From Ischnura elegans (taxonomy: Eukaryota > Arthropoda > Insecta > Odonata > Coenagrionidae), in NCBI RefSeq assembly GCF_921293095.1, contig NC_060252.1, forward strand, positions 1,426,001 through 1,490,000: 64,000 bases of DNA. Reading direction: 5' to 3'. Position 1 is the stretch's first letter, and every line of letters begins with the position of its first letter. This document shows positions 1-64,000 of this stretch, one piece after another. Made by a program: the position numbers and the translations under genes. A model generated the notes under the pieces. The model was given only the letters and a program-made list of their open reading frames with translations. It was not told the origin of the DNA and made no database searches.

Positions 1-711
1 TTAGCACTAACGATGCGGACCAAACACACTTGGGGCTCGAGGAGACAACACAAAAGGAGAAGACGGAGAGAAGGCAGTGAGCTTAGAAGATACCGTATCT
101 CAATCTTAAGTAGCTGACCCTTCTTGACGCCTCGCAAGCAGAATAGGCGGCAGTTTTCAAGATAGTATAGTTGAAGGAAGTCGTTGAGTTTTTGGATCGA
201 ATTCGTAAATGCGCTAGTTTAAAACGAAATTTCATCCAAACATTTAAAAAAATCCTGAGGGCATAAAGTCGCTATGTATATATTATTGAAGAGGAAAAAC
301 ATTTCTTCAAAAGATAGAGTAATTAGTTTTAATTAAAAATAAAATATCTGGCGGAGAATAAATATCATATACAATAGGTCAGGAAGCGTACTGGGTCCCA
401 TGACGGCGGCATACGAAATTTAAAGGGCGCGTACTGGGTACGCATGGCGGCGTTGAGGGGTTAAGCATTTTACGCGAGGAAATAAATGTCAAAATACTAC
501 GGAGACTTAGCATTCTGGCGAGACTCGATATGAGCAGCAGAGCTTCTCGGAAGTTGATGCGGTATTTTATTCCGAAAACATATTTCAAGTTAAAATTTAT
601 GAGTTGTGCTATAAATTCTATTGTTACAGTCACATACAAAGTGATATTTTCTCAGGATATTTAGTTTCTCTCTGATTGCAATTCGAATTCATCTTTTTAT
701 CTCCTTAGAAC
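1..711. other. AT-rich stretch, no gene recognised
   Basis: No coding signal that I can support. The only structure is a short imperfect direct repeat, GCGTACTGGGT followed by a CATGRCGGCG-like word, at about 386-411 and 429-453. Such degenerate stretches are usual for old repeat debris. Confidence 0.4.
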
Positions 712-1095
712 TTCCAAAGATGGACTGAAAATAATTTAAGAAAATCCGGTGGAAAAACGCGTGTATTTTGCAAAACGCCTCAGATTGTCCGCTAGCACTT
801 GACAGCAGGAGAGGGAGTAAAGCGACCTACCTGTTGAAAATAAGGAGTTGGATGAAGCCGAGTATCAAATGGGCGTACCGCTGAAATGGCATTTGGTAGA
901 TAAGAATGTATACATCCGACAGAAATCCATCGTTGCAGTGTAAATGCCTAGACGGCATGAAATCTTTTTTCGCGAGGTGGTGTGTCCCCTTAGAATATTT
1001 GAAAGAGATGTTAGTTGAATGAACTGTATGCCCAATTGATTCCATAAAATTAAAATATTCTATTAATCAGCTTAATTCCTGTTCGAATCCTTTAA
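712..1095 (+). pseudogene. Tigger/pogo CENP-B-type helix-turn-helix remnant
   Basis: A decayed reading frame with several stops gives DGLKII, then AKRLRLSAST, which resembles the N-terminal helix-turn-helix of Tigger transposases (pattern IAxRLGxSxST). The same nucleotide sequence recurs at about 31776-32195, where the reading is better (AERLGMSAST), so the two are copies of one repeat family. The domain normally binds the element's terminal repeats. Here it is non-functional. The family call rests on a short motif plus the second copy. Confidence 0.5.
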
Positions 1096-1129
1096 AGGAA
1101 ATTAAAATTACTCCCCAAAATCTAGGGCT

Positions 1130-1272
1130 TCCTGCTGCATAGGCAACTGAGTCAAAAATTCTCGCATTCTTCGTTTAGTATTCGAGATATTCGAAATCCG
1201 AGGTATTCGAGCAATGATTTAATATTCGAATTCGATATTCGAGTTTGAGAAATCTGCTTTTCGACCCATCTC
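1130..1272. repeat. ATTCGA-iterated repeat, hAT-tip-like
   Basis: Several ATTCGA/TTCGAA words are followed by TCGACCCATCTC. Read on the minus strand, GAGATGGGTCGA followed by subterminal iterations is a layout common at hAT element ends. No partner end or target duplication was found, so this is only suggestive. Confidence 0.3.
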
Positions 1273-1441
1273 TATATTTTGATTTACTTGATTTTGGTAA
1301 TATCCATTAATTTGTTGTAAGATTACTTCTGACTACACAAGAAACTTCAATAATCATGTATTGCCGATATTTGGCCTTGGACCTTCACATTCGTGTCACC
1401 GTCAATAATTTATGGTGGACTTATCCACAAAACTAGACATA

Positions 1442-3251
1442 CCGTATTTGCACGAATCTAAGACGAACACGATTCTAAGACGACCCCCCTTTTTTGGAAC
1501 TCCACTATGGGAAAAAAATTTTTTTGGGGAAAACGATCAATGCGGGAATGTTTTGCTATGTTGCCTATGTCCCAGGAAACGCAGGATTTTTAGCGCGTAA
1601 TGACAGGAATAGTGGTACTTTATCGAGACATTTAGGTCTTATTGTTGATTCGACTAATAGTTTCTTCGGAGGGGCCGTGGTCCGAAGACGAATAAAATTA
1701 AACTAGTGAAAATGAAACCTGACTTTATTAAACCCACACGCAAAACACTCCGTGGTATGAAGGTAAGCCACCCTGGAAAGTAGGGAACCAATCGTACAAG
1801 CTATGCGATCGCGTTCGGCGTACGCAGAGCATACTGCAGGGGGTGAAGCATGACCATATGACTGCGCCATGAAATGTTTTGTCCCAAAGATAGGGCAACT
1901 TACCCATTCTTCTCTAATTAGCGTAGCGTCAGATGGGCGGATGAATTCGGATTGTTAGTAGGGAGGAACAAAATATCCTAAGATATCCCTTCCTCAGTAA
2001 CTCTGACAAGTGAAACTTATGGTATAACTCGTAAATTGATAACTGATAATAACCTGATATCCTGTTTTCGGAAAAAAATGCCGCATTTACTGCCGAGAAG
2101 CTCAGCTACGAGGATATTGAGTTTTGCCAAAAATCACCATTGTATTTTTCAAACTAGTCCCTTGCTTAAAAATGCTTAAATAACGTTAGAAATACATCGT
2201 GTTTGGTCTCATTCTTTTTTGAATTACGAGCACATTGAAAATATTCCAGCCTAATATAAGTATAATACCAATTGCCGAAATTCATTGTGAGACACCTTTT
2301 GAGCTAATAGGTGATTGCATGCAGCGGTTGACCGCCAGAAACTGGGAACTTTGAAGCAAGTAGGCTGAAAAAGGTTAGCGGGTGAGAAAATGGGGGGTGT
2401 GAAACGCATTTCTATTGTTCTCGTGTAACGTGATATTTATTTATTTCGTCTCATTTTCGTCAAAAGATGGATGGAGGAAAAATTATACATCGGGACCACG
2501 ATCTTCAAACAAACAATGCGGGGAAAGCGATACTTCGGAGATGCAGGAAAAAGTTACATTGTCTATATGGAACTTTATTTGGGACCAGAAACGGCAAACA
2601 ATGAATGTGGGAAAATGATTAATACGGGTACAATAGATCGGGGTTCCACTGAATAACTTTTCTTTTGAAAGCTGCAGTGTAGTAATTTATTTTCTCTGCC
2701 ATTGTAATACTCTGAAAGGCACGGAATCACAACTGAATCAATCTGTCTAATCAGAGGCAAATCATGTTGCCTTCTTACCGTTGCTCTGAGAAAAGTGCAA
2801 CGACTTCGTAGCAGTTTATTCCGCGACGGCATTGAGGCTTTAACATTACAATTTAGGTAAATTGTAACCAATCACACGAACATTTTGTGAGTTGATCGAG
2901 CTTTAACTTGAATGGAGCCAAACCCAGGGTAAAGCAGGCAATCTCGCGGACACGGCAAAAGTGCACCCGGCGGCTGATCGGCACGCGCCGAATCTTTGCC
3001 TGCTGCCCAAAAATGAAATTTTTTTACTTGAACGCAAAATTAAATATGCTAAATTACTGTTAAGCTATTTTTGACGTTGATTTTTCGTTGTATTGCTATC
3101 AGGTGGCAACCTCAGGTGTCTATAATTTTTCCAACGTAAATTATGCAACCCGCTTGACGTCAAAAATTTTGCATCCGATTCTAAGACGAACCCTCTTTTC
3201 CGCAGGAGTTGCGAGGGAAAAAAACCTCGTCTTAGATTCGTGCGAATACGG
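1442..3251. mobile_element. Unclassified DNA transposon with CCGTATT termini, TA target duplication
   Basis: The left end reads CCGTATTTGCACGAATCTAA and the right end, reverse complemented, reads CCGTATTCGCACGAATCTAA. TA lies directly outside both ends (1440-1441 and 3252-3253). The left end contains two iterations of a (C)GAATCTAAGACGA-type word followed by a run of C, and the right end has a matching arrangement. No transposase is present, so it is non-autonomous. It contains a copy of another repeat (1521-2651). Related termini (CCGTATWTCTCCGAATATAG, reversed) occur at 15154 and 16774. The superfamily is not recognised. Confidence 0.55.
1521..2651 (-). repeat. Inverted, degenerate copy of the Tigger-like element at 31243-32967
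   Basis: Words such as AATGCGGGAATGTTTTGC and CCTATGTCCCAGGAAACGC near 1540-1600 match, reverse complemented, the right end of the 31243-32967 element. The stretch 2470-2651, ending GGGGTTCCACTG, matches its left end, with the shared words TTACATTGTCT and GGTTCCAC. It sits inside the 1442-3251 element, in opposite orientation to the other copy. Confidence 0.5.
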
Positions 3252-6200
3252 TATTTCTTTAAAGCGATTATTGAGGACATTTTCGCATACATACATTTCT
3301 TTTTTAGGGAACAATGGAAGCAGAAAGGCCAAAGAAAAAAAGAAAATCAGGAAATGAATACAGAAAAGAAAAATACGATAGGCAGAGGGAAAAAGTTGCT
3401 CAAAATTTGCCAAAGATAACCTTTTTTTTATGGTCATGGTTTACAGCCAAGTTATTCTTCCAATGCTGATGGAGAATCGGGGAGGACTATCGAAAACTTA
3501 AAAAAATCTCATGTTCAGAATATTCCGTGGCGGAGGATGACCCGGGGAGTGATATTCAAGTGGATTTGTTAGTTTCCGAAGTGAAAGTAGTACAGCCAAG
3601 TGAACCGGCAGCAGCGACAGACAAAACAGACAATGAAGTTTCACTGACAGTACAGAGTCAAACAAATGAAGAGTTAATGTTGGACAACGAAAATGACAAG
3701 TACTATAAAAAGCCAAATCGGACAGACTTGGACATTACTTCGTTTTTCCAGTTTCATCCTGTTCAGTTTGACAGAAACGCCAAACGACTGCCTTTTAGTG
3801 AAAGCATTTTTACGGGAGATACTGATGGCGAAAAATTTAAACGCAGCTGGCTTACTTACAACACTAGTTCAAAAAAGTTGTTTTGCAGTATATGCTTAGT
3901 TTTTACGGATTGTTCATCAGTTTCCTGCCAGGGGTTTGACCGTTACAGACATTTGATACAAACTGTACTTGAACATGAGGCTTCAGTATCGCACAAAGAA
4001 TCAGTTAAGGCTAAGGTGGCACATGACAGGGGATCGACCATCGACAAGCAAGTTTTTGAAAAGCAGCTTGCAAAAAGACAGAAAGAAGTATTCGATCGAA
4101 GGCAAGTGGTGTCTGCTATTATAGATGTTATAAAACTTATTGGAAAACAAGTCCTTGCTTACAGGGCATCAGAAGAAAGTGCCCATTCCCTTGATAACCA
4201 TTCATTGAACCATGGAAAATTTTTTAGATATAATCCTTCTTCTCTGCAATTATGACAGAAACTTAGAAAATCATGTGCAAAAAACCATTCAAACGAGTAA
4301 AGCTGCGTTAAAATCAGCAGACGATGATGATATTTCTAAAGCCATAGGAAGGGGAAGCCAGGTGACATTTCTGAGTAAAACCACCGTTAATAAAATAATG
4401 AGCATTATAAAATGTTTGATCTAATCAATTATCGCTCATGAAGTAAAGCAAGCTACGTCGTACTCTGTTTTAATGGACTCAACTACAGATGTCTCTGGTT
4501 TTGACCAATGTGTCATTGTTTTACAATACGTGTTGGGAACGGAAGTAGAAGAAAGAATTTTTGGCTTACAGAACGTGCAGTCGTCGTCACCAGGAGAAAG
4601 TTTATTCAAGACATTTACCGAAGTAATAAGGGAAGCAGGACTTGATATCAACAACTGCATTGCCAACTCATCTGATGGAGCTGCAAACATGAGTGGTCAA
4701 TATAAGGGCGTTTCAGCCAGGCTGCAAGAGCAGATCCCACACCACATTCATACGTGGTGTTATTCCCATTCCCTAAACTTGGTTATGGTAGACGCAAGTT
4801 GTGACGGCTTCGATTTCATTTTTTGGTTTACTGCAGCAAACTCAAGTGTTTGTAAGGGAATCTCACAAGAGACTAGTATTTTTTTTGTTTGGAGCAACAT
4901 CCAAGTTATAGGTTGGGTGCTATTGGTGCAACTAGATGGAGATCAAAGAGTGACGCCACTTCCAAGATCTTTGGCTATTTCTGGATGAAATTGGTGGAAG
5001 ATGAAGGAAAACAACCTAAAACTGTGTACATAGAGTCGATCATTTCTCTTTCTATCGTGGCAAATACCCAAGAATTCAGTTCCAAAACAAGAAATGAAGC
5101 AAACAGTCTTCTTCAAAAGTTTTTGTCGTTTGAAACAATCCTAACTGCTATGATTTTCTTGATTATTTTCAAATCAACAACGCCTTTGTCGGACTATCTT
5201 CAAACAAAAAATTTGGATCATGCACAGGCTTGGAATTTGATTTCATCAGCTCAAGACAGTCTTAAGAGAATTAGAGAAGAGTTTTCAGGCATTGTCCATG
5301 CTGCAAAACACTTTGTCAAGTTCATGTCAAAAAGTCTGCTTAATAAAATCGAAGAAAATCCAATTTTGGATCAATATTCCAACAACATCAGCATAGAGAG
5401 TGAATTGCCAGCCAGGAGACAGAAGAAACGGAAAAAAATGCCAGATGAAACAAGTGATGAGGTCGTAGAAACTCCATTCAGCAGTGAAGGTGGTTTTAAA
5501 GTTAATGTGTTTTATGTGGTTGTTGACCAAATTAATGTCAGTATGGAAGCAAGGTTTTCTGATCAAAATCGGGTTTATCAAAATCTTTCATGCTTTGATC
5601 CTGTAAGATTCTCTGAGTTAAGAACAAATGGAATACCAGAACATGCATTGGAAAAAATATGCTCTGTGATCCCCAAAATTGACAAAGGCAAGCTCCAGGA
5701 AGAACTGGAACCATTCATTGAGCAAAGGCCAATCTTTAATATGAATTTACAAGATCACTTTCAGAAGGACTCCAGTGACATTGAAGTGAATTCTAAAGTT
5801 CTAAATCAGAAGATGAAGATGAAGAAATAATTTGGTCTAAAAGCAACAACAAATGCCACTCCTGTATTAAATGTGCATACAAGATACTTTATCAGTACAA
5901 TATGTACTCATTAATGTATCCGCAACTCCATAAGGCTTACAAGTTCCTTTTAAGAATACCGATGACCCAAGTGAGCTGCGAACGTGCATTTTCAAAGCTC
6001 AAGCTCATAAAATCGAGAATTCGTTCATCCATGAGCAATGAGAATTTGGAAGCTCTCCTCTTGATGCAGTCGGAACGAGAATTAGTCACAAAGATAAGCA
6101 ATGAAAAAATTATAGATGAACTCTGTTTCCGAAGCAAGGAAATGAAGCGCCTACTTTCCTTCTGATAATTAAAGTGGGCTCCAAAAAAGTGGCCTTCACA

Positions 6201-6690
6201 ATAATTAGTGATAACTTCAGTTTTCAGAGGCTGTTTTGTATTTATACAAAGATATGTTTCATTTTGTATTAGTTTTATTTCATAAAACAGTTGAATACAT
6301 CTCTTGTTTCATGTATGATTTGGATTGCATAAATGTATACATGAATAAAAGCCTTAATTTTACTTACAAGTTTTATCTTTTCCATCATTCAAACATTGTA
6401 AATAGTGGCTGTAGTGTAATTTGTAATATTAATAATGAATGTCTTTGAAAATATTAAATTATAAAATATTTAGAATGCATCCATGTTAAGTAGAAGCCAA
6501 TTACACATGATCATTTGGAGTATTCGCTTGTTAAATTAGCGTACCTTCTATCGCATTAGCGTTGTAATAGTTAAATAACTTTTTTGAAACCATTTTAAAT
6601 TTCAACGCAATATCCCACAGCCGTACCCTCGGACTGCGCCCTTTCTTAAGTTGAAGGCAGCGCCCTTTTAGAGGTCCCAGTCCGGCCCTG
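3252..6690 (+). mobile_element. hAT transposon, ZMYM1-like family, 5' end disrupted
   Basis: The right terminus at 6661-6690, reverse complemented, reads CAGGGCCGGACTGGGACC, a typical hAT tip for this family. The internal coding region is at 3314-6164. No matching left tip was found next to the coding region; the 1442-3251 element ends just upstream and may have inserted into or replaced the 5' part. An 8-bp target duplication therefore could not be tested. Confidence 0.6.
3314..6164 (+). pseudogene. hAT transposase (ZMYM1-like, TTF-type zinc finger), frameshifted
   Basis: An ATG at 3314 opens a lysine-rich leader typical of this family. From about 3527 a long frame carries the TTF-type zinc-finger region (FKRSWLTYN, LFCSICLVF, GFDRYRHL, HEASVSHKES). 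Around 4210-4420 the frame changes (MENFLDIILLLCNYD). At 4473-4800 come the catalytic parts: VLMDSTTDVSG with the first Asp, NSSDGAANMSG with the second Asp, and HTWCYSHSLNLV. After another frameshift near 4890 the conserved TRW occurs, then a Lys/Arg-rich linker. The C-terminal hAT dimerisation domain is at 5902-6164 (VSCERAFSKLKLIKSRIR). At least four frameshifts or stops break it (near 3465, 4210, 4424, 4880 and 5810), so it cannot make an active enzyme. Confidence 0.88.
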
Positions 6691-6924
6691 CGTTCCTGGT
6701 AGCACAGGTCTTGGGTACTGAATTTCCTCTAAAACATATATTCGCATAAATAGCCTTAGAAAATATTATTTACATAAATGTTTATAGTTTAAAATACCTT
6801 TAAAGATAGTATGCACGCATTCAAAGACTTATATTCAAGTTAAAAAAAAATTCTTATGAGCTTTTGAAATTTCCTCCTGTCGTGCGGGTGGGCTAACATC
6901 TGCTATCTCAGGGGTTTGTAATGC

Positions 6925-7630
6925 ATTGCCGACAGTTGATGATTTTTCAAACCAGTCTAAAAACAACTATTGTGTCACCCAGGCCCTTTTGTCGCTCATT
7001 GAAATGACAGTAAAATGCTACTTTGAATGCCATTTCATAGCTAGCGGAGTTTATGAATGATAAATCATTTTAATTTGAAGTCCTGCAAGTCATTAGCAGC
7101 TACGTGAAACAGTCTTTAAATGCCTTGACACCTGACCCAGGTTTTCCTTCCCTGAAAATGAATGTATGAGAATGCATTCTTTTCCAAAACAATATCGTCT
7201 CGTCAACACTAGAAACTGGTTGAGGGGGAAAGGAGCCACTTTCAATCACAGCTTGGAGTTCATCAGAAAATGTTGCGGTGACTGCGCTATCAACACTTGC
7301 AGATCCACCTAATATTGCCGCAGTGAAAATACCTGCTTGCAGTTTAAAATTCTGGAAGCAACCAAGCTTTCACTAAATGTCTCGGAGCCATTACCGCCCT
7401 CGTCTTTTTGTACAGATTCACAATGAACTTTCCCTATGTCTTGACCGCTTGGTTGATGTTGGTGCGGCTGAGGTCACTGATGTTTTAACTTCGTCTTTAT
7501 TCAGAATAAGGCATCGTGCATTTAAACTTCCACGCAATATCGCTTTGACGCTCTCCATTTTCAAAGCAATTGACCTCTCTCAAGTCCTCTTCTAGGTCTA
7601 TGGTTTTTCTTGATAAATTCTTGATTTTTC
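6925..7630 (-). pseudogene. Tigger/pogo transposase remnant (DDE domain start)
   Basis: Read on the minus strand, a broken frame gives an N-terminal piece (CFENGERQSDIAWKFK, CENP-B-like helix-turn-helix) near 7520-7590. Further along it gives the start of the DDE domain: SSVDETILFWKRMHSHTF with the first catalytic Asp in VDET, then KAFKDCFT and DFKLK. Tigger proteins normally read VDETGLFWKRMPSRT here. Stops and frameshifts are numerous, and the last two catalytic positions were not found. This is an old copy. Confidence 0.65.
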
Positions 7631-8325
7631 TACACGCATTCCTATTTTTTGCCATATTCTCTTGGTTTTTACTCTATATGGCTCTATCTAAATCACCTTC
7701 TTCTGCTGAACTGTGTTCCTGAGACGCAGAAGGCCTATGACTGCGGGGAGGGAACGAAGCCATTGTGTTTGAGACTCTATAGCGGACCCTTTTATGTGTT
7801 GATGCTATTCATGCGCAACTCGGCCACCGCTCCATTTCTCCCCCGTGAATACCAATGACCTTGAAGGCTTTAGCATAGACTCTACCTGGAAGTCAATTGC
7901 CCGATAACCTATGACGGCAAAAATTACATCTCAAACAGTATTGTTTATAAAAACTCATTTCCAATAGCCCCACGCTTAATTAATGATCTAAATTAACTAT
8001 TATCATTCTGTTAAGGAGACGAGATAAATTACTTCGGTAGGCCGGCTATCTGGACCAAATGACGAGTAATACTTTTGGCACTTGCACAGCAATGGATTTC
8101 GATTAATATATAAACAAAAAAGAATATTTGAGGCGAGGAATAATATTAATATGCGTAAAATGATAGCAATTCCGTGTGTACTTAGCGAAAGTCCACGTTT
8201 TATCATGAGAGTGTTTAAGATTTTTGATTAGGCTAAACTGCATTGCAATGTTTCCCCGAGGAACGAATTTGCGTTATATCAAAATTGCGCTAATCGAAAT
8301 TGCGCTGTACGAGACATGGGTGTAA
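7631..8325. other. No gene recognised
   Basis: AT-rich stretch with only short scattered open frames and no recognisable protein or terminal repeat. Confidence 0.35.
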
Positions 8326-8906
8326 AGGCATTGATTGCGATTCGTTACCCACCATTAGTGTATTCATAATATACAAATTATTTGGTTTTAGAAATACCGG
8401 TTTAGACGAATGGCAATGGCCAATTTTTATCCTCATTTGAAAAAGGCCAGATTGGTACCCATACGATGCCACTCCACGTGATGTCACAGGGACATCGTCT
8501 GAGATTACCAATGCATGCATGAGGCACAGAGCTCAGGGGAACGTCTCCTAATAATCACCTATTAAAACTGCCTAAGGTTGGAAAGTTTTCTTCGTTTGAT
8601 AAGGTATTAATAACCCTTATTTAAGCCAAGCGCTACCTTCTAGCATGGTACTCTGCTACCTGCTAGCATCCTGCGTCACATCAGTGCTCAAAGCCTCGCC
8701 CCAAGGTCACCTCACTTGCGGCAGCGGGAACCAGAAAGACGTCACACGGGGTTTTCCCAGCATTCATACTTAGCCGTCGCGTTTTCACTTTTCATTTAAT
8801 CACGAGGAATAGATATCGTCATATAAAAATCTAAAAGCGTGAAATACGTACTCCAGGAGTAATAATCTTTCGATTTAGGCAATAAAAAAATAATAGGAAA
8901 CCACCC
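8326..8906 (-). repeat. GGGTGGTTTCCT MITE, copy 1 (one end truncated)
   Basis: Reverse complemented, it begins GGGTGGTTTCCTATTATTTT and runs parallel to the better preserved copy at 32204-32853; shared words include CCTAAATCGAAAGATTATTA and ATTTGTGTGTTATGAATACA-like text. TA follows the intact end. The distal end stops inside the word GGCATTGATTGCGATTCG, so it lacks the second terminus. No coding capacity. Confidence 0.6.
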
Positions 8907-8913
8907 TATTACC

Positions 8914-9030
8914 ACGAGGGCTGTTTTTTAAGTAAGGGCCGTTTTGCCGTACACTGTAGTAGTAGGTTGTGTGCGCTTGCCGCCTCCCCGCATTCCTTGC
9001 GTACAACCACGTGTCAGTTGAAGTTCTGTA
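8914..9030 (+). mobile_element. Truncated mariner 5' end
   Basis: The sequence ACGAGGGCTGTTTTTTAAGT resembles the 5' inverted repeat of mariner elements and closely resembles the better copy at 50395 (ACGAGGGTTGTACCAAAAGT). No transposase follows. Confidence 0.5.
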
Positions 9031-9535
9031 TATAACCTTTATGCTTTACTGTGGATCTATAAATGTTTAAGATTACACAGGCCAACAATGAAAAACTTTT
9101 TTACTGAAAATACCTTATTCTAATGTTTTTAAAGTTGCTGAATCCAAATATGATGGTTTTAAAGTTGTATCACCCACCTTTTATTCACATTTTACAGTTG
9201 AATTTATGAAATCAAGCAATATTTTAAGTATTTAACAGCTTTTTTACAGTCATAATAAAATTGAAAAAGTAGGTCTAATGAACGAAGATAATGGGGGATT
9301 ACTGTTGGTACTTCACCGAGAAGTTCAGCAAGCGATTCATCGCGGAAAAAGCTACACAAGAAGCTTCAAGGAAAAAAGGGAAAGAAAATGAAGACCAATT
9401 CCAGTTGACAAGTGAACCCTGTATTATCATGCTGAAGTAAATACAAACAATTTTATCACGTTGTGGTGAACAGTAAATACAAACAATTTCATGATGTAAC
9501 ACAGTGTTTCATTGATTTCCCTATTTACCCTATAG
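9031..9535. other. No gene recognised
   Basis: An open plus-strand stretch near 9288-9440 (YFTEKFSKRFIAEKAT) looks weakly coding but has no recognised family, start or splice sites. Left unassigned. Confidence 0.3.
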
Positions 9536-11160
9536 GTAGAGGTCTGTGAATTTCGCGAGATGCGATATCGCGAAATAACACGAAATAATGCAAAATCGGT
9601 ATGTAATTAAAAATGAAATTTCGCGTTTTTTGCAATTTTCGGTGAATTAGCAAAAAAATCGCATCCAATGAGTCATAATCTATTAAAGCCTGTGCCTTCA
9701 TTTTTTGACACTGCCGACGTTTATTTGCTCAACCTTATTACGATTCCAAGGTCAATTGGCTTGTTAAGTCTCGTGCATAACGCATCCGCGTAATATCGTG
9801 CACCATAGTGATTTCTCCACCAGAATTTGCCGTTAAATTTATCACAGTCTCTCTCTTCGATTCCCATGCATGTTTCAATCCTTAAATATTTAGAATGAGG
9901 CGCTTTCTAACCTGAAGAATTAGAAATTATGAATTAAAAAGGGCTGAAAGAAATATAATGCGGCCGCGAAGAGCGGAAATATAGGTAAGCTGATGCACCC
10001 GGCACACGTCGATGCCAAGCAGTAATTCCGGTGACTCATCGCGACACATTAGACAGTGTTAATGGATAACTTGTCGCAGGTAAACCTTGAGTTTGGATCA
10101 AATGTAACAATTCTCTTGACTGAAACACGACCGCTGGCTGGGAACGGGCCGCCGTTCACGGCACGGCTCACAGAGAGTGGCAGAGAGTCGTCTCGCCTGG
10201 AAGCCGCCTGAATTTCACGCTGTAGACGGCACACCGCCGGGATTGAAATGGGCGCTGTGGTGACCACAGGGGCTGTCAACCGTCCCGGTGAGGGGTACGG
10301 AAAGGGAACCCACGACATGAAACATTTCGGCCAATTTCTAAGTTATACAGCACTATGGTTATACCGTAGCTACACAGCACTCAGTTTGAAAACACCATCG
10401 TGAGTGGTTGTGTTTTGCGGTTGGACTGTTTTTTTTATCGTAGTTCCAGCTTTAAATATCAAACGAAGGATGGGAATTTTAAAATGCCAAAAGCTAGTGA
10501 TACCGCTCATACCAGGGCAAGTGAATTCAGCTGAGAAGGATTTTATGCGAAAGACAGAGTATTACTGTGCAAAGTTTGGGATAAAATATTTTAATTTGAC
10601 AGATGTGGCACTTTGTAAAAGCACATCAGTAGCGATGCATATAAACATTCGAAAGAAAGGGGACACCCGCAACACGACAGCTATCATTTGAACACACAGT
10701 CACTCAGTCAAAGAAAGCAAAGGAGGAGCTTGTTGTTGCTACTACAGAAGCATTTTTAAAGGCTTTATTTAGTGTAGAGAAACTTGACAATCCAAAAATT
10801 CTGGAATGGTTCTCGAAGTATACACATATGAGGTAGTGGGAATTTGCCATTTGCCGATCGTATTCACCAAGACTACATACTTGAACCATTCATATACCTT
10901 GAACCAATATAAGTTGAACCATTTCTTTCATTTAGTTTTATCAGAAATTTTGCACAATCAAACTTGTGTTAAATGTTATGTAAAATGCTTAATGAAAGTA
11001 TAAGTATTCATGAAATGTGTACCATAAAATAATAAAATGCCTGTAAACGTGGAAAAATTGTAGCATTATAATAACACCGCCAAGATTTTCTATAACACCG
11101 AAATGACATGGTTTTAAAACGAATTTGAGCAAAAAATAAAACCACTTTCACGGACCTCTA
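9536..11160 (+). mobile_element. hAT-like element with TAGAGGTCYGTGAA termini
   Basis: The left end reads TAGAGGTCTGTGAA and the right end, reverse complemented, reads TAGAGGTCCGTGAA, giving 13 of 14 matching bases and fitting the hAT tip rule (YARNG). The left subterminal region has iterated TTTCGCGA-type words. The interior holds a remnant with a CGGBP1-like zinc finger. Flanks show no clean 8-bp duplication, so it is old or mutated. Confidence 0.6.
10484..10880 (+). pseudogene. CGGBP1-like hAT N-terminal zinc-finger protein remnant
   Basis: From ATG at 10484 the frame reads MPKASDTAHTRASEFS, then (after a stop) EGFYAKDRVLLCKVWDKIF and KHISSDAYKHSKE. This is the arrangement of CGGBP1-like BED-type fingers (VLxCKVCxK, then HI followed by H), but the second Cys is Trp here. 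After a frameshift near 10710 it continues KAKEELVVATTEAFLKALF, LDNPKILEWFSKYTHM and GNLPFADRIHQDYI, the usual downstream part in such hAT proteins. At least four stops or shifts make it a pseudogene. Confidence 0.6.
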
Positions 11161-11233
11161 ACCATTAGTTATGGCCTTATTGTTCCATATGAGAGCATAC
11201 CTAACAGTAAATAAGAAAAAAGATATCCAACTA

Positions 11234-11340
11234 CAGTAAAACTTTGATTTTACGCAGTTGGAGGGACCGAAATATGGGCACTGTGTAAAATCAAGAGTTG
11301 GTATTGAGGTGAAGTATAGTTTTCAGGATAACTCTTGATC
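11234..11340 (+). repeat. Orphan Tigger-like left end
   Basis: TA followed by CAGTAAAACTTTGATTTTAC closely resembles the left end of the element at 11849 (CAGTAAACTCTTGATTTTAC), and both share a GGGACCG word downstream. No right-hand partner was found, so this is a solo or truncated terminus. Confidence 0.5.
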
Positions 11341-11848
11341 ATTATTTTTAGAACGCTTAGTCATACACTTTTGTACAGTTCTGATTTGAGCCAGAACCGG
11401 ATCCAGAAAAAGTCTCATATGTGAGGCCTTACACTAAAAGAGCATGAAATCCTTTTCAATCGCATCAGGTATATGTTTCCCAGATTCAATTACTCATTTG
11501 GAGGCAAGAAAATGAAGCCTAATAATCTTATTTTCTCGCAAGCAACACCACAGATGACGTGTTACCTTAAGAGAAACACAGTTGCAATCCTGAACAATGT
11601 CTAAAATGGTTGAACTGTTAGCATTTCTGGCACTAAGATTACTTCTGTTACGCAGGAGAAATTTCGGAATGGTGATACTAAATGCTTGCAGAGAAGCTAA
11701 TTTTCGAAAATATTCTCATTAAAAGCAGTTTTCAGGAAATCCGTTTAACCACCTGCGAACAAACAAGGATTGGGGATTAAAGAAATGAGATATCTGAGGA
11801 TAGTCATCCAATTTTCTCATTACTTCATTACATCTGGTTAAGGAACTA

Positions 11849-14800
11849 CAGTAAACTCTTGATTTTACGAAGTCAGTGGGACCGGAAAATTGGCACTTCG
11901 TAAAATCGAGTTTCGTAAATTCAAACCTTTTTCATAAGTCACGAAAAAAATGTTCGCTTTTGTTTCTTCCGCCGTTTTTTGTCTTTAGTGGTCTTATTTA
12001 AATTTTTTCGGTGGTTATTCTCGGTATAATTCATAGAAAAGGCTTTTTGCTATCGATTTATGATGTGAAAAATCGTTAAATAATTATACCACCATAAAAT
12101 TCCCATTTCTTATTCATACTTCAACATCAACGATCGCTAAAGAAATTCCCGACCAGTTTAGAAAACGTAATTAAATAATGAATTGCAATGTTTATTATAA
12201 GAATTAACAGTAATAAATTTGTGGTTAGGAGCCAATAGCTACTATTAAGTATGCAAAAGATAGATATTTGTTTCTGACACCCACGGAATTTTAGCGGCAG
12301 CCGGCCTAACCGCCATTTATGTCGCCCTCTATCGCTCAGTGACGAGAAAAAAAGAAAAACAAAGGTCTTAGCCCGTTTCCAAAATAACCTTCGTAAGTTA
12401 ATATTTCGAGTTACTTCGTATTTTCAGCAGAATGTGCTATATTTTCACTGAGATTCAATTACGATCATAAATAACGTAGGATGTGACTATCTTCTGGCGA
12501 ATATTTGAAGTAAATTCTGTTTGAGTTCTCCGTCCGACTACTGTGTTCCATCATCTTCGCAGACGTTGCCATAAAAGACTTAATTCTTCATCAGGACAGT
12601 ATTCTTCATACCGGGTGTGAGGTGACCTGTTCATATAGCATGTTTCTCTCCTTTTATGCCGACAGGAGCAAGGTTCCAACCGGAAAACGACAGGAGAAAC
12701 ATCTTACAGTATCGGAGAAATATAGATAGAAACGTTATTATCCACATTGATTGTTTTCCTACAAGAGACGTTGTATCATTTCTCAACGTGGTTAAGTATT
12801 GGTTCGCTAGCGTGAATTCCCAAAAAATGGCACGCAAAAACCTGTACCGTCACCTCATTTAGTTTTCGTGTTCCTTTCTCCGCCGAATTGAAAGTTAGGC
12901 AAAGGATCATTGACATAGAGAAAAGATTTTCTTAGTTTTAGCACTAAAAAATAGTCGCGCCATAATCGTAAATAAATATAGTGTGGAAAGAGAAAAGAAA
13001 TTAATTTCAATTGAAAAGTCAGCTGAGAAAGGGAGAGAAAATTATAAGCGCGGCACCATTTTCCCGATAGTGGAAGATACTTCTTCCGCCTCTCTCCGGT
13101 TAATAACTTCCCTCCGTTGCAGGTAAAGATGAACCATGCCCTTCTCCACAATCGGGGAACGTTCTCAGTGGGTGGGGTGAATAAGAGTGGGATGGGGATT
13201 GCCTGAGGGAAGAAATGTGGTCAGCACAAGGACTGGTGAAGGGGGCAGGCCAAAGAAGGGTGGGGAAATGGCCTTCAGCTCTGCCTCAGTCTACTTTTGG
13301 GGGCCGTATTTTTTTGCGACGCACACAAGCTCAGTCTCCTTAGGGAGAGAGTGAATGGGAAATGCTGGGGAAGGAGGGGTTTGGGATGCGTAAGGTGGGT
13401 GTCAGCAAGATCAGCCAAAGGCTGCAGGAGGGAAGGGAAGGCTTTGGAAAGACAGAACCCCGCAGAACCCCAGCATGGGAGAACGGGGAAGCGCGTGAGA
13501 AGAAAGTTCATGGTTAGACTTGGAAGTGCGTCTTCATTACGAGAAGCTTGAAATATAAATTGGCGGTAAATAGAGCCCAGTACTAAAGATATTTAAGTTG
13601 TTCATTCACAAAGGCCAATATATACACGAAAAGATATTATGGCGCGGATTGCATGTATCAACGTCCATTTCGGGATGTTATTCATTTCTGTTCCCATGTA
13701 TAAAAGTAGCAAATAGATTTAAAAGAATGATAATCATGAATAAAAATATCTAAATCGATATCCAAACGCACATGAGCAAAATAGATGAATGTATACATAC
13801 CGATCCATCGCAAGTAATACCGCTCCAGCTTCTTCCGGTATAGGACTTTAAAATCCTGGATAATGCCTTGGTCCAAGGGCTGGGACTTGCTAGTCGAGTT
13901 CGGGGGTAAAAAGAGGACTCGAACATTAGCCAATTTTAGATCTTCCACGTATTAATGAACGGTGGCATTATCCATTATTAAAACAATTTTACTGTTCTCT
14001 CCAGCAATTTTTCTCTGTAGACGTATAACCGTTTGCTGGAAAATTTCTCGGGTCATCCAGCTGTTTTTATTTGCATGGTAAAAAACGGGGAGGGCTTCCA
14101 ATTTTAAATGTTTTAAGCACCGTGGCATTTCAAATTTCCCAATGACAACGGGCTTATTTTATCCGTGCCCGTTTGGTTGACGCACAGCCCCACAGTAACA
14201 CGCACTTTACTCTTTTTCCCCCAATGGCACCTTTGCCCTTTGAAACCCAGGGTTGCGTCAGGTAATGCATTAAAAATAGCCCAGTTTCAGGGGCCAGCGA
14301 GGGTGAGCTCGTCGAGGAAAGGGTCCCGGATTAGGGACCCTTCGAAGTGCTTCGGCGAAAAGTAGTCAAGTAGTCTTCGAAGTACGTTCACAGCAGTGCA
14401 AAGGGTTAATTAGGGGTGTACGAAATACTCCGCGCGACCTTCCTGACATGTTAAACTACGAATTATTGTCGATGCTATGTTTACGAACAGGCACGTAAAT
14501 AGGGGCATAATGTCAGCCGCGATATTTTAACTGAACTCCTACTCCCCCTAAATTCCCACAGTGAGGTTTTTGGCGACCCATTTCTCTCCAAAGTTGCATT
14601 ATCATTTACGATTTCGCACTTTTGATGGACCACAGTTGGAAGCGCTGATTTTTTAGCTACTTACGCCGGCGTAACTAGTTTTGTTGACAAATTTTTCGCC
14701 GTAGTTCGTATAAACGAATGCCATTTGCTCCTAGGGACCGAGCCGAGGTTCGTAAATTCAAAACATTTCGTATAATCGAAACTTCGTATAATCGAATAGC

Positions 14801-14899
14801 GCCATGTATTTAGCATAGGCTTTTCACCGGGACCGCAATATCACTTCGTATAATCGAAAACTTCGTAAAATCCTGCTTCGTAAAATCAAGAGTTTACTG
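11849..14899 (-). mobile_element. Tigger/pogo transposon, 3.05 kb
   Basis: The termini are perfect inverted repeats of 24 bp, beginning CAGTAAACTCTTGATTTTAC. TA lies directly outside both ends (11847-11848 and 14900-14901), the expected target for Tc1/pogo-type elements. Subterminal words with TTCGTAAAATCG recur at both ends. The minus strand carries part of a Tigger transposase (13803-14302). The interior 11950-13680 and 14303-14800 holds nothing else I recognise; 13140-13550 is unusually GC-rich. Confidence 0.8.
13803..14302 (-). pseudogene. Tigger transposase, DDE domain remnant
   Basis: On the minus strand broken frames give PETGLF, LPDATLGFKGQRCHWGKK, KVRVTVGLCVNQTGTDK, HANKNSWMTREIFQQ, then IVLIMDNATVH and NVRVLFLPPNSTSKSQPLDQ. 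MDN holds the second catalytic Asp and PLDQG the third, both classic Tigger signatures. One stop follows NATVH, and there are frameshifts in the upstream half. The reading ends LERYYLRWI, next to a possible donor site GGTATGTA. It lies inside an element whose termini fit the family. Confidence 0.85.
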
Positions 14900-14999
14900 T
14901 ATAAATTACTGATACATGCAATGGATAACAACATATTTTAGGAATAGTTATTTTGTTGTGATGGAAAATGTGTAAACAGATTTGTTCTTATTATTCACA

Positions 15000-15154
15000 G
15001 AAAAAAATAGTTTTTATTGACTCTAGAATCTCAACTTGCTAACCACAGAAAAACTGCCTTCCTTTGCATTTTTAAATTTTTCCCAAAACTGGGGTCTCAA
15101 AATTAGGGGGGGAGGGACTATATTCAGAGGGGGACTATATTCGGAGATATACGG
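15000..15154 (-). repeat. Solo terminus, CCGTATATCTCCGAATATAG family, copy 1
   Basis: Ends in TATTCGGAGATATACGG, preceded by two iterations of a GGGACTATATTC word and a G-rich run. Reverse complemented it begins CCGTATATCTCCGAATATAG, similar in layout to the ends of the 1442-3251 element. A second copy in the same orientation lies at 16620-16774. Confidence 0.45.
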
Positions 15155-15382
15155 TATATGTTCACTAATGCATGCATATTTGTTTAAACACATAAATATA
15201 ACAGTTTAAAAGACAGTAGTGCCTTTCAATTCCAAAGGATATGAAAAAATGGTGCCGATCACTGAAACCTCTCCATAGTGAGCCTCCATACATCAAATTG
15301 CCCAAATTTTGGTCCCCTCAATTACGATGTGAAGAGGTATTACTGTAAATAAGGTGGCATTTCAGTGACCCTTCAGTCTTAC

Positions 15383-15728
15383 CACAGTCAACGCAATCCA
15401 GCTGCTGGCCACTGTTGTGTTTCTCCGCTTCCGCGTGCGCCGCAAGTTCCCCCTCCGTGAGAAAGGCCGCATCGCAGTCAGCACACGAGAAGTGCGCAGT
15501 CCGTATGTGTGCCGAGAGGTCCTTGCCTTTGCCAAACACCGTGCCGCACGCCTAGCAAGGGAATTGCGACACTTCCTCTTCCGGGTGCGCAGTCTTGCGG
15601 TGCATGAGCAGGTAGTCGCTGCGGCAGAAGCGCTTGAGGCACGTGGGGCACTGGTACGGCTTCTCTGCGTTGTGTGTCTTGCGGTGGAGAGACAGCTTGT
15701 CCTTGCGGTTGAACGCACGACCACAGAT
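15383..15728 (-). pseudogene. C2H2 zinc-finger exon with one nonsense codon
   Basis: A GC-rich minus-strand exon, bounded by a good acceptor (CCCTCCTAG) and donor (TGTG followed by GTAAGA). It encodes fingers in register: the end of a first finger (AFNRKDKLSLHRKTH), a complete second (YQCPTCLKRF, then H and H), a third starting FPC, a fourth (FSCADCDAAF, then H and H) and the start of a fifth (LDCVDCG). The third finger is cut by a TAG between the two cysteines (15552-15554), where CAG (Gln) by a single C-to-T change would restore the pattern. Composition differs sharply from the AT-rich surroundings. It could be a host transcription-factor exon, a captured gene fragment, or a sequencing error. 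I do not recognise the specific gene. Confidence 0.6.
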
Positions 15729-15797
15729 CTAGGAGGGAGACAACAATGAACAATAGGTGGTAACCATGCGAAATAAAATACAGCACACTCCTGATTA

Positions 15798-16562
15798 CAG
15801 TGAGTCCTCGTTTAACGTCAATTACCGTTCCTGAAAAAAATGACGATAAATGAAATGACGTTAATCGAAACATAATATCCCATAAGAAACAATGTTAAAA
15901 GTGAATATCGGCTCCTAGACCTCACAATTCCTACGCAAAAAAATTTTAGCGTATCACATCTGGGGCATTTTTTACGATGGGAATGCCAAACTATGGCATA
16001 AATACGAGTTCCTGTCTTCATCGACGACAATAGCAGCAGTGACGTAAATCCTTCTCCATTTTCGCATCTTCCCGCATTTGCTTTTCGGCTTCGCTATGGT
16101 GGCCACCCGGGCGAGTGTCGCCTGGGCATTATCATCACTGAAACATCGTCGCAGTTACAGGAACCAAAATTATTGTGAACACGGCGAAAAGAGTGACGAC
16201 AAAACTCCCGAGTTCTACACGGAAAATTCCTTGAAATAACTTTTTAGGTTCCTGAAAACCATAATGTCAAGTAAAACCTTGCGCACCTACCTAAGAATGC
16301 ATTTTGAAGAAAATTTGCTAAAACCGTCATCGCAATTAACAATATACACACCGTTTTACACTTTGCTTAGACTGACTGTATTACCGCCCACAAAACGAAC
16401 AACCTGCAACGCCCGCCGCTTCGCCTTTTTTCTCGTGCGAAATTTAAAAGACTTGACGTTATCCCGAAGCGAAGGTGCGATAAACGAATGACGATCTCAA
16501 AATTTTCGTGACGTTATCGCAAAATGACGTTAAACGCGGTGACGTAGAACGAGGTCTCACTG
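15798..16562. mobile_element. Tigger/pogo-type MITE
   Basis: The left end reads CAGTGAGTCCTCGTTTAACG and the right end, reverse complemented, reads CAGTGAGACCTCGTTCTACG. TA flanks both sides (15796-15797 and 16563-16564). Subterminal TGACGTTA words recur at both ends. It is 765 bp long without any transposase-like frame, so it is non-autonomous. Confidence 0.72.
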
Positions 16563-16619
16563 TATATGGGCTAATGATGGGGAGAGATGGCACGAATACC
16601 ATATATATGTGTGAATATT

Positions 16620-16774
16620 GTCGGCCCTTTTTTCCAAAAATGCCCGTGGTAAAAGTAAAGGGGGGGTACTATATTCAAATGCATTTTTTCAACTTTTCCC
16701 GAAACTGAAGCCCCAAAATTAGGTGGGGGGGGGGGGAATATATTCGGAGGGGGACTATATTCGGAGAAATACGG
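16620..16774 (-). repeat. Solo terminus, CCGTATWTCTCCGAATATAG family, copy 2
   Basis: Same structure and orientation as the copy at 15000-15154: a CCCAAAATTAGG-like word, a long G run, two TATATTCGGAGG-type words and the end GAGAAATACGG. No opposite-facing partner was found. Confidence 0.45.
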
Positions 16775-16871
16775 AAATCAGAAAACATCAATCCAAACTT
16801 TTGCTTAAACATCTTCTAATTTTCATTATTTACATAAAACAAACAATATATTACTACTTATGCAGTTATTC

Positions 16872-17098
16872 TGTTATTTTAGAGTGCTCCTCAGACTCAA
16901 TGAGAATTTTCTTTGCCAGTTTTTGAATTTTTTTAGCGGCGATAACATGGTTGTAGTCATATCATTAATGCTCCATGTAAGGCCTGGTTTCAAAAACCCC
17001 TCATCGGTGTCTGCGTGATCACGGATACAGTAAAGTGGTTTGCACGAATTCTTCAAAAACCACTGTTCGATGTCGGAAACTACACTGTCAGGCACCAC
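16872..17098 (-). CDS. Unrecognised protein fragment, likely terminal exon
   Basis: A clean minus-strand frame of about 75 codons ends in TAA and has coding-like composition: VPDSVVSDIEQWF, LKNSCKPLYCIRDHADTDEG, FLKPGLTWSINDMTTTMLS, PLKKFKNWQRKFSLSLRSTL. The text reads as a folded, conserved-looking domain (Trp, Asp and Pro-rich loops, basic C-terminal helix), not as repeat noise. I do not recognise the family. Because the first codon is only a convenient ATG, it may be the last exon of a longer gene whose upstream exons were not identified. It lies just beyond the solo terminus at 16774. It could be host or TE-derived. Confidence 0.4.
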
Positions 17099-17435
17099 GC
17101 CACGTAGTCGCGTATGGCACTAGTTGCCGGGGTTGCAACTGCTGCGGGACGTGTATCCGTGATCAAGGACCACGGTCGCGCACTGCAAAGCTTGGAAAAC
17201 AGAGACATGGTACTCCACTGAATGCAGCTAGTGCGCGATCACTTCCATTCTATGAAGGGGATTCTAACAGAAATAATAAGCATAATAGGTGTATCTTCGC
17301 ATTAATGCAGTAATGCCGATGAGTTTGCATCCGATTTCTTAAAATAAAGATCGCAGAAAAAATTGAGTGGGAGTGAAGATCATGCATACGGAACGAACGA
17401 AAAAATACTGCCTGTCTGAGCTTTACAACAAAGTA

Positions 17436-19303
17436 CAGTGGAACCTCGCTAAAGCGAGTACGGGCTATAGCGACACTCCCGCTATAACGAGAGATAGCCG
17501 ATGCACCGTCAATTGACCCTACAATAAGCGTGTTAAAAAATTCGTTTTTACGAGACCCTTTTGGTGTTGGCTCTCGCCATAGCGAGGGTTTCACCGCCGG
17601 AAGACTTTCATCAAGACTCCTTAACCTCTGTAATTGCTAGCGATCTGTTAGAAATGAAGTTAATGGAGTGCTCAGGCTCAAATTTATGTGGTAAACCGTC
17701 GTTCGATAAATAAGTAGTTAATTTTGGTGAAAATATTGTGGCATTAGCATTCGCGAATGCTTAATCTTCTTTTGTTCCTCGGGCGGCAGAAAGCAGTCGG
17801 CAGCATACCCGCACGTCCGTGAGTTGCGTGAATAGAAAGCATTTGATGGCAGTCACCATGGCCAAAAAAACACCAAACACGTCTAAGCGAGAAAATAAAA
17901 ATAAAGGAGTAATATGAGTGTCGAAATTAAATTTATCTTCCTATTCGCTCTGCAAAATTAAAAAAAACAAAAGCGCCCAAGGGATGCAGACGATGAAGAG
18001 TTATAAGGAGCTTTGTTCGGGTGGTTTTGCCCATTCAAATCTGCGGGAACTTCTGAGAAAGGGGCTAGGCCCAAGCCTGAAGCGGAGTACTTTAGGGATA
18101 GATTGCGAATCGAGAATTTTAAGAGTGCGGAAGGTTGATTATACTAATGCGAAGCACCAAAGCGTTATCTCCCCTCACAACTCCCCTGGTGATGCCTGCG
18201 GTGTAAACCTGAAGTCGTGGAAGAGAGGACTCCGATCATAAGTATCTTTAGAAGTATTCCCCGCGTCATATAACATAGACGAAACGGAACTTTTTTTATA
18301 TACAACTCCCCGACAAAACCCTTGCAGTATGAGGTATTACTTGCAATGATGCCTCTAAAGGTAGGTAGTGCGCCTTAGCGATGATGTAGGATGTACGAAG
18401 CAATGATACTCAGCGTGAATTGTCCGGATGGACGTATTTATTCTCCGTTGCGGATTTACAAGGGTGAACTATTCGGGTCATTGGTCGGAGTCGTACTGGC
18501 GCTCTCTTTTGTTACGTAGGTAGCCGAACATCCCCTGGTGGCCGCTGGAAGAACTCACAGAACAACTAACTCTCGTTTGCAGTGCCGTGGTAAACTCGGT
18601 GTATCATTTCAAATACGTCGCGAGCGTAAAACTCAAAAAGAAACTTTTTTTCAACAACGGTAATTTTAATCACGTCATTTTTCAAGCTTAGCAAACTTTT
18701 TACCGTAGATGATGAAGATATTACATTATCTGATAGAAAAAGTCTTCCAAGGCGGGAACGTTATACAACCTTCCACCGGTAGAAACAAATGTAATGCGTT
18801 ATTTCACTTCACTGCCGGTTAACGTACAGAAACAATAAACATACACCAATGGAAACCTTTGAGGCATTAAATAACCGCGATACTGTTTTGTCAGTAAATT
18901 TTTGAATTTTCAGTGGAAAATACCAAAATAATAGAATGATCACGTAAATGAACTAATTAAGTGCATAGAAAAATGACTTCGTCGGTTGTGCATTAGCATA
19001 ATGATTGACGAAACAATGCTTTCCATGATTTTTATTCAGTGCGGCGCTTATAAATGGTTTGAATAGTTAGTCGTTGTTCGAGTAAGGAAATTTAGTGATG
19101 CAAAAAACATCGCCTTTCGTCTGGATTTATGCTTACGTTTATCGGATAGATGTTTATCTGTCGCCGCACCACTCCTGTTCCTGTATATCTGTCCGCAACA
19201 GGTATATTGGCTATTATTTGCTCCACCTCCGGTAAAGCGACAATTCGCTATAGCGAGTGTTTATTAGTGCACCGTGGGGTGTCGTTATATCGAGGTTGCA
19301 CTG
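17436..19303 (+). mobile_element. Tigger/pogo transposon, 1.87 kb
   Basis: The left end reads CAGTGGAACCTCGCTAAAGC and the right end, reverse complemented, reads CAGTGCAACCTCGATATAAC. TA flanks both (17434-17435 and 19304-19305). Subterminal CGCTATAGCG-type words recur at both ends. A decayed N-terminal transposase reading is at 17858-18190. There is no catalytic domain, so it is an internally deleted or decayed copy. Confidence 0.75.
17858..18190 (+). pseudogene. Tigger transposase N-terminal (CENP-B HTH) remnant
   Basis: ATG at 17858 gives MAKKTPNTSKRENKNKGV. After frameshifts comes KRPRDADDEEL, ALFGWFCPFKSAGTSEKG, then AEYFRDRLRIENFKSAEG, which follows the CENP-B-type second helix-turn-helix of Tigger proteins (LFxWFxxxRSAG, then F..RLGIENFKASEGW). 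Multiple stops and shifts are present. The DDE half is missing from the element. Confidence 0.65.
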
Positions 19304-19305
19304 TA

Positions 19306-21034
19306 ATAAGTTTTAAAAATTTTAATGTAAATTTTGTAAACCCAGTACCCCTATTGTTTGAACATGTAGCACAACTTTTGTATTGAGTGTATGTATTTTC
19401 ATTATTTGATTTGCAATCAACTACATACTACGTACGGTTTAATTCATGATTCTTTAAAATAATTGTTATTAACTTTTGATGATGGAAATAATATTTAATA
19501 ATGTTATATAGTGTTTTTAATGAACTTATTCAACAATTATTACGATTAAACTGAATATTGGTTGAAAATTAGGCGTTTTATTCCCAAATACATTTTAGGG
19601 GTCAAATGACCCCTAGCCGTCCTTCTACGTAGCGCGAAACTCCCGTCCTCCTAGTGTTCATATGAAAGTGGCAAACTCTTGCCTATTCATTTGCTATTGC
19701 GCACGGCATAGTTTTCTTCAAACAAGGACTATGCATAAGATTGCACTAATAGCGATAATAAATAAGTGTGAGTGACCAATGTGTGTACCGCATGAAATGA
19801 CCTGTAGTAGCATTAAAATCGAAAATAGCATAAAAATAACTCCAATGTTCGCCAAAAATAACAAAAACTAATTCTTTAAAATTCGTCATTTTATCTTATT
19901 TACCCGCAAAACTCATTAAACTGCTAATTTACTCTACTCATCTAAATTTTCCATCGATTTAAAATTACTGCCATAAAATATACACGTTACCACAAAAATA
20001 TACGCAAATAAAAGTGGAATAAAAAAGTTGACTCTTGAGTGCGACTCATAATTAAGTAGGTACCCCTGTGTGAACGGAAGGGCCATTGTTGAGTATAAAT
20101 AGCAGAAATGAGTTTTAAAATGTATACTGAAGTGCCGTTTGTAGACGAGGCAGTTGTAGTAAAGCAGGGAAAGAGTTGTAAGAAGCAGTTGAAAGCACGG
20201 TCTTTAGCGAGCGCGCCATGTGCAAAATGTTGAGCAAAAGGTATTTAAAGTGAAGCCCTGGTGTTGTAGTGAACGCTTATAGAAAAACAAGGAAGAAAAC
20301 CTGGTGAAATAACGGCAATAATAACCATAGGGGTGAATGGATTCTATCTGCGTGAAATTCCATGGTAGCCATTTGCAGCGCTTTTTCTTTTTTTTCATTG
20401 ACTGAAATCTTTTAACATGGCAGTGGACATCTACGAAAGGAAATAGCCATAAATATTATAAAACAAAGTGAATATATTGTGAGAAAAAGGTAGCCTGTAG
20501 CATTCGGTCTCGATTCCTTAAGGAATTCATTTATTTTTCGGAAATACCTCTTCTTGCATTTTGATTATAAAATGTAATTTCCTACGTAATTTATATGAAC
20601 TTTTAAGTACGGCTTGCCTTAATGAGAGTTTCCATAGCCTCTGACGATCAATATTAGCTCATTTCCAGTTTCAGGACCACACCACGCGACGAAAGAAGCG
20701 ATAATTGGTCTAAGATACAAGAGGCTTTATTTCATTCGTTGGTTTAATCCATTTTGATGGAAATGTAGTACCTCCTCAATCCTGTTGAACCACACCGAAT
20801 TTGATACCAATGGGTGGACAAAAATAGTTTGCCTAGATTATTCAAGGTAAAAAAATTCACCAAGGGAAAGGACGTGTCAATTTTATCAAAATTTGAATTC
20901 AAATTTTTACATCTAACACTAATCTAAATTTGATAATTCATGCCACTTAATGAAGGATTGACCGTAGAACAAGAAATAGAAACTAAATGATTATGACTTT
21001 TCTTATGATTTAAATTTGCAAAACATTACTTTAC
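19306..21034. other. AT-rich stretch, no gene recognised
   Basis: A TATAAATAG word near 20094 followed by a moderately GC-richer 150 bp resembles a core promoter by eye, but no coding sequence or repeat partner supports it. Nothing else identifiable. Confidence 0.3.
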
Positions 21035-21164
21035 CTGTAACTATGTCGGTCGGCACTGCAGTAGTAGAGATAAATGAAGCGGAATCCCAGGTAGAAAATA
21101 GCAGCCACAGAGAACCACAATGGATAGAGGGCCATGGCAATCGAGAGTGCAATGAACCTGCAAC
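21035..21164 (-). CDS. Possible membrane-protein exon, unrecognised
   Basis: The minus strand shows an acceptor (TCCATAG) at 21165-21166, a donor (ACAG followed by GTAAAG) at 21034, and a single open frame between. It reads CRFIALSIAMALYPLWFSVA, AIFYLGFRFIYLYYCSADRH, SYR. This is two hydrophobic stretches ending in a polar segment, as in a multi-pass membrane protein or a signal anchor. No other exons were found nearby and I do not recognise the family. Host origin is more likely than TE origin, but this rests on one 130-nt exon. Confidence 0.35.
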
Positions 21165-21910
21165 CTATGGATACGGAAGAAAACCACAGGTTAATGCAGG
21201 AAGAGAAAGTTAAAATTCTGAAAATGTGATTTACATTTATTGCTCAACAATATAATTACTCTTGTTTGCCATAAGAAAAAAGTAGAGGATGAAAGGTAGT
21301 CCTTGCACAAGGTCCGACCGACGACAATGCGTGCGGATTATTACGAAACAACATATCCAGAGCACATTCCGAGGTAACCTCGTTCCCCGTTGGAAACATG
21401 CACAACGATGAAAAACATGAAAATGCCTTTTCACATGCCGCTCAATAAAGAAATGCATAATTGATGTGTGATGCAACACCACCAACCACTTCCAACGCAA
21501 GTTTGACAAGTGTGGTGTGAGTACTTTGCAACGTGACTAGACTTGCACAACGACTCAGAAGCAATTGGACCCCTTTTCGGGAAGGTTGGCAGTTTTATTA
21601 GTGATTAGATGACCCAGTGAACTAAGTATTACCTTCTTCTATCTATCTATATGCAATTAATTAAGACTAGTTAAACTATTTCAGATACAAACACAAAATT
21701 GAATTTTACCAGATACTAATATGATATATTACCTTGTAAGTGGGCATGGAATGCTGCTCCCTTCTTTCATTACTTTCTTATTATTGCTTTTATTACTTTC
21801 TTGATACTCATAATTTTTCCCACATTCCCAACGGCAGCGACATCCTTGTGGAAACAGTTGATGCCGTGACCCTTTACACATCTATCCCCCACGAGGAAGG
21901 AATCCCTGTA

Positions 21911-22160
21911 AACCATAATGGTTGCCACAACGTTGCAGCAACGTCTCACGGCAACCAACTGGGAGTTCCATGCAACGTTGTGACAACGTCTTATTTACTG
22001 CCAAACGTCCTCCGTATTACGTTTTCACAACGTCTTCACAACATCTTTGCAACGTGACACGTAACATGATTGCAACCTGCCTGCAACCTTCTGTAAACCA
22101 TATAGGTTGCCACAACGTTGCAGCTACGTCTCACGTCAACCAATTTACTGCCAAAATTTA
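21911..22160. repeat. Element B left subterminal repeats
   Basis: About a dozen CAACGT/ACGTTG words in both orientations, many within GTTGCCACAACGTTGCAGC-type units. The unit containing GGTTGCCACAACGTTGCAGC occurs twice, near 21918 and 22104. Likely binding sites for element-encoded proteins, by analogy with CACTA subterminal repeats. Confidence 0.65.
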
Positions 22161-22271
22161 ATCCTTACTACATTTTCACAAATCTTCGCCACCAGAAGCG
22201 TAACGTGATGCAACCTTTAATAAATAATACTTTAAATTGTGTCGTTTCAAAGGAAATTTTTTTATTATTCC

Positions 22272-25045
22272 TTATTTACAATTTGTTTTCCTTTCCTCCA
22301 CCCTCTGTTGCCTTGACTCAGCGTGCCTGAACCAGTCAATTGCCTTCTCCTTTATGTGCTTATGGCCATATTCCTTTAATGTGGGCTTGCAACGGAAAGC
22401 ATCTGAAATTAAATTTTAGTAAGGATTTTAGACACAAGTAGTTTTATTGAACAGTTCCCATTTTGAAATAATTTTATAAGCACAACATACCAATAATACA
22501 GGCACACGTTCTGGTGGCACAGAACTGGATTTTTTTAGTGTTCATTTTGGAATGGCCGAAAAATGAAAATCTCCGACCAAGGTTATTGGTAAATAGGTGG
22601 TATAACATGCCGAAAACACCCTCAGTAATGTTATTCCGACCTCGTCTGCATAACTCTACAGTCTGAAAAATCAGAGGAATTTTTACAACACAAAAAAACT
22701 CACAAATAGCTACTTAAAAAAGCCCATCAAACAAATGACACTCAAAAGTTTTATTTTACCAGAGCTGCGTGGAATGGCTTTTTGAGGAGTTCCACCTCCA
22801 GGGCATCAAATTCTTCCATTGTATCCATGGGGAATTTCCAGGTCAATAATAAGTCGTTGTCACTTTCATCTGGCATCTGGCAGTTCGACTTAGCTCTTTT
22901 CAAAGCCCGAATTTCCTTTAAAATTTCCAGCTGCGTCTTCTCAATTCTCTTTAAATACTGAAGAAGGTCTTCAGAAATAACTATGGGACCAGAAGAAGTT
23001 TACATTACTAAAAAATATGTATAATGTACTTTTCATCTTATTATAAAGGTGAGAAGTAAATTGACTATAATATAATTAAGACGGTAGTTTTTATAGGGCC
23101 ATTTTTAAATAGATGCACATAACCAATAAGATGTGATGGTCAGCTGATGAAATCAGCAGGATTAGTATTGCACTTGCCACCTAGGTCAGAGCCCACAAAT
23201 TTGGACTTTCTATGAGGCAAGAGTTGGCAAATTACTTCATATGAAATGACAAACAAGGGTTTGAGACACGAGCTTGGCTGCATATACTTAGTCATTTTCT
23301 TGAGCGATTCTATTATCATTACTGTCATTACATGAGATCTTGAAATGACCTCGATAATTAAGGCGTAAGCAGTTAATTTTCCCACAAAATCCACCTGATA
23401 AATTTAAGGCTGGAGAGTGGTTTCTTTACTTTAGAGAAATAAAAGTTTAGTCCAAATGTTAATGAAATAAGCAAGCACAACAATAATTGAATGTCATTCA
23501 AAGAAAACAGAAATTATCTCATGATATTTTTTAGAACAGCCAATCTTGAAAATCATAGGAATGGTAATAAAAATAATCGAATGCTAGGGTTGTATTGAAA
23601 GGGAGAGTACTAACTTTGAATACAACCCAAGAGACTAGAGAGCATAATTCAATTCTGGGCGCTGGACAGCACAAAATAACAAAAGTAATGTCCTTGCAAG
23701 AATTTCAACAAAATGCAAGGATGGATTGCTGATAGCTCTCAAGGAAAGTACCTAAGCTACTGACATATGTTGGTCTCATTGAAGTATTTAATTAATAGAA
23801 ATTTGAAAACTTTACTTACAGCTTAGAGCCAAATGAATGTGTGTCTGTCCAAACTTTATGTTCCCTTTAAGGCCTTCCAATAAATAATATTTTGCAATAT
23901 CATCTAAGAATGATGCTCTCAACCCACGCCTTGTTGCATCTGGTGGAGTAGAACCCCCAACTCTTTTCAAAAAATCAATCTGAAATAAAAATTATTATAT
24001 TAGGGATAATTCATTGAACCAAAGGCTGTACACATCCACTATGACAATTTTACATGAAGAATACTGGGTGTCCCATTTATCTTGATCACCCGAAATAACT
24101 TTTTGTCCAGATGGAAATTCAAAAATGTGTCAAGCAAATGTTCATTAGCCGTCAGCGGGACATTAATTAGCATGATTGACTTCCTTGTAGCTTTATTATT
24201 TACAAAGATATGAACAGCGGTATGTCTTTTTAAAATGGCACCCTATATTTTTTATTTGGCAGTTCATTTCCTCTCCTAAAGACTTATTCAAAAATGTAGC
24301 ACAGTGGACCATTAACATAAACACAGTGTTATGAAAAATGTCTGACTCAATAGCACTTAGTGCAGGAAGGCGGGTATTGGAACTATTCCACCAGTCATTC
24401 ATAAAAAATATAGGGTGTCATTTAAAAAAGACATACCACTCTTCAAATCTTTGTAGAAACAAAGATACAAGGAAGGCAGTCATGCTGATTAATGTCCCCC
24501 TGAGGGCTTATGAACATTTGCTTGACACATTTTTGAACTTCCATCTGAACAAAAAGTTATTTCGGGTGGTCAAGATAAATGGGATACCCTGCATAATTGG
24601 AATCAAGATCAAACAGTCTGCTTGCTTAGAAGAAAACAATATTAGGGATCCAACGCATTTCAAAGTCTTTGATCACTCTATTGAAAAGTGCTTCAAGCAA
24701 ACATAAAGGAAGATGAATCTAAACCATTTCCTATATTGGGCTGGGTATTAATAATATTACCACAGATAAACTGATATTCACTTTATCATTATGGCCCAAT
24801 GGTTTTATCCCTGAGTAATGTGCACAAATAGACTTGCCTCCAACAAATCAAATCCCATTACTTATCCCCTCTTTAACAAAATCACAGTGACATCTTTAAC
24901 TACAAAAAATTATCAAAAATGAGACACAAAATTGATTGAAATGTTTTCTTTTAATAACAATTACCTGATTGGAACTTTGATCCAAAACTTTTTACATCAT
25001 CATGAAGATGTTTTTGACATGAAGCTACACTTAAACCCACTACAC
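22272..25045 (-). CDS. DUF4806-type accessory gene of element B (spliced; 5' end unresolved)
   Basis: Minus-strand exons with consensus borders: 25045-24965, 22980-22760, 22662-22491, 22402-22272 (stop TAA at 22274-22272). The junctions are in frame. Key text: VISEDLLQYLKRIEKTQLEI (amphipathic, probable coiled coil), then FPMDTMEEFDALEVELLKKP (start of the DUF4806 pattern), GVFGMLYHLFTNNLGRRFSF and AFRCKPTLKEYGHKHIKEKA with WFRHAES near the end. Intron positions and phases match the element A gene exactly around the domain (phase 1, 0, 1). A further exon-like segment, 23979-23820 (IDFLKRVGGSTPPDATRRGL), is a second copy of the domain's C-terminal half with the same phases, so an exon was duplicated or is used alternatively. 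The start codon and first exon(s) upstream of 25045 were not found; a strong donor at 25320 marks a candidate leader exon. The function of the domain is unknown. Confidence 0.65.
24066..24589. mobile_element. Foldback MITE
   Basis: The left arm begins GGGTGTCCCATTTATCTTGA and the right arm, reverse complemented, begins GGGTATCCCATTTATCTTGA. The arms are about 190 bp each, nearly identical, around a short centre. It is non-coding; the open frames across it merely mirror each other. It lies in the large intron of the element B gene. Confidence 0.7.
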
Positions 25046-25320
25046 CTGAATGAAAAATAAACACTATAAAAAATGTAAATAACTTTAAATGACTCAATAA
25101 ATAGTAAAGCCGAGAAGTTTTTCTTCATAATCCTCCCACACTACGGTGATGCAATGCGTCAAGCATTAAAATAAATTTAAGTTTATGCATATGCAATGTT
25201 TTTCAATCCACAGAAGATGGATTGACTGAGCTGTCTCAGGAAGTGTGAGAAGGTTGAAAATATTAAGAATATGCTTCATTTAAAATAAAAAATGTTGCAA
25301 TAAGCAACACTTCTACTTAC

Positions 25321-25526
25321 CCAGATTCTGATGAAAGAAGCAAAAGTAGAACTTCAGCGGTTGATAAACTTTTGTTGGAGAAGTTTCGCAAACATAACAC
25401 TACAAAATTACGTAGTAACAGTAGATGATTGCCTAGGTGCTGGTGAAATAAGTAAAAGAAGAACTTAAGAGGCTGATATACTTCGGCAGGATCAATTCCG
25501 CTCACGAAGAACACAACACAGTTCAC
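25321..25526 (-). other. Candidate leader exon of element B gene, with internal duplication
   Basis: Read on the minus strand it ends in a strong donor (CTGG followed by GTAAGT). Two similar blocks of about 55 bases lie within it, each giving VYQPLKF followed by FHQ, so the segment was duplicated. No reading frame with a start joins cleanly to the next exon, so it may be untranslated. Confidence 0.3.
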
Positions 25527-25969
25527 GTAACATTATTAATGTGCACATGAATACGACAACTGCCATCAAACGGCCATGGCCGTTGGCATGTTGTTTTTCT
25601 CTCGATGGAAATCGACTATTGGTGGAATCGACCATCGATGGTATCCACAATCGATAGCTCGACATCGCGGGCGGGAGTCTAAATCTTGGTAGGCGAAAAA
25701 TTAAGTTTCGCCTTATGACTTGAGGAATAAATCCCACTGGGAAATATATCTTTTTTGTATCATCGCCTTAGTAGATTAAAAATCACGAGTGAAATCACAT
25801 TTCGAAGAACATTCTTCTTTATGAAACGAGGAAAACTTATCATGGCAGGATTTTTTTTACATCTTAAGGGAATTGATTGATTTTTTAATTAATCTGCATT
25901 TCGTAGCACCCCAGGTGGACGGCGTTCTTGGGTGTTCCGAAAAGAAATGATGAAACACACTGTAACAAC

Positions 25970-26114
25970 TGTGACTCAGTTATTACATACACAAAAGCCT
26001 ACTGTCAAAATATATACCGCGAATATCCCACAATGGTTCGCAATGTCTCTGGGACGAAATAGGAATATAAGGGATCAAAATAGGATATTCCAGGAATATC
26101 CTCTGCTGTGTGGG
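25970..26114 (-). mobile_element. Family D terminus (CCCACACAGCA), copy 1
   Basis: Reverse complemented it begins CCCACACAGCAGAGGATATT and continues with words of the GATATTCC / TTTTGATCCC / TATTCCTATTTCGTCC type. These are shared with the copy at 28035-28200. No partner end was found, so it is a solo or truncated terminus embedded in element B. Confidence 0.55.
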
Positions 26115-26164
26115 TACCTATTCTTTTAGCTCAATATTTTCATATTTTAATGAATGAGGGAAAA

Positions 26165-26350
26165 TTGTTGTAAGGACGTTGCAAAGCAACCTGTCTGCAA
26201 CGTTGCAAAGAGACCTAAGTAGCTCTGCAACCTCGTGCAACCTGTCTGCAACGTTGCCAGGACGTTGCAAAGAGACCTCAACAGCCCTGCAACCTCTGCA
26301 ACCTCGTGCAACCTGACTGCAACGTTGCTGCAACTCATTATTACTGCTGC
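26165..26350. repeat. Element B right subterminal repeats
   Basis: Dense iterations of CTGCAACGTTGC, CTCTGCAACCTCGTGCAACC and GACGTTGCAAAGAGACCT, the mirror of the left subterminal block and made of the same palindromic core (TGCAACGTTGCA). Confidence 0.65.
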
Positions 26351-26386
26351 AACTCATAATTACTACACAATTGTGTTTACAGGGAT

Positions 26387-27270
26387 TCTACTTGCTTCAC
26401 CATTTCCTTTCGCGAGGATCTACACCGTATTCTCCATCCACCAGTCATAAGCAAGATGGATATTCAGTTCGATAACAACGACGATTTGCAATGCTAAGGA
26501 GTGCCGATGGTCACAAGAATATAAATGATTAATGCGATGTTGAAATGATGCTCGGGATCTGATCTGGTTGCCGATATTATTTTCTGAAACTATGTACTCT
26601 CGCGATGCCTCCTTGCACTCAGACATCACTCTCGCGATGAGCACCGACTTTTCGTATTCCGACTCGTCACCCATTCCCAAGGCTACTTAAGGAATATTTG
26701 AGGTCACCGTTGAAGCTCTGCATCAGGAGGGGCGGGATTTGTTGACTCCCGATTTTTGTTGCGGAGGACCACGGACCAGCGTAAAAAAAGCTCTAGAAAT
26801 CAATGTTCTTTTCAGAGGTCGATTCCTAGAGCTGCTGATCGGATATCCAGTATCCAGACATTTCATTTACCAGTCTTATCTCTATAGCCTTTTCAGCTTA
26901 ACAATCCCAAAATTCGTTTAATCGCCATAAAACTCTGGTGTCATCCCACCTTATCCTGCGTAGAGTGATCTATAATGATGTTGTTTATGTTAATCATTTG
27001 GCTCTTAATAACATAATTCCACTTTTTTCATGATTGCTGATATAATTTGATGTTCTGCTAGAGTAATATAGATGTAAGTGAATTTAATTATCGTGTAAAT
27101 TAGACAATATTTGCACAGACTTCGAAATAAGTTGGAATGCATAGCGTAATGGCTTACAAATATGTGGGTTATATTATGCATTGGAAACAGGTATGTACTT
27201 TGGTTTGGAAGTATATCAATTTGTGTATTATTTGATATGTATTTGGCACCACTGCCTTTTGACATGTATA
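26387..27270. other. Between elements B and A; no gene recognised
   Basis: A minus-strand open frame at 26674-26420 starts MGDESEYEKSVLIARVMSEC and looks mildly coding, but it has no recognised domain or splice context. The rest is AT-rich without identifiable features. Confidence 0.3.
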
Positions 27271-27424
27271 TACCCTAGTAGCACAAGAAATGTTGAGCAT
27301 ATGCTCAGATTATGTCAGGGAAATATGTTTTGCACACAACATTAGCATATGCTGAAAATATGTTCAGCAGATGTTTAAAACCACATGTTTTCAACATATG
27401 CTCGAAATATTTCCAGCATATGTT

Positions 27425-27760
27425 CAGACGATGTGTTGAGCATATTTTCATAGAAATATGCTCCACATGTGTTCAACAAAATATGTTGAGCATATATGCA
27501 TTGAAATATGCTCCACATGTGTTCAACAAAATATGTTGAGCATATATACGTAGACATATGCTCCACATGTGTTCAACGAAATATGTTGAGCATACATACG
27601 TAGAAATATGCTCCACATGTGTCAACGAGATATGTTGAGCATATTTTCATGTAAAAGCACTCAACGTGTGTCCAAGGAAATATGTCGAGCATATTTCATA
27701 GAAAAATGGTCAACGTATGTGTTCGACGAAATGTGTTGATCATATTTTCAAGAAAATATC
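27425..27760. repeat. Element A left subterminal tandem array
   Basis: About six copies of a 50-bp unit starting GTTGAGCATAT and containing ATGCTCCACATGTGTTCAAC. Copies diverge rightwards. The core TGAGCATATGCTCA-like words are palindromic. The same core forms the array at the other end of the element. Confidence 0.75.
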
Positions 27761-28034
27761 TATGCGTTCAGAGAAATATTTCGTCAATGAATCGAGGGGA
27801 TATGTTCGCTATAAGGCTACGTACAAGCACTAATCGTTTCGTGTACGCACATTGCGTACGGATGGCGAGAATTCTCTTCATTTTTTCCCCGAACGTTCCG
27901 GACGGATGACGAAGATTCTCGTCATCAAGGCGCGTCTACCTAATCAATTTTAAAGCGTACAATATACGTATTCGTTAGTACGTTTTCAGTTGTTGTTCGT
28001 TATTCATAATTCGAATTGATGCATTATTACGTTT

Positions 28035-28200
28035 CCCACACAGCACAGGATATTCCTGGGATATCCCATTTTGATCCCCAATATTCCTATTTCGTCCCAG
28101 CTGGTTATTGCGAATCATTATGGGATATTCCTGGGATATCCCGTTTTGATCCCCCATATTCCTATTTCGTCCGAGGGACATTGCGAACCAATTGTGGGAT
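28035..28200 (+). mobile_element. Family D terminus (CCCACACAGCA), copy 2
   Basis: Begins CCCACACAGCACAGGATATT and holds two copies of a unit with GGGATATTCCTGGGATATCC, TTTTGATCCC and TATTCCTATTTCGTCC. The word GATATTCCTGGGATATC is nearly palindromic. The opposite end was not found. It is followed by a GC-rich 270-bp stretch (28215-28490) of unknown nature. Confidence 0.55.
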
Positions 28201-28598
28201 AATCGCGGAATATTTTTTGACAGTGGGTTCGGGGTTCCCAGGGCGGGCCCCGCAAAGGATACGCTCTCGAGGACCGGTAACCAAGTCGGTGAATTATACG
28301 ACCGTGCCTCTCGAGAGGGGGAGGACAGAGGAAGGAAAAAGGATTGGAGGCATCGCCGCGATGAGAGCCCGACGACGCCTCCAGGGAAAGGACGGGAGAG
28401 GAAGGGCGGGGACGAGGAGTCCCGCACCGTCACAAGGCGGGCGGGTCCTACTACTAACGAAACCAAGCTTACGCTATTAATATTCTACCAATTCTAGTAG
28501 ATTTTCCTATAAGGAAGAAAAATCTATCGATCGAATCGGTAGATAATATTTTTTGACAACGGGCTTTTGTGTACGTATAAAAACTGAGTCACATGGGT

Positions 28599-28784
28599 CA
28601 GGGGCGGATCCAGGATTTCTTTCTGGGAGGGGCACAAGCAAGGCCGTATCCAGGATTTTGTTCAGGGGGGGCACAAGGATACCTCGTCATACAAAACGAA
28701 CGAAATGATAATGGGACCGTATTAAAAATCTAGCATATTTTTCAGGGTCTGGGGGGGGCCGTGCCCCCCCTGGATCCGCCTATG
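28599..28784. mobile_element. hAT MITE (CAGGGGCGGATCC)
   Basis: The left end reads CAGGGGCGGATCCAGG and the right end, reverse complemented, reads CATAGGCGGATCCAGG. The flanks ACATGGGT and ACAGTGGT are a near-match 8-bp target duplication. 186 bp, no coding capacity. It is inserted in the leader intron region of element A. Confidence 0.7.
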
Positions 28785-28914
28785 ACAGTGGTTACTAAAT
28801 GATATTACAAAATAATAAGAATAACTACTTAACCCATTCGAGATGGCGGAGTTTTCGTCTTAGCATGACTGCTGTACTGATCCCCAAGTGACTCTTCTTT
28901 CTAGTGGTACGGAG

Positions 28915-29235
28915 CAGGGGTGCAGCTATAGGAATTAAGGCTGGGGGGGGGAGGTTTAGGTGCAACTAATATGTACCGGGGTGTGTGGGGGTATGGAATA
29001 CACGCCAGGATAAGCGGTAGGTTCGAGATTAATAAATTGCAGAAATTTAAAATAAATGGTTCAAAATGGTGAGTTTTACGGCTTTAGGAGGGATATTTTA
29101 TTAATCCTTACGCTACCTATTCTATTAGTAATATCAATCCAATTAATTAAAATGGACTAAACTTAAAAATTTCTCTGAGCTCTGCGGGGGGGGGGGGAAT
29201 TTATCCCCCAAAACCTCCCCCTCGCTGCGCCATTG
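28915..29235. mobile_element. hAT MITE (CAGGGGTGCAGC)
   Basis: The left end reads CAGGGGTGCAGC and the right end, reverse complemented, reads CAATGGCGCAGC. It is flanked by a perfect 8-bp duplication GTACGGAG (28907-28914 and 29236-29243). Long G/C runs lie inside. A clear hAT-mediated insertion into element A. Confidence 0.82.
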
Positions 29236-29297
29236 GTACGGAGCATTTTTGGAGGACATTCGTTAAAAAGTGTCTCGCGGATAATCACACGGAGGTA

Positions 29298-29394
29298 GGG
29301 AGCACATGTGCTCCCTTCTCCCTGGAGAGGAGGGAGCACATGTGCTCCCTTCTCCCCGGAGAGGACGGAGCACATGTGCTCCCTCCTCTCCGGA
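29298..29394. repeat. Three-copy palindromic tandem repeat
   Basis: Three copies of the perfect palindrome GGGAGCACATGTGCTCCC (last copy with one change) are separated by CTTCTCC and GGAGAGGA words that are themselves complementary. Each unit can form a hairpin. Confidence 0.7.
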
Positions 29395-31003
29395 TTTACG
29401 ACCCTACCAGTGTCATCGGTTCGAGGTCAACTCATGGGTTGCTTATATGTGTTTGGCACATGGATAATTGTTTCTTGCACGTAAATTGCAGACTTTGAAT
29501 TGAATTCCTCATTTTTTTCTGAGCCTTGTCAAATTTTAAACGAAGTTCTAAGGTCAATATTAATGCATTTAATGCAGCATCAATTTCCATGTAGATGTTT
29601 ATAAAGAACTCGAAATATAAGTTAATATTTATCGTAAAATTTCGTTTAAAAATTGTAAACGCTGCTCAAAAGACAAAGAATTCAATTCTTAGTTTATATT
29701 TATTGAGAAAAGAACAAATATTTATTTCGAAAACTGACTGGATAAACAATTGCATGACCGCGGTCCCTTTTACCCCTAAGAGGGGTAATAAAGGCGAAGG
29801 GTCAGGGTAGTTGCTTCCGGACTCCGAGGGTCAAGCCTAAACCCCGCAGTATTGGGTCCCGAAACAAAGACGTCGTACACCCGCGACCGTCATGAAAGGG
29901 GGAAAGCTGGGAAACGTTTTTTCGCAGTTTTACTGGTTTTACTTTTGACTTGACATCCGAGTGACCACGTTTTTCGAAACTAGTGTCTTTGCGAGTGTCA
30001 GCTATTGAGGCTAGTGCGACAAAACTATATTTATCTGAATAAGCCAGTGTGGTTATATTATAATACATTATCACCTGTTTCACATTCATTTTTCGCGAGT
30101 GAATTTTAAACTGCTGTCACAAGTTCATTCTGTGTGACGCATTTGCTGGACTCCTCCGCCAGATTTCGACGGAAGTTTTTAAAGGTAAGTGTACGCGTAC
30201 TATTAATAGCGCGCTATTATACTCTTATTGTGAATTATTTGTCGCCTCCTGCCAAACCTGTTGATCTAGCTTGCATGGTATCATGTATTTCTTGTCACAC
30301 GTTAAGAATTTACATCGTTTATTTACGTCGGTTTCAGGTCATACCTGTTAACAACGTACTTTGTTTTACGTTTGGAAACATAATTCATACTCCAAAAAAG
30401 AGCCTATAGATACATAAGGGAATCAACAATATAACAGAAATGTAAGTAGATGAGTTCATTAATATTCGAAATTACGATTAGTACTCTAACTGTATGTTAT
30501 CGTAAAAGTTCTCATGTTATTGCTGCTAATGAACTGATCGTGCATATCATATAAATTTTGAATAAATCCTGCCCATTATAAATGCCTGGATGCATGGTGC
30601 ATGAAACCACATTTGTGTTTATATGTTAAATAAAAAATCCGGAGCCTGTTCGAATTTCGGTTCTGGGGGTCTGGATACACGTCATATAAACACGTTCAAG
30701 GTAATATCTGTTTGTGGATTACTTTTTTGCGCCGGAAATAAAACTTACAAGAATATATGAAACTAAATAGAATAGGTTCTGCTTTCCGAATGCATTTCTT
30801 GTGCGAATGCATGAACGAATAATGGAGCCTGATCCAATTTGGTTCATGCGTTCGAATGTGTTCCGTTCAACAAAAAAGTATTCACGCAAACAGACATAAA
30901 CTCGTACGAGTTAATGTGTTGTTTAAACAGGCCTTTACAACAGGTTCCTTCTATTCTCTCTTCACGCGTTCATGCATCTAAATTTTGGGGTGGCCAATAT
31001 GTG

Positions 31004-31132
31004 AAAGAAGGCTATCGGGCTTCCAGCCGGGTGGTCTCTCTCCATTCTGCCATCACTCAACACGAATCTAGTCCCTAAACGTCGGCAAAATGGAGAGAGA
31101 CCACCCGGCTGGAAGCCCGGATAGCCTTCTTT
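31004..31132. repeat. Long near-perfect hairpin
   Basis: The left arm 31004-31046 and right arm 31089-31132 are reverse complements over about 43 bp with a single bulged base, around a 42-nt loop. The arm begins AAAGAAGGCTATCGGGCTTC. It lies in the inferred leader intron of the element A transposase. A transcript would fold into a long double-stranded stem. Confidence 0.75.
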
Positions 31133-31689
31133 GACTATATTCGCCGGGAAAGCATAAGATCTTACTTCACGGTCGCACGGTGAATTTTCCCGTTAATTCT
31201 CGCGTTGATGCACATATATGTGTTTACTTGTACGTGTATATACAGCGTGGAGGTGGAACCCCCATCTATCGTTCCCGCATTGATCGTTTTCCCGCATTCA
31301 TCGTTCGCCGCTCCTGATCCCAAATTAAGTTTGATAAAGACAATGTAATTTTTTCCCGCATCTATCGTTCCCCAAGGTATTCCCGCATTTATCGTTTGAA
31401 GATCGCGGTCCCGTCGTCGTTTTCCCGCAACCATCGTTTGACAAAAATGAGACGAAGTGTTTACAACGTGTTATTTATGGCTAATAAAGGCAGGCATAGT
31501 TTGAATCTTCCCCAGGAGATTGAAATACGATAGGGAGAAGCTGAGTGCCGTGGGATAGTTACATTTCCCAAGCGCGTTACGCGTTACATAGCGCATTTCC
31601 TATAAGATCCGGTATCCATTTCCATTCCGCACTCGCCTCCCACCCTTCTGAAGCTTTCCTCTTCTCCGAAATAAAAAAACGCGCTGTGA

Positions 31690-31960
31690 TCGTATTATGA
31701 AGACCTTAGCTCCGAAAGAAAATTTCAAGTTAATCGAGAACAAAAGAAAGACACAAGTGAGAATATCAAAAGATGGACTAAAAATAATTGAAGATAAGAA
31801 TCCGGGCTAGAAATGCGTGAATATTGCAGAACGCCTCGGCATGTCCGCTAGCACATGACGGCAGCTGTGGGGGTAGAGCGAGATCCCTGGAGAAAACGAG
31901 AAATGGGATGAAGCCGAGGATCAGGTGGGCGTGCCGCTAACGATTAACGCCACATTGCCT
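31690..31960 (+). pseudogene. Tigger N-terminal helix-turn-helix remnant
   Basis: Frame text: LAPKENFKLIENKRKTQVRI, then KDGLKIIEDKNPG, a stop, then CVNIAERLGMSAST, a second stop, and GENEKWDEAEDQVGVPL. The IAxRLGxSxST motif is the recognition helix pattern of Tigger/CENP-B proteins. Two in-frame stops and no DDE domain. The same repeat is found at 712-1095. Confidence 0.55.
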
Positions 31961-32203
31961 CAATCATATTAAAAATTTAATTACTAGAAAGGAACATTTC
32001 AAATAATAAACTATTTTTGGTCTTTTTGATCCATCTCATAACTAATCACTGCGTCAGCGAAAGCATGGTTGTTTGAGACATAACACGCACATTTCTCTAG
32101 CAAAAGTCGAATCGACAATATGACCCAGGTGTTTCGATAAAGTAATAATATTCTATGCAATCAGCTAAAATCTTGTTTGAATCCATTAATGAATATCACA
32201 ATA

Positions 32204-32853
32204 GGGTGGTTTCCTATTATTTTTTTATTGCCTAAATCGAAAGATTATTACTCCTGGAGTACGTATTTCGCGCTTTTAGATTTTTAAATGACGTTATCTA
32301 TTTTTCGCGATTAAATGAAAAGTGAAAAATTTCAAGCGCGCAAAAACGCGACGCGTAAGTAGGAAAGTCCGTGCGACGCATTTCTGGTTCCCCCTCTCTC
32401 CTTGTGAAGTGACCTTGATCGAGGCTCTGAGCGCTGATAGGACACAGGATGCTAGCGGATAGCTGAGTACCTTCCTGTCTGGTAGCGCATGGCTTAAAAA
32501 AGGTTTATTAATACCTTATCAAGCGAAGAAAACTTTCCGACCTTAGCCAGTTTTAATAGGTGATTATTAAGACATGTTTCCCTGAGCTCTGTGCCTCATG
32601 CATGCATTGGTAACCTCAGACGATGTATAACTCCTATCCTCTCGTGTAGAAACTAGGTCCCTGTGACGTCACACGGAGAGGAATCGCATGGGCGCCAATC
32701 TGGCCTTTTTCAAATGAGGATAAAATTTGACCCTTGCCATTCGTCTAAACCGGTGTTTCAAATACCAAATAATTTGTGTGTTATGAATACACTAATGGTG
32801 GGTAACGAATCGCAATCAATGCCTATCGTTTTCTTTGATGAAGGAAACTACCC
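32204..32853 (+). mobile_element. GGGTGGTTTCCT MITE, copy 2, complete
   Basis: The left end reads GGGTGGTTTCCT and the right end, reverse complemented, reads GGGTAGTTTCCT. TA flanks both sides (32202-32203 and 32854-32855). It interrupts the Tigger-like element, whose sequence resumes at 32856. A one-ended copy is at 8326-8906 in the other orientation. Open frames across it are not genes. Confidence 0.65.
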
Positions 32854-33175
32854 TATTCACAAAAATCCAGCGTTTCCTGGGGACATAGGCAACCCGACAA
32901 ACATTCCCGCATTCATCGTTCTTTTTTCATTCATCCCCCTGAAAAACGACAGATCGAGGTTCCACTGTAATGTGCTGTGTAAACAGGTCTTTAGACATAA
33001 AGTTGCACATCTTAAAATATCGTGTAACCAGGCCTCGAGTTCATTCAATAAGCTTGTTACTGTTAGTACTAAAATTGAAATAAGGCCATAGAAATATGAT
33101 AACCACGTTTCTTTTTTCAGTTCTAATCCATATATTGCTCTTTCACTCTCATGGTAACAATTTACGGCGTAATGT

Positions 33176-35332
33176 ATGAATTATTTTGTGAATAATTATC
33201 GCAATGAAATGCCAACAGTAGATATGAGTAGTCATGCTTGGAATCGTGGTAAAAGAGTTGCGTTACTCTCAGATGTGGGAACGAGGCAGAGGAGGCGTAG
33301 GTTACGCATTGAGATGGCTCGAAAGGAGTGCATGGCTCGTACCATCGTTAGTTCTTCCACAAACCTAGTTGCCACTGAAGATAATTTGCCACAATCTGTA
33401 ATGGAGTGTGATAATTCATCCCAATTGCTCAGTAATTCAAGTTGTATTGAGCCTCGAGGACAACTTCAAGGCATCTCCAGCAAACATGAGGAATTGATGT
33501 TTAATTCTCTCCTCAATATGCCATCAATACCTACTCCAGATTGTGATGTCCCCTTGTCGTCTAGCGATGATGAATTAGAGGCCAGAACGACTGAACATAT
33601 TTTGGATCAGTTAGCTATTTGGGGTGCATCAGGAGTCAGCCATGAAAAAATTAACTCTCTGTTAGCAATTCTAAAATCCCATCCTTGCTTTGGTACCTTT
33701 CCAAAAGACGCACGGACTTTGTTGAAATCCCCCCGTGAAGTGCCTGTTATTGACATGGGAAGTGGAAAGTATGTGCACATGGGTTTAAACATGGCAATTG
33801 AGAGAGCACTGACAAATTATCCGGCATTAAGGGGGAAAAAAAAACTCCAGTTGATTTGCAACATAGATGGAGTTCCCATGGCACGTGGCTCAAGTAGTCA
33901 GATCTGGCCTATTTTGGTTGGTTTTCATGGTTTCAAAGACATATACCCAATGCCTATTGGTATCTATCATGGACCGGAGAAACCATATTCTGCCAATCAC
34001 TACCTGGAGCAATTTCTGGCGGAGTACAAGGCACTGCATGACCGTGGAATTATATTTAGCGATAAATTGTACCATATTAAATTACACAGTTTTGTGTGTG
34101 ATGCACCTGCACGTTCTTTTATTTTGAGAACCAAGGGCCATAATGCTTATTATGGGTGTGGGAAATGTAAAATCAAAGGCTCATATGTACAGAATAGGGT
34201 TGTTTTTTTGGGAACAGATGCTGAATTAAGGACCGATGCAGACTTCACCTGGCAAAGTGATGAAAATCACCACATTGAAGTATCTCCACTAGTTCAAATT
34301 CCTGGGTTAAAACTAGTTACCCAATTTCCCTTTGAGCCAATGCATCTTGCTTATTTGGGGGTCATGCGCAAGATGATAATTGCACTGATAAAAGGAAATA
34401 GATTTCATGTAAGGATTAGTGTGAAAACACAAGAATCTCTCTCCAAAATTTTGCTAGCCTCAAGGAACTACATTCCTCATAACTTTGAGAGAAAACCAAG
34501 GGCACTTAAGGATGTTATGTATTGGAAGGCTACTGAATTTAGACTATTTTTATTGTACATTGGACCTTTTGTTCTGAGAAACATGGGAAATTCTCAGGTA
34601 TACCACCATTTTCTCGCATTCCACATTGCAATGCGGATTTTTAGCTGTGAAGAGTACCTTAAAGTTAATTCTCTCTTCAGTTATGCAAGGAAATTAATTT
34701 TGTACTTTGTGAAGAACTTCAGTGTATTGTATGGTAAAGAATCTGTATCATATAATGTTCATGGCCTCCTCCATCTGGCAGATGATGTCTCCTCTTTTGG
34801 AGTACTGGAAAATTTTAGTGCGTTCACCTTTGAGAATTGTTTGCAGCGCATTAAAAATCTCTCGAAATGCTCAAATAAACCCTTACAGCAAATTTTCAAA
34901 AGATGTGAGGAAATGAATAGCTGTGGGTTGATGTGGCAGAGAACTGCTATCATTCAGAGTAAAGAAGTATGTGTGGAAGAAGGAATTCAAGACTCCGTGC
35001 TCGGAAAGCCCTTCTACAAGTATGTGGCATCCAGACATGGAAAAATTTCATGCAGTCGGCCAGACAATTGTGTGTTGCTGACTAATGGCGAGATTTTTAC
35101 TATCACCATGATAGGCACTGTGGAATCAGAGGTTTATATTAGGGGCCAGTCATTCCTAAATGTGAAGCCTGCATATACAGTGCCTTCAAACAGTATGCAA
35201 GTTGGCTTATTTGTTGTGAGTAATTATTCACATTATAAAACCATCAAGATTTGCAACGTGAAATGCAAGATGCTCAAAATACCAGACCCTACAGTTGAAG
35301 GATCCTTTTTTGTGGCATCCTTGCTACATTAA
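33176..35332 (+). CDS. CACTA/tnp2-like transposase of element A, intact
   Basis: A 718-residue protein in one uninterrupted exon, starting MNYFVNNYRNEMPTVD (the Met at 33206 is an alternative start). The acceptor CTTTTTTCAG at 33111-33120 lies just upstream. The N-terminal 140 residues are basic, then acidic and low-complexity. From about 200 the catalytic core is visible: LQLICNIDGVPMARGSSSQI with a first Asp at about 231, a second in HSFVCDAPARSF (about 309), and an acidic residue in FPFEPMHLAYLGVM (about 387), where related proteins often have Asp. HNAYYGCGKCKIKG between them is a likely zinc-binding site. This pattern is that of animal proteins related to the plant CACTA tnp2 transposase (Transposase_21-like), which cut and paste the element by binding its ends. 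It is followed 180 bp later by the DUF4806 gene. The lack of stops or shifts suggests recent or current activity. Family assignment is from memory of motifs; the exact catalytic triad is inferred. Confidence 0.8.
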   Translation: MNYFVNNYRNEMPTVDMSSHAWNRGKRVALLSDVGTRQRRRRLRIEMARKECMARTIVSSSTNLVATEDNLPQSVMECDNSSQLLSNSSCIEPRGQLQGISSKHEELMFNSLLNMPSIPTPDCDVPLSSSDDELEARTTEHILDQLAIWGASGVSHEKINSLLAILKSHPCFGTFPKDARTLLKSPREVPVIDMGSGKYVHMGLNMAIERALTNYPALRGKKKLQLICNIDGVPMARGSSSQIWPILVGFHGFKDIYPMPIGIYHGPEKPYSANHYLEQFLAEYKALHDRGIIFSDKLYHIKLHSFVCDAPARSFILRTKGHNAYYGCGKCKIKGSYVQNRVVFLGTDAELRTDADFTWQSDENHHIEVSPLVQIPGLKLVTQFPFEPMHLAYLGVMRKMIIALIKGNRFHVRISVKTQESLSKILLASRNYIPHNFERKPRALKDVMYWKATEFRLFLLYIGPFVLRNMGNSQVYHHFLAFHIAMRIFSCEEYLKVNSLFSYARKLILYFVKNFSVLYGKESVSYNVHGLLHLADDVSSFGVLENFSAFTFENCLQRIKNLSKCSNKPLQQIFKRCEEMNSCGLMWQRTAIIQSKEVCVEEGIQDSVLGKPFYKYVASRHGKISCSRPDNCVLLTNGEIFTITMIGTVESEVYIRGQSFLNVKPAYTVPSNSMQVGLFVVSNYSHYKTIKICNVKCKMLKIPDPTVEGSFFVASLLH

Positions 35333-35511
35333 TAGCCTCTTATGAGAAATGCTGCCATGGAAACATATGTTAAGTTAACATGGTTGGTATACCTTACGCT
35401 TTGAAATTTGCTTGGAGAGAGTGTGGTGTGATTAGTAGCACATAAATTAGTATCAGCATGAGAAGTGTTTGAAGATGTTGAGGGATTGGAGGAAAAGTTA
35501 TTGTATTTCTC

Positions 35512-37593
35512 TTGTTTATGTTTTACAGGGAGAGGACATGGGTAGTTGTTGAATTCACAAATGTCAACAATGAAGGAGATGCTGATGTAGCAGCTGTGCC
35601 TTCTTCTTGGCTAGTAAATGATGAAGGAAGGCAGCTTTGTTACTTCCCTGAAGAGGAGAGCAGTCGATTTAAAAAATTTTCGATAATGAATTGTATTTCC
35701 CCTAATGTCTCTTGGCCAAGGCATGAATGTAGAATATTGCCAGGCACGACTGCAGGTATGTTTTCATTTCATAACTTTCTTCCCTTAAAGTAAGGCAGGG
35801 AAAATGCTGCAAATAGTTTATTCTATAAAAAAACCATATGGGATCAAGTGTTGAGTATCTGAACCAAAAAGGTTAATTGCATAGACTAATTAATTATTAT
35901 TTCTTCCAGATACATATGGTGAAGTCTGCCAGTTTGAAAATGCTGCCATTGAAACAAGTGACTCTGACATCCACAAACCCCGTGGTCGTGGCCTCCGGAA
36001 AAAGAGGCCTAGCAAGCGGGTAAGAGATCAAATGCCAGAGGAAATGTCAGATTCAGAAACGGAGGAGAGAGCGAATGGGAGAGGTATTTCACCTCCTCCA
36101 ATATATGGTAAGACCTGAATGAGTTTTGTGATTAAATGATGACTTCAATTCAGGTTTTTCCAAAGTTCTAACATTGTTTTCTAGGCCTGTGAGTATTGAA
36201 TACCTTAATTTTGTTTATTTGCAGTTAACATCACTGATTCACATGAGCCTGCTACGCAGCCTGAATCCAATGACGTGCAAGACTCGTATCCAATCGTGGT
36301 TTTGCCAGGAATCAGCAATAAAAATGATGACATTGAGATGGTGATTGACCACAGAGAGGACTTCACCATGGTGCAGCAGCCGTCAAGAAATGGAGCAGAA
36401 CGCTGCACATGCAGCCATGGAAATGTGGACGATAAATTAAATGCCATTCTCAGTAAGAGCAATTAATATGACATTTTACTTGAGAGGTTGTTATGAGTAA
36501 TGATGAGTAGAGAAACATCTTGTAGTTTTTCAGTTGACTGTTTGATTGTTTTTTCATGCTACTCAGCAATGTAATGACACTTCACTGAAATGTTAGGATT
36601 TTTAATATGTACTACCCAGAAAAATGCCTGAAACGTACCATGAAAAATAGCCTGTTACCTCTTTTAGGCAAACTGGTGAAAATGGAGCAGCAAATGAGTG
36701 AGCAGGCTAGCATGCTAGCAACGCTGACTAAGGGGGGTGGTAACCCAGCAACCCAGGCAAACCACTCAATGGAGAAGACTTTCCCATTGAAAACTCTGAA
36801 GGGGTTCGAAGAACTGGAATGTTCCCTGGAAAGTGATCCAGAGCTTTTTGAACAAGTGGTAGGTTTTGCTTTTTTTACTTTATGCTTGTTGAATGAACTA
36901 GTGTCCACCTTGAAAGTCAGCTTCTTGAAATCCAAAATTTCAGGTACAAACTCTTCAAATACAAGGGGGCAACAGTGTGGGAAAGGCAGTATACAACATG
37001 CTGTACTTCTGCATGACAGATGATGTGGGGTCCACCTTCACCTTCAAGGGACTGAAGAAAGAGAAAAAGGGGTTTTGTTCGACCCAATTATGCTCAGCAG
37101 TGTTCAGTAAGTATCCAAGTATGGAATATATATATATTTTATTGGCATTTGGAATCATAATATCTCTATCATGATGATTTACTATTACAAATAAATCAGA
37201 ACTCTAGATATTTAATACCAATATATGTGCACATAATAAAATGATTTTTGGCTCAAAATGTTTTCACTTATGATGCAAAACATCCCCTGCTATTGCTCCT
37301 TATCTAATTTTGACACCTGCAAATTTTACATTTTGCAAGTAAATGGTCATAAACAATTCATGAAAGAGGAGAATCATCGCCATTTACCCATTAAATAAGT
37401 ACTACAGTTTATTTTCCATTATGTGGATAATGTTGTTTTCTGTTAATTTTCACCTACAGAGGCTCTGCGGTGTCGTGCCATGTTTGCCAGTGTTGATAGG
37501 TGTGTCTTTCAAGACTTTGCTGGGGAGTGGCTGAGGCAGGCATCATGCCGCCTGAGGAAAGTCAAGGGAAATAAGGAGCAGGGAAAGGCTTAA
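35512..37593 (+). CDS. Six-exon DUF4806 accessory protein of element A
   Basis: Exons 35512-35755, 35910-36107, 36225-36452, 36668-36858, 36944-37106, 37460-37593, all with GT/AG borders and open joins; 385 residues, ending in TAA. ATG 35512 or 35518 could start it, but TTTTACAG at 35521-35528 is a good acceptor, so the first coding exon may begin at 35529 and join an upstream exon. Residues 1-81: WVVVEFTN, then VAAVPSSWLV and LCYFPEEE, an N-terminal module often seen with this family. Residues 104-118 are a basic nuclear-localisation-like segment (KPRGRGLRKKRPSKR). Residues 224-245 look coiled-coil. From 262 the DUF4806 pattern runs: FPLKTLKGFEELECSLESD, VGKAVYNMLYFCMTDDVGST, KALRCRAMFASV and EWLRQAS. 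The domain has no known activity; it is common in transposon-associated animal proteins. By position I infer a helper for the transposase. Confidence 0.78.
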
Positions 37594-38737
37594 TACACCA
37601 TCCGTCGTTGGAATGATGACAATTTTAAGCCCTTAAACCCATTTATGCCGAATGTGAATTTGAAGTAGGTACAGCACTTCCAGTGAATTTTGTCTACTGT
37701 GAAAAACCAGGAAAAAAACATAAATTTCACTATTGAGATAGTGAGAACCCTGTTAGTGAACCTCTATAAACATCGTAAACCTTCATACTTCGCAGTGATC
37801 ATACCACCCCTACAGTCCCGTCAGATTTACATGTAAATTTAAATAAGGCAACCCTCTTTTTAGTGAACCTCTTTATCTTGAAAAACCTCTGCTTATACCG
37901 TGGACCATCATGACGTGGATCAAGTTTAAGTTTGAGTTAATTCAGTCATGTCTCAAATAAATTGTATTAGGAACAATGTGATTCATATAAACCCTCAATG
38001 ATAAGGTATTGTTTTGAGATATTACTGTATATATAATGCAATGTATGAGAAAATTATTTGAACTCAATATTGATTTAGATTTTTGTGTCAATAAATGACT
38101 GACTATTGCTTCATTTTATGGTTCTTTATTCCCATGCAATCCTTTATCGAGTGAATGGTCCATAGGATGTCAGCTAATGTACTGCAATCATTAATAAGTT
38201 AATGGGACCGAAGTGTTTTCAGTTCAGGATGTCAATATTTTATGTATCACTTAAAGCGGTGTGCTGTCGTGCAACACTTTCAGATACATTTGTGCAGTGG
38301 AGCCGCTATGAGGTAGGTATGAAAGGGGTAGAAAACTTCCTGACGTTAATGTTTTACAGGTTTTAGCTGTCCCTAATGCTTACCTCACACCCTTGTGTAG
38401 AAAGTGATGAAACATCTGCTTTATATATCCTTCCCTTCCTTTTTTTTCTTCACAAACCCTTTTCATACGACCCTTCTGTTTGTCATTGGACAACTTTCAC
38501 TTGATCAGCTATTGGTGTGATCCAATTATGTATAATTCTATGGAATCCATAATTTATGTACAACAGATGTAGCAAAATCTCTATTGAGAAGTATATATCT
38601 AGCGTGAAGGTCTGTGATCACGCCCTAAGTCCATAGTGAAAGGTACAAAAAGGAGAGAATTTGTGCATCTAAAGTATAGGCATTGCAAAGTTATAAGGGA
38701 ATACATTTGATAAGGGAGATAATTTGATGCAACCTCA
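37594..38737. other. Element A 3' region, no gene
   Basis: AT-rich. Possible polyadenylation words AATAAA near 37957 and CAATAAATG near 38089 could end the DUF4806 transcript. No other coding signal. Confidence 0.4.
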
Positions 38738-39010
38738 CCCTAGTGAATATCTCCATAGGATTTATTTTTCCTATTGTAATTTGACAATGAGAAACTATTA
38801 TTCATGTAGGAAAATTTTATGTTTGTAATAAATGTTTCCCATTGTCAAACTACAATAGGAGAACGAAATTCCATAGAGATTTTCACTGGCCCCTATGAAA
38901 AAATTGTATAAACCTGTATAAAATTTGTATACATTCTAATTCAATTGTCATGAAAATGTATTAGAATGCATACAAATTTTATACAGGTTTATACAATTTT
39001 TTCATGGGGG
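38738..39010. repeat. Compound palindromes inside element A right end
   Basis: Two adjacent foldbacks. The first has arms CCTATTGTAATTTGACAATG and its near-complement (38776-38861), within a larger pair starting CCCTAGTGAATATCTCC. The second has arms of about 50 bp starting CCCCTATGAAAAAATTG and (reversed) CCCCCATGAAAAAATTG at 38890-38940 and 38960-39010. They may be small non-autonomous insertions; the CCC starts recall the terminal style of elements A-D. Confidence 0.55.
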
Positions 39011-39045
39011 AGGGTATGCTGAATATATTTTGGGAGAATGATGGG

Positions 39046-39437
39046 CATATGTTAAAAACATATGTTGAGCATAAGTGGATAACATGCTGAGCATATGTTG
39101 AAAACATATGTTGAGCATAAGTGGATAACATGCTGAGCATATGTTGAAACATATGTCGAGCATGAGTGGATAACATGCTGAGCATATGTTGAAAACATAT
39201 GTTGAGCATAAGTGGATAATATGCTGAGCATATGTTGAAAACATATGTTGAGCATGAGTGGATAATATGCTGAGCATATGTTGAAAACATATGTTGAGCA
39301 TAAGTGGATAATATGCTGAGCATATGTTGAAAACATATGTTGAGCATAAGTGGATAACATGCTGAGCATATGTTGAAAACATATGTTGAGCATGAGTGGA
39401 TAACATGCTGAGCATATGTTGAAAACATATGTTGAGC
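39046..39437. repeat. Element A right subterminal tandem array, 46-bp unit
   Basis: About eight copies of a 46-bp unit starting TGCTGAGCATATGTTG and containing AACATATGTTGAGCATAAG and GTGGATAA, with only a few substitutions between copies. The recent homogenisation is much better than in the left array. The unit itself contains inverted words (CATATGTTG / CAACATATG), so each copy can form a small hairpin. Long open frames in all three minus-strand phases are a by-product of the array. Confidence 0.85.
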
Positions 39438-39614
39438 ACATTTTGAGAATGTGCCTGACATATGTTTTCCACTTGTGTTGAACATATGTTGAGCGTATGC
39501 CTTGCCGGACATTTACATATGCTCAGCATGTGCTCAAATTATGTTGAACACATCTTACATATGTGTTGAAAATGCCTTGAACATACTCTGAACACAAATT
39601 GTGCTACTAGGGTA

Positions 39615-39906
39615 TGTAATAGAGCTACAAATTGGCCCTATTTACACTTTTTGGAAGTTTGTGACAATCCATTACGGCGTGCAAGTTTTACCACAGGTAA
39701 AATGCTTCCTCGTCTCCGGCTGCTGAAGTCGAGACAAAGATTTAGGGCAAGAGGAGATGCAGGACCTATCAGCGGACCAAAACTACGGCCCGGGAGTACC
39801 CGATTCGGCGTTAAGAGCCGAAGGAGCGGCTAAATTCTGCGCAAAATATTTGACATATAAAACGTTAGTCTAGCATTAAAAAGTGTGAGTATTGGTTGAA
39901 ATTGAC
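39615..39906. other. Right flank of element A, no gene recognised
   Basis: GC-richer than its surroundings at 39690-39830 but without a recognised protein or repeat. Confidence 0.3.
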
Positions 39907-40780
39907 TTTCGTAGTAGTAGTAGAATTGAGATAAAGGGTGCGTCGACGGCAAGATCATTTTGCACCACTACTCAATCGTTTGATTCAAGACTCATTATAA
40001 ATGGATCTTTACTATGCAATTTTTTAACATAAAAAAGAGGGAAGCTTTTAAATTTTGTTGAAAAGACCTATTTCCTTGAGAAACAAAATTGTACTATTTA
40101 TATTGGGGGGGTGGTCTCCTAGAATAGATTCTAGGTCCCCATTCAGATTGAACCGTGTCCGCGCATCACGGTATTTGTCGCACTCTGTCAAGATATGTCG
40201 GATGCTTAAAGGGCACCTACACTCGTCACATTGAGGAGCTTGCTTCTCTTCGGTAAAAGGAAAGCCATGAGTCAGAGGGCAGTGCCCTATCCTCAAACGA
40301 GTGATAACTACTTCCTCCCTTCGATTGATCCTGGTAGAGGAAGGCCAAGCTGACGTTGTATGTTTGATGCTTCGCAGTTTATTGTTATTCAAAGTCCTCC
40401 ACAACTCCCTCCACTGTTCAAGTACAACATTTTTTAGTGACCCTCTTAGGTCTTCGTACGGAACTAGCGTTGATTTAATCTCTTCGTTAGTAAGAGCTTC
40501 CTTGGCCAACAAATCAGCTTTTTTGTTTCCGCGTATCCCCGCATGTCCCGGAACCCAAAGAAAGCAAACACTTATTCCCTTGTTCATGAGAGTCAGCAGC
40601 GTGGCATGAATGTGTTGAACAACTGGATGCATGGGTAAGAAGTCAGAAATGGATTGTAAGGAGCTACGGGAGTCGGTGCATTTGACAAACGAGCCATTTT
40701 CGTCACTCAAGGCTTCCAAAGCCATTTTAATTGCGAAGAGTTCCGCCGTATAAATGCTGCACAGCGGATGACTTTCAATT
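39907..40780 (-). mobile_element. 5'-truncated I-like non-LTR retrotransposon
   Basis: The minus-strand frame 40725-40048 (225 codons, intact to its stop) continues upstream to about 40775 as CSIYTAELFAIKMALEAL. It shows RNase H (CTDSRSSLQSI; VPGHAGIRGNKKADLLAKEA) and the C-terminal CDECRCPLSIRHILTEC cysteine motif. It aligns with the C-terminus of the large element at 58524-60821. The 3' end also shares the words GTCGACGCACCCTT and CTACTACTACTA with that element, so both are of related families. Truncation at the 5' side is typical of target-primed reverse transcription. Confidence 0.85.
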
Positions 40781-41429
40781 TAATCTCTATCCGTATTTGT
40801 TTTACGAAACCAATGGAGGCGTACATGAATAGGGAAAATATGTACCATTAGGTCACTCTTTAAAATGATTGTCCTCAATGTAATCCGGATGCAAACATTT
40901 GCAATTTCAGGTACTGACAAGAGTGTCCCGAGGTGGAATTGAGTAAATGCCAGAAAAAGAGATATTTTAATACTTTCAAAGCTATCTACATAGTCAATAT
41001 ATGGTTGCTAATTACGAGAGCAAGATGGTGGCAAGGCAAGCCAGGCGTGCATGTCTCTCCATAGTATTATTTTATTTCTGTGGTTACAACGTCTTCGTTT
41101 ATGTTTTGTGTTTTTCCAACGCAGATAGTGTTTCACTTTATTGGGATGAGTTGCAGAAATGCTGTTAATGCAATTTTTTTATTATTGTGCTTTATACTGG
41201 TTTTGGTGTTTTTTAGCCACCCTTCTCAATCGGGCCCAACACTCTCGGTCAACGTGACTCGTCGCTCCTGGGATTTGGCCTGCTTCCACCCCGGCGACCG
41301 TTTTTCGTCCCTTCCGGTATTTTCCCATTGTCACTTCAAGTCCATCCCAAAAATTTTGTGCATAGGTTCTAATTGAGTGTTATGCAATGAATGGTGTGTT
41401 AGTTTCTTTGCGTCCTTTCTCTACGTAAA
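40781..41429. other. No gene recognised; possibly 5' part of the next element
   Basis: An open frame at 41080-41376 immediately precedes the endonuclease reading at 41430 and may be leader or a residue of ORF1 of that element, but shows no zinc knuckle or known domain. Confidence 0.3.
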
Positions 41430-42925
41430 ATGTGTGCAACGAAGTTGAGTGTATATTACCAAAATTTACGTAGTTTGAGAAACAAGCTTGGGGAAATGGA
41501 CTCGTTTTTTCATGAACTACGAAGTCACCATGTGATATCCCTCACGGAGACGTGGCTTTGCGACAATGTTTCTGATGGCGAATTATCTATATCCACTTCT
41601 CATAAAATTTTCAGATGTGATCGAGTCGGTAAGCGTGGCGCAGGTGTCCTTCTGGGCGTTGACAATGGTTTCTTGGCGCTACGTCGCCCTGATTTGGAGT
41701 TAGGCCCCGAGATAATATGCGTCGAAGTAACTCTCTCCTTTAATACAATGTCTTCTGTAGGGAGATGACTATTAATTGGTACATTTTATCGACCACCTTC
41801 TGATGAGAAGAACACTTTGGAAAGGTGTTTCAACTCTGTGTCACTAGCCCGCAGTGTGGGTGAAGTTATTCTCTAGGTGACTTTAATTTAGGCATTGACT
41901 GGTCCTACCCTGTGAATGTTAAGAGTTTATCTGGCCTTGAGGAGTTTTTTGTTGATCATTTCATTAATGGCCTGGGCCTCAAGCAATGCAATATGATTCC
42001 TACGAGGGTTGGTAGTCCTGGATCTTGTCTTATCCTCGCTTGAGTTGAAAGTTTGCCCTGCTGGCGACTATTTCTGCTCCGACCACGAGTCCCTAGAAAT
42101 TTCGCTTGAACCTAGCGGGTGGCCACCCCTACACCAAGGTCTACTCCGCCCCCTTCTCCACGTCCTCTAACCCCCATCTGGAGAAGAACGGATTGGGTTC
42201 ATGTAAATGACACCCTCATCTGCCTCCCATGGTGCCTCTTGGAAGAAGGCTCTGTGGACGAAGCCCTTGATATGTTTAATGACTGGTTGGCAGGTGTCCT
42301 GAGGGACTGCATTCCGCATCGGAAAACCTGTTCCAGAAGGTTCCTACTTTGGATGACCAGTGAGACAGTTTTTGTTGTAAAAAATAATCTAAATGCTTGG
42401 CGCCAGTACAGATATTTTCCTAACCACAGCACATAAAAAAACTTTCAAAAACCTTCGGCACCATGCCAATTATCTAACTAAGTTAGACTTTAACAACTAT
42501 ATATCCTCAATTTCCTCCGAATGTGTTTCCAACCCAAAACGGTTCTGGTCTATGATCAACTCGAGGCGTTATTCTGCTTCCACACCTTAGGAAATGTCTT
42601 TTGGTGATGAAACTGCTGTTGGTCCTGGGTGTGCTGACCTTTTTTCCAAGTTCTTTTCATCCACCTGCAACTCTAACCAACTTTTGGATACCTCTGTTCT
42701 TTATATTAATTGTATTAGTTCCCACTCTCTCTCCTCACCTTCCACTTCTCCCGATGAATGTCTTAAATTGTTGATATCCTTTAAGACCAACCGTGTAACT
42801 GGTTCAGAGCAGCTGGCCGCATTGTTCCGAAAAAATGCAGCCCCATCCTTGGCTGTACCCCTATCCATCATTTTTAACAGATGTTTTTCAAAGGCACATT
42901 TTCCGTTAGTGTGGAAAATTGTTCA
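41430..42925 (+). pseudogene. CR1/Jockey-like non-LTR ORF2 fragment (endonuclease to RT start)
   Basis: Reads LSVYYQNLRSLRNKLGEMDS, then SLTETWLCDN and KRGAGVLLGVDN, all endonuclease (APE-type) motifs. Further motifs in shifted frames are IGTFYRPPSDEKN, GIDW and SDHESL. From 42440 the linker before the reverse transcriptase appears (NPKRFWSMINSRR, LFSKFFSSTC), then PLSIIFNRCFSKAHFPLVWK near 42855-42915. After that the sequence changes abruptly, so the polymerase itself is missing. Several stops and shifts; an old truncated copy. Confidence 0.72.
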
Positions 42926-45299
42926 GCATTTTCCCAATCTTCAAATCCGGAAAGAAATATTCTGTAGAATCATACCGTTCTATCTCAATTTTGCCAATTA
43001 TATCAGGGTCATTCCACGTCAAATCACCCAGAAATTTTCAAAATTACACCCACCGACTCGGATTTTGATGAAATTTTTGTCACAAGCTACTATCACCTAT
43101 CTAATGACCCATGTAAAATATTTCCTCTCTCACTCTCATAGTTTGCAAGATATGAGGAGTCAAAGTTTGAGATGTTTGCTCAGAAGTGGCGCTAGTGTGA
43201 GTCAAATTCCAGAGTGCAGGGCACAGGGTAAAAATTCATAACTCAGAAACCACATATGTAATATATTTGAATGAAATTTTGACCCCTTGTCTACCCAAGT
43301 ACATAGCTTCCATAGTAATGTCTTTTATTCCCCTTGCATTGCTATGTTGGCCAAAATGATGTCAACAGTTGTTAATTAACCGATTTTTTTAGCTCAAAAA
43401 CATTACTTCATATTTTCAGAATTATCACCAAAAGGCAGAGCAGTTAACTCATCCAATTTTTTTTAAATTGAAGGTTAATATGTGCTCCAATATACTGTGA
43501 AATAAAAATGGTGGTGTTTTGACTGCCACTATGAGTATTTCAGGTTTTACTTTTTTTCTGCCCCTGTGAGAGGGATTTTGGACACGTACTGTAAGATAAT
43601 AAGTATAAGTGCATCCATACCTTCATGAGGATATATTTGAAATATTGGTCAGTAAATCTAAGACCAAACATGTAGTCTAGTGAATGTGGCTCTTGTTCAT
43701 ACATTTTTTCTAATAGCAATACTTGGCTTGTGGCAGCTTAGGGTAAAAAAATCCAAATGGCTCAGAAATGTGAAATGATGCTTTTTTCCCTGGAATTTAC
43801 CCATTTTTCAAGTGTTTAGTTTATGGAAAAATTGGTATCAAAATACATTAGGCTCTTACTGTGCATTAGAGGATAAATGTAAATACTAATTTCAATAAAA
43901 GTATTTAAATAATACACTTCAATGTGTTTAAGGCATCTCCCGAACATCTCTGAGCCTTTAAAAAGCCTCCTATGCGCACATTTTGGATTTCGAGGTCATC
44001 CAAAAAAGTAGAATCTTATTTTAGTATGCGTGCAAGTCGATGGTGATTCAACTCGATGATAACACCAGATTTGTTGTCATATATCCGCAGCCTTATGCAT
44101 GTCGAATGGAGCCGGGAGAAGTTGCTTACGCGGCACGCTGATCACCTTAACTCTGTCTCGCCTTGTTTCCCGGCAGCTTTTAATGAAATTTGGTTAGACC
44201 TTGAATGACGATTAGCTAAACTTTAAGTTAAGTGAAAAGGTTTAATCTTCAACACAACTGGATTTCATCTGAAAAATTGTCAGTGCCTCTGGAGTTTGGC
44301 AATTTCGTCAGGGTTATGATGTCGAAGTCAACCACCAAGGGATACCTGCCGGATTTTCATATTTTTCCGCACTCATCTATTTTACCGTGAGTATGAGGTG
44401 ATTTTTTTCCAGCATGAGCGATTTATTTAGAGTCATGGACCGTGATAGTTCATCAAAACTCTGATTGTCATTCTCTTTTGACATATAATAGCACCAGATA
44501 AATATCTTTGAATCGACAGCGATATCAACCAGCCGCATGTCGGTATATGGGCTCCGGGATATCTAAATTACGATGTAAAATAATGTTGTTCCGTTAGGGA
44601 AGAATGCTCTCACTCACGATCATGACAGGGGAAACACTTCCTCGGTTCTTTCGCTGTTCCTCTGAGGAAAGTGACCTTGGAATGGATTACAGAAAGAATC
44701 TTCTAGTGAACTGTGCAAATGATATTGGGCCTCTTTTGAAAGTAGAAAGCAGCGGACTGGAAAAATATTGGGCTAACAATGGACTGCCTGTAGAGAGTTG
44801 AGTTGAAATGGGCATAAGCAATCAATTGAAAACATTACGAGGAAACCATCATTGTAGCGGCCCTCGGAGGATAACTCGTGTCATCAGTCGTCACGTACCA
44901 TTGAAGTTCACGAAGTGAAGGATAAGGTAGTTAGAGGTTATCAAGGGATGACTTAGCTCCATTAGATCGGATCTGATACAAAAAATGTCTGGCGTTTGGA
45001 TCAGAAGGGAAGCGAAACATTACGAGAAGACAAATCACCCAACTTGCGAGTTAAAGGTCGCAAAGCTGCGCTCGCGGAAGAAAGCAGTTGAAGAAGCGTT
45101 CCCCCGTAGATTCTATTGACGCTTGGTAAACTTTCATGAGACTCTTCTTGTTGATGAGCAGAAATTCGAAGATTTGGATAATCATTTGCATGAGCCGTCA
45201 TGAAAAAACGTTAAATCGGGCAAAAAAAATCTTGTGCGGAAAAATTTTTACGAACATAAATCCAGAAAATGCAAAATGTGGAAACACTAAATACGGATA
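42926..45299. other. No gene; repeat-like text from about 43010
   Basis: From 43009 the words GGTCATTCCACGTCAAATCA and GATGAAATTTTTGTCACAAG look like an arthropod dispersed repeat, but no partner end is visible. The remainder to 45300 is AT-rich with no recognised protein. Confidence 0.3.
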
Positions 45300-45385
45300 A
45301 TTTTTACATTATCCTAATAGGGAATGAATCGGGACCCCAAAAAATAAAACGTTAAATGAGAAGACGTTAAATCCGGATCCGACTG
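45300..45385 (-). repeat. Orphan Tigger-like terminus
   Basis: Ends GTTAAATCCGGATCCGACTG followed by TA; reversed it begins CAGTCGGATCCGGATTTAAC, matching the CAGT plus TTTAACG theme of the other TA-flanked elements here. The left partner was not found. Confidence 0.4.
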
Positions 45386-46520
45386 TATTTGTTCATTTAC
45401 GCTAAAAAATATGTTTTGATTTACAGATAACAGCTAATTTATTCATTTCATTGCTTTTCCCTAGCACACATCCTTCAAAAATCCTAGATAAATCTCTTTT
45501 TTGCCATGTAAAAATGGAGGTAATATATTTAAAGACATTATGTGCATGAGGAAATTTTGTTTTTTTTTTCACAGTAAACTAAAATTTACAATTTATTTGA
45601 CGACACTCCAAGAATTTATTCACCGCAAAACATTGCCTTTGATAACTAACCAGATTTTAAAGCCCTAAATTTTAAGTTTGGAAAAACAAATACTTTTGAA
45701 GATTCGGGTGCTAAAATAACAAATGAAAATAAACAAGATGATGAAATTCTATAAAGATCTGCATCAGCTCAACGATGCTTATGGAGTCTATCAAAATTCC
45801 TAGGAAGTAAGACCATTGATCACCAGAATGAGGTACCGGATGTAATAATAATAAAAATAATACTTCATTATATGTGTGTATCTTGACAAAACTCATGGAT
45901 AAAACATTCATGAGTTCCGTCAAGATAGAAATAGAATATAGATGGGTCAGTTCCCATACCCGGTTCTCGGCTCTGCCGGTTCTCGGCTCTGCCGGTTCTT
46001 GGCCTTTGGAACCAGTATCGAGAACCGATCGCGTACAGTCGGTTATTTGGAATCGGCTCGGAACAGTGGCAAGGATTTGAATTTTGCACCCAATGGTCTG
46101 CAGTGTATTCAAGGCCAAAAAGAGAAAACAAAAAAAGATTTAAAAAACGTTTGGATCGCATGTCGCCTACAATTGTTTCTTTTGAGAGTTGCTTGCTAGC
46201 ACGTGCATTTAAGGGATCGTCAGTTTGTCACTCTCGCCGACATTGTAACATTTCTGAAGCTGCCGCTTTCAAACGAGCTGACTTTTCGTGTGCCGCCGTT
46301 CAATCCAGCCCGGCAATGCGTCGTCAATGGCGTGAAATACAGACAATGCTACATCAATGCTGTTTTCAGATGAAACGAGTTTTTGCTGGCTGCCGTACAC
46401 GAGAAATTCAGATGGCTTTCAGACGAGACGCCGTGAGCAGTGCATATTCTCTACCTAATGGCAGCCAGCAGAAAATCATTTCGTCTGAAAGCGGTCTTAC
46501 GATTATATTATGTACATATA
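45386..46520. other. No gene; short GGTTCTCGGCTCTGCC iterations
   Basis: At 45945-46010 a GATGGGTCAGTTCCC word is followed by tandem copies of GGTTCTCGGCTCTGCC, a hAT-tip-like layout. Open frames on both strands across 45900-46570 show no known protein. Confidence 0.3.
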
Positions 46521-46680
46521 CAGTAGTTCTTCGATATACGATCAAGATGCGTTCTGAATGCTCGTTCGTAAGTTGATAAACCTATACAAGGAATCGAAGT
46601 GTGTTTAGCCTGTAGAATGCAACACTGCATTGCAATTTTACGATAACTCAAGACCGCACAGTTTATCCATGGTGTCACTG
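46521..46680. mobile_element. Small pogo-type MITE candidate
   Basis: Begins CAGTAGTTCTTCGATATACG and ends GGTGTCACTG, with TA at 46519-46520 and 46681-46682. The inverted match is only CAGT, so the call rests mainly on the TA flanks and the CAGT tips. Confidence 0.35.
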
Positions 46681-46688
46681 TACCGGTT

Positions 46689-46733
46689 GAGTCGAGTACC
46701 AACTACTCGAGTCGAGTAGTTGGTACTCGACTC
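46689..46733. repeat. Perfect 45-bp palindrome
   Basis: Two 22-bp arms, GAGTCGAGTACCAACTACTC plus GA and its exact complement, around a single central G. Further GAGTCGAGTAG words follow at 46760-46780. Possibly a subterminal repeat of a decayed element. Confidence 0.75.
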
Positions 46734-46780
46734 GAGCGTTTCGAGTAGCATTACAAATGTCGAGTCGAGTAGTTAAGGTT

Positions 46781-47559
46781 ACAGAGCTTTCGAGGCTAGT
46801 AGGTCCAGCAATCTGCCGACAGGAAGTGCTATCATGAAACTCATGTAGTAATACAGTTTTTAAAGCCGATAAGTCATTCTAATGCCTTGGCCTGGTAGAT
46901 TCAGCTTGCTGTATACTCTATAGTTGTCGAAGTGGGCGCCGAATACCTTTACGCCAGCCGCTGCGGCCGATCGTCTTCTGACCCGGCGCACACCGGTCCA
47001 AAATTGGAAAAAGCTGGTATAAAGTTCAAAATGACCTTTTTGGGAGTAGAGACTTGAAACTTAGCGTAAATACTCAAATATCATTACCAGATATAGATTT
47101 ATATGCCACTTTACAAAAATACGACCCTTTAGTGATGATACAGTGGCCCAAACACGACCAACTTTTCAAAACCATGTGCGATCTCGTTAATCCTTTGAGT
47201 TTCGAGTTTTATGGAATAAAAACACAATATTCCTTCGATCTGGTGCTTTGCCTATACTTCCAATGACTTTAGAAGATTTTGGCTCTCATCTGTCTGGTTT
47301 TACAACGCAAAATGGCCAACCCGTTTTTCACGTGAAATTTGACATAAAGTAGACATTATCTTTCGTTTACGTAAAATATAAAATTCTCGTCTGAATGGCT
47401 TCAATCCATATTGCCAATGCGTCTCAACATTCAGTTCTTCAAGGATAATCGAGCATAGGAATCTTACTTCCGGGGCATGGGAGACATTTTTGGTCTGATA
47501 TACCAAATGTATTATTGTGTGAAGTATTGTAAGATGGCCATCCATTCCAGATTATTGAA
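46781..47559. other. No gene recognised
   Basis: Probably includes the decayed 5' part of the piggyBac copy that becomes recognisable at 47560, but I could not align it. Confidence 0.3.
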
Positions 47560-48300
47560 AAAGGTAGGAAAATATCTTCGATTTTTCCCTCCTTCACAGC
47601 ACTTTTTCCTGAGACCGATTTCAACTAATTTTCCGTTGCATGCATTTTGGCAGGAACCCTGGAATAGATGATCGGATACAAAGAGACCTCTTTCATAAAA
47701 TTCGACCCCTTTTGAATTCATTCACTCACAGAATCAAAGATATTTACTATCCGGGTAAAGAATTCTGCTTCACGAGTCCATGTTGCTTTGGCGTCACAAA
47801 CACGGCATAACATTACATATGCTTTCTGAGCCTAATGGCCTCGTGCAAGATGCTATAATTTACACTGGGGCGAAGGATCCTGATGTTGGAGGCAGGGGAC
47901 ATGCAAACAAAGTCGTGCGAAAATTAATCTATAGATTTATAGATTTCTCCTCCGTGGGCACAGTTTATACAGTCGTGTAGCTACGATTTTGAAATGGGGG
48001 GTTTTTGCCGGAGATTTTGGGGCCCTTTTGGATGGTGCGGGGGCCATTTTACCCGTTTTTGGCGCCTCACCGGGGTTTGTAACCCATAACCCCCCTCCCG
48101 TGGCTACCCTACTGAGTTTATACATGGAAAATTATAATTATCTTTTCAAATATCTATTGAGTTACTCAACAAAGACACACCACTGAAAATCTAAGGGCAA
48201 ACAGAAGAAATAATCCTCCTCACGTTCCAAGAAAGACTAAAAAGTGGCGAATCAGTATACCTCTGATGGTGTATGATGTGCAGAAGTTCCACGGGTGTGT
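47560..48300 (+). pseudogene. piggyBac transposase pseudogene, split by a hAT MITE
   Basis: Readings in two frames: DRFQLIFRCMHFG after a stop, HKIRPLLNSFTHRIKDIYYP, then ESMLLWRHKHGITLHMLSEP, NGLVQDAIIYTGAKDPDVGG and GHANKVVRKLI. After the MITE (47970-48114) it resumes LYMENY, then NLRANRRNNPPHVPRKTKK. These follow the piggyBac order (RF.L.LR, KIRPLLD, YYPGEE, ESM..W+GR, H+.GIKLYML.E..GL, GGxGH, SLYMDNFY, TGTLRxNRK). A frameshift between YYPGKEFC and ESMLLW and several stops make it inactive. A candidate right terminus with TTAA is at 48829-48842. Confidence 0.75.
47970..48114. mobile_element. hAT MITE, 145 bp, with perfect 8-bp target duplication
   Basis: Ends CAGTCGTGTAGCTACG and, reversed, CAGTAGGGTAGCCACG. 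The flanks are AGTTTATA on both sides (47962-47969 and 48115-48122). Removing the insert and one duplication restores the piggyBac motif HSLYMENY across the site, which confirms both calls. Confidence 0.88.
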
Positions 48301-48819
48301 TTGAACCCTTTTTTCAAAGAATTTCACAATTATTAGTTAATTTTTGCAGCATTAACGCAAAAGAAAATGTCAAAAAAATAAAATAACTTTCATATGTTTG
48401 CATGCAAATCTAAGTTACTAGTAAATTTAAAAATTTAGAAATGTAAAAATTAAAATTCGAAAACTTTTATTTACCCAAAATTTGATGCATGGATAGTGGA
48501 TGACATCTGAAAAAATATTAGTCTTATTTTATAATTCAATTCCGCCATCATTTCAGAAATTGTTTAAAACTTCTTAGTTTCTACGTAAAAATATGTTGTC
48601 TGTCGTTCCTAATGTTTGTGTAACGGGTTGCATAAATGTCCGGAGCATTTATCATATGGGTGCGGATGGCATCACTATGATGCCATAAACAAATTGTTTA
48701 ATAAATAGTCAAATGAATATAAAAATCCTTTTATTATTGAAAATGTTTTCATATTTTCGAAAAACAAAGTGAATGCAGTGAAAAAAAATTCTCCGCCAAC
48801 GTGAAACAACTCTGAGAAA

Positions 48820-48842
48820 ATGTTCCGCAATGAAAGGGTTAA
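48820..48842 (+). repeat. Candidate piggyBac right terminus
   Basis: CCGCAATGAAAGGG followed by TTAA; reversed it begins TTAACCCTTTCATTGCGG, a typical piggyBac end with its TTAA target. The left end was not found. Confidence 0.45.
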
Positions 48843-49640
48843 GAGAGAGAAAAATGAACTGTTTCCGTGAAAGGCAACAACCGATACCCTTTTTCCCTTT
48901 CCACATTCGCCGAGGCGAGTCGCGCGGAAGGGGGAGTTTTCACACCACAAGGCTCTTTTAACCTTTTTTATTACTTTGTCCGACCGATGTGATATTCATT
49001 TGTAGCGTTTAGTTTCTTTCTTGAAGGGAAAAAAGGAAGAGATTTTAAGGTTGATTAAATGACGTGAGAAGTATAGAATTTTTTTGGCTCTACAAAATAA
49101 AGTTTAGTTCTTTAGTTCGTTCGCTTCGTCCACTTGAATTCCATGAAGATTCAAGATCCTAAAAAATCGTTGATATAATTTTTAATAAAAATTCCAAAGT
49201 CTCCGAAATCTTGCAATTTTGGTAGGAAAGTACTTGCTCAGTCACAAAAGTGTGTAGCAAAAGGCAATTTTATGCAGCAGCAATACTGTAACATGGAGAC
49301 GTCAAAACCTGCTGGCTGAGCATGTAGAATAATTGGTTTTTCTGCTTGAGAATTTGAAAGGGCCAAATATTACATGATTTATATACGTTGTATACAATCT
49401 TTATTACAGCTATGAGAATTTCTGTACTCATGGCTCTCCCTTGTAGTTTGGATACATATATATGGTCGACATATTATGAGTGCCAATATTCTAAAGTAAT
49501 ACCTATCATGTAACACCACTTTTCAGGTATGTTCTGTTTTGAAATATAGCTATTATATTTTAATTACATAGTGATGATATGAAAGATGCTTTTGTCAACT
49601 GATTCTTTCACAGAGTAACATTTTTTTAAGTGGTTGTCTA
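48843..49640. other. No gene recognised
   Basis: AT-rich, no coding or repeat signature that I can support. Confidence 0.35.
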
Positions 49641-49654
49641 GTTGACTATTTTTC

Positions 49655-49768
49655 TTGGAGCCTATGGCATCAGAATCGATGGAATCGGTATCGGTAGAAC
49701 CGGAATCGAAATGTCAGAATCGGAATCGGGATCGGAATCGATAAAATTTTGGAATCGACCCATCACTA
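49655..49768 (-). repeat. hAT-like terminus with GGAATCG iterations
   Basis: Reversed, it begins TAGTGATGGGTCGATTCC and continues with many GATTCCGAT words, a common hAT tip with subterminal iteration. No partner identified. Confidence 0.45.
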
Positions 49769-49809
49769 GTTATTTCCTTCATCAAAGAAAACGAAAGGCA
49801 TTCATATTA

Positions 49810-49900
49810 CAGGGTTCCCACTCTGACTAAATTATAAAATTCACGGTTTTTTCCAGGTTTTCACGGTCCAAATTCCGTGAAATTCACGGTCTGTTTGATA
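49810..49900 (+). repeat. hAT-like left terminus CAGGGTTCCCACTC
   Basis: CAGGGTTCCCACTCTGAC followed by AAATTCACGG, TTTTCACGG and TTCACGGTC iterations. Typical of arthropod hAT tips. No matching right end in the window. Confidence 0.45.
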
Positions 49901-50394
49901 AGCCATTTCAGGCAGAAATATTGATCTCATATAAATCACTGGCCGCACGTTAACTTAAAATATAGCAAAAGCGATAAATGCCGGGAATGCAAAACGCAGC
50001 AATGAAAGTGCACTTATGACGTCGCCTATCGTTAGCAAAATTTAGGGCCGGCTAAAGGTTGTGGGTGAGAAAATGGAGGGTGATAGAGAAGTGAAGAGGT
50101 GTCTGATTTCTCGCCAGGGTTAATGATCACTTTGGTTAACGGTCGTCCAATCACAGCCTTAAGGTCTGTGTATCATCATGACATACAGACCATTATCATT
50201 GTGTCAATGTATCAATGTGATCATTAAACATGGAGAATGAATCAATGATTGATTGCCCTATATTCTGATTATTGGCATAGTGCGACAAATGGCGAGGAGG
50301 ACTTCATTGCGCTAGTAGATTTACTGATAAAATTTGTGTGCTTAGAAAATGAATACGGAAGCAACTCGGAAGTTGCATGCCTGTTCATATGATA

Positions 50395-51011
50395 TACGAG
50401 GGTTGTACCAAAAGTAAGGATCCCAATGAGCTACAATGTTGAGCGAAGGTGCTAGATAAATCCCACAACATTGCCGTGCGCAGTGGTTCCCCTACTCCCC
50501 GAGTCCGCCAGTCCGGGATTCACTTTGTCGCTTATTATTGGCTTAGCAACCGTCAACAATGAAAGTGATGATCCCCGTTCCCGCCAAGTGTGAGGATCGA
50601 GCAGTAATCCGATTTCTCCTAACAAGGAAGTTACCGCCATTGGAGATTCATCAGCAACTGACTGACGTTTATGGTGAAGAGTCCATGTCCATTGAGCACG
50701 TCAGAAAATATTGCTGGGCTTTTGCTGAGGGCCACACGGAAGTGAAGCCACGATGAAGAACAGAGTGGAAGACCGACAGTTTTGGATTGCCCAGAAGATC
50801 AACAGTGAGCTGCTCATAGATCGGAGGGTCACTGTCCGTGAATTTGTTGAACGCATTTCGGAAGCTTCTCACGGCACAATTGAAAGAACTTTTACACAAA
50901 CGTTGGGATTTCGCAAGATGTGTGCTTGCTGGGTCTCCCGCATGCTGACTGACGGACTCATGGAGCAACACCTTGACACTGCTCGCAAAGGGCATAGCCG
51001 AGTAAGAGATT
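50395..51011 (+). mobile_element. Truncated mariner element
   Basis: Starts TACGAGGGTTGTACCAAAAG after a TA (50393-50394). The transposase reading begins 164 bp later. The copy is cut at 51011 by the inserted foldback element at 51012, and no continuation was recognised on the other side. Confidence 0.65.
50559..51000 (+). pseudogene. Mariner transposase, N-terminal part
   Basis: ATG 50559 gives KCEDRAVIRFLLTRK, then EIHQQLTDVYGEESMSIEHV and WAFAEGHTEV (first helix-turn-helix). After a shift come RPTVLD, then INSELLIDRRVTVREFVERI, SHGTIERTFTQTLGFRKMCA and CWVSRMLTD (second helix-turn-helix, and the position equivalent to the WVPHxL motif). The catalytic DDD domain is absent. Frameshift near 50755. 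Confidence 0.7.
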
Positions 51012-51880
51012 GGGTATTATTTTACAAGAGGTACAATCCGGATTTCGCCTTCAAACCTTCACTTTCCTGTAGTATTTTTGCCTCCTGATTAACGTGGTGA
51101 CATTCATTTCTGGCGGAAATTAATAGTTTTCGAGATATTTTAACTTTTATGGATAGCGATTTTCGGGTTCTGCGCATGCGCCGCCATTTACGATCTTCAC
51201 TTACTCACCCTTTACTTTACGCACTTCACCTTCTGCGCATGCGCAAACATTACCATGCCGCCAAATTTAAAGTTTACCCACTGAGGAAGACCTGCCTGGG
51301 ACATCTGGGCAACCATAAGCACTGGAAGGTAAGCACATTTTACCCACTTCTACCTCCCACCCTACCAACTGGACCAGCTCGAAGGATATTTTTTTCTAGT
51401 TGACCAACTCGTACATGTGCCCGGAAAGTGATTTACCCACTTTACCAACTAGACCAGCTCGAAGGATATTTTTTTCTAGTTGACCAACTCGTACATGTGC
51501 CCGGAAAGTGATTTACCCACTTTACCAACTGGACCAGCTCGAAGGATATTTTTTTCTAGTTGACCAGCCCGTACATGTGCCCAGAAAGTGATTTATCCAC
51601 TTCTACCTCCCACTTTGTTATGTATTGGACCATCACTAAGGATATTTTTCTCTTGTTTACAATTTCAAACATGTTCCGTGAAACTCATTTACCGCCATTC
51701 CAATATGGCCGCGCATGCGCAGAACCCGAAAATCGCTATCCATAAAAGTTAAAATATCTCGAAAACTATTAATTTCCGCCAGGAATGAATGTCACCACGT
51801 TAATCAGGAGGCAAAAATACTACAGGAAAGTGAAGGTTTGAAGGCGAAATCCGGATTGTACCTCTTGTAAAAATTTACCC
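51012..51880. mobile_element. Foldback element with about 175-bp inverted repeats
   Basis: The arms 51012-51187 and 51711-51880 are almost exact reverse complements; shared text includes TTTACAAGAGGTACAATCC and GATAGCGATTTTCGGGTTCT. GGGTA opens and closes it, and TT lies outside both ends. The centre contains three copies of an 80-bp tandem repeat (51364-51603; ACCAGCTCGAAGGATATTTT). No coding capacity. It interrupts the mariner copy. Confidence 0.75.
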
Positions 51881-52759
51881 TTTTGGCAATAGTAGCCTCC
51901 TTTCCACCCAGGGACACAGCAACGCCGGTCAGGCCCCATTGCTAAAGCCGAATAAAACTGAATCTACGACTCTCACTACAAAAATTACTGCAAAAATCCG
52001 ATTAAAGACGGAGCGCGTCGCCCCACTTCCAGTAAGTTTAATGGCGAAAATTACACTGACACAGATCCTATTGCCTAGTGGCGCCGCTATGCGGCCAATG
52101 TTGGCGATCGAATAAAATGCGCGCCAAACGGCAACAGATGAAAGGCTTCCCATTGGCCCATCTGGAGACTCCTGTAATGGAGTCCCCTTGATCATCGCTC
52201 TACTGTGCTTGAGGAAGCGATAAATATAATTGATGAATTAATGTAGCATAGAAAAAATCTGTCGCATCGATTTAAGGAAGTATTTAGCAGGTGATGGTAG
52301 GAGATATTGAAATTTTTTTACAAATCTTTTGCTTGTCAGATGATTGCGGATTCAATGTTTGTAACATATCCACACAAAGATAGGATTTTTGATAACTTTC
52401 TTTGAATGATCACTTAATGAGTTGCATGGAAAGCAATGATGAGTAATTCATCGAGTCTCGTCAGAAACTTGTATATGTTATTAAGTAGTGTGGATGAACC
52501 GCCGTGAGTGAAAATATGCGTTTTTCTCTTATAATCATGAGTGGTGCAATGAACCGGAATTTAACTGTGTCCGGCTTTCATCATCTCAAATTATCTTATG
52601 CTTATATCTAGTTTTATATAAAAAAATCATTGAGGTATGTATATTTATCTCCTATATTTTCCAGCCAAGTCATTAGATGTATTTCTCGTTCAGAAATGCC
52701 TTAAATTGAAAATGAAATGACAGTAATTTAGTTGCTATTTTCTTATTTATTAATTTTAG
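51881..52759. other. No gene recognised
   Basis: Mixed composition, no recognised protein or repeat. May contain a missing upstream part of the THAP-like exon that follows. Confidence 0.3.
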
Positions 52760-52831
52760 GTGTGTGAGCTGCACTTCACATCGAGTGATATCAGAAAAGA
52801 ATCTGTGGCCTTGCACGAGGAGATGGGGTGA
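52760..52831 (+). pseudogene. THAP-domain exon fragment
   Basis: An acceptor (TTAATTTTAG) precedes the frame VCELHFTSSDIRKESVALHE, EMG, stop. C-x2-H-F followed by an acidic-Ile word is the C-terminal half of a THAP zinc finger (CxxHFxxxD). The upstream half with the CxxC pair was not found, and the frame stops after 23 codons. Probably a relic of a host THAP gene or a P-like transposon. Confidence 0.4.
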
Positions 52832-52866
52832 TAATTCGTGTTGAATTCACTGCCTTGACTGCTGGC

Positions 52867-53848
52867 CTAATCCTTTGTATCCAAAAGGGTTTCTCTAAGT
52901 GAAGCTATCATCAGCTGAGGTCCTGCGTGTAGTAGTCTCTGGTGCTCATATTCAATCAGCAATTTTGTGATATGATGCCTTGGTGGAAGTATCATAGGAT
53001 GTTTAGAATTGTATGGTAATTCTGCAGCGTGCAATCTCCCTCCTACTCTCAATATGTCTTCACCATCTAGAAAAGGAAGTAGCTGCTTGAGTTTACTCTT
53101 ACCATTTACAACGCTGTTTTCCTTTAATGAAGTCATATCAGATGAATATGATTCAACTTGTGCAATTTTGACAAGTTTTCTTGTTGCTGCCTTCAACTCA
53201 TGCGGGGTCAGTGATGCAGAGGAATGCTGTTTTTTCCGTTGACAATTGGAAACAAATCGCAGCAGGTAGGCTGTTACCCTCTGTAATTTGGTAAAGGTCG
53301 AATAATTATGAATGAATAGCCTTTCAACCTTGCATGCATTTAAACAAATGATTGCATTTCTCTCATCGGGAATATCATCAAAGCACTCTTCCTTACGTCC
53401 TTGCGGCCAATTACTTGGATCTTGTTTCAGCCAATCTGGACCCGCCCACCATAAGGAACACTCACGTAGCATTTCGGCAGATATTCCGCGGGAAATAAGA
53501 TCAGCAGGGTTGTCTTGAGATGGTACATGCTTCCAGTCTTTTGTACTGCTCTGTATCTCAGCCACTCGGTTGGCAACAAATGTTTTCCATTTCGTCGGAC
53601 ATCCAGACACCCATGCCAAGGTTACTGTTGAATCTGTCCATAGATGTACGCTGTCAATTTTATGAATATGAGCGTTTTCTGCAGTTTCTTCATTAATCTT
53701 GATAGTAGTAATGCTCCACATAGTTCCAATCTTGGGAGAGTTATTTGTTTAATGGGCGCTACCCTTGACTTTGAGCACAACAAATGCACTGTGTGTTCAT
53801 TGTTTTGATTGGTAGATCGGATGTAAATACATGCCCCATAAGCTCTCT
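52867..53848 (-). pseudogene. BEL/Pao pol fragment: RNase H and integrase zinc-binding region
   Basis: Minus strand. From 53848 the frame reads GERAYGACIYIRS, then TLPRLELCGALLLSRLM. After a frameshift near 53665 comes KIDSVHLWTDSTVTLAWV, then KTFVANRVAEIQ, VPSQDNPADLISRG and WWAGPDWL. Further on, PFLDGEDILRVGGRLHAAEL and H(H)ITKLLIEYEHQRLLHAGP form the integrase H2C2-type zinc-binding part. The sequence stops at 52867, before the integrase catalytic core. It is the continuation of the reverse transcriptase at 55839-56440, separated by element C. Confidence 0.82.
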
Positions 53849-53850
53849 CA

Positions 53851-55836
53851 CCCAGTAAACACGTATGACTCATGCATGAGGTCATAAGGAAGTCTGACGA
53901 CTTTGTAGGACTCCTACAAAAGAGTCCCAAATGGCCTCATAATGATGTCTCCGTGAGGTCATATGCACTCGTATAGGAATTCTTTTCGCGGTCTCACACG
54001 ACTCTGAAGGAGCTCATACAAGAGGTCTTATAGGACTCCTATAACAGTTCCAATATGATATAGGCGCAAATGTGGCGCCACCACGTGTGTGATAATGGAA
54101 CTACCTGGAGAACCAGAAAAATTACCCACTTCGTAATAATTCCGATAGATGGCTTTGAAATAGCCTACAAAAACGCCGGGGCCTCTACCAGCCCATTAAT
54201 TAAGATTTCAAAATACTTTACGCACCTTTATTTAAGAAAACTCTCCGATGACATAAGCACCCGACGTATCCAATTAAAATAAAGCAAAATAATACATTTA
54301 ATGAGAACCATAGGTGGAAATACGGCAGAAAAACAAAATGGAATAGACAACTTCATGATATTTATAAATTTATTCTTCATAATATTAAGTCAATAAACAA
54401 ACATCACGAGTTTTTGAATTCTTCCTCTCTGCATACTTTACGCGGTCTCCGCTTGATACAGCCACTGCCTCTCCACTCTCTCAAAGGCGACACTACTTGC
54501 TGATGTCGGGTTCCATTTCATTAGAGAGGCTGAAAAAAAACATTGAACTTAAGTTTGTTGAGAGTTATAATTGATAACATGATAACATCAAATAAACCAG
54601 ATAAAGACTATTTATCTCATTAGCAGTCCCTAAATACTCCCACGGCCGGTTTTAGCACCGAAGATGACCGTTTTAACTTGGTTAATTTTAGGAGTAACCG
54701 AATTAGTGAACTACTTTTGATTAACTCTTACACTTAATTACATTCCTATTGCATTAGAATGCTCTTAGAAGTTAACTTAAATACATGGTAAACGTTATTT
54801 CCATGCTTTATCGTTCCATAAGTTACATTACGAAGTGAAATCAAGCAAATTATAAATCGGTTAGCACTTTTGTTTGTTTACGTCATGATTTTGAGAACTG
54901 AGAAGTTTATGAACTTCAATGATCTTAGGGAAAACTGTTTTGTGAACCCGAGATAATAAAAACACTGCGTGAACACGTACTAGATATGATCGAGATAGTG
55001 TATATTAGCGGAGATTATTTAAAATGCGATAACAGCAAATTTATAAGGATACGATGAATGAATGAAATGAAACATGAACAACAACAAAGGCACGTTACAA
55101 AACGTGTTCCACCTAAATATTTTACATGGATATATTTACCGATAATCAATGATAAGCATGAACTTAACCAGCTTTGAAAATAGTATAATTAATGGATTTT
55201 CTCATTAACAAGTGGATAAAGAATCGTACACATAAAATCATTGAAACTTACCGTCCAAGTCTCCGTGCACGTAACACATCATGATGTCCACAAGGTACGT
55301 GCCGATCTCAGATCTGATGGAATCCTGATTCACGTTCGTAGACACAAGGTAAAACACGAGCAAGAACTAGGCCATGGAGCACACACGATATTAATCATAA
55401 ACTAGACGTCTGAGCTCAAGGCAGTAGAATAACACGACAACACAATGGCGGACCTATCTACCTAATGGCGGAAGTGTCAGCTTATTTAATAGAATCGGAG
55501 GGAGAAGTTAACGAACCCATCTCTTAATATAAAGAGTTAATTGAAGGAAGGAAAAATAATATACACGCAGAAATGTATAATTACTATTGAAATTATAATT
55601 CATTAACATGTACATGACTTGATTTTTCAGGCCTCATGTGTGTGTGATCTTGAAGACCCCATGAAGTGTGAGGTCTTCAAGACTTCATGAAGTATGCGGT
55701 CTTTAAGACATCATTCATGTGACCTCATGAAGTGTGAGGTCTTAAAGGCCCTTTCATGTCTCTTAATGTGGAATCTTAAAGGAGTCCAACGTATGAGTTC
55801 ATATAAGACCTCATTACGAATACTGTGTTGACTGGG
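53851..55836 (-). mobile_element. Element C: CCCAGTMAACAC-ended non-autonomous DNA transposon
   Basis: The left end reads CCCAGTAAACAC and the right end, reversed, reads CCCAGTCAACAC, with CA directly outside both (53849-53850 and 55837-55838). Both subterminal regions are rich in AGGTCTT, GACCTCATGA and TCATGAAGTGTGAGGTC words in both orientations. It split a BEL/Pao frame, which reads SDASA before and ERAYGACIY after it. The only coding signal is a tiny two-exon gene. The terminal style and 2-bp duplication match elements A and B. Confidence 0.7.
54438..55375 (-). CDS. Small two-exon gene of element C (nonsense at codon 3)
   Basis: Exon 1, 55375-55252, starts ATGGCC then TAG, and continues FLLVFYLVSTNVNQDSIRSE, IGTYLVDIMMCYVHGDLD to donor GACG/GTAAGT. 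Exon 2, 54529-54438, follows acceptor TTTTTTTCAG and reads SLMKWNPTSASSVAFERVER, QWLYQAETA, stop. The join is in frame. The last residues (ERQWLYQAE) resemble the ends of the A and B accessory proteins (EWLRQAS, DWFRHAES), so this may be a severely reduced derivative. One nonsense codon near the start may mean a different start or inactivation. Very tentative. Confidence 0.4.
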
Positions 55837-55838
55837 CA

Positions 55839-56440
55839 GAAGCATCTGAGAATCCATGTAATTCAATCGATCTTATTTAACCTCTTGTTAGCACGAAACG
55901 ATTAATCATAATGTCATTCATTGCTGGGATCTGTTTACATAGAGAAAACCATTCTTGTAATAGTTGACATGGTAATCTTTCATCCCAATTATATTTGCAC
56001 TGCCACAGTTTCTGCATGAATATTTTGAAGGTTATGGTGATTGGACTCACTAATCCTAAGGGATCAAATGTTGATGATATTACAGAGAGAATTTTCCTTT
56101 TCGTGCAGTATGAATCCAAAACTGGCAATAGAGGTTTGTGGATTGAATTCACAATAACAAACTGATCAGATTTAGGTAGCCATTTCAAACCTAGTGTTTT
56201 CACCATCTGACTATCATCATCTGCCAACGAATGGTTTAGCTCTTTTAATTGCGTTGGAATGGCTTCCAACACCTTCCTGTCATTACTGCACCATTTTCTG
56301 AGTTGAAATCCTCCTAGTTCTAATAATTCTTGTAGTTCCCTTTGTAGTTTGATTGCACTTTCTGGAGTATCTGATCCAGTTAAACCGTCGTCCACGTAAA
56401 AATCTCTTGTCAAGGCCTCTGCTGTGTCTGGCCTCTATTG
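55839..56440 (-). pseudogene. BEL/Pao reverse transcriptase fragment
   Basis: Minus strand: [20 protein letters not shown] contains the YVDD catalytic motif. Then LQELLELGGFQLRKWCSND, KTLGLKWLPKSD, ILSVISSTFDPLGLVSPITI and KLWQCKYNWDERLP, all Pao-type RT and connection text. A stop follows FVLTRG, then SIELHGFSDASA up to the element C insertion. The upstream two-thirds of the RT is missing: at about 56440 the sequence switches directly to a Gypsy RNase H. Confidence 0.85.
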
Positions 56441-58380
56441 TGGTCCGTGCATAATGTGAACTTACGACCATACAAATATTGGTTGAATTTTTTTACACCA
56501 TACACAACTGCTAAGGCTTCTTTGTCTATCTGTGAGTATTTACATTCTGCCTGAGATAGCGTTCTAGAGTGGAATGCAATCGGTTTCTCCACACCTTCAT
56601 TGGTCACGATGCTTAATAATCAACTGACACCCATAGAACTTGCATCAACAGCTAGTTTTAAAGGCAAACTAGGATCATAATGTGCTAAAACAGGGGCTCC
56701 AGTTAACACTTCCTTAACATGGTTAAAAGATGCTGTAAACTCATCATCAAATTTAAATGTCACACCCTTTCTTAACAAATTATATAATGGTCTCAAGATT
56801 GTTGACATGTTACTGATGAACTTTCCATAATAATTAATTAAACCAATAAATGCTTTGACTTCAGTGACAGTCTTAGGAATACGTGCATTAACTATGGCTG
56901 ATATTTTAGACTGAGAGGTCTGCAGTCCCTCTTTGTCTATGATAAACCCCAGGTATTCTACCTGGTCCGCAAAAAACGTGCATTTGTCTTTTCTTACTGT
57001 AAAGCCTTTTTCACTAAAGCGCTTGCATACTTCTTGCAATCTACGAAAATGAGTTTCATTATCAGGAGCAGTGATAAGAACATCATCCATGAATACTGAG
57101 TTACCTTCTAAGTTTTGCAAGGCTTGTTCAATTACCCTTTGGAATATTCCAGGAGCTGACGAGATTCCGTAGGGCATTCAGCAATAAGAAAAAAGACCCT
57201 TATGCGTACTTATTGTACATAGTTTTTGAGAGTTCTCGTCTAACTCTAATTGCTTATAAGCTTGGCTCAAATCTAATTTGCTAAAACTTACTCCCTGCTG
57301 TAAATTAGCAAATAAATCTTCAATCCTAGGGATAGGGTATTTATCTGTTTCCAAGTACTGATTTAAGGTAACCTTAAAATCACCACATATCCTCATATCG
57401 CCGTTCTTTTTTAAAACGGGCACAATTGGTGTTCCCCACTCAGAACTTTCTATAGGGACTAAAATGTGTTCATCTATTAGGCGCTGGAGTTCTTTTTCAA
57501 CCTTGCCTTTTATAGAGAAGGGTATTGGTCGTGGTTTAAAGTACCTTGGCCTAGAGTTTTCCTTCAGGTTAAGCCTTACCGGTTCTCCCTTATACTGCCC
57601 CAATTTGTCAGTAAATACTTCAGGAAATTGACCGAATAACTCGGCTTTCATTATTTCAACATTAGTATCCTTACTGAAACGTTTATCAATGGCACACAAG
57701 TTGCTCTTAAATGAAATATCTACTCCAAGCACTTTGAGCCACTCACGACCCATTAATGGATGTGAGCCTCCCTTAATAAGATAAAAATCCAAATTTCTAT
57801 AATACATATTTTCATAGCACACATCAACCGTTACCTTTCCTAAAGGTAAAATGGGTTCATTAGTATACGAACGCAGAGTGAGATCACAAGGCGACAACAA
57901 TGTGCAAGAACTGAAATTATTTTTGTAAAATTGGTCACTACAAACAGTGACACTGGCTCCCGTGTCTACTTCAAAAGTTGTTTCCCGACCTTGAACTAAA
58001 ACCTTAATTTTAACAGGGTCAACCGTAGTTACTTCTGTTACTCTTTCACTCTCATTGAATAAATGTTGAACATCTTCAACGCAACCTTTGGAATGATCGT
58101 TACCCGAGATGCTTTTGGAATTACACACATTAGAGTGATCATCACTCACGAAATTGTGTTGCCCATTATGTGCAGATCTTTTATTTTGAAATTTAAACTG
58201 ATTTTGCCCATTTTTCTTAAACTTATAACAATGGTAGTCTGGTATCTTACCAGATTCTGCTGACTTACATACTTTAGAAATGTGATTTCTCTTACCACAT
58301 TTATGGCACATAACACCAAACAACCTGCACTGCTTTCTGTAATGGCCATACTGCCCACAGCACAAACACTGCACTTTCTC
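56441..58380 (-). pseudogene. Gypsy-type gag-pol fragment: zinc knuckles, protease, RT, partial RNase H
   Basis: Minus strand, one frame with two in-frame stops. In order: CCHC knuckles CLCCGQYGHYRKQC and CHKCGKRNHISKVC; protease FEVDTGASVTVCSD; GREWLKVLGVDI; RT start RPIPFSIKGKVEKELQRLID; RICGDFKVTLNQYLETDKYP; SKLDLSQAYKQLELDE. Then FSYC, a TGA stop (57178-57180, a CGA-to-TGA type change), and MPYGISSAPGIFQRVIEQAL, VFMDDVLITAPD (catalytic), FADQVEYLGFII and FIGLINYYGKFI. RNase H begins VDASSMGV, stop, then [20 protein letters not shown] and FTLCTDHN, where it ends at the BEL junction. No LTR or integrase is visible. The gag side is cut by the I-like element at 58381. Confidence 0.85.
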
Positions 58381-58523
58381 TAGTAGTAGTAGGTTTGGGG
58401 TTAAGGGTGCGTCGACAGCTAAGGTCATTAGAACCACGCGCAATCAAATTGCGACATAAGCATATACTATAATTTTAGTTTGGTGCGGCACTGTTGACAA
58501 TATTGATGTAAACTTCGAGCCTA

Positions 58524-61500
58524 TCAAATCGAATTCACAAGACCAGTTTTCTTAACGAATTCTATGACGCGGCATAGGCGGCCAGGGTCATCGCCCAGAA
58601 TAAATTCTAGGTTGCCCCTGACGCCTGTCCGGCTTCGCGTAATATGATGCTCATCACACTCCGTCAAGAGGTGTCTCACAGTCAGGGGACAGTCACAATA
58701 GCCACATCGAGGTGGGATCTTGTCTTGGGTGAAGAGATAGGAATGTGTCAGGGCGCAATGACCGATTCTCAGTCTAGTAATAATGACCTCCTCCCTACGA
58801 TTCCTCCCAACAGAAGAGGGCCACATTGACGTAACCGGTTTGATAATTCTCAGTTTGTTATTCGTTACGTTCGTCCATACCTCACTCCACTGCCGTAGAA
58901 CTATTCCGCGCATGGCCATCTGCAGGTCTTGATAGGTTACAGTAGTCGAAGCCTGCGCCGGCAGCGTGAGCGCCGCCTTTGCAGCTGCATCTGCTTTTTC
59001 GTTTCCTGTTATTCCCATGTGCCCGGGAACCCATAGGAACGACACTTGGCGTCCACGTTTACAGATATAATATAGAGCGATTTGGATATCTTGCACAATA
59101 GGGTGCGTCGGGAAAATAGCGGCGATAGATTGCAGCGAGCTCTTTGAGTCGGTGCATACTATGGTGGAAGGGTTGCAATCGTCGGCGACCATCCCCAACG
59201 CCATCTTAATGGCGATAAGCTCCGCTGTGTATATGCTACACAACGGGCTGAGTCTCGTCTGCTTGATGCCGTGGTATGCCGAGGACACTGCGCAGGCACA
59301 GGCGGCTTCCGACTTGGATCCGTCTGTATACATTAGTCGACTGCCCTTATGGCGACTGACGAATTCATTAAAATGACACTGATACTCTGAGGCAGTGGAG
59401 TATTCTTTCTGGAGTCCTTTAAAAGCATCATAAATTTTGGGATGTGGAATTATCCATGGCGGGATATCGGGGTAAACGATTGGAGCTACATCCGGGAGTT
59501 GAATTCCGGATGCTTCGATGAACTCTTTCAATCGTACACATAGTGGCTTAGTGGCTCTCGTTCTTATAATAAAAATTCTTAAAAACTTTGGATTAAAAAC
59601 AATGTTAAAACACGGGTGACCTCTTGAGGCTAAGATTTTCGCCGCGTAGTTTAACATCAGGATGTTCCTTCGGCTCTGCAAAGGCGGCTCTCCAGCGTCT
59701 GCATAAATGCTGAGCACCGGGCTGGTGCGGAAGGCACCAGTTGAGAGCCGCAACCCTGTGTTGTGCAGCGTCGTCAAGGTTCTTAAAATTGACTCGCGGC
59801 CAGACGAGTAAATAAAACTCCCATAGTCCAGCCTGGACCGAACAAGTGCGCGATATAATAAAAGCATCATGCTGCGGTCGGCGCCCCATGAGGAGTGGGT
59901 TAAAAACTTTAAAATATTTAGGGTCCTAAGACAGTTATTTCTTAAAAACTGAATATGTTCCCGCCAATTTAATCGGTGGTCTAGGGTCATACCTAGGAAC
60001 CGAGCCGACTCCACGTACGGAAGGGGTCTGCCATCCAGTTTTAAAACTGGAGGGGCAAAGTAACCTCTCTTCCGGTAAAAATGCACGCATTTGGTCTTTT
60101 CCGCTGAAAATTTAAAACCATTTTTCCGTGACCAGTTGCCTAGGTTATTTAAAGCTAACTGTAGTTGTCTGGCTACCGATACAAGTTTGGACGACCGGCA
60201 AAAGATTGCCAGGTCATCCACGAACAGCGAGCTCATCGTTGGGGCTTTGACACAATCCGCCACGTCATTTACGGCTACCGCGAAAAGTGTCACGCTCAAT
60301 ACGGAGCCCTGTGGTACCCCATTTTCCAGGGAATAAGATTGCGATAAGTCTCGGCCTATTCTGACCTTAAAAGTGCGGTTCTTTAAAAACTTTTCAATGA
60401 ATATTGGCAGATGGCCTCTAAATCCCCATTTGTGGAGCGTCAAGAGTATTTTCCGGCGCCAGACCCGGTCGTAAGCCTTCTCTAGATCAAAGAAAATACC
60501 AACAACGTGCTGACGAAGGACAAAGGCCTCCTGGATGTAGTTCTCTGTCCTGACAAGGTGGTCAACTGTCGATCGGCCGCGTCGGAAGCCACATTGGACA
60601 GTGGAAAGAAGGTTTCGACGCTCCAGCCACCAAACAAGTCGTCGGTTCACCATTCTTTCCATTACCTTACACAGACAGCTGGTGAGGGATATTGGACGAT
60701 AGTTGTTCGGATCAGATTTATCCTTGCCCTGTTTTAAAATTGGAATAACTATAGATTCGCGCCAGGACGGTGGGAAGCTTCTCTCTGCCCAAAGTTGATT
60801 GAAACATAAAAGAACTTCCAATAAAGCTCTCTCTCTGGAAGATTCCGGAGAAAGGCATTATGGATCTCATCCATCCCCGGAGACGTGTCGCGGGAAGCTG
60901 CGATTGCTGATTTTAGTTCCCAAAGGGAAAATGGGACATTGTAGTCCGCCAGTGTCCCCCTATCAGCGAAAGAAAGTGTGTGCAATTCGCAGCGTCTCTT
61001 CAAGGATAGGAAGGAGTCCTCATAATTGGAGTTGCCGTTTATGTTAGCTAACAGCCGTCCGAATATCTCGCTGATGGCGGCCGATGAGGTTACGATGTTG
61101 TCATTGTTTTTAATGTATGTGACTCCATGCTGACGGTGGTCACCACAGATACTCCTCACCTTTTTCCACACCTGCGACACTGGTGTCCGGCAGTTTATCC
61201 CGGATACAAATGACATCCAGGAGTCTTTCTTCGCCTCTTTGACCACCTTTCGGGCTTTGGCTCGGAGACGGCGAAAGGAAGCCAAATTTATGGCTGTTGG
61301 GTATTTATTAAAAATTCTTAGCGCTCTCTTGCGTGCCTGAATAGCCTTGGCGCAATCGTCGTTCCACCATGGAACGGAAGGCTTCATACGGGCGTGTCCT
61401 GACCTTGGCACACTACTATTTGCACATTCGCCGATACTGTTTGTCAAAAATTCAATATTCTGGATACCACAGCGGCCTTCGTTAAATGTAAAATTGAATG

Positions 61501-62230
61501 ATTCTTTAAAAAGAGCCCAGTCGGCTCTCCGGATACTCCAATTGCTAGGACGTAAAATATTGGGGTTAAAATATTCCTCTCTATTAATAGTAATGGGGAA
61601 GTGATCACTCCCACATAGATCGTCGTGAACATTCATTTGGAATTTGTCCATTAATGTGCTCGAAGTAAAACAAAGGTCAATAGTCGAATAATTGCCGTTA
61701 AAACTATTGAACCTAGTTTTCTTTCCGTCGTTTAATAAAACCAGGTTAGAGACTGTTAAAAACTGCGATAAAATGCGTCCTCTCTGATTGCACTGTGCCC
61801 TGGAGCTACCCCATAGTGTATCATGGGCATTAAAATCACCTACTATAATAAAGGGTTTTGACAGTTGGCAGATAAGGGAGTCTAAATAAAAAAGGGTCAC
61901 CGGTGCCCCCTCTGGAAGGTATACGTTACATAGAGTCACCGACTGGGGGCCGTGCAGCGTTACCGCTACCGCCTGAAAAGGCGTGTTAAGCGCCACCCGG
62001 GAGACATGAAGGGTCTCACTAGTGGCGATCATAACACCACCGTGTGCCCGTTGGCCACTTATGTCGTCATATCTAAAAACGTTAAAACCACTTAAAATAC
62101 CCTTGTCCGTTGCTTTAAAATGTGTTTCTTGCAGGCAAATGCACATTGGATTGAAATCACGCAGTAAAATGGCCAGCTCCTCCTTGTGCCGATAAAAACC
62201 ATTACAATTCCATTGTAAAATAAAAGCCAT
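58524..62230 (-). pseudogene. I-like ORF2: endonuclease, reverse transcriptase, RNase H; one frameshift
   Basis: Starts MAFILQWNCNGFYRHKEEL. Endonuclease motifs: CLQETHFKA, IVGDFNAHDTLWGS, STIDLCF, CGSDHFPI. Then a linker, and after a frameshift near 60850 the reverse transcriptase: YRPISLTSCLCKVMERMVNR, QCGFRRGRSTVDHL, GIFFDLEKAYDRVWR, LENGVPQGSVLSVTLFAVAV, SLFVDDLAIFCRSS, GFKFSAEKTKCVHF. RNase H: YTDGSKSEA, IYTAELIAIKMAL, CTDSKSSLQSI, LWVPGHMGITGNEKADAAAK. It ends with a CGYCDCPLTVRHLLTEC cysteine motif and a stop. EN-RT-RNase H order is that of the I superfamily. The single break lies in a GAGAGAGAG tract and fits one extra GA. All catalytic motifs are intact. Confidence 0.9.
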
Positions 62231-62275
62231 GATTAAAGATAAATAAAAAAAAAACTTGAACTGCGTGAGGTATGT

Positions 62276-63430
62276 TCAGCGCTTAAGTCTATTCTTCTTT
62301 GTCTTTTTCTTGGCTTGGAGGATCTCTGTCTCTGAGAGACTTTCGTCTTCCTCCATTGACTCTGGTTGGTTCAGTTTACCTTTTGTGACGCCGGAGGTAG
62401 TTGGGGGTGGCGTAACCTCACGCTTCTTTTGCGTTACGCCAGTGTTTTGATTGGTTGGGTTCCTTTTAGGGGAACCCACAGCGGTGGAATTATTTTTAGC
62501 AGCCGGTTTAGATGCCTTATCCGGTTTGGCAGGTTCTACAGTGTTATTATCATTCTTGGGGATAGAGTCGGTTTGTGTGCCAATTGAGGCCTTAGTGACC
62601 GTTGATTCGACAACCTTAGCAAAGGATTTCGAGAAGGTCGGGGCAGTTATTGATCTATACTTCTTCCTTGCGTCGAAATATGTAATTTTCTCTGTTGTTT
62701 TAATCTCCATTATTTTACGCTCTTCTAACATTTTTGGGCATTTGCGGGAATAAGCGGGGTGTGCGCCCTCGCAGTTCACACATTGCGGACCCTTGGGGCA
62801 GCTGGAGTCACCGTGTGAATCCTGGCCGCAGCGTGGGCAGGTGGCCTTGCCTTCGCATCGCGTTGCGATGTGACCGAAGCGCTGGCACTGGAAGCAGCGC
62901 ATCGGGGCTGGTATGAATGGTCGCACGGGAACTGATTCATACCCTATGTCGGGGAGCCGATCGCACGAAAACGTAAGCACTACGGATGTGGTATTTGTTA
63001 CTTCTCCGTTCCGTTTTGTGGTTAGTCGACGAACATCGCTCACTCCCTGAGATGCCATCTCATGCTTTATTTCGTCGACTTCCACATACAAAAGATCGTA
63101 GTGACTAATTACGCCCCGACAAGTGTTTAGGGTTCGGTGGACCTCCACTGTCACTGGGATATCATTTAACAGCTTCATTTTAAGGATCTTCTCGCTTTGC
63201 GCCTTGTTCGATGTTTCAATTAATAGGGTCCCGTCGCGTAACTTCTTTGCAGACTTTATGTCTCCCGGTACTGCTGCAGATAACACTTTACGGATTAAGA
63301 AGGGGGACACTTTTTTCAGCGTTTCCCCTTCCTTCTGGCTTTTCATTACCAAGAACTTGTTGTTTTTCATTTCTCCCCCGCCCGTTTCCGGACGGGATCT
63401 TTTTGGAGGTGGAGATAAATTGTGATCCAT
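62276..63430 (-). CDS. I-like ORF1 (gag-like, three CCHC zinc knuckles)
   Basis: An intact 384-residue frame starting MDHNLSPPPKRSRPETGGGE. Residues 60-165 form the mixed alpha/beta domain usual for arthropod ORF1 proteins (KLRDGTLLIETSNKAQSEKI; TCRGVISHYDLLYVEVDEI). Three tandem knuckles follow: CFQCQRFGHIATRC, CPRCGQDSHGDSSC and CVNCEGAHPAYSRKC. The last 100 residues are Lys/Pro/Thr-rich and end KKTKKNRLKR. Expected to bind element RNA and support target-primed reverse transcription. The open frame indicates a young copy. Confidence 0.9.
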   Translation of the reverse strand: MDHNLSPPPKRSRPETGGGEMKNNKFLVMKSQKEGETLKKVSPFLIRKVLSAAVPGDIKSAKKLRDGTLLIETSNKAQSEKILKMKLLNDIPVTVEVHRTLNTCRGVISHYDLLYVEVDEIKHEMASQGVSDVRRLTTKRNGEVTNTTSVVLTFSCDRLPDIGYESVPVRPFIPAPMRCFQCQRFGHIATRCEGKATCPRCGQDSHGDSSCPKGPQCVNCEGAHPAYSRKCPKMLEERKIMEIKTTEKITYFDARKKYRSITAPTFSKSFAKVVESTVTKASIGTQTDSIPKNDNNTVEPAKPDKASKPAAKNNSTAVGSPKRNPTNQNTGVTQKKREVTPPPTTSGVTKGKLNQPESMEEDESLSETEILQAKKKTKKNRLKR

Positions 63431-64000
63431 AGACTAACCCTTTATTCATCCCCTGGGCTCCCCACCCACCACGGAGCCACACATTCGGGACGCCACACCG
63501 AGATCCGGTGTGGTCGCCAGGGCTACCCAAGGGATATAGGAACCTTCGATAGGAGGTCTCTTTCGGGTTAGAACCTCCAGCGCGGGGGCCCTCCGAACCC
63601 ACACGCCTTCGGCCGCCCTACGGAGACCCCCATATCTCCAGCACTAACCCGTCCTGGCGTACGCTCGGAAGGAGCCGCCAAGCTCCCCAGCCGCCAGGAG
63701 CCGATTGACCGAGCTGGGCTCTTCTCGGCCGCCCGTTTTTCGGGGAATCCAGGGCCGAAGTGGGGTGTTGGACTCCGGCCCATACCGGGTTTCCGACGCC
63801 CAGCTGGGTGCCGGAGAACTCACCCACCAGGATCCCCTTCTCCCCCTTGTACGGGTCTCCACGCACGGCAAACACGTGGGTGAATCTGGACGCCAGATGT
63901 TTCGGCTACTCAGCACAGCAGAGTCACATGCTGTCTGGACGCTATCCTAGCGTACGAAGGGTTTTTTGACGAGGTTGTCTCCCCGGTGGGCTCGGGTCCG
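63431..64000 (-). other. GC-rich 5' leader of the I-like element
   Basis: Directly upstream of ORF1 and much richer in G and C than the window. Overlapping open frames on both strands here are a composition effect. I-type elements carry an internal promoter in this region; none can be recognised by eye. It continues beyond the window. Confidence 0.5.

Follow-up and report, generated by a model that had tools for sequence, protein, structure and literature searches.

The damselfly Ischnura elegans harbors, at positions 27273 to 39612 of the forward strand of the 64,000-nucleotide stretch of DNA analysed here (the window), a complete element of 12,340 bp that is very probably a cut-and-paste transposon of the TRC, or animal CACTA, type. 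It contains several nested insertions, a transposase that is the sole unbroken one found for its family and is predicted to act as a RAG1-like cutter of the element's tips, and a companion gene whose product is the likely reader of the subterminal arrays. Judged from its sequence, the element is a new I. elegans member of the TRC group, which has already been described. A bounded animal CACTA-type element whose transposase is unbroken and whose companion gene is annotated, and which has short, recently moved copies with matching ends by the dozen, offers material for testing how such elements work, a point left open by the study that named TRC (PMC1636069).

Ends of the element and target-site duplications

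The element is delimited by a perfect 14-bp terminal inverted repeat, CCCTAGTAGCACAA, found at 27273-27286 on the forward strand and at 39599-39612 on the reverse strand. The dinucleotide TA adjoins both tips, at 27271-27272 and at 39613-39614, and is taken as the target-site duplication by the 2-bp rule that emerges from the genome copies; the inverted ends and the flanking TA had both been noted in the initial annotation. Within the window, CCCTAGTAGCACAA has two matches only, even when up to two mismatches are allowed, and these are the two tips; shuffled windows contain a mean of 0.30 matches, and two were attained in 6 of 100 shuffles. Across the 1.72-Gb genome the 14-mer occurs at 232 places (114 forward and 118 reverse), compared to three (2 + 1) for a reversed-pattern control. 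Among the first 100 of the 232 places listed, 86 form 43 inward-facing pairs, of which 39 span 2.6-4.7 kb and four span 12.3-14.0 kb. The initial annotation had staked its reading on the two ends occurring together elsewhere in the genome, which these pairs bear out.

Of the 45 copies for which both flanks were read, 44 have an exact 2-bp duplication directly beside the tips: 39 of 40 short copies, all four long copies (9.1-14.0 kb) and the window copy. The exception is a short copy, L032, with a 3-bp match at its flanks. The duplicated dinucleotide in the 40 short copies is TA in nine (two of them picked from a list of TA-flanked tips), AT in seven, TT in five, AA in four and one of nine others in 14, with L032 counted apart. 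TA is thus one of 13 dinucleotides observed, and it adjoins 45 of the 232 tips genome-wide; TA as a fixed target was accordingly rejected. The sequence around the duplication displays a weak symmetric preference.

The 43 inward pairs and the near-universal 2-bp duplication place the true ends at 27273 and 39612. The notion that the 14-bp ends are paired by chance, and that the real element is larger or smaller, might draw on the 14 unpaired tips among the first 100 listed, but it is refuted by the same pairs and duplications and is left with a negligible probability. The search for empty sites proposed in the initial annotation was also fruitful, since at least two copies, L020 (two sites) and L040 (inserted in a tandem repeat), have paralogous empty sites in which the duplicated dinucleotide stands only once. 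A further paralog, that of L051 (85%), is continuous through the junction and has gaps elsewhere. Paired ends, duplications and paralogous empty sites together indicate that the ends are real and that the family was mobile in the past.

The transposase

The transposase is encoded on the forward strand by a frame that is open from stop to stop over 719 codons (33173-35332), bearing out the uninterrupted protein of the initial annotation. From the first ATG it encodes 718 amino acids (33176-35332), although the ATG at 33209 is the likelier start and gives the 707-residue form that is used for numbering here. In a confident structure model, the core matches RAG1/Transib (residues 128-579; 33590-34945), and the last 120 or so residues match BAH domains (residues 580-702; 34946-35314), an assignment from fold prediction only. 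The candidate catalytic residues are D220 (33866-33868) and D298 (34100-34102), each present in 120 of 120 aligned sequences, and E542 (34832-34834), present in 119 with one Q. Equally invariant across the 120 sequences are C317 and C320 of a C(2)C motif (34157-34168), H379 of the CMCT motif (34343-34345), and H518 and H522 of an H(3)H motif (34760-34774). The transposase therefore carries the D, D, E, C(2)C, further H and H(3-4)H by which CMC/CMCT transposases are defined in PMC12730594.

Homologues number 513 at E<=0.001, and identity to the window transposase is at most 41% among the best 120 of them. Pfam and PDB sequence searches with the transposase returned nothing informative; Transposase_21 (PF02992) has no match in it and matches one of 13 aligned members. 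At box A, [LVI]-D-x-[LM]-H-x3-L-G, the window transposase reads FEPMHLAYLG, with E in place of D and F before it. The BAH-like tail is possibly a new transposase domain, as far as the structure model goes. BAH is not among the Pfam families listed for 35 C-terminal tails, a search whose filters discard most hits above E 0.1, PDB profile searches likewise gave no BAH chain, and the open-access literature searched yielded no such tail on transposases of this kind. If real, it would join a chromatin reader to a RAG1-type recombinase core, which would bear on the target choice of such enzymes.

In a genome-wide search for the transposase, 63 of 887 candidates were scored, of which 46 are free of internal stops. 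These comprise 44 members of other TRC families (35-45% identity), the window copy and a piece of a broken copy, so that, among the 63 scored, the transposase of the window copy is the sole member of its own family with no break. Two broken relatives, at C12:78.09M (L010 and L012 being this same copy) and C5:39.26M, share about 97% DNA identity with the window over the parts read of 32855-36826, and a third, at C5:134.5M, is 89% identical in amino acids over residues 476-707; all three have stops. In 3490 aligned bp, private differences number 28 in the window copy, 65 in the C12 copy and 48 in the C5 copy. A comparison of the window transposase with the broken copies gave no signal of purifying selection. 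From its sequence, the genome seems to contain more than one TRC lineage, several of them active in the recent past. Some of the other TRC families have equal scores on several contigs. A sibling copy of 13.45 kb, at G000:C7:2470931-2484380, has ends 91-98% identical to those of the window copy, and a second inward-facing pair of TRC tips is nested within it at 2478395-2482714.

The companion gene

The companion gene lies downstream on the same strand, its ATG falling 9 nt after the transposase stop. Its seven exons are found at 35342-35382, 35529-35755, 35910-36107, 36225-36452, 36668-36858, 36944-37106 and 37460-37593, the last ending in the stop codon. Exon junctions are GT-AG and the spliced frame is open, with a DUF4806 domain that begins in exon 5 and continues in exon 6. 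The fully spliceable companion of the initial annotation thus stands, and it corresponds to an annotated gene. The spliced product is 100% identical to I. elegans LOC124162229 over 379 amino acids, and translation of the seven exons, exon 1 included, yields exactly the 393 residues of an annotated I. elegans protein (P0121). Four additional annotated companion fragments are found on three other contigs. Homology searches with the companion returned I. elegans proteins only, its predicted structure has a pLDDT of 46.6, and a DUF4806 companion as the partner of a TRC transposase was not found in the open-access literature searched. The earlier suggestion that the element may be autonomous is plausible. 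By eye, a GTAAGT near 30183 resembles a splice donor, and acceptor-like sites are seen near 33121 and near 35334; splicing from this donor could place a 5' leader in front of either the transposase or the companion.

Subterminal arrays and the short copies

The left subterminal region (27287-27800, forward strand) harbors an array at 27404-27755 with a 50-bp period, and the right subterminal region (39038-39598, forward strand) harbors one at 39038-39438 with a 46-bp period and 8.7 copies, whose units fold as DNA into repeated hairpins (z -13). The two belong to one word family, as had been claimed at the outset. The word TGTTGAGCATA occurs six times on the left and five on the right, and is absent from both the element interior and the rest of the window. 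The two ends have 30 9-mers in common in inverted orientation, a number reached by one of 450 random segment pairs.

The 40 short copies fall into two groups. Group 1 encompasses 22 copies that share the ends of the window copy. All 22 left ends match that of the window, at 93-98% over 233-439 bp apart from L033 (100% over 75 bp), and all 22 right ends match at 85-91%. Their interiors, where alignable to the window, are 72-84% identical in DNA and hold decayed scraps of transposase and companion (41-56% in amino acids). Group-1 copies have expanded recently, and eleven copies of 3.6 kb are 98.6-99.9% identical to one another. A left-tip pattern specific to the array type of the window and group 1 is found at 62 genome places with at most one mismatch. 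In the 18 copies of group 2, neither end matches the window and the words TGTTGAGCA and TATGTTGA are both absent throughout, and 16 of the 18 have a longer tip, CCCTAGTAGCACAAAAAGGATTATATCT, at both ends. The same 14-bp tip is thus found on two unrelated subterminal arrays, which suggests separate recognition of tip and array.

Relationship to known transposons

TRC elements were named by DeMarco et al. in 2006 (PMC1636069) and described with CCC tips and 2-bp duplications; the damselfly element likewise has tips that begin CCC and a 2-bp target-site duplication, and its transposase falls in the same broad group as those of that study. The TRC element of Tribolium castaneum begins CCCTAGTAGCAC, the same first 12 tip bases as here, and is also flanked by a 2-bp duplication, but it has a 27-bp inverted repeat and a length of about 5.2 kb, in comparison with 14 perfect bp and 12.3 kb; the arrays and companion of the damselfly element have no counterpart described for it in the available text of PMC1636069. 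SmTRC1 of Schistosoma mansoni resembles the element in its CCC tips, its 2-bp duplication (7 of 14 SmTRC1 copies) and a transposase ORF followed by a second ORF for a small protein, and its family, too, consists mostly of internally deleted copies, although its inverted repeat is 54 bp long (PMC1636069). The second proteins of TRC elements are reported to come from alternatively spliced transcripts, and that of SmTRC1 to have no detectable conservation (PMC1636069), whereas a counterpart of the damselfly's DUF4806 companion can also be recognised among predicted ant proteins, in one case.

Plant CACTA/En-Spm elements, such as soybean Tgmt*, share with the damselfly element two proteins and subterminal repeats at both ends that partly form stem-loops, and share with its family conserved tips alongside fast-changing arrays (PMC2613891). 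They differ in their CACTA tips and 3-bp duplications, neither of which is found here (a 3-bp match occurs in one of 40 short copies). The fungal EnSpm-like ESTA elements have the CMCT clade motif, a resemblance to RAG1 and 2-bp duplications in common with the element, but are defined by TA duplications (PMC12730594), in contrast to TA in nine of 40 here. RAG1 and Transib share the catalytic core fold of the predicted model; their tips are different, and the RAG1 model matches do not extend over the BAH-like tail.

The initial annotation was right to call the element CACTA-like, to place its ends as it did and to give it two proteins; its further proposal, of novel tips and a family as yet undescribed, is not supported by what PMC1636069 prints. 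That CCCTA tips mark out a CACTA-like superfamily of their own, not yet described, is accordingly very improbable and was rejected. The tips are indeed not CACTA, and no protein among the best 120 of 513 is more than 41% identical to the transposase, but CCC-tipped TRC elements with 2-bp duplications, and the 12 identical tip bases, have been in print since 2006 (PMC1636069), a Hydra TRC element with both features was reported in 2015 (PMC4298943), and homologous transposases run into the hundreds (the 513 above). Slighter still, and likewise rejected, is the prospect that the element belongs to ESTA or Transib/RAG rather than TRC. The predicted fold match of its transposase to RAG1/Transib points that way, but Transib duplicates 5 bp rather than 2, and the tips match those of the Tribolium TRC element. 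TA on both sides of the window copy would suit ESTA, whose transposases likewise resemble RAG1 (PMC12730594), but the low share of TA among the duplications of the short copies speaks against it.

A model of transposition and the source of the short copies

As a TRC element, it would be cut at its tips by the transposase, with D220, D298, E542 and the zinc-type C2-H2 residues, and the cut tips would then be joined to target DNA that is opened with a 2-bp stagger and leans towards AT. The palindromic array units may be bound by a dimer or larger oligomer of the DUF4806 companion, which would bring the two element ends together. In En/Spm, TNPA pairs the element ends. TNPA is reported to bind its own subterminal repeats, and the stem-loops reported for the subterminal repeats of soybean Tgmt* (PMC2613891) recall the hairpins of the right array. 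The C-terminal BAH-like domain, itself a prediction, might serve as a chromatin reader that guides integration or expression. A more tentative extension, which we would hold as somewhat less probable than its negation, is that animal TRC transposases combine a RAG1-like core and a BAH reader in one chain, as a built-in counterpart of the pairing of RAG1 with the RAG2 PHD, and that recognition may use a two-key code, in which one key is the tip with its transposase and the other an exchangeable array with its fast-evolving DUF4806 companion. Such a code would allow array families that are unrelated to each other, within a single genome, to have a tip in common.

It is likely that the window element moves the dozens of shorter copies that have its ends, in that it, or a near-identical copy, would mobilise in trans the 2.7-4.7-kb derivatives with the same arrays. 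Alternatively, the window copy may be immobile, its frames open simply through youth, and the short copies may be moved, or have been moved, by a sister lineage whose transposase is located elsewhere or extinct. This is the less likely course, yet it keeps real weight, because the group-1 interiors derive from such a sister lineage: they are only 72-84% identical to the window in DNA and 41-56% in amino acids. The missing signal of purifying selection against the broken copies and the nested insertions in the 5' region of the element also favor it. Against it, most group-1 left ends show about 97% identity to that of the window, the only transposase of intermediate identity among the matches listed (C16, 63%) has 10 stops, and private changes are fewer in the window copy than in either of the two copies compared with it.

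Nested insertions and neighboring sequence

The length of 12,340 bp is inflated by nested insertions, including one of 652 bp at 32203-32854, which has its own AT duplication and ends AGGGTRGTTTCC and is absent from both of the broken copies read there. Kin of this insertion are found at 8326-8910 of the window. Adjoining the right array, positions 38890-39010 form a near-perfect palindrome (57-nt arms, 93%, 7-nt loop) that is likely a small nested element, and a further inverted-repeat unit is seen by eye at about 38741-38892. Three tandem 34-bp units at 29297-29398 each contain the palindrome GGAGCACATGTGCTCC. Just beyond the right end, a frame on the reverse strand (40048-40779) encodes an RNase H domain (Pfam E 3.8e-10) and is probably the remnant of a retroelement.
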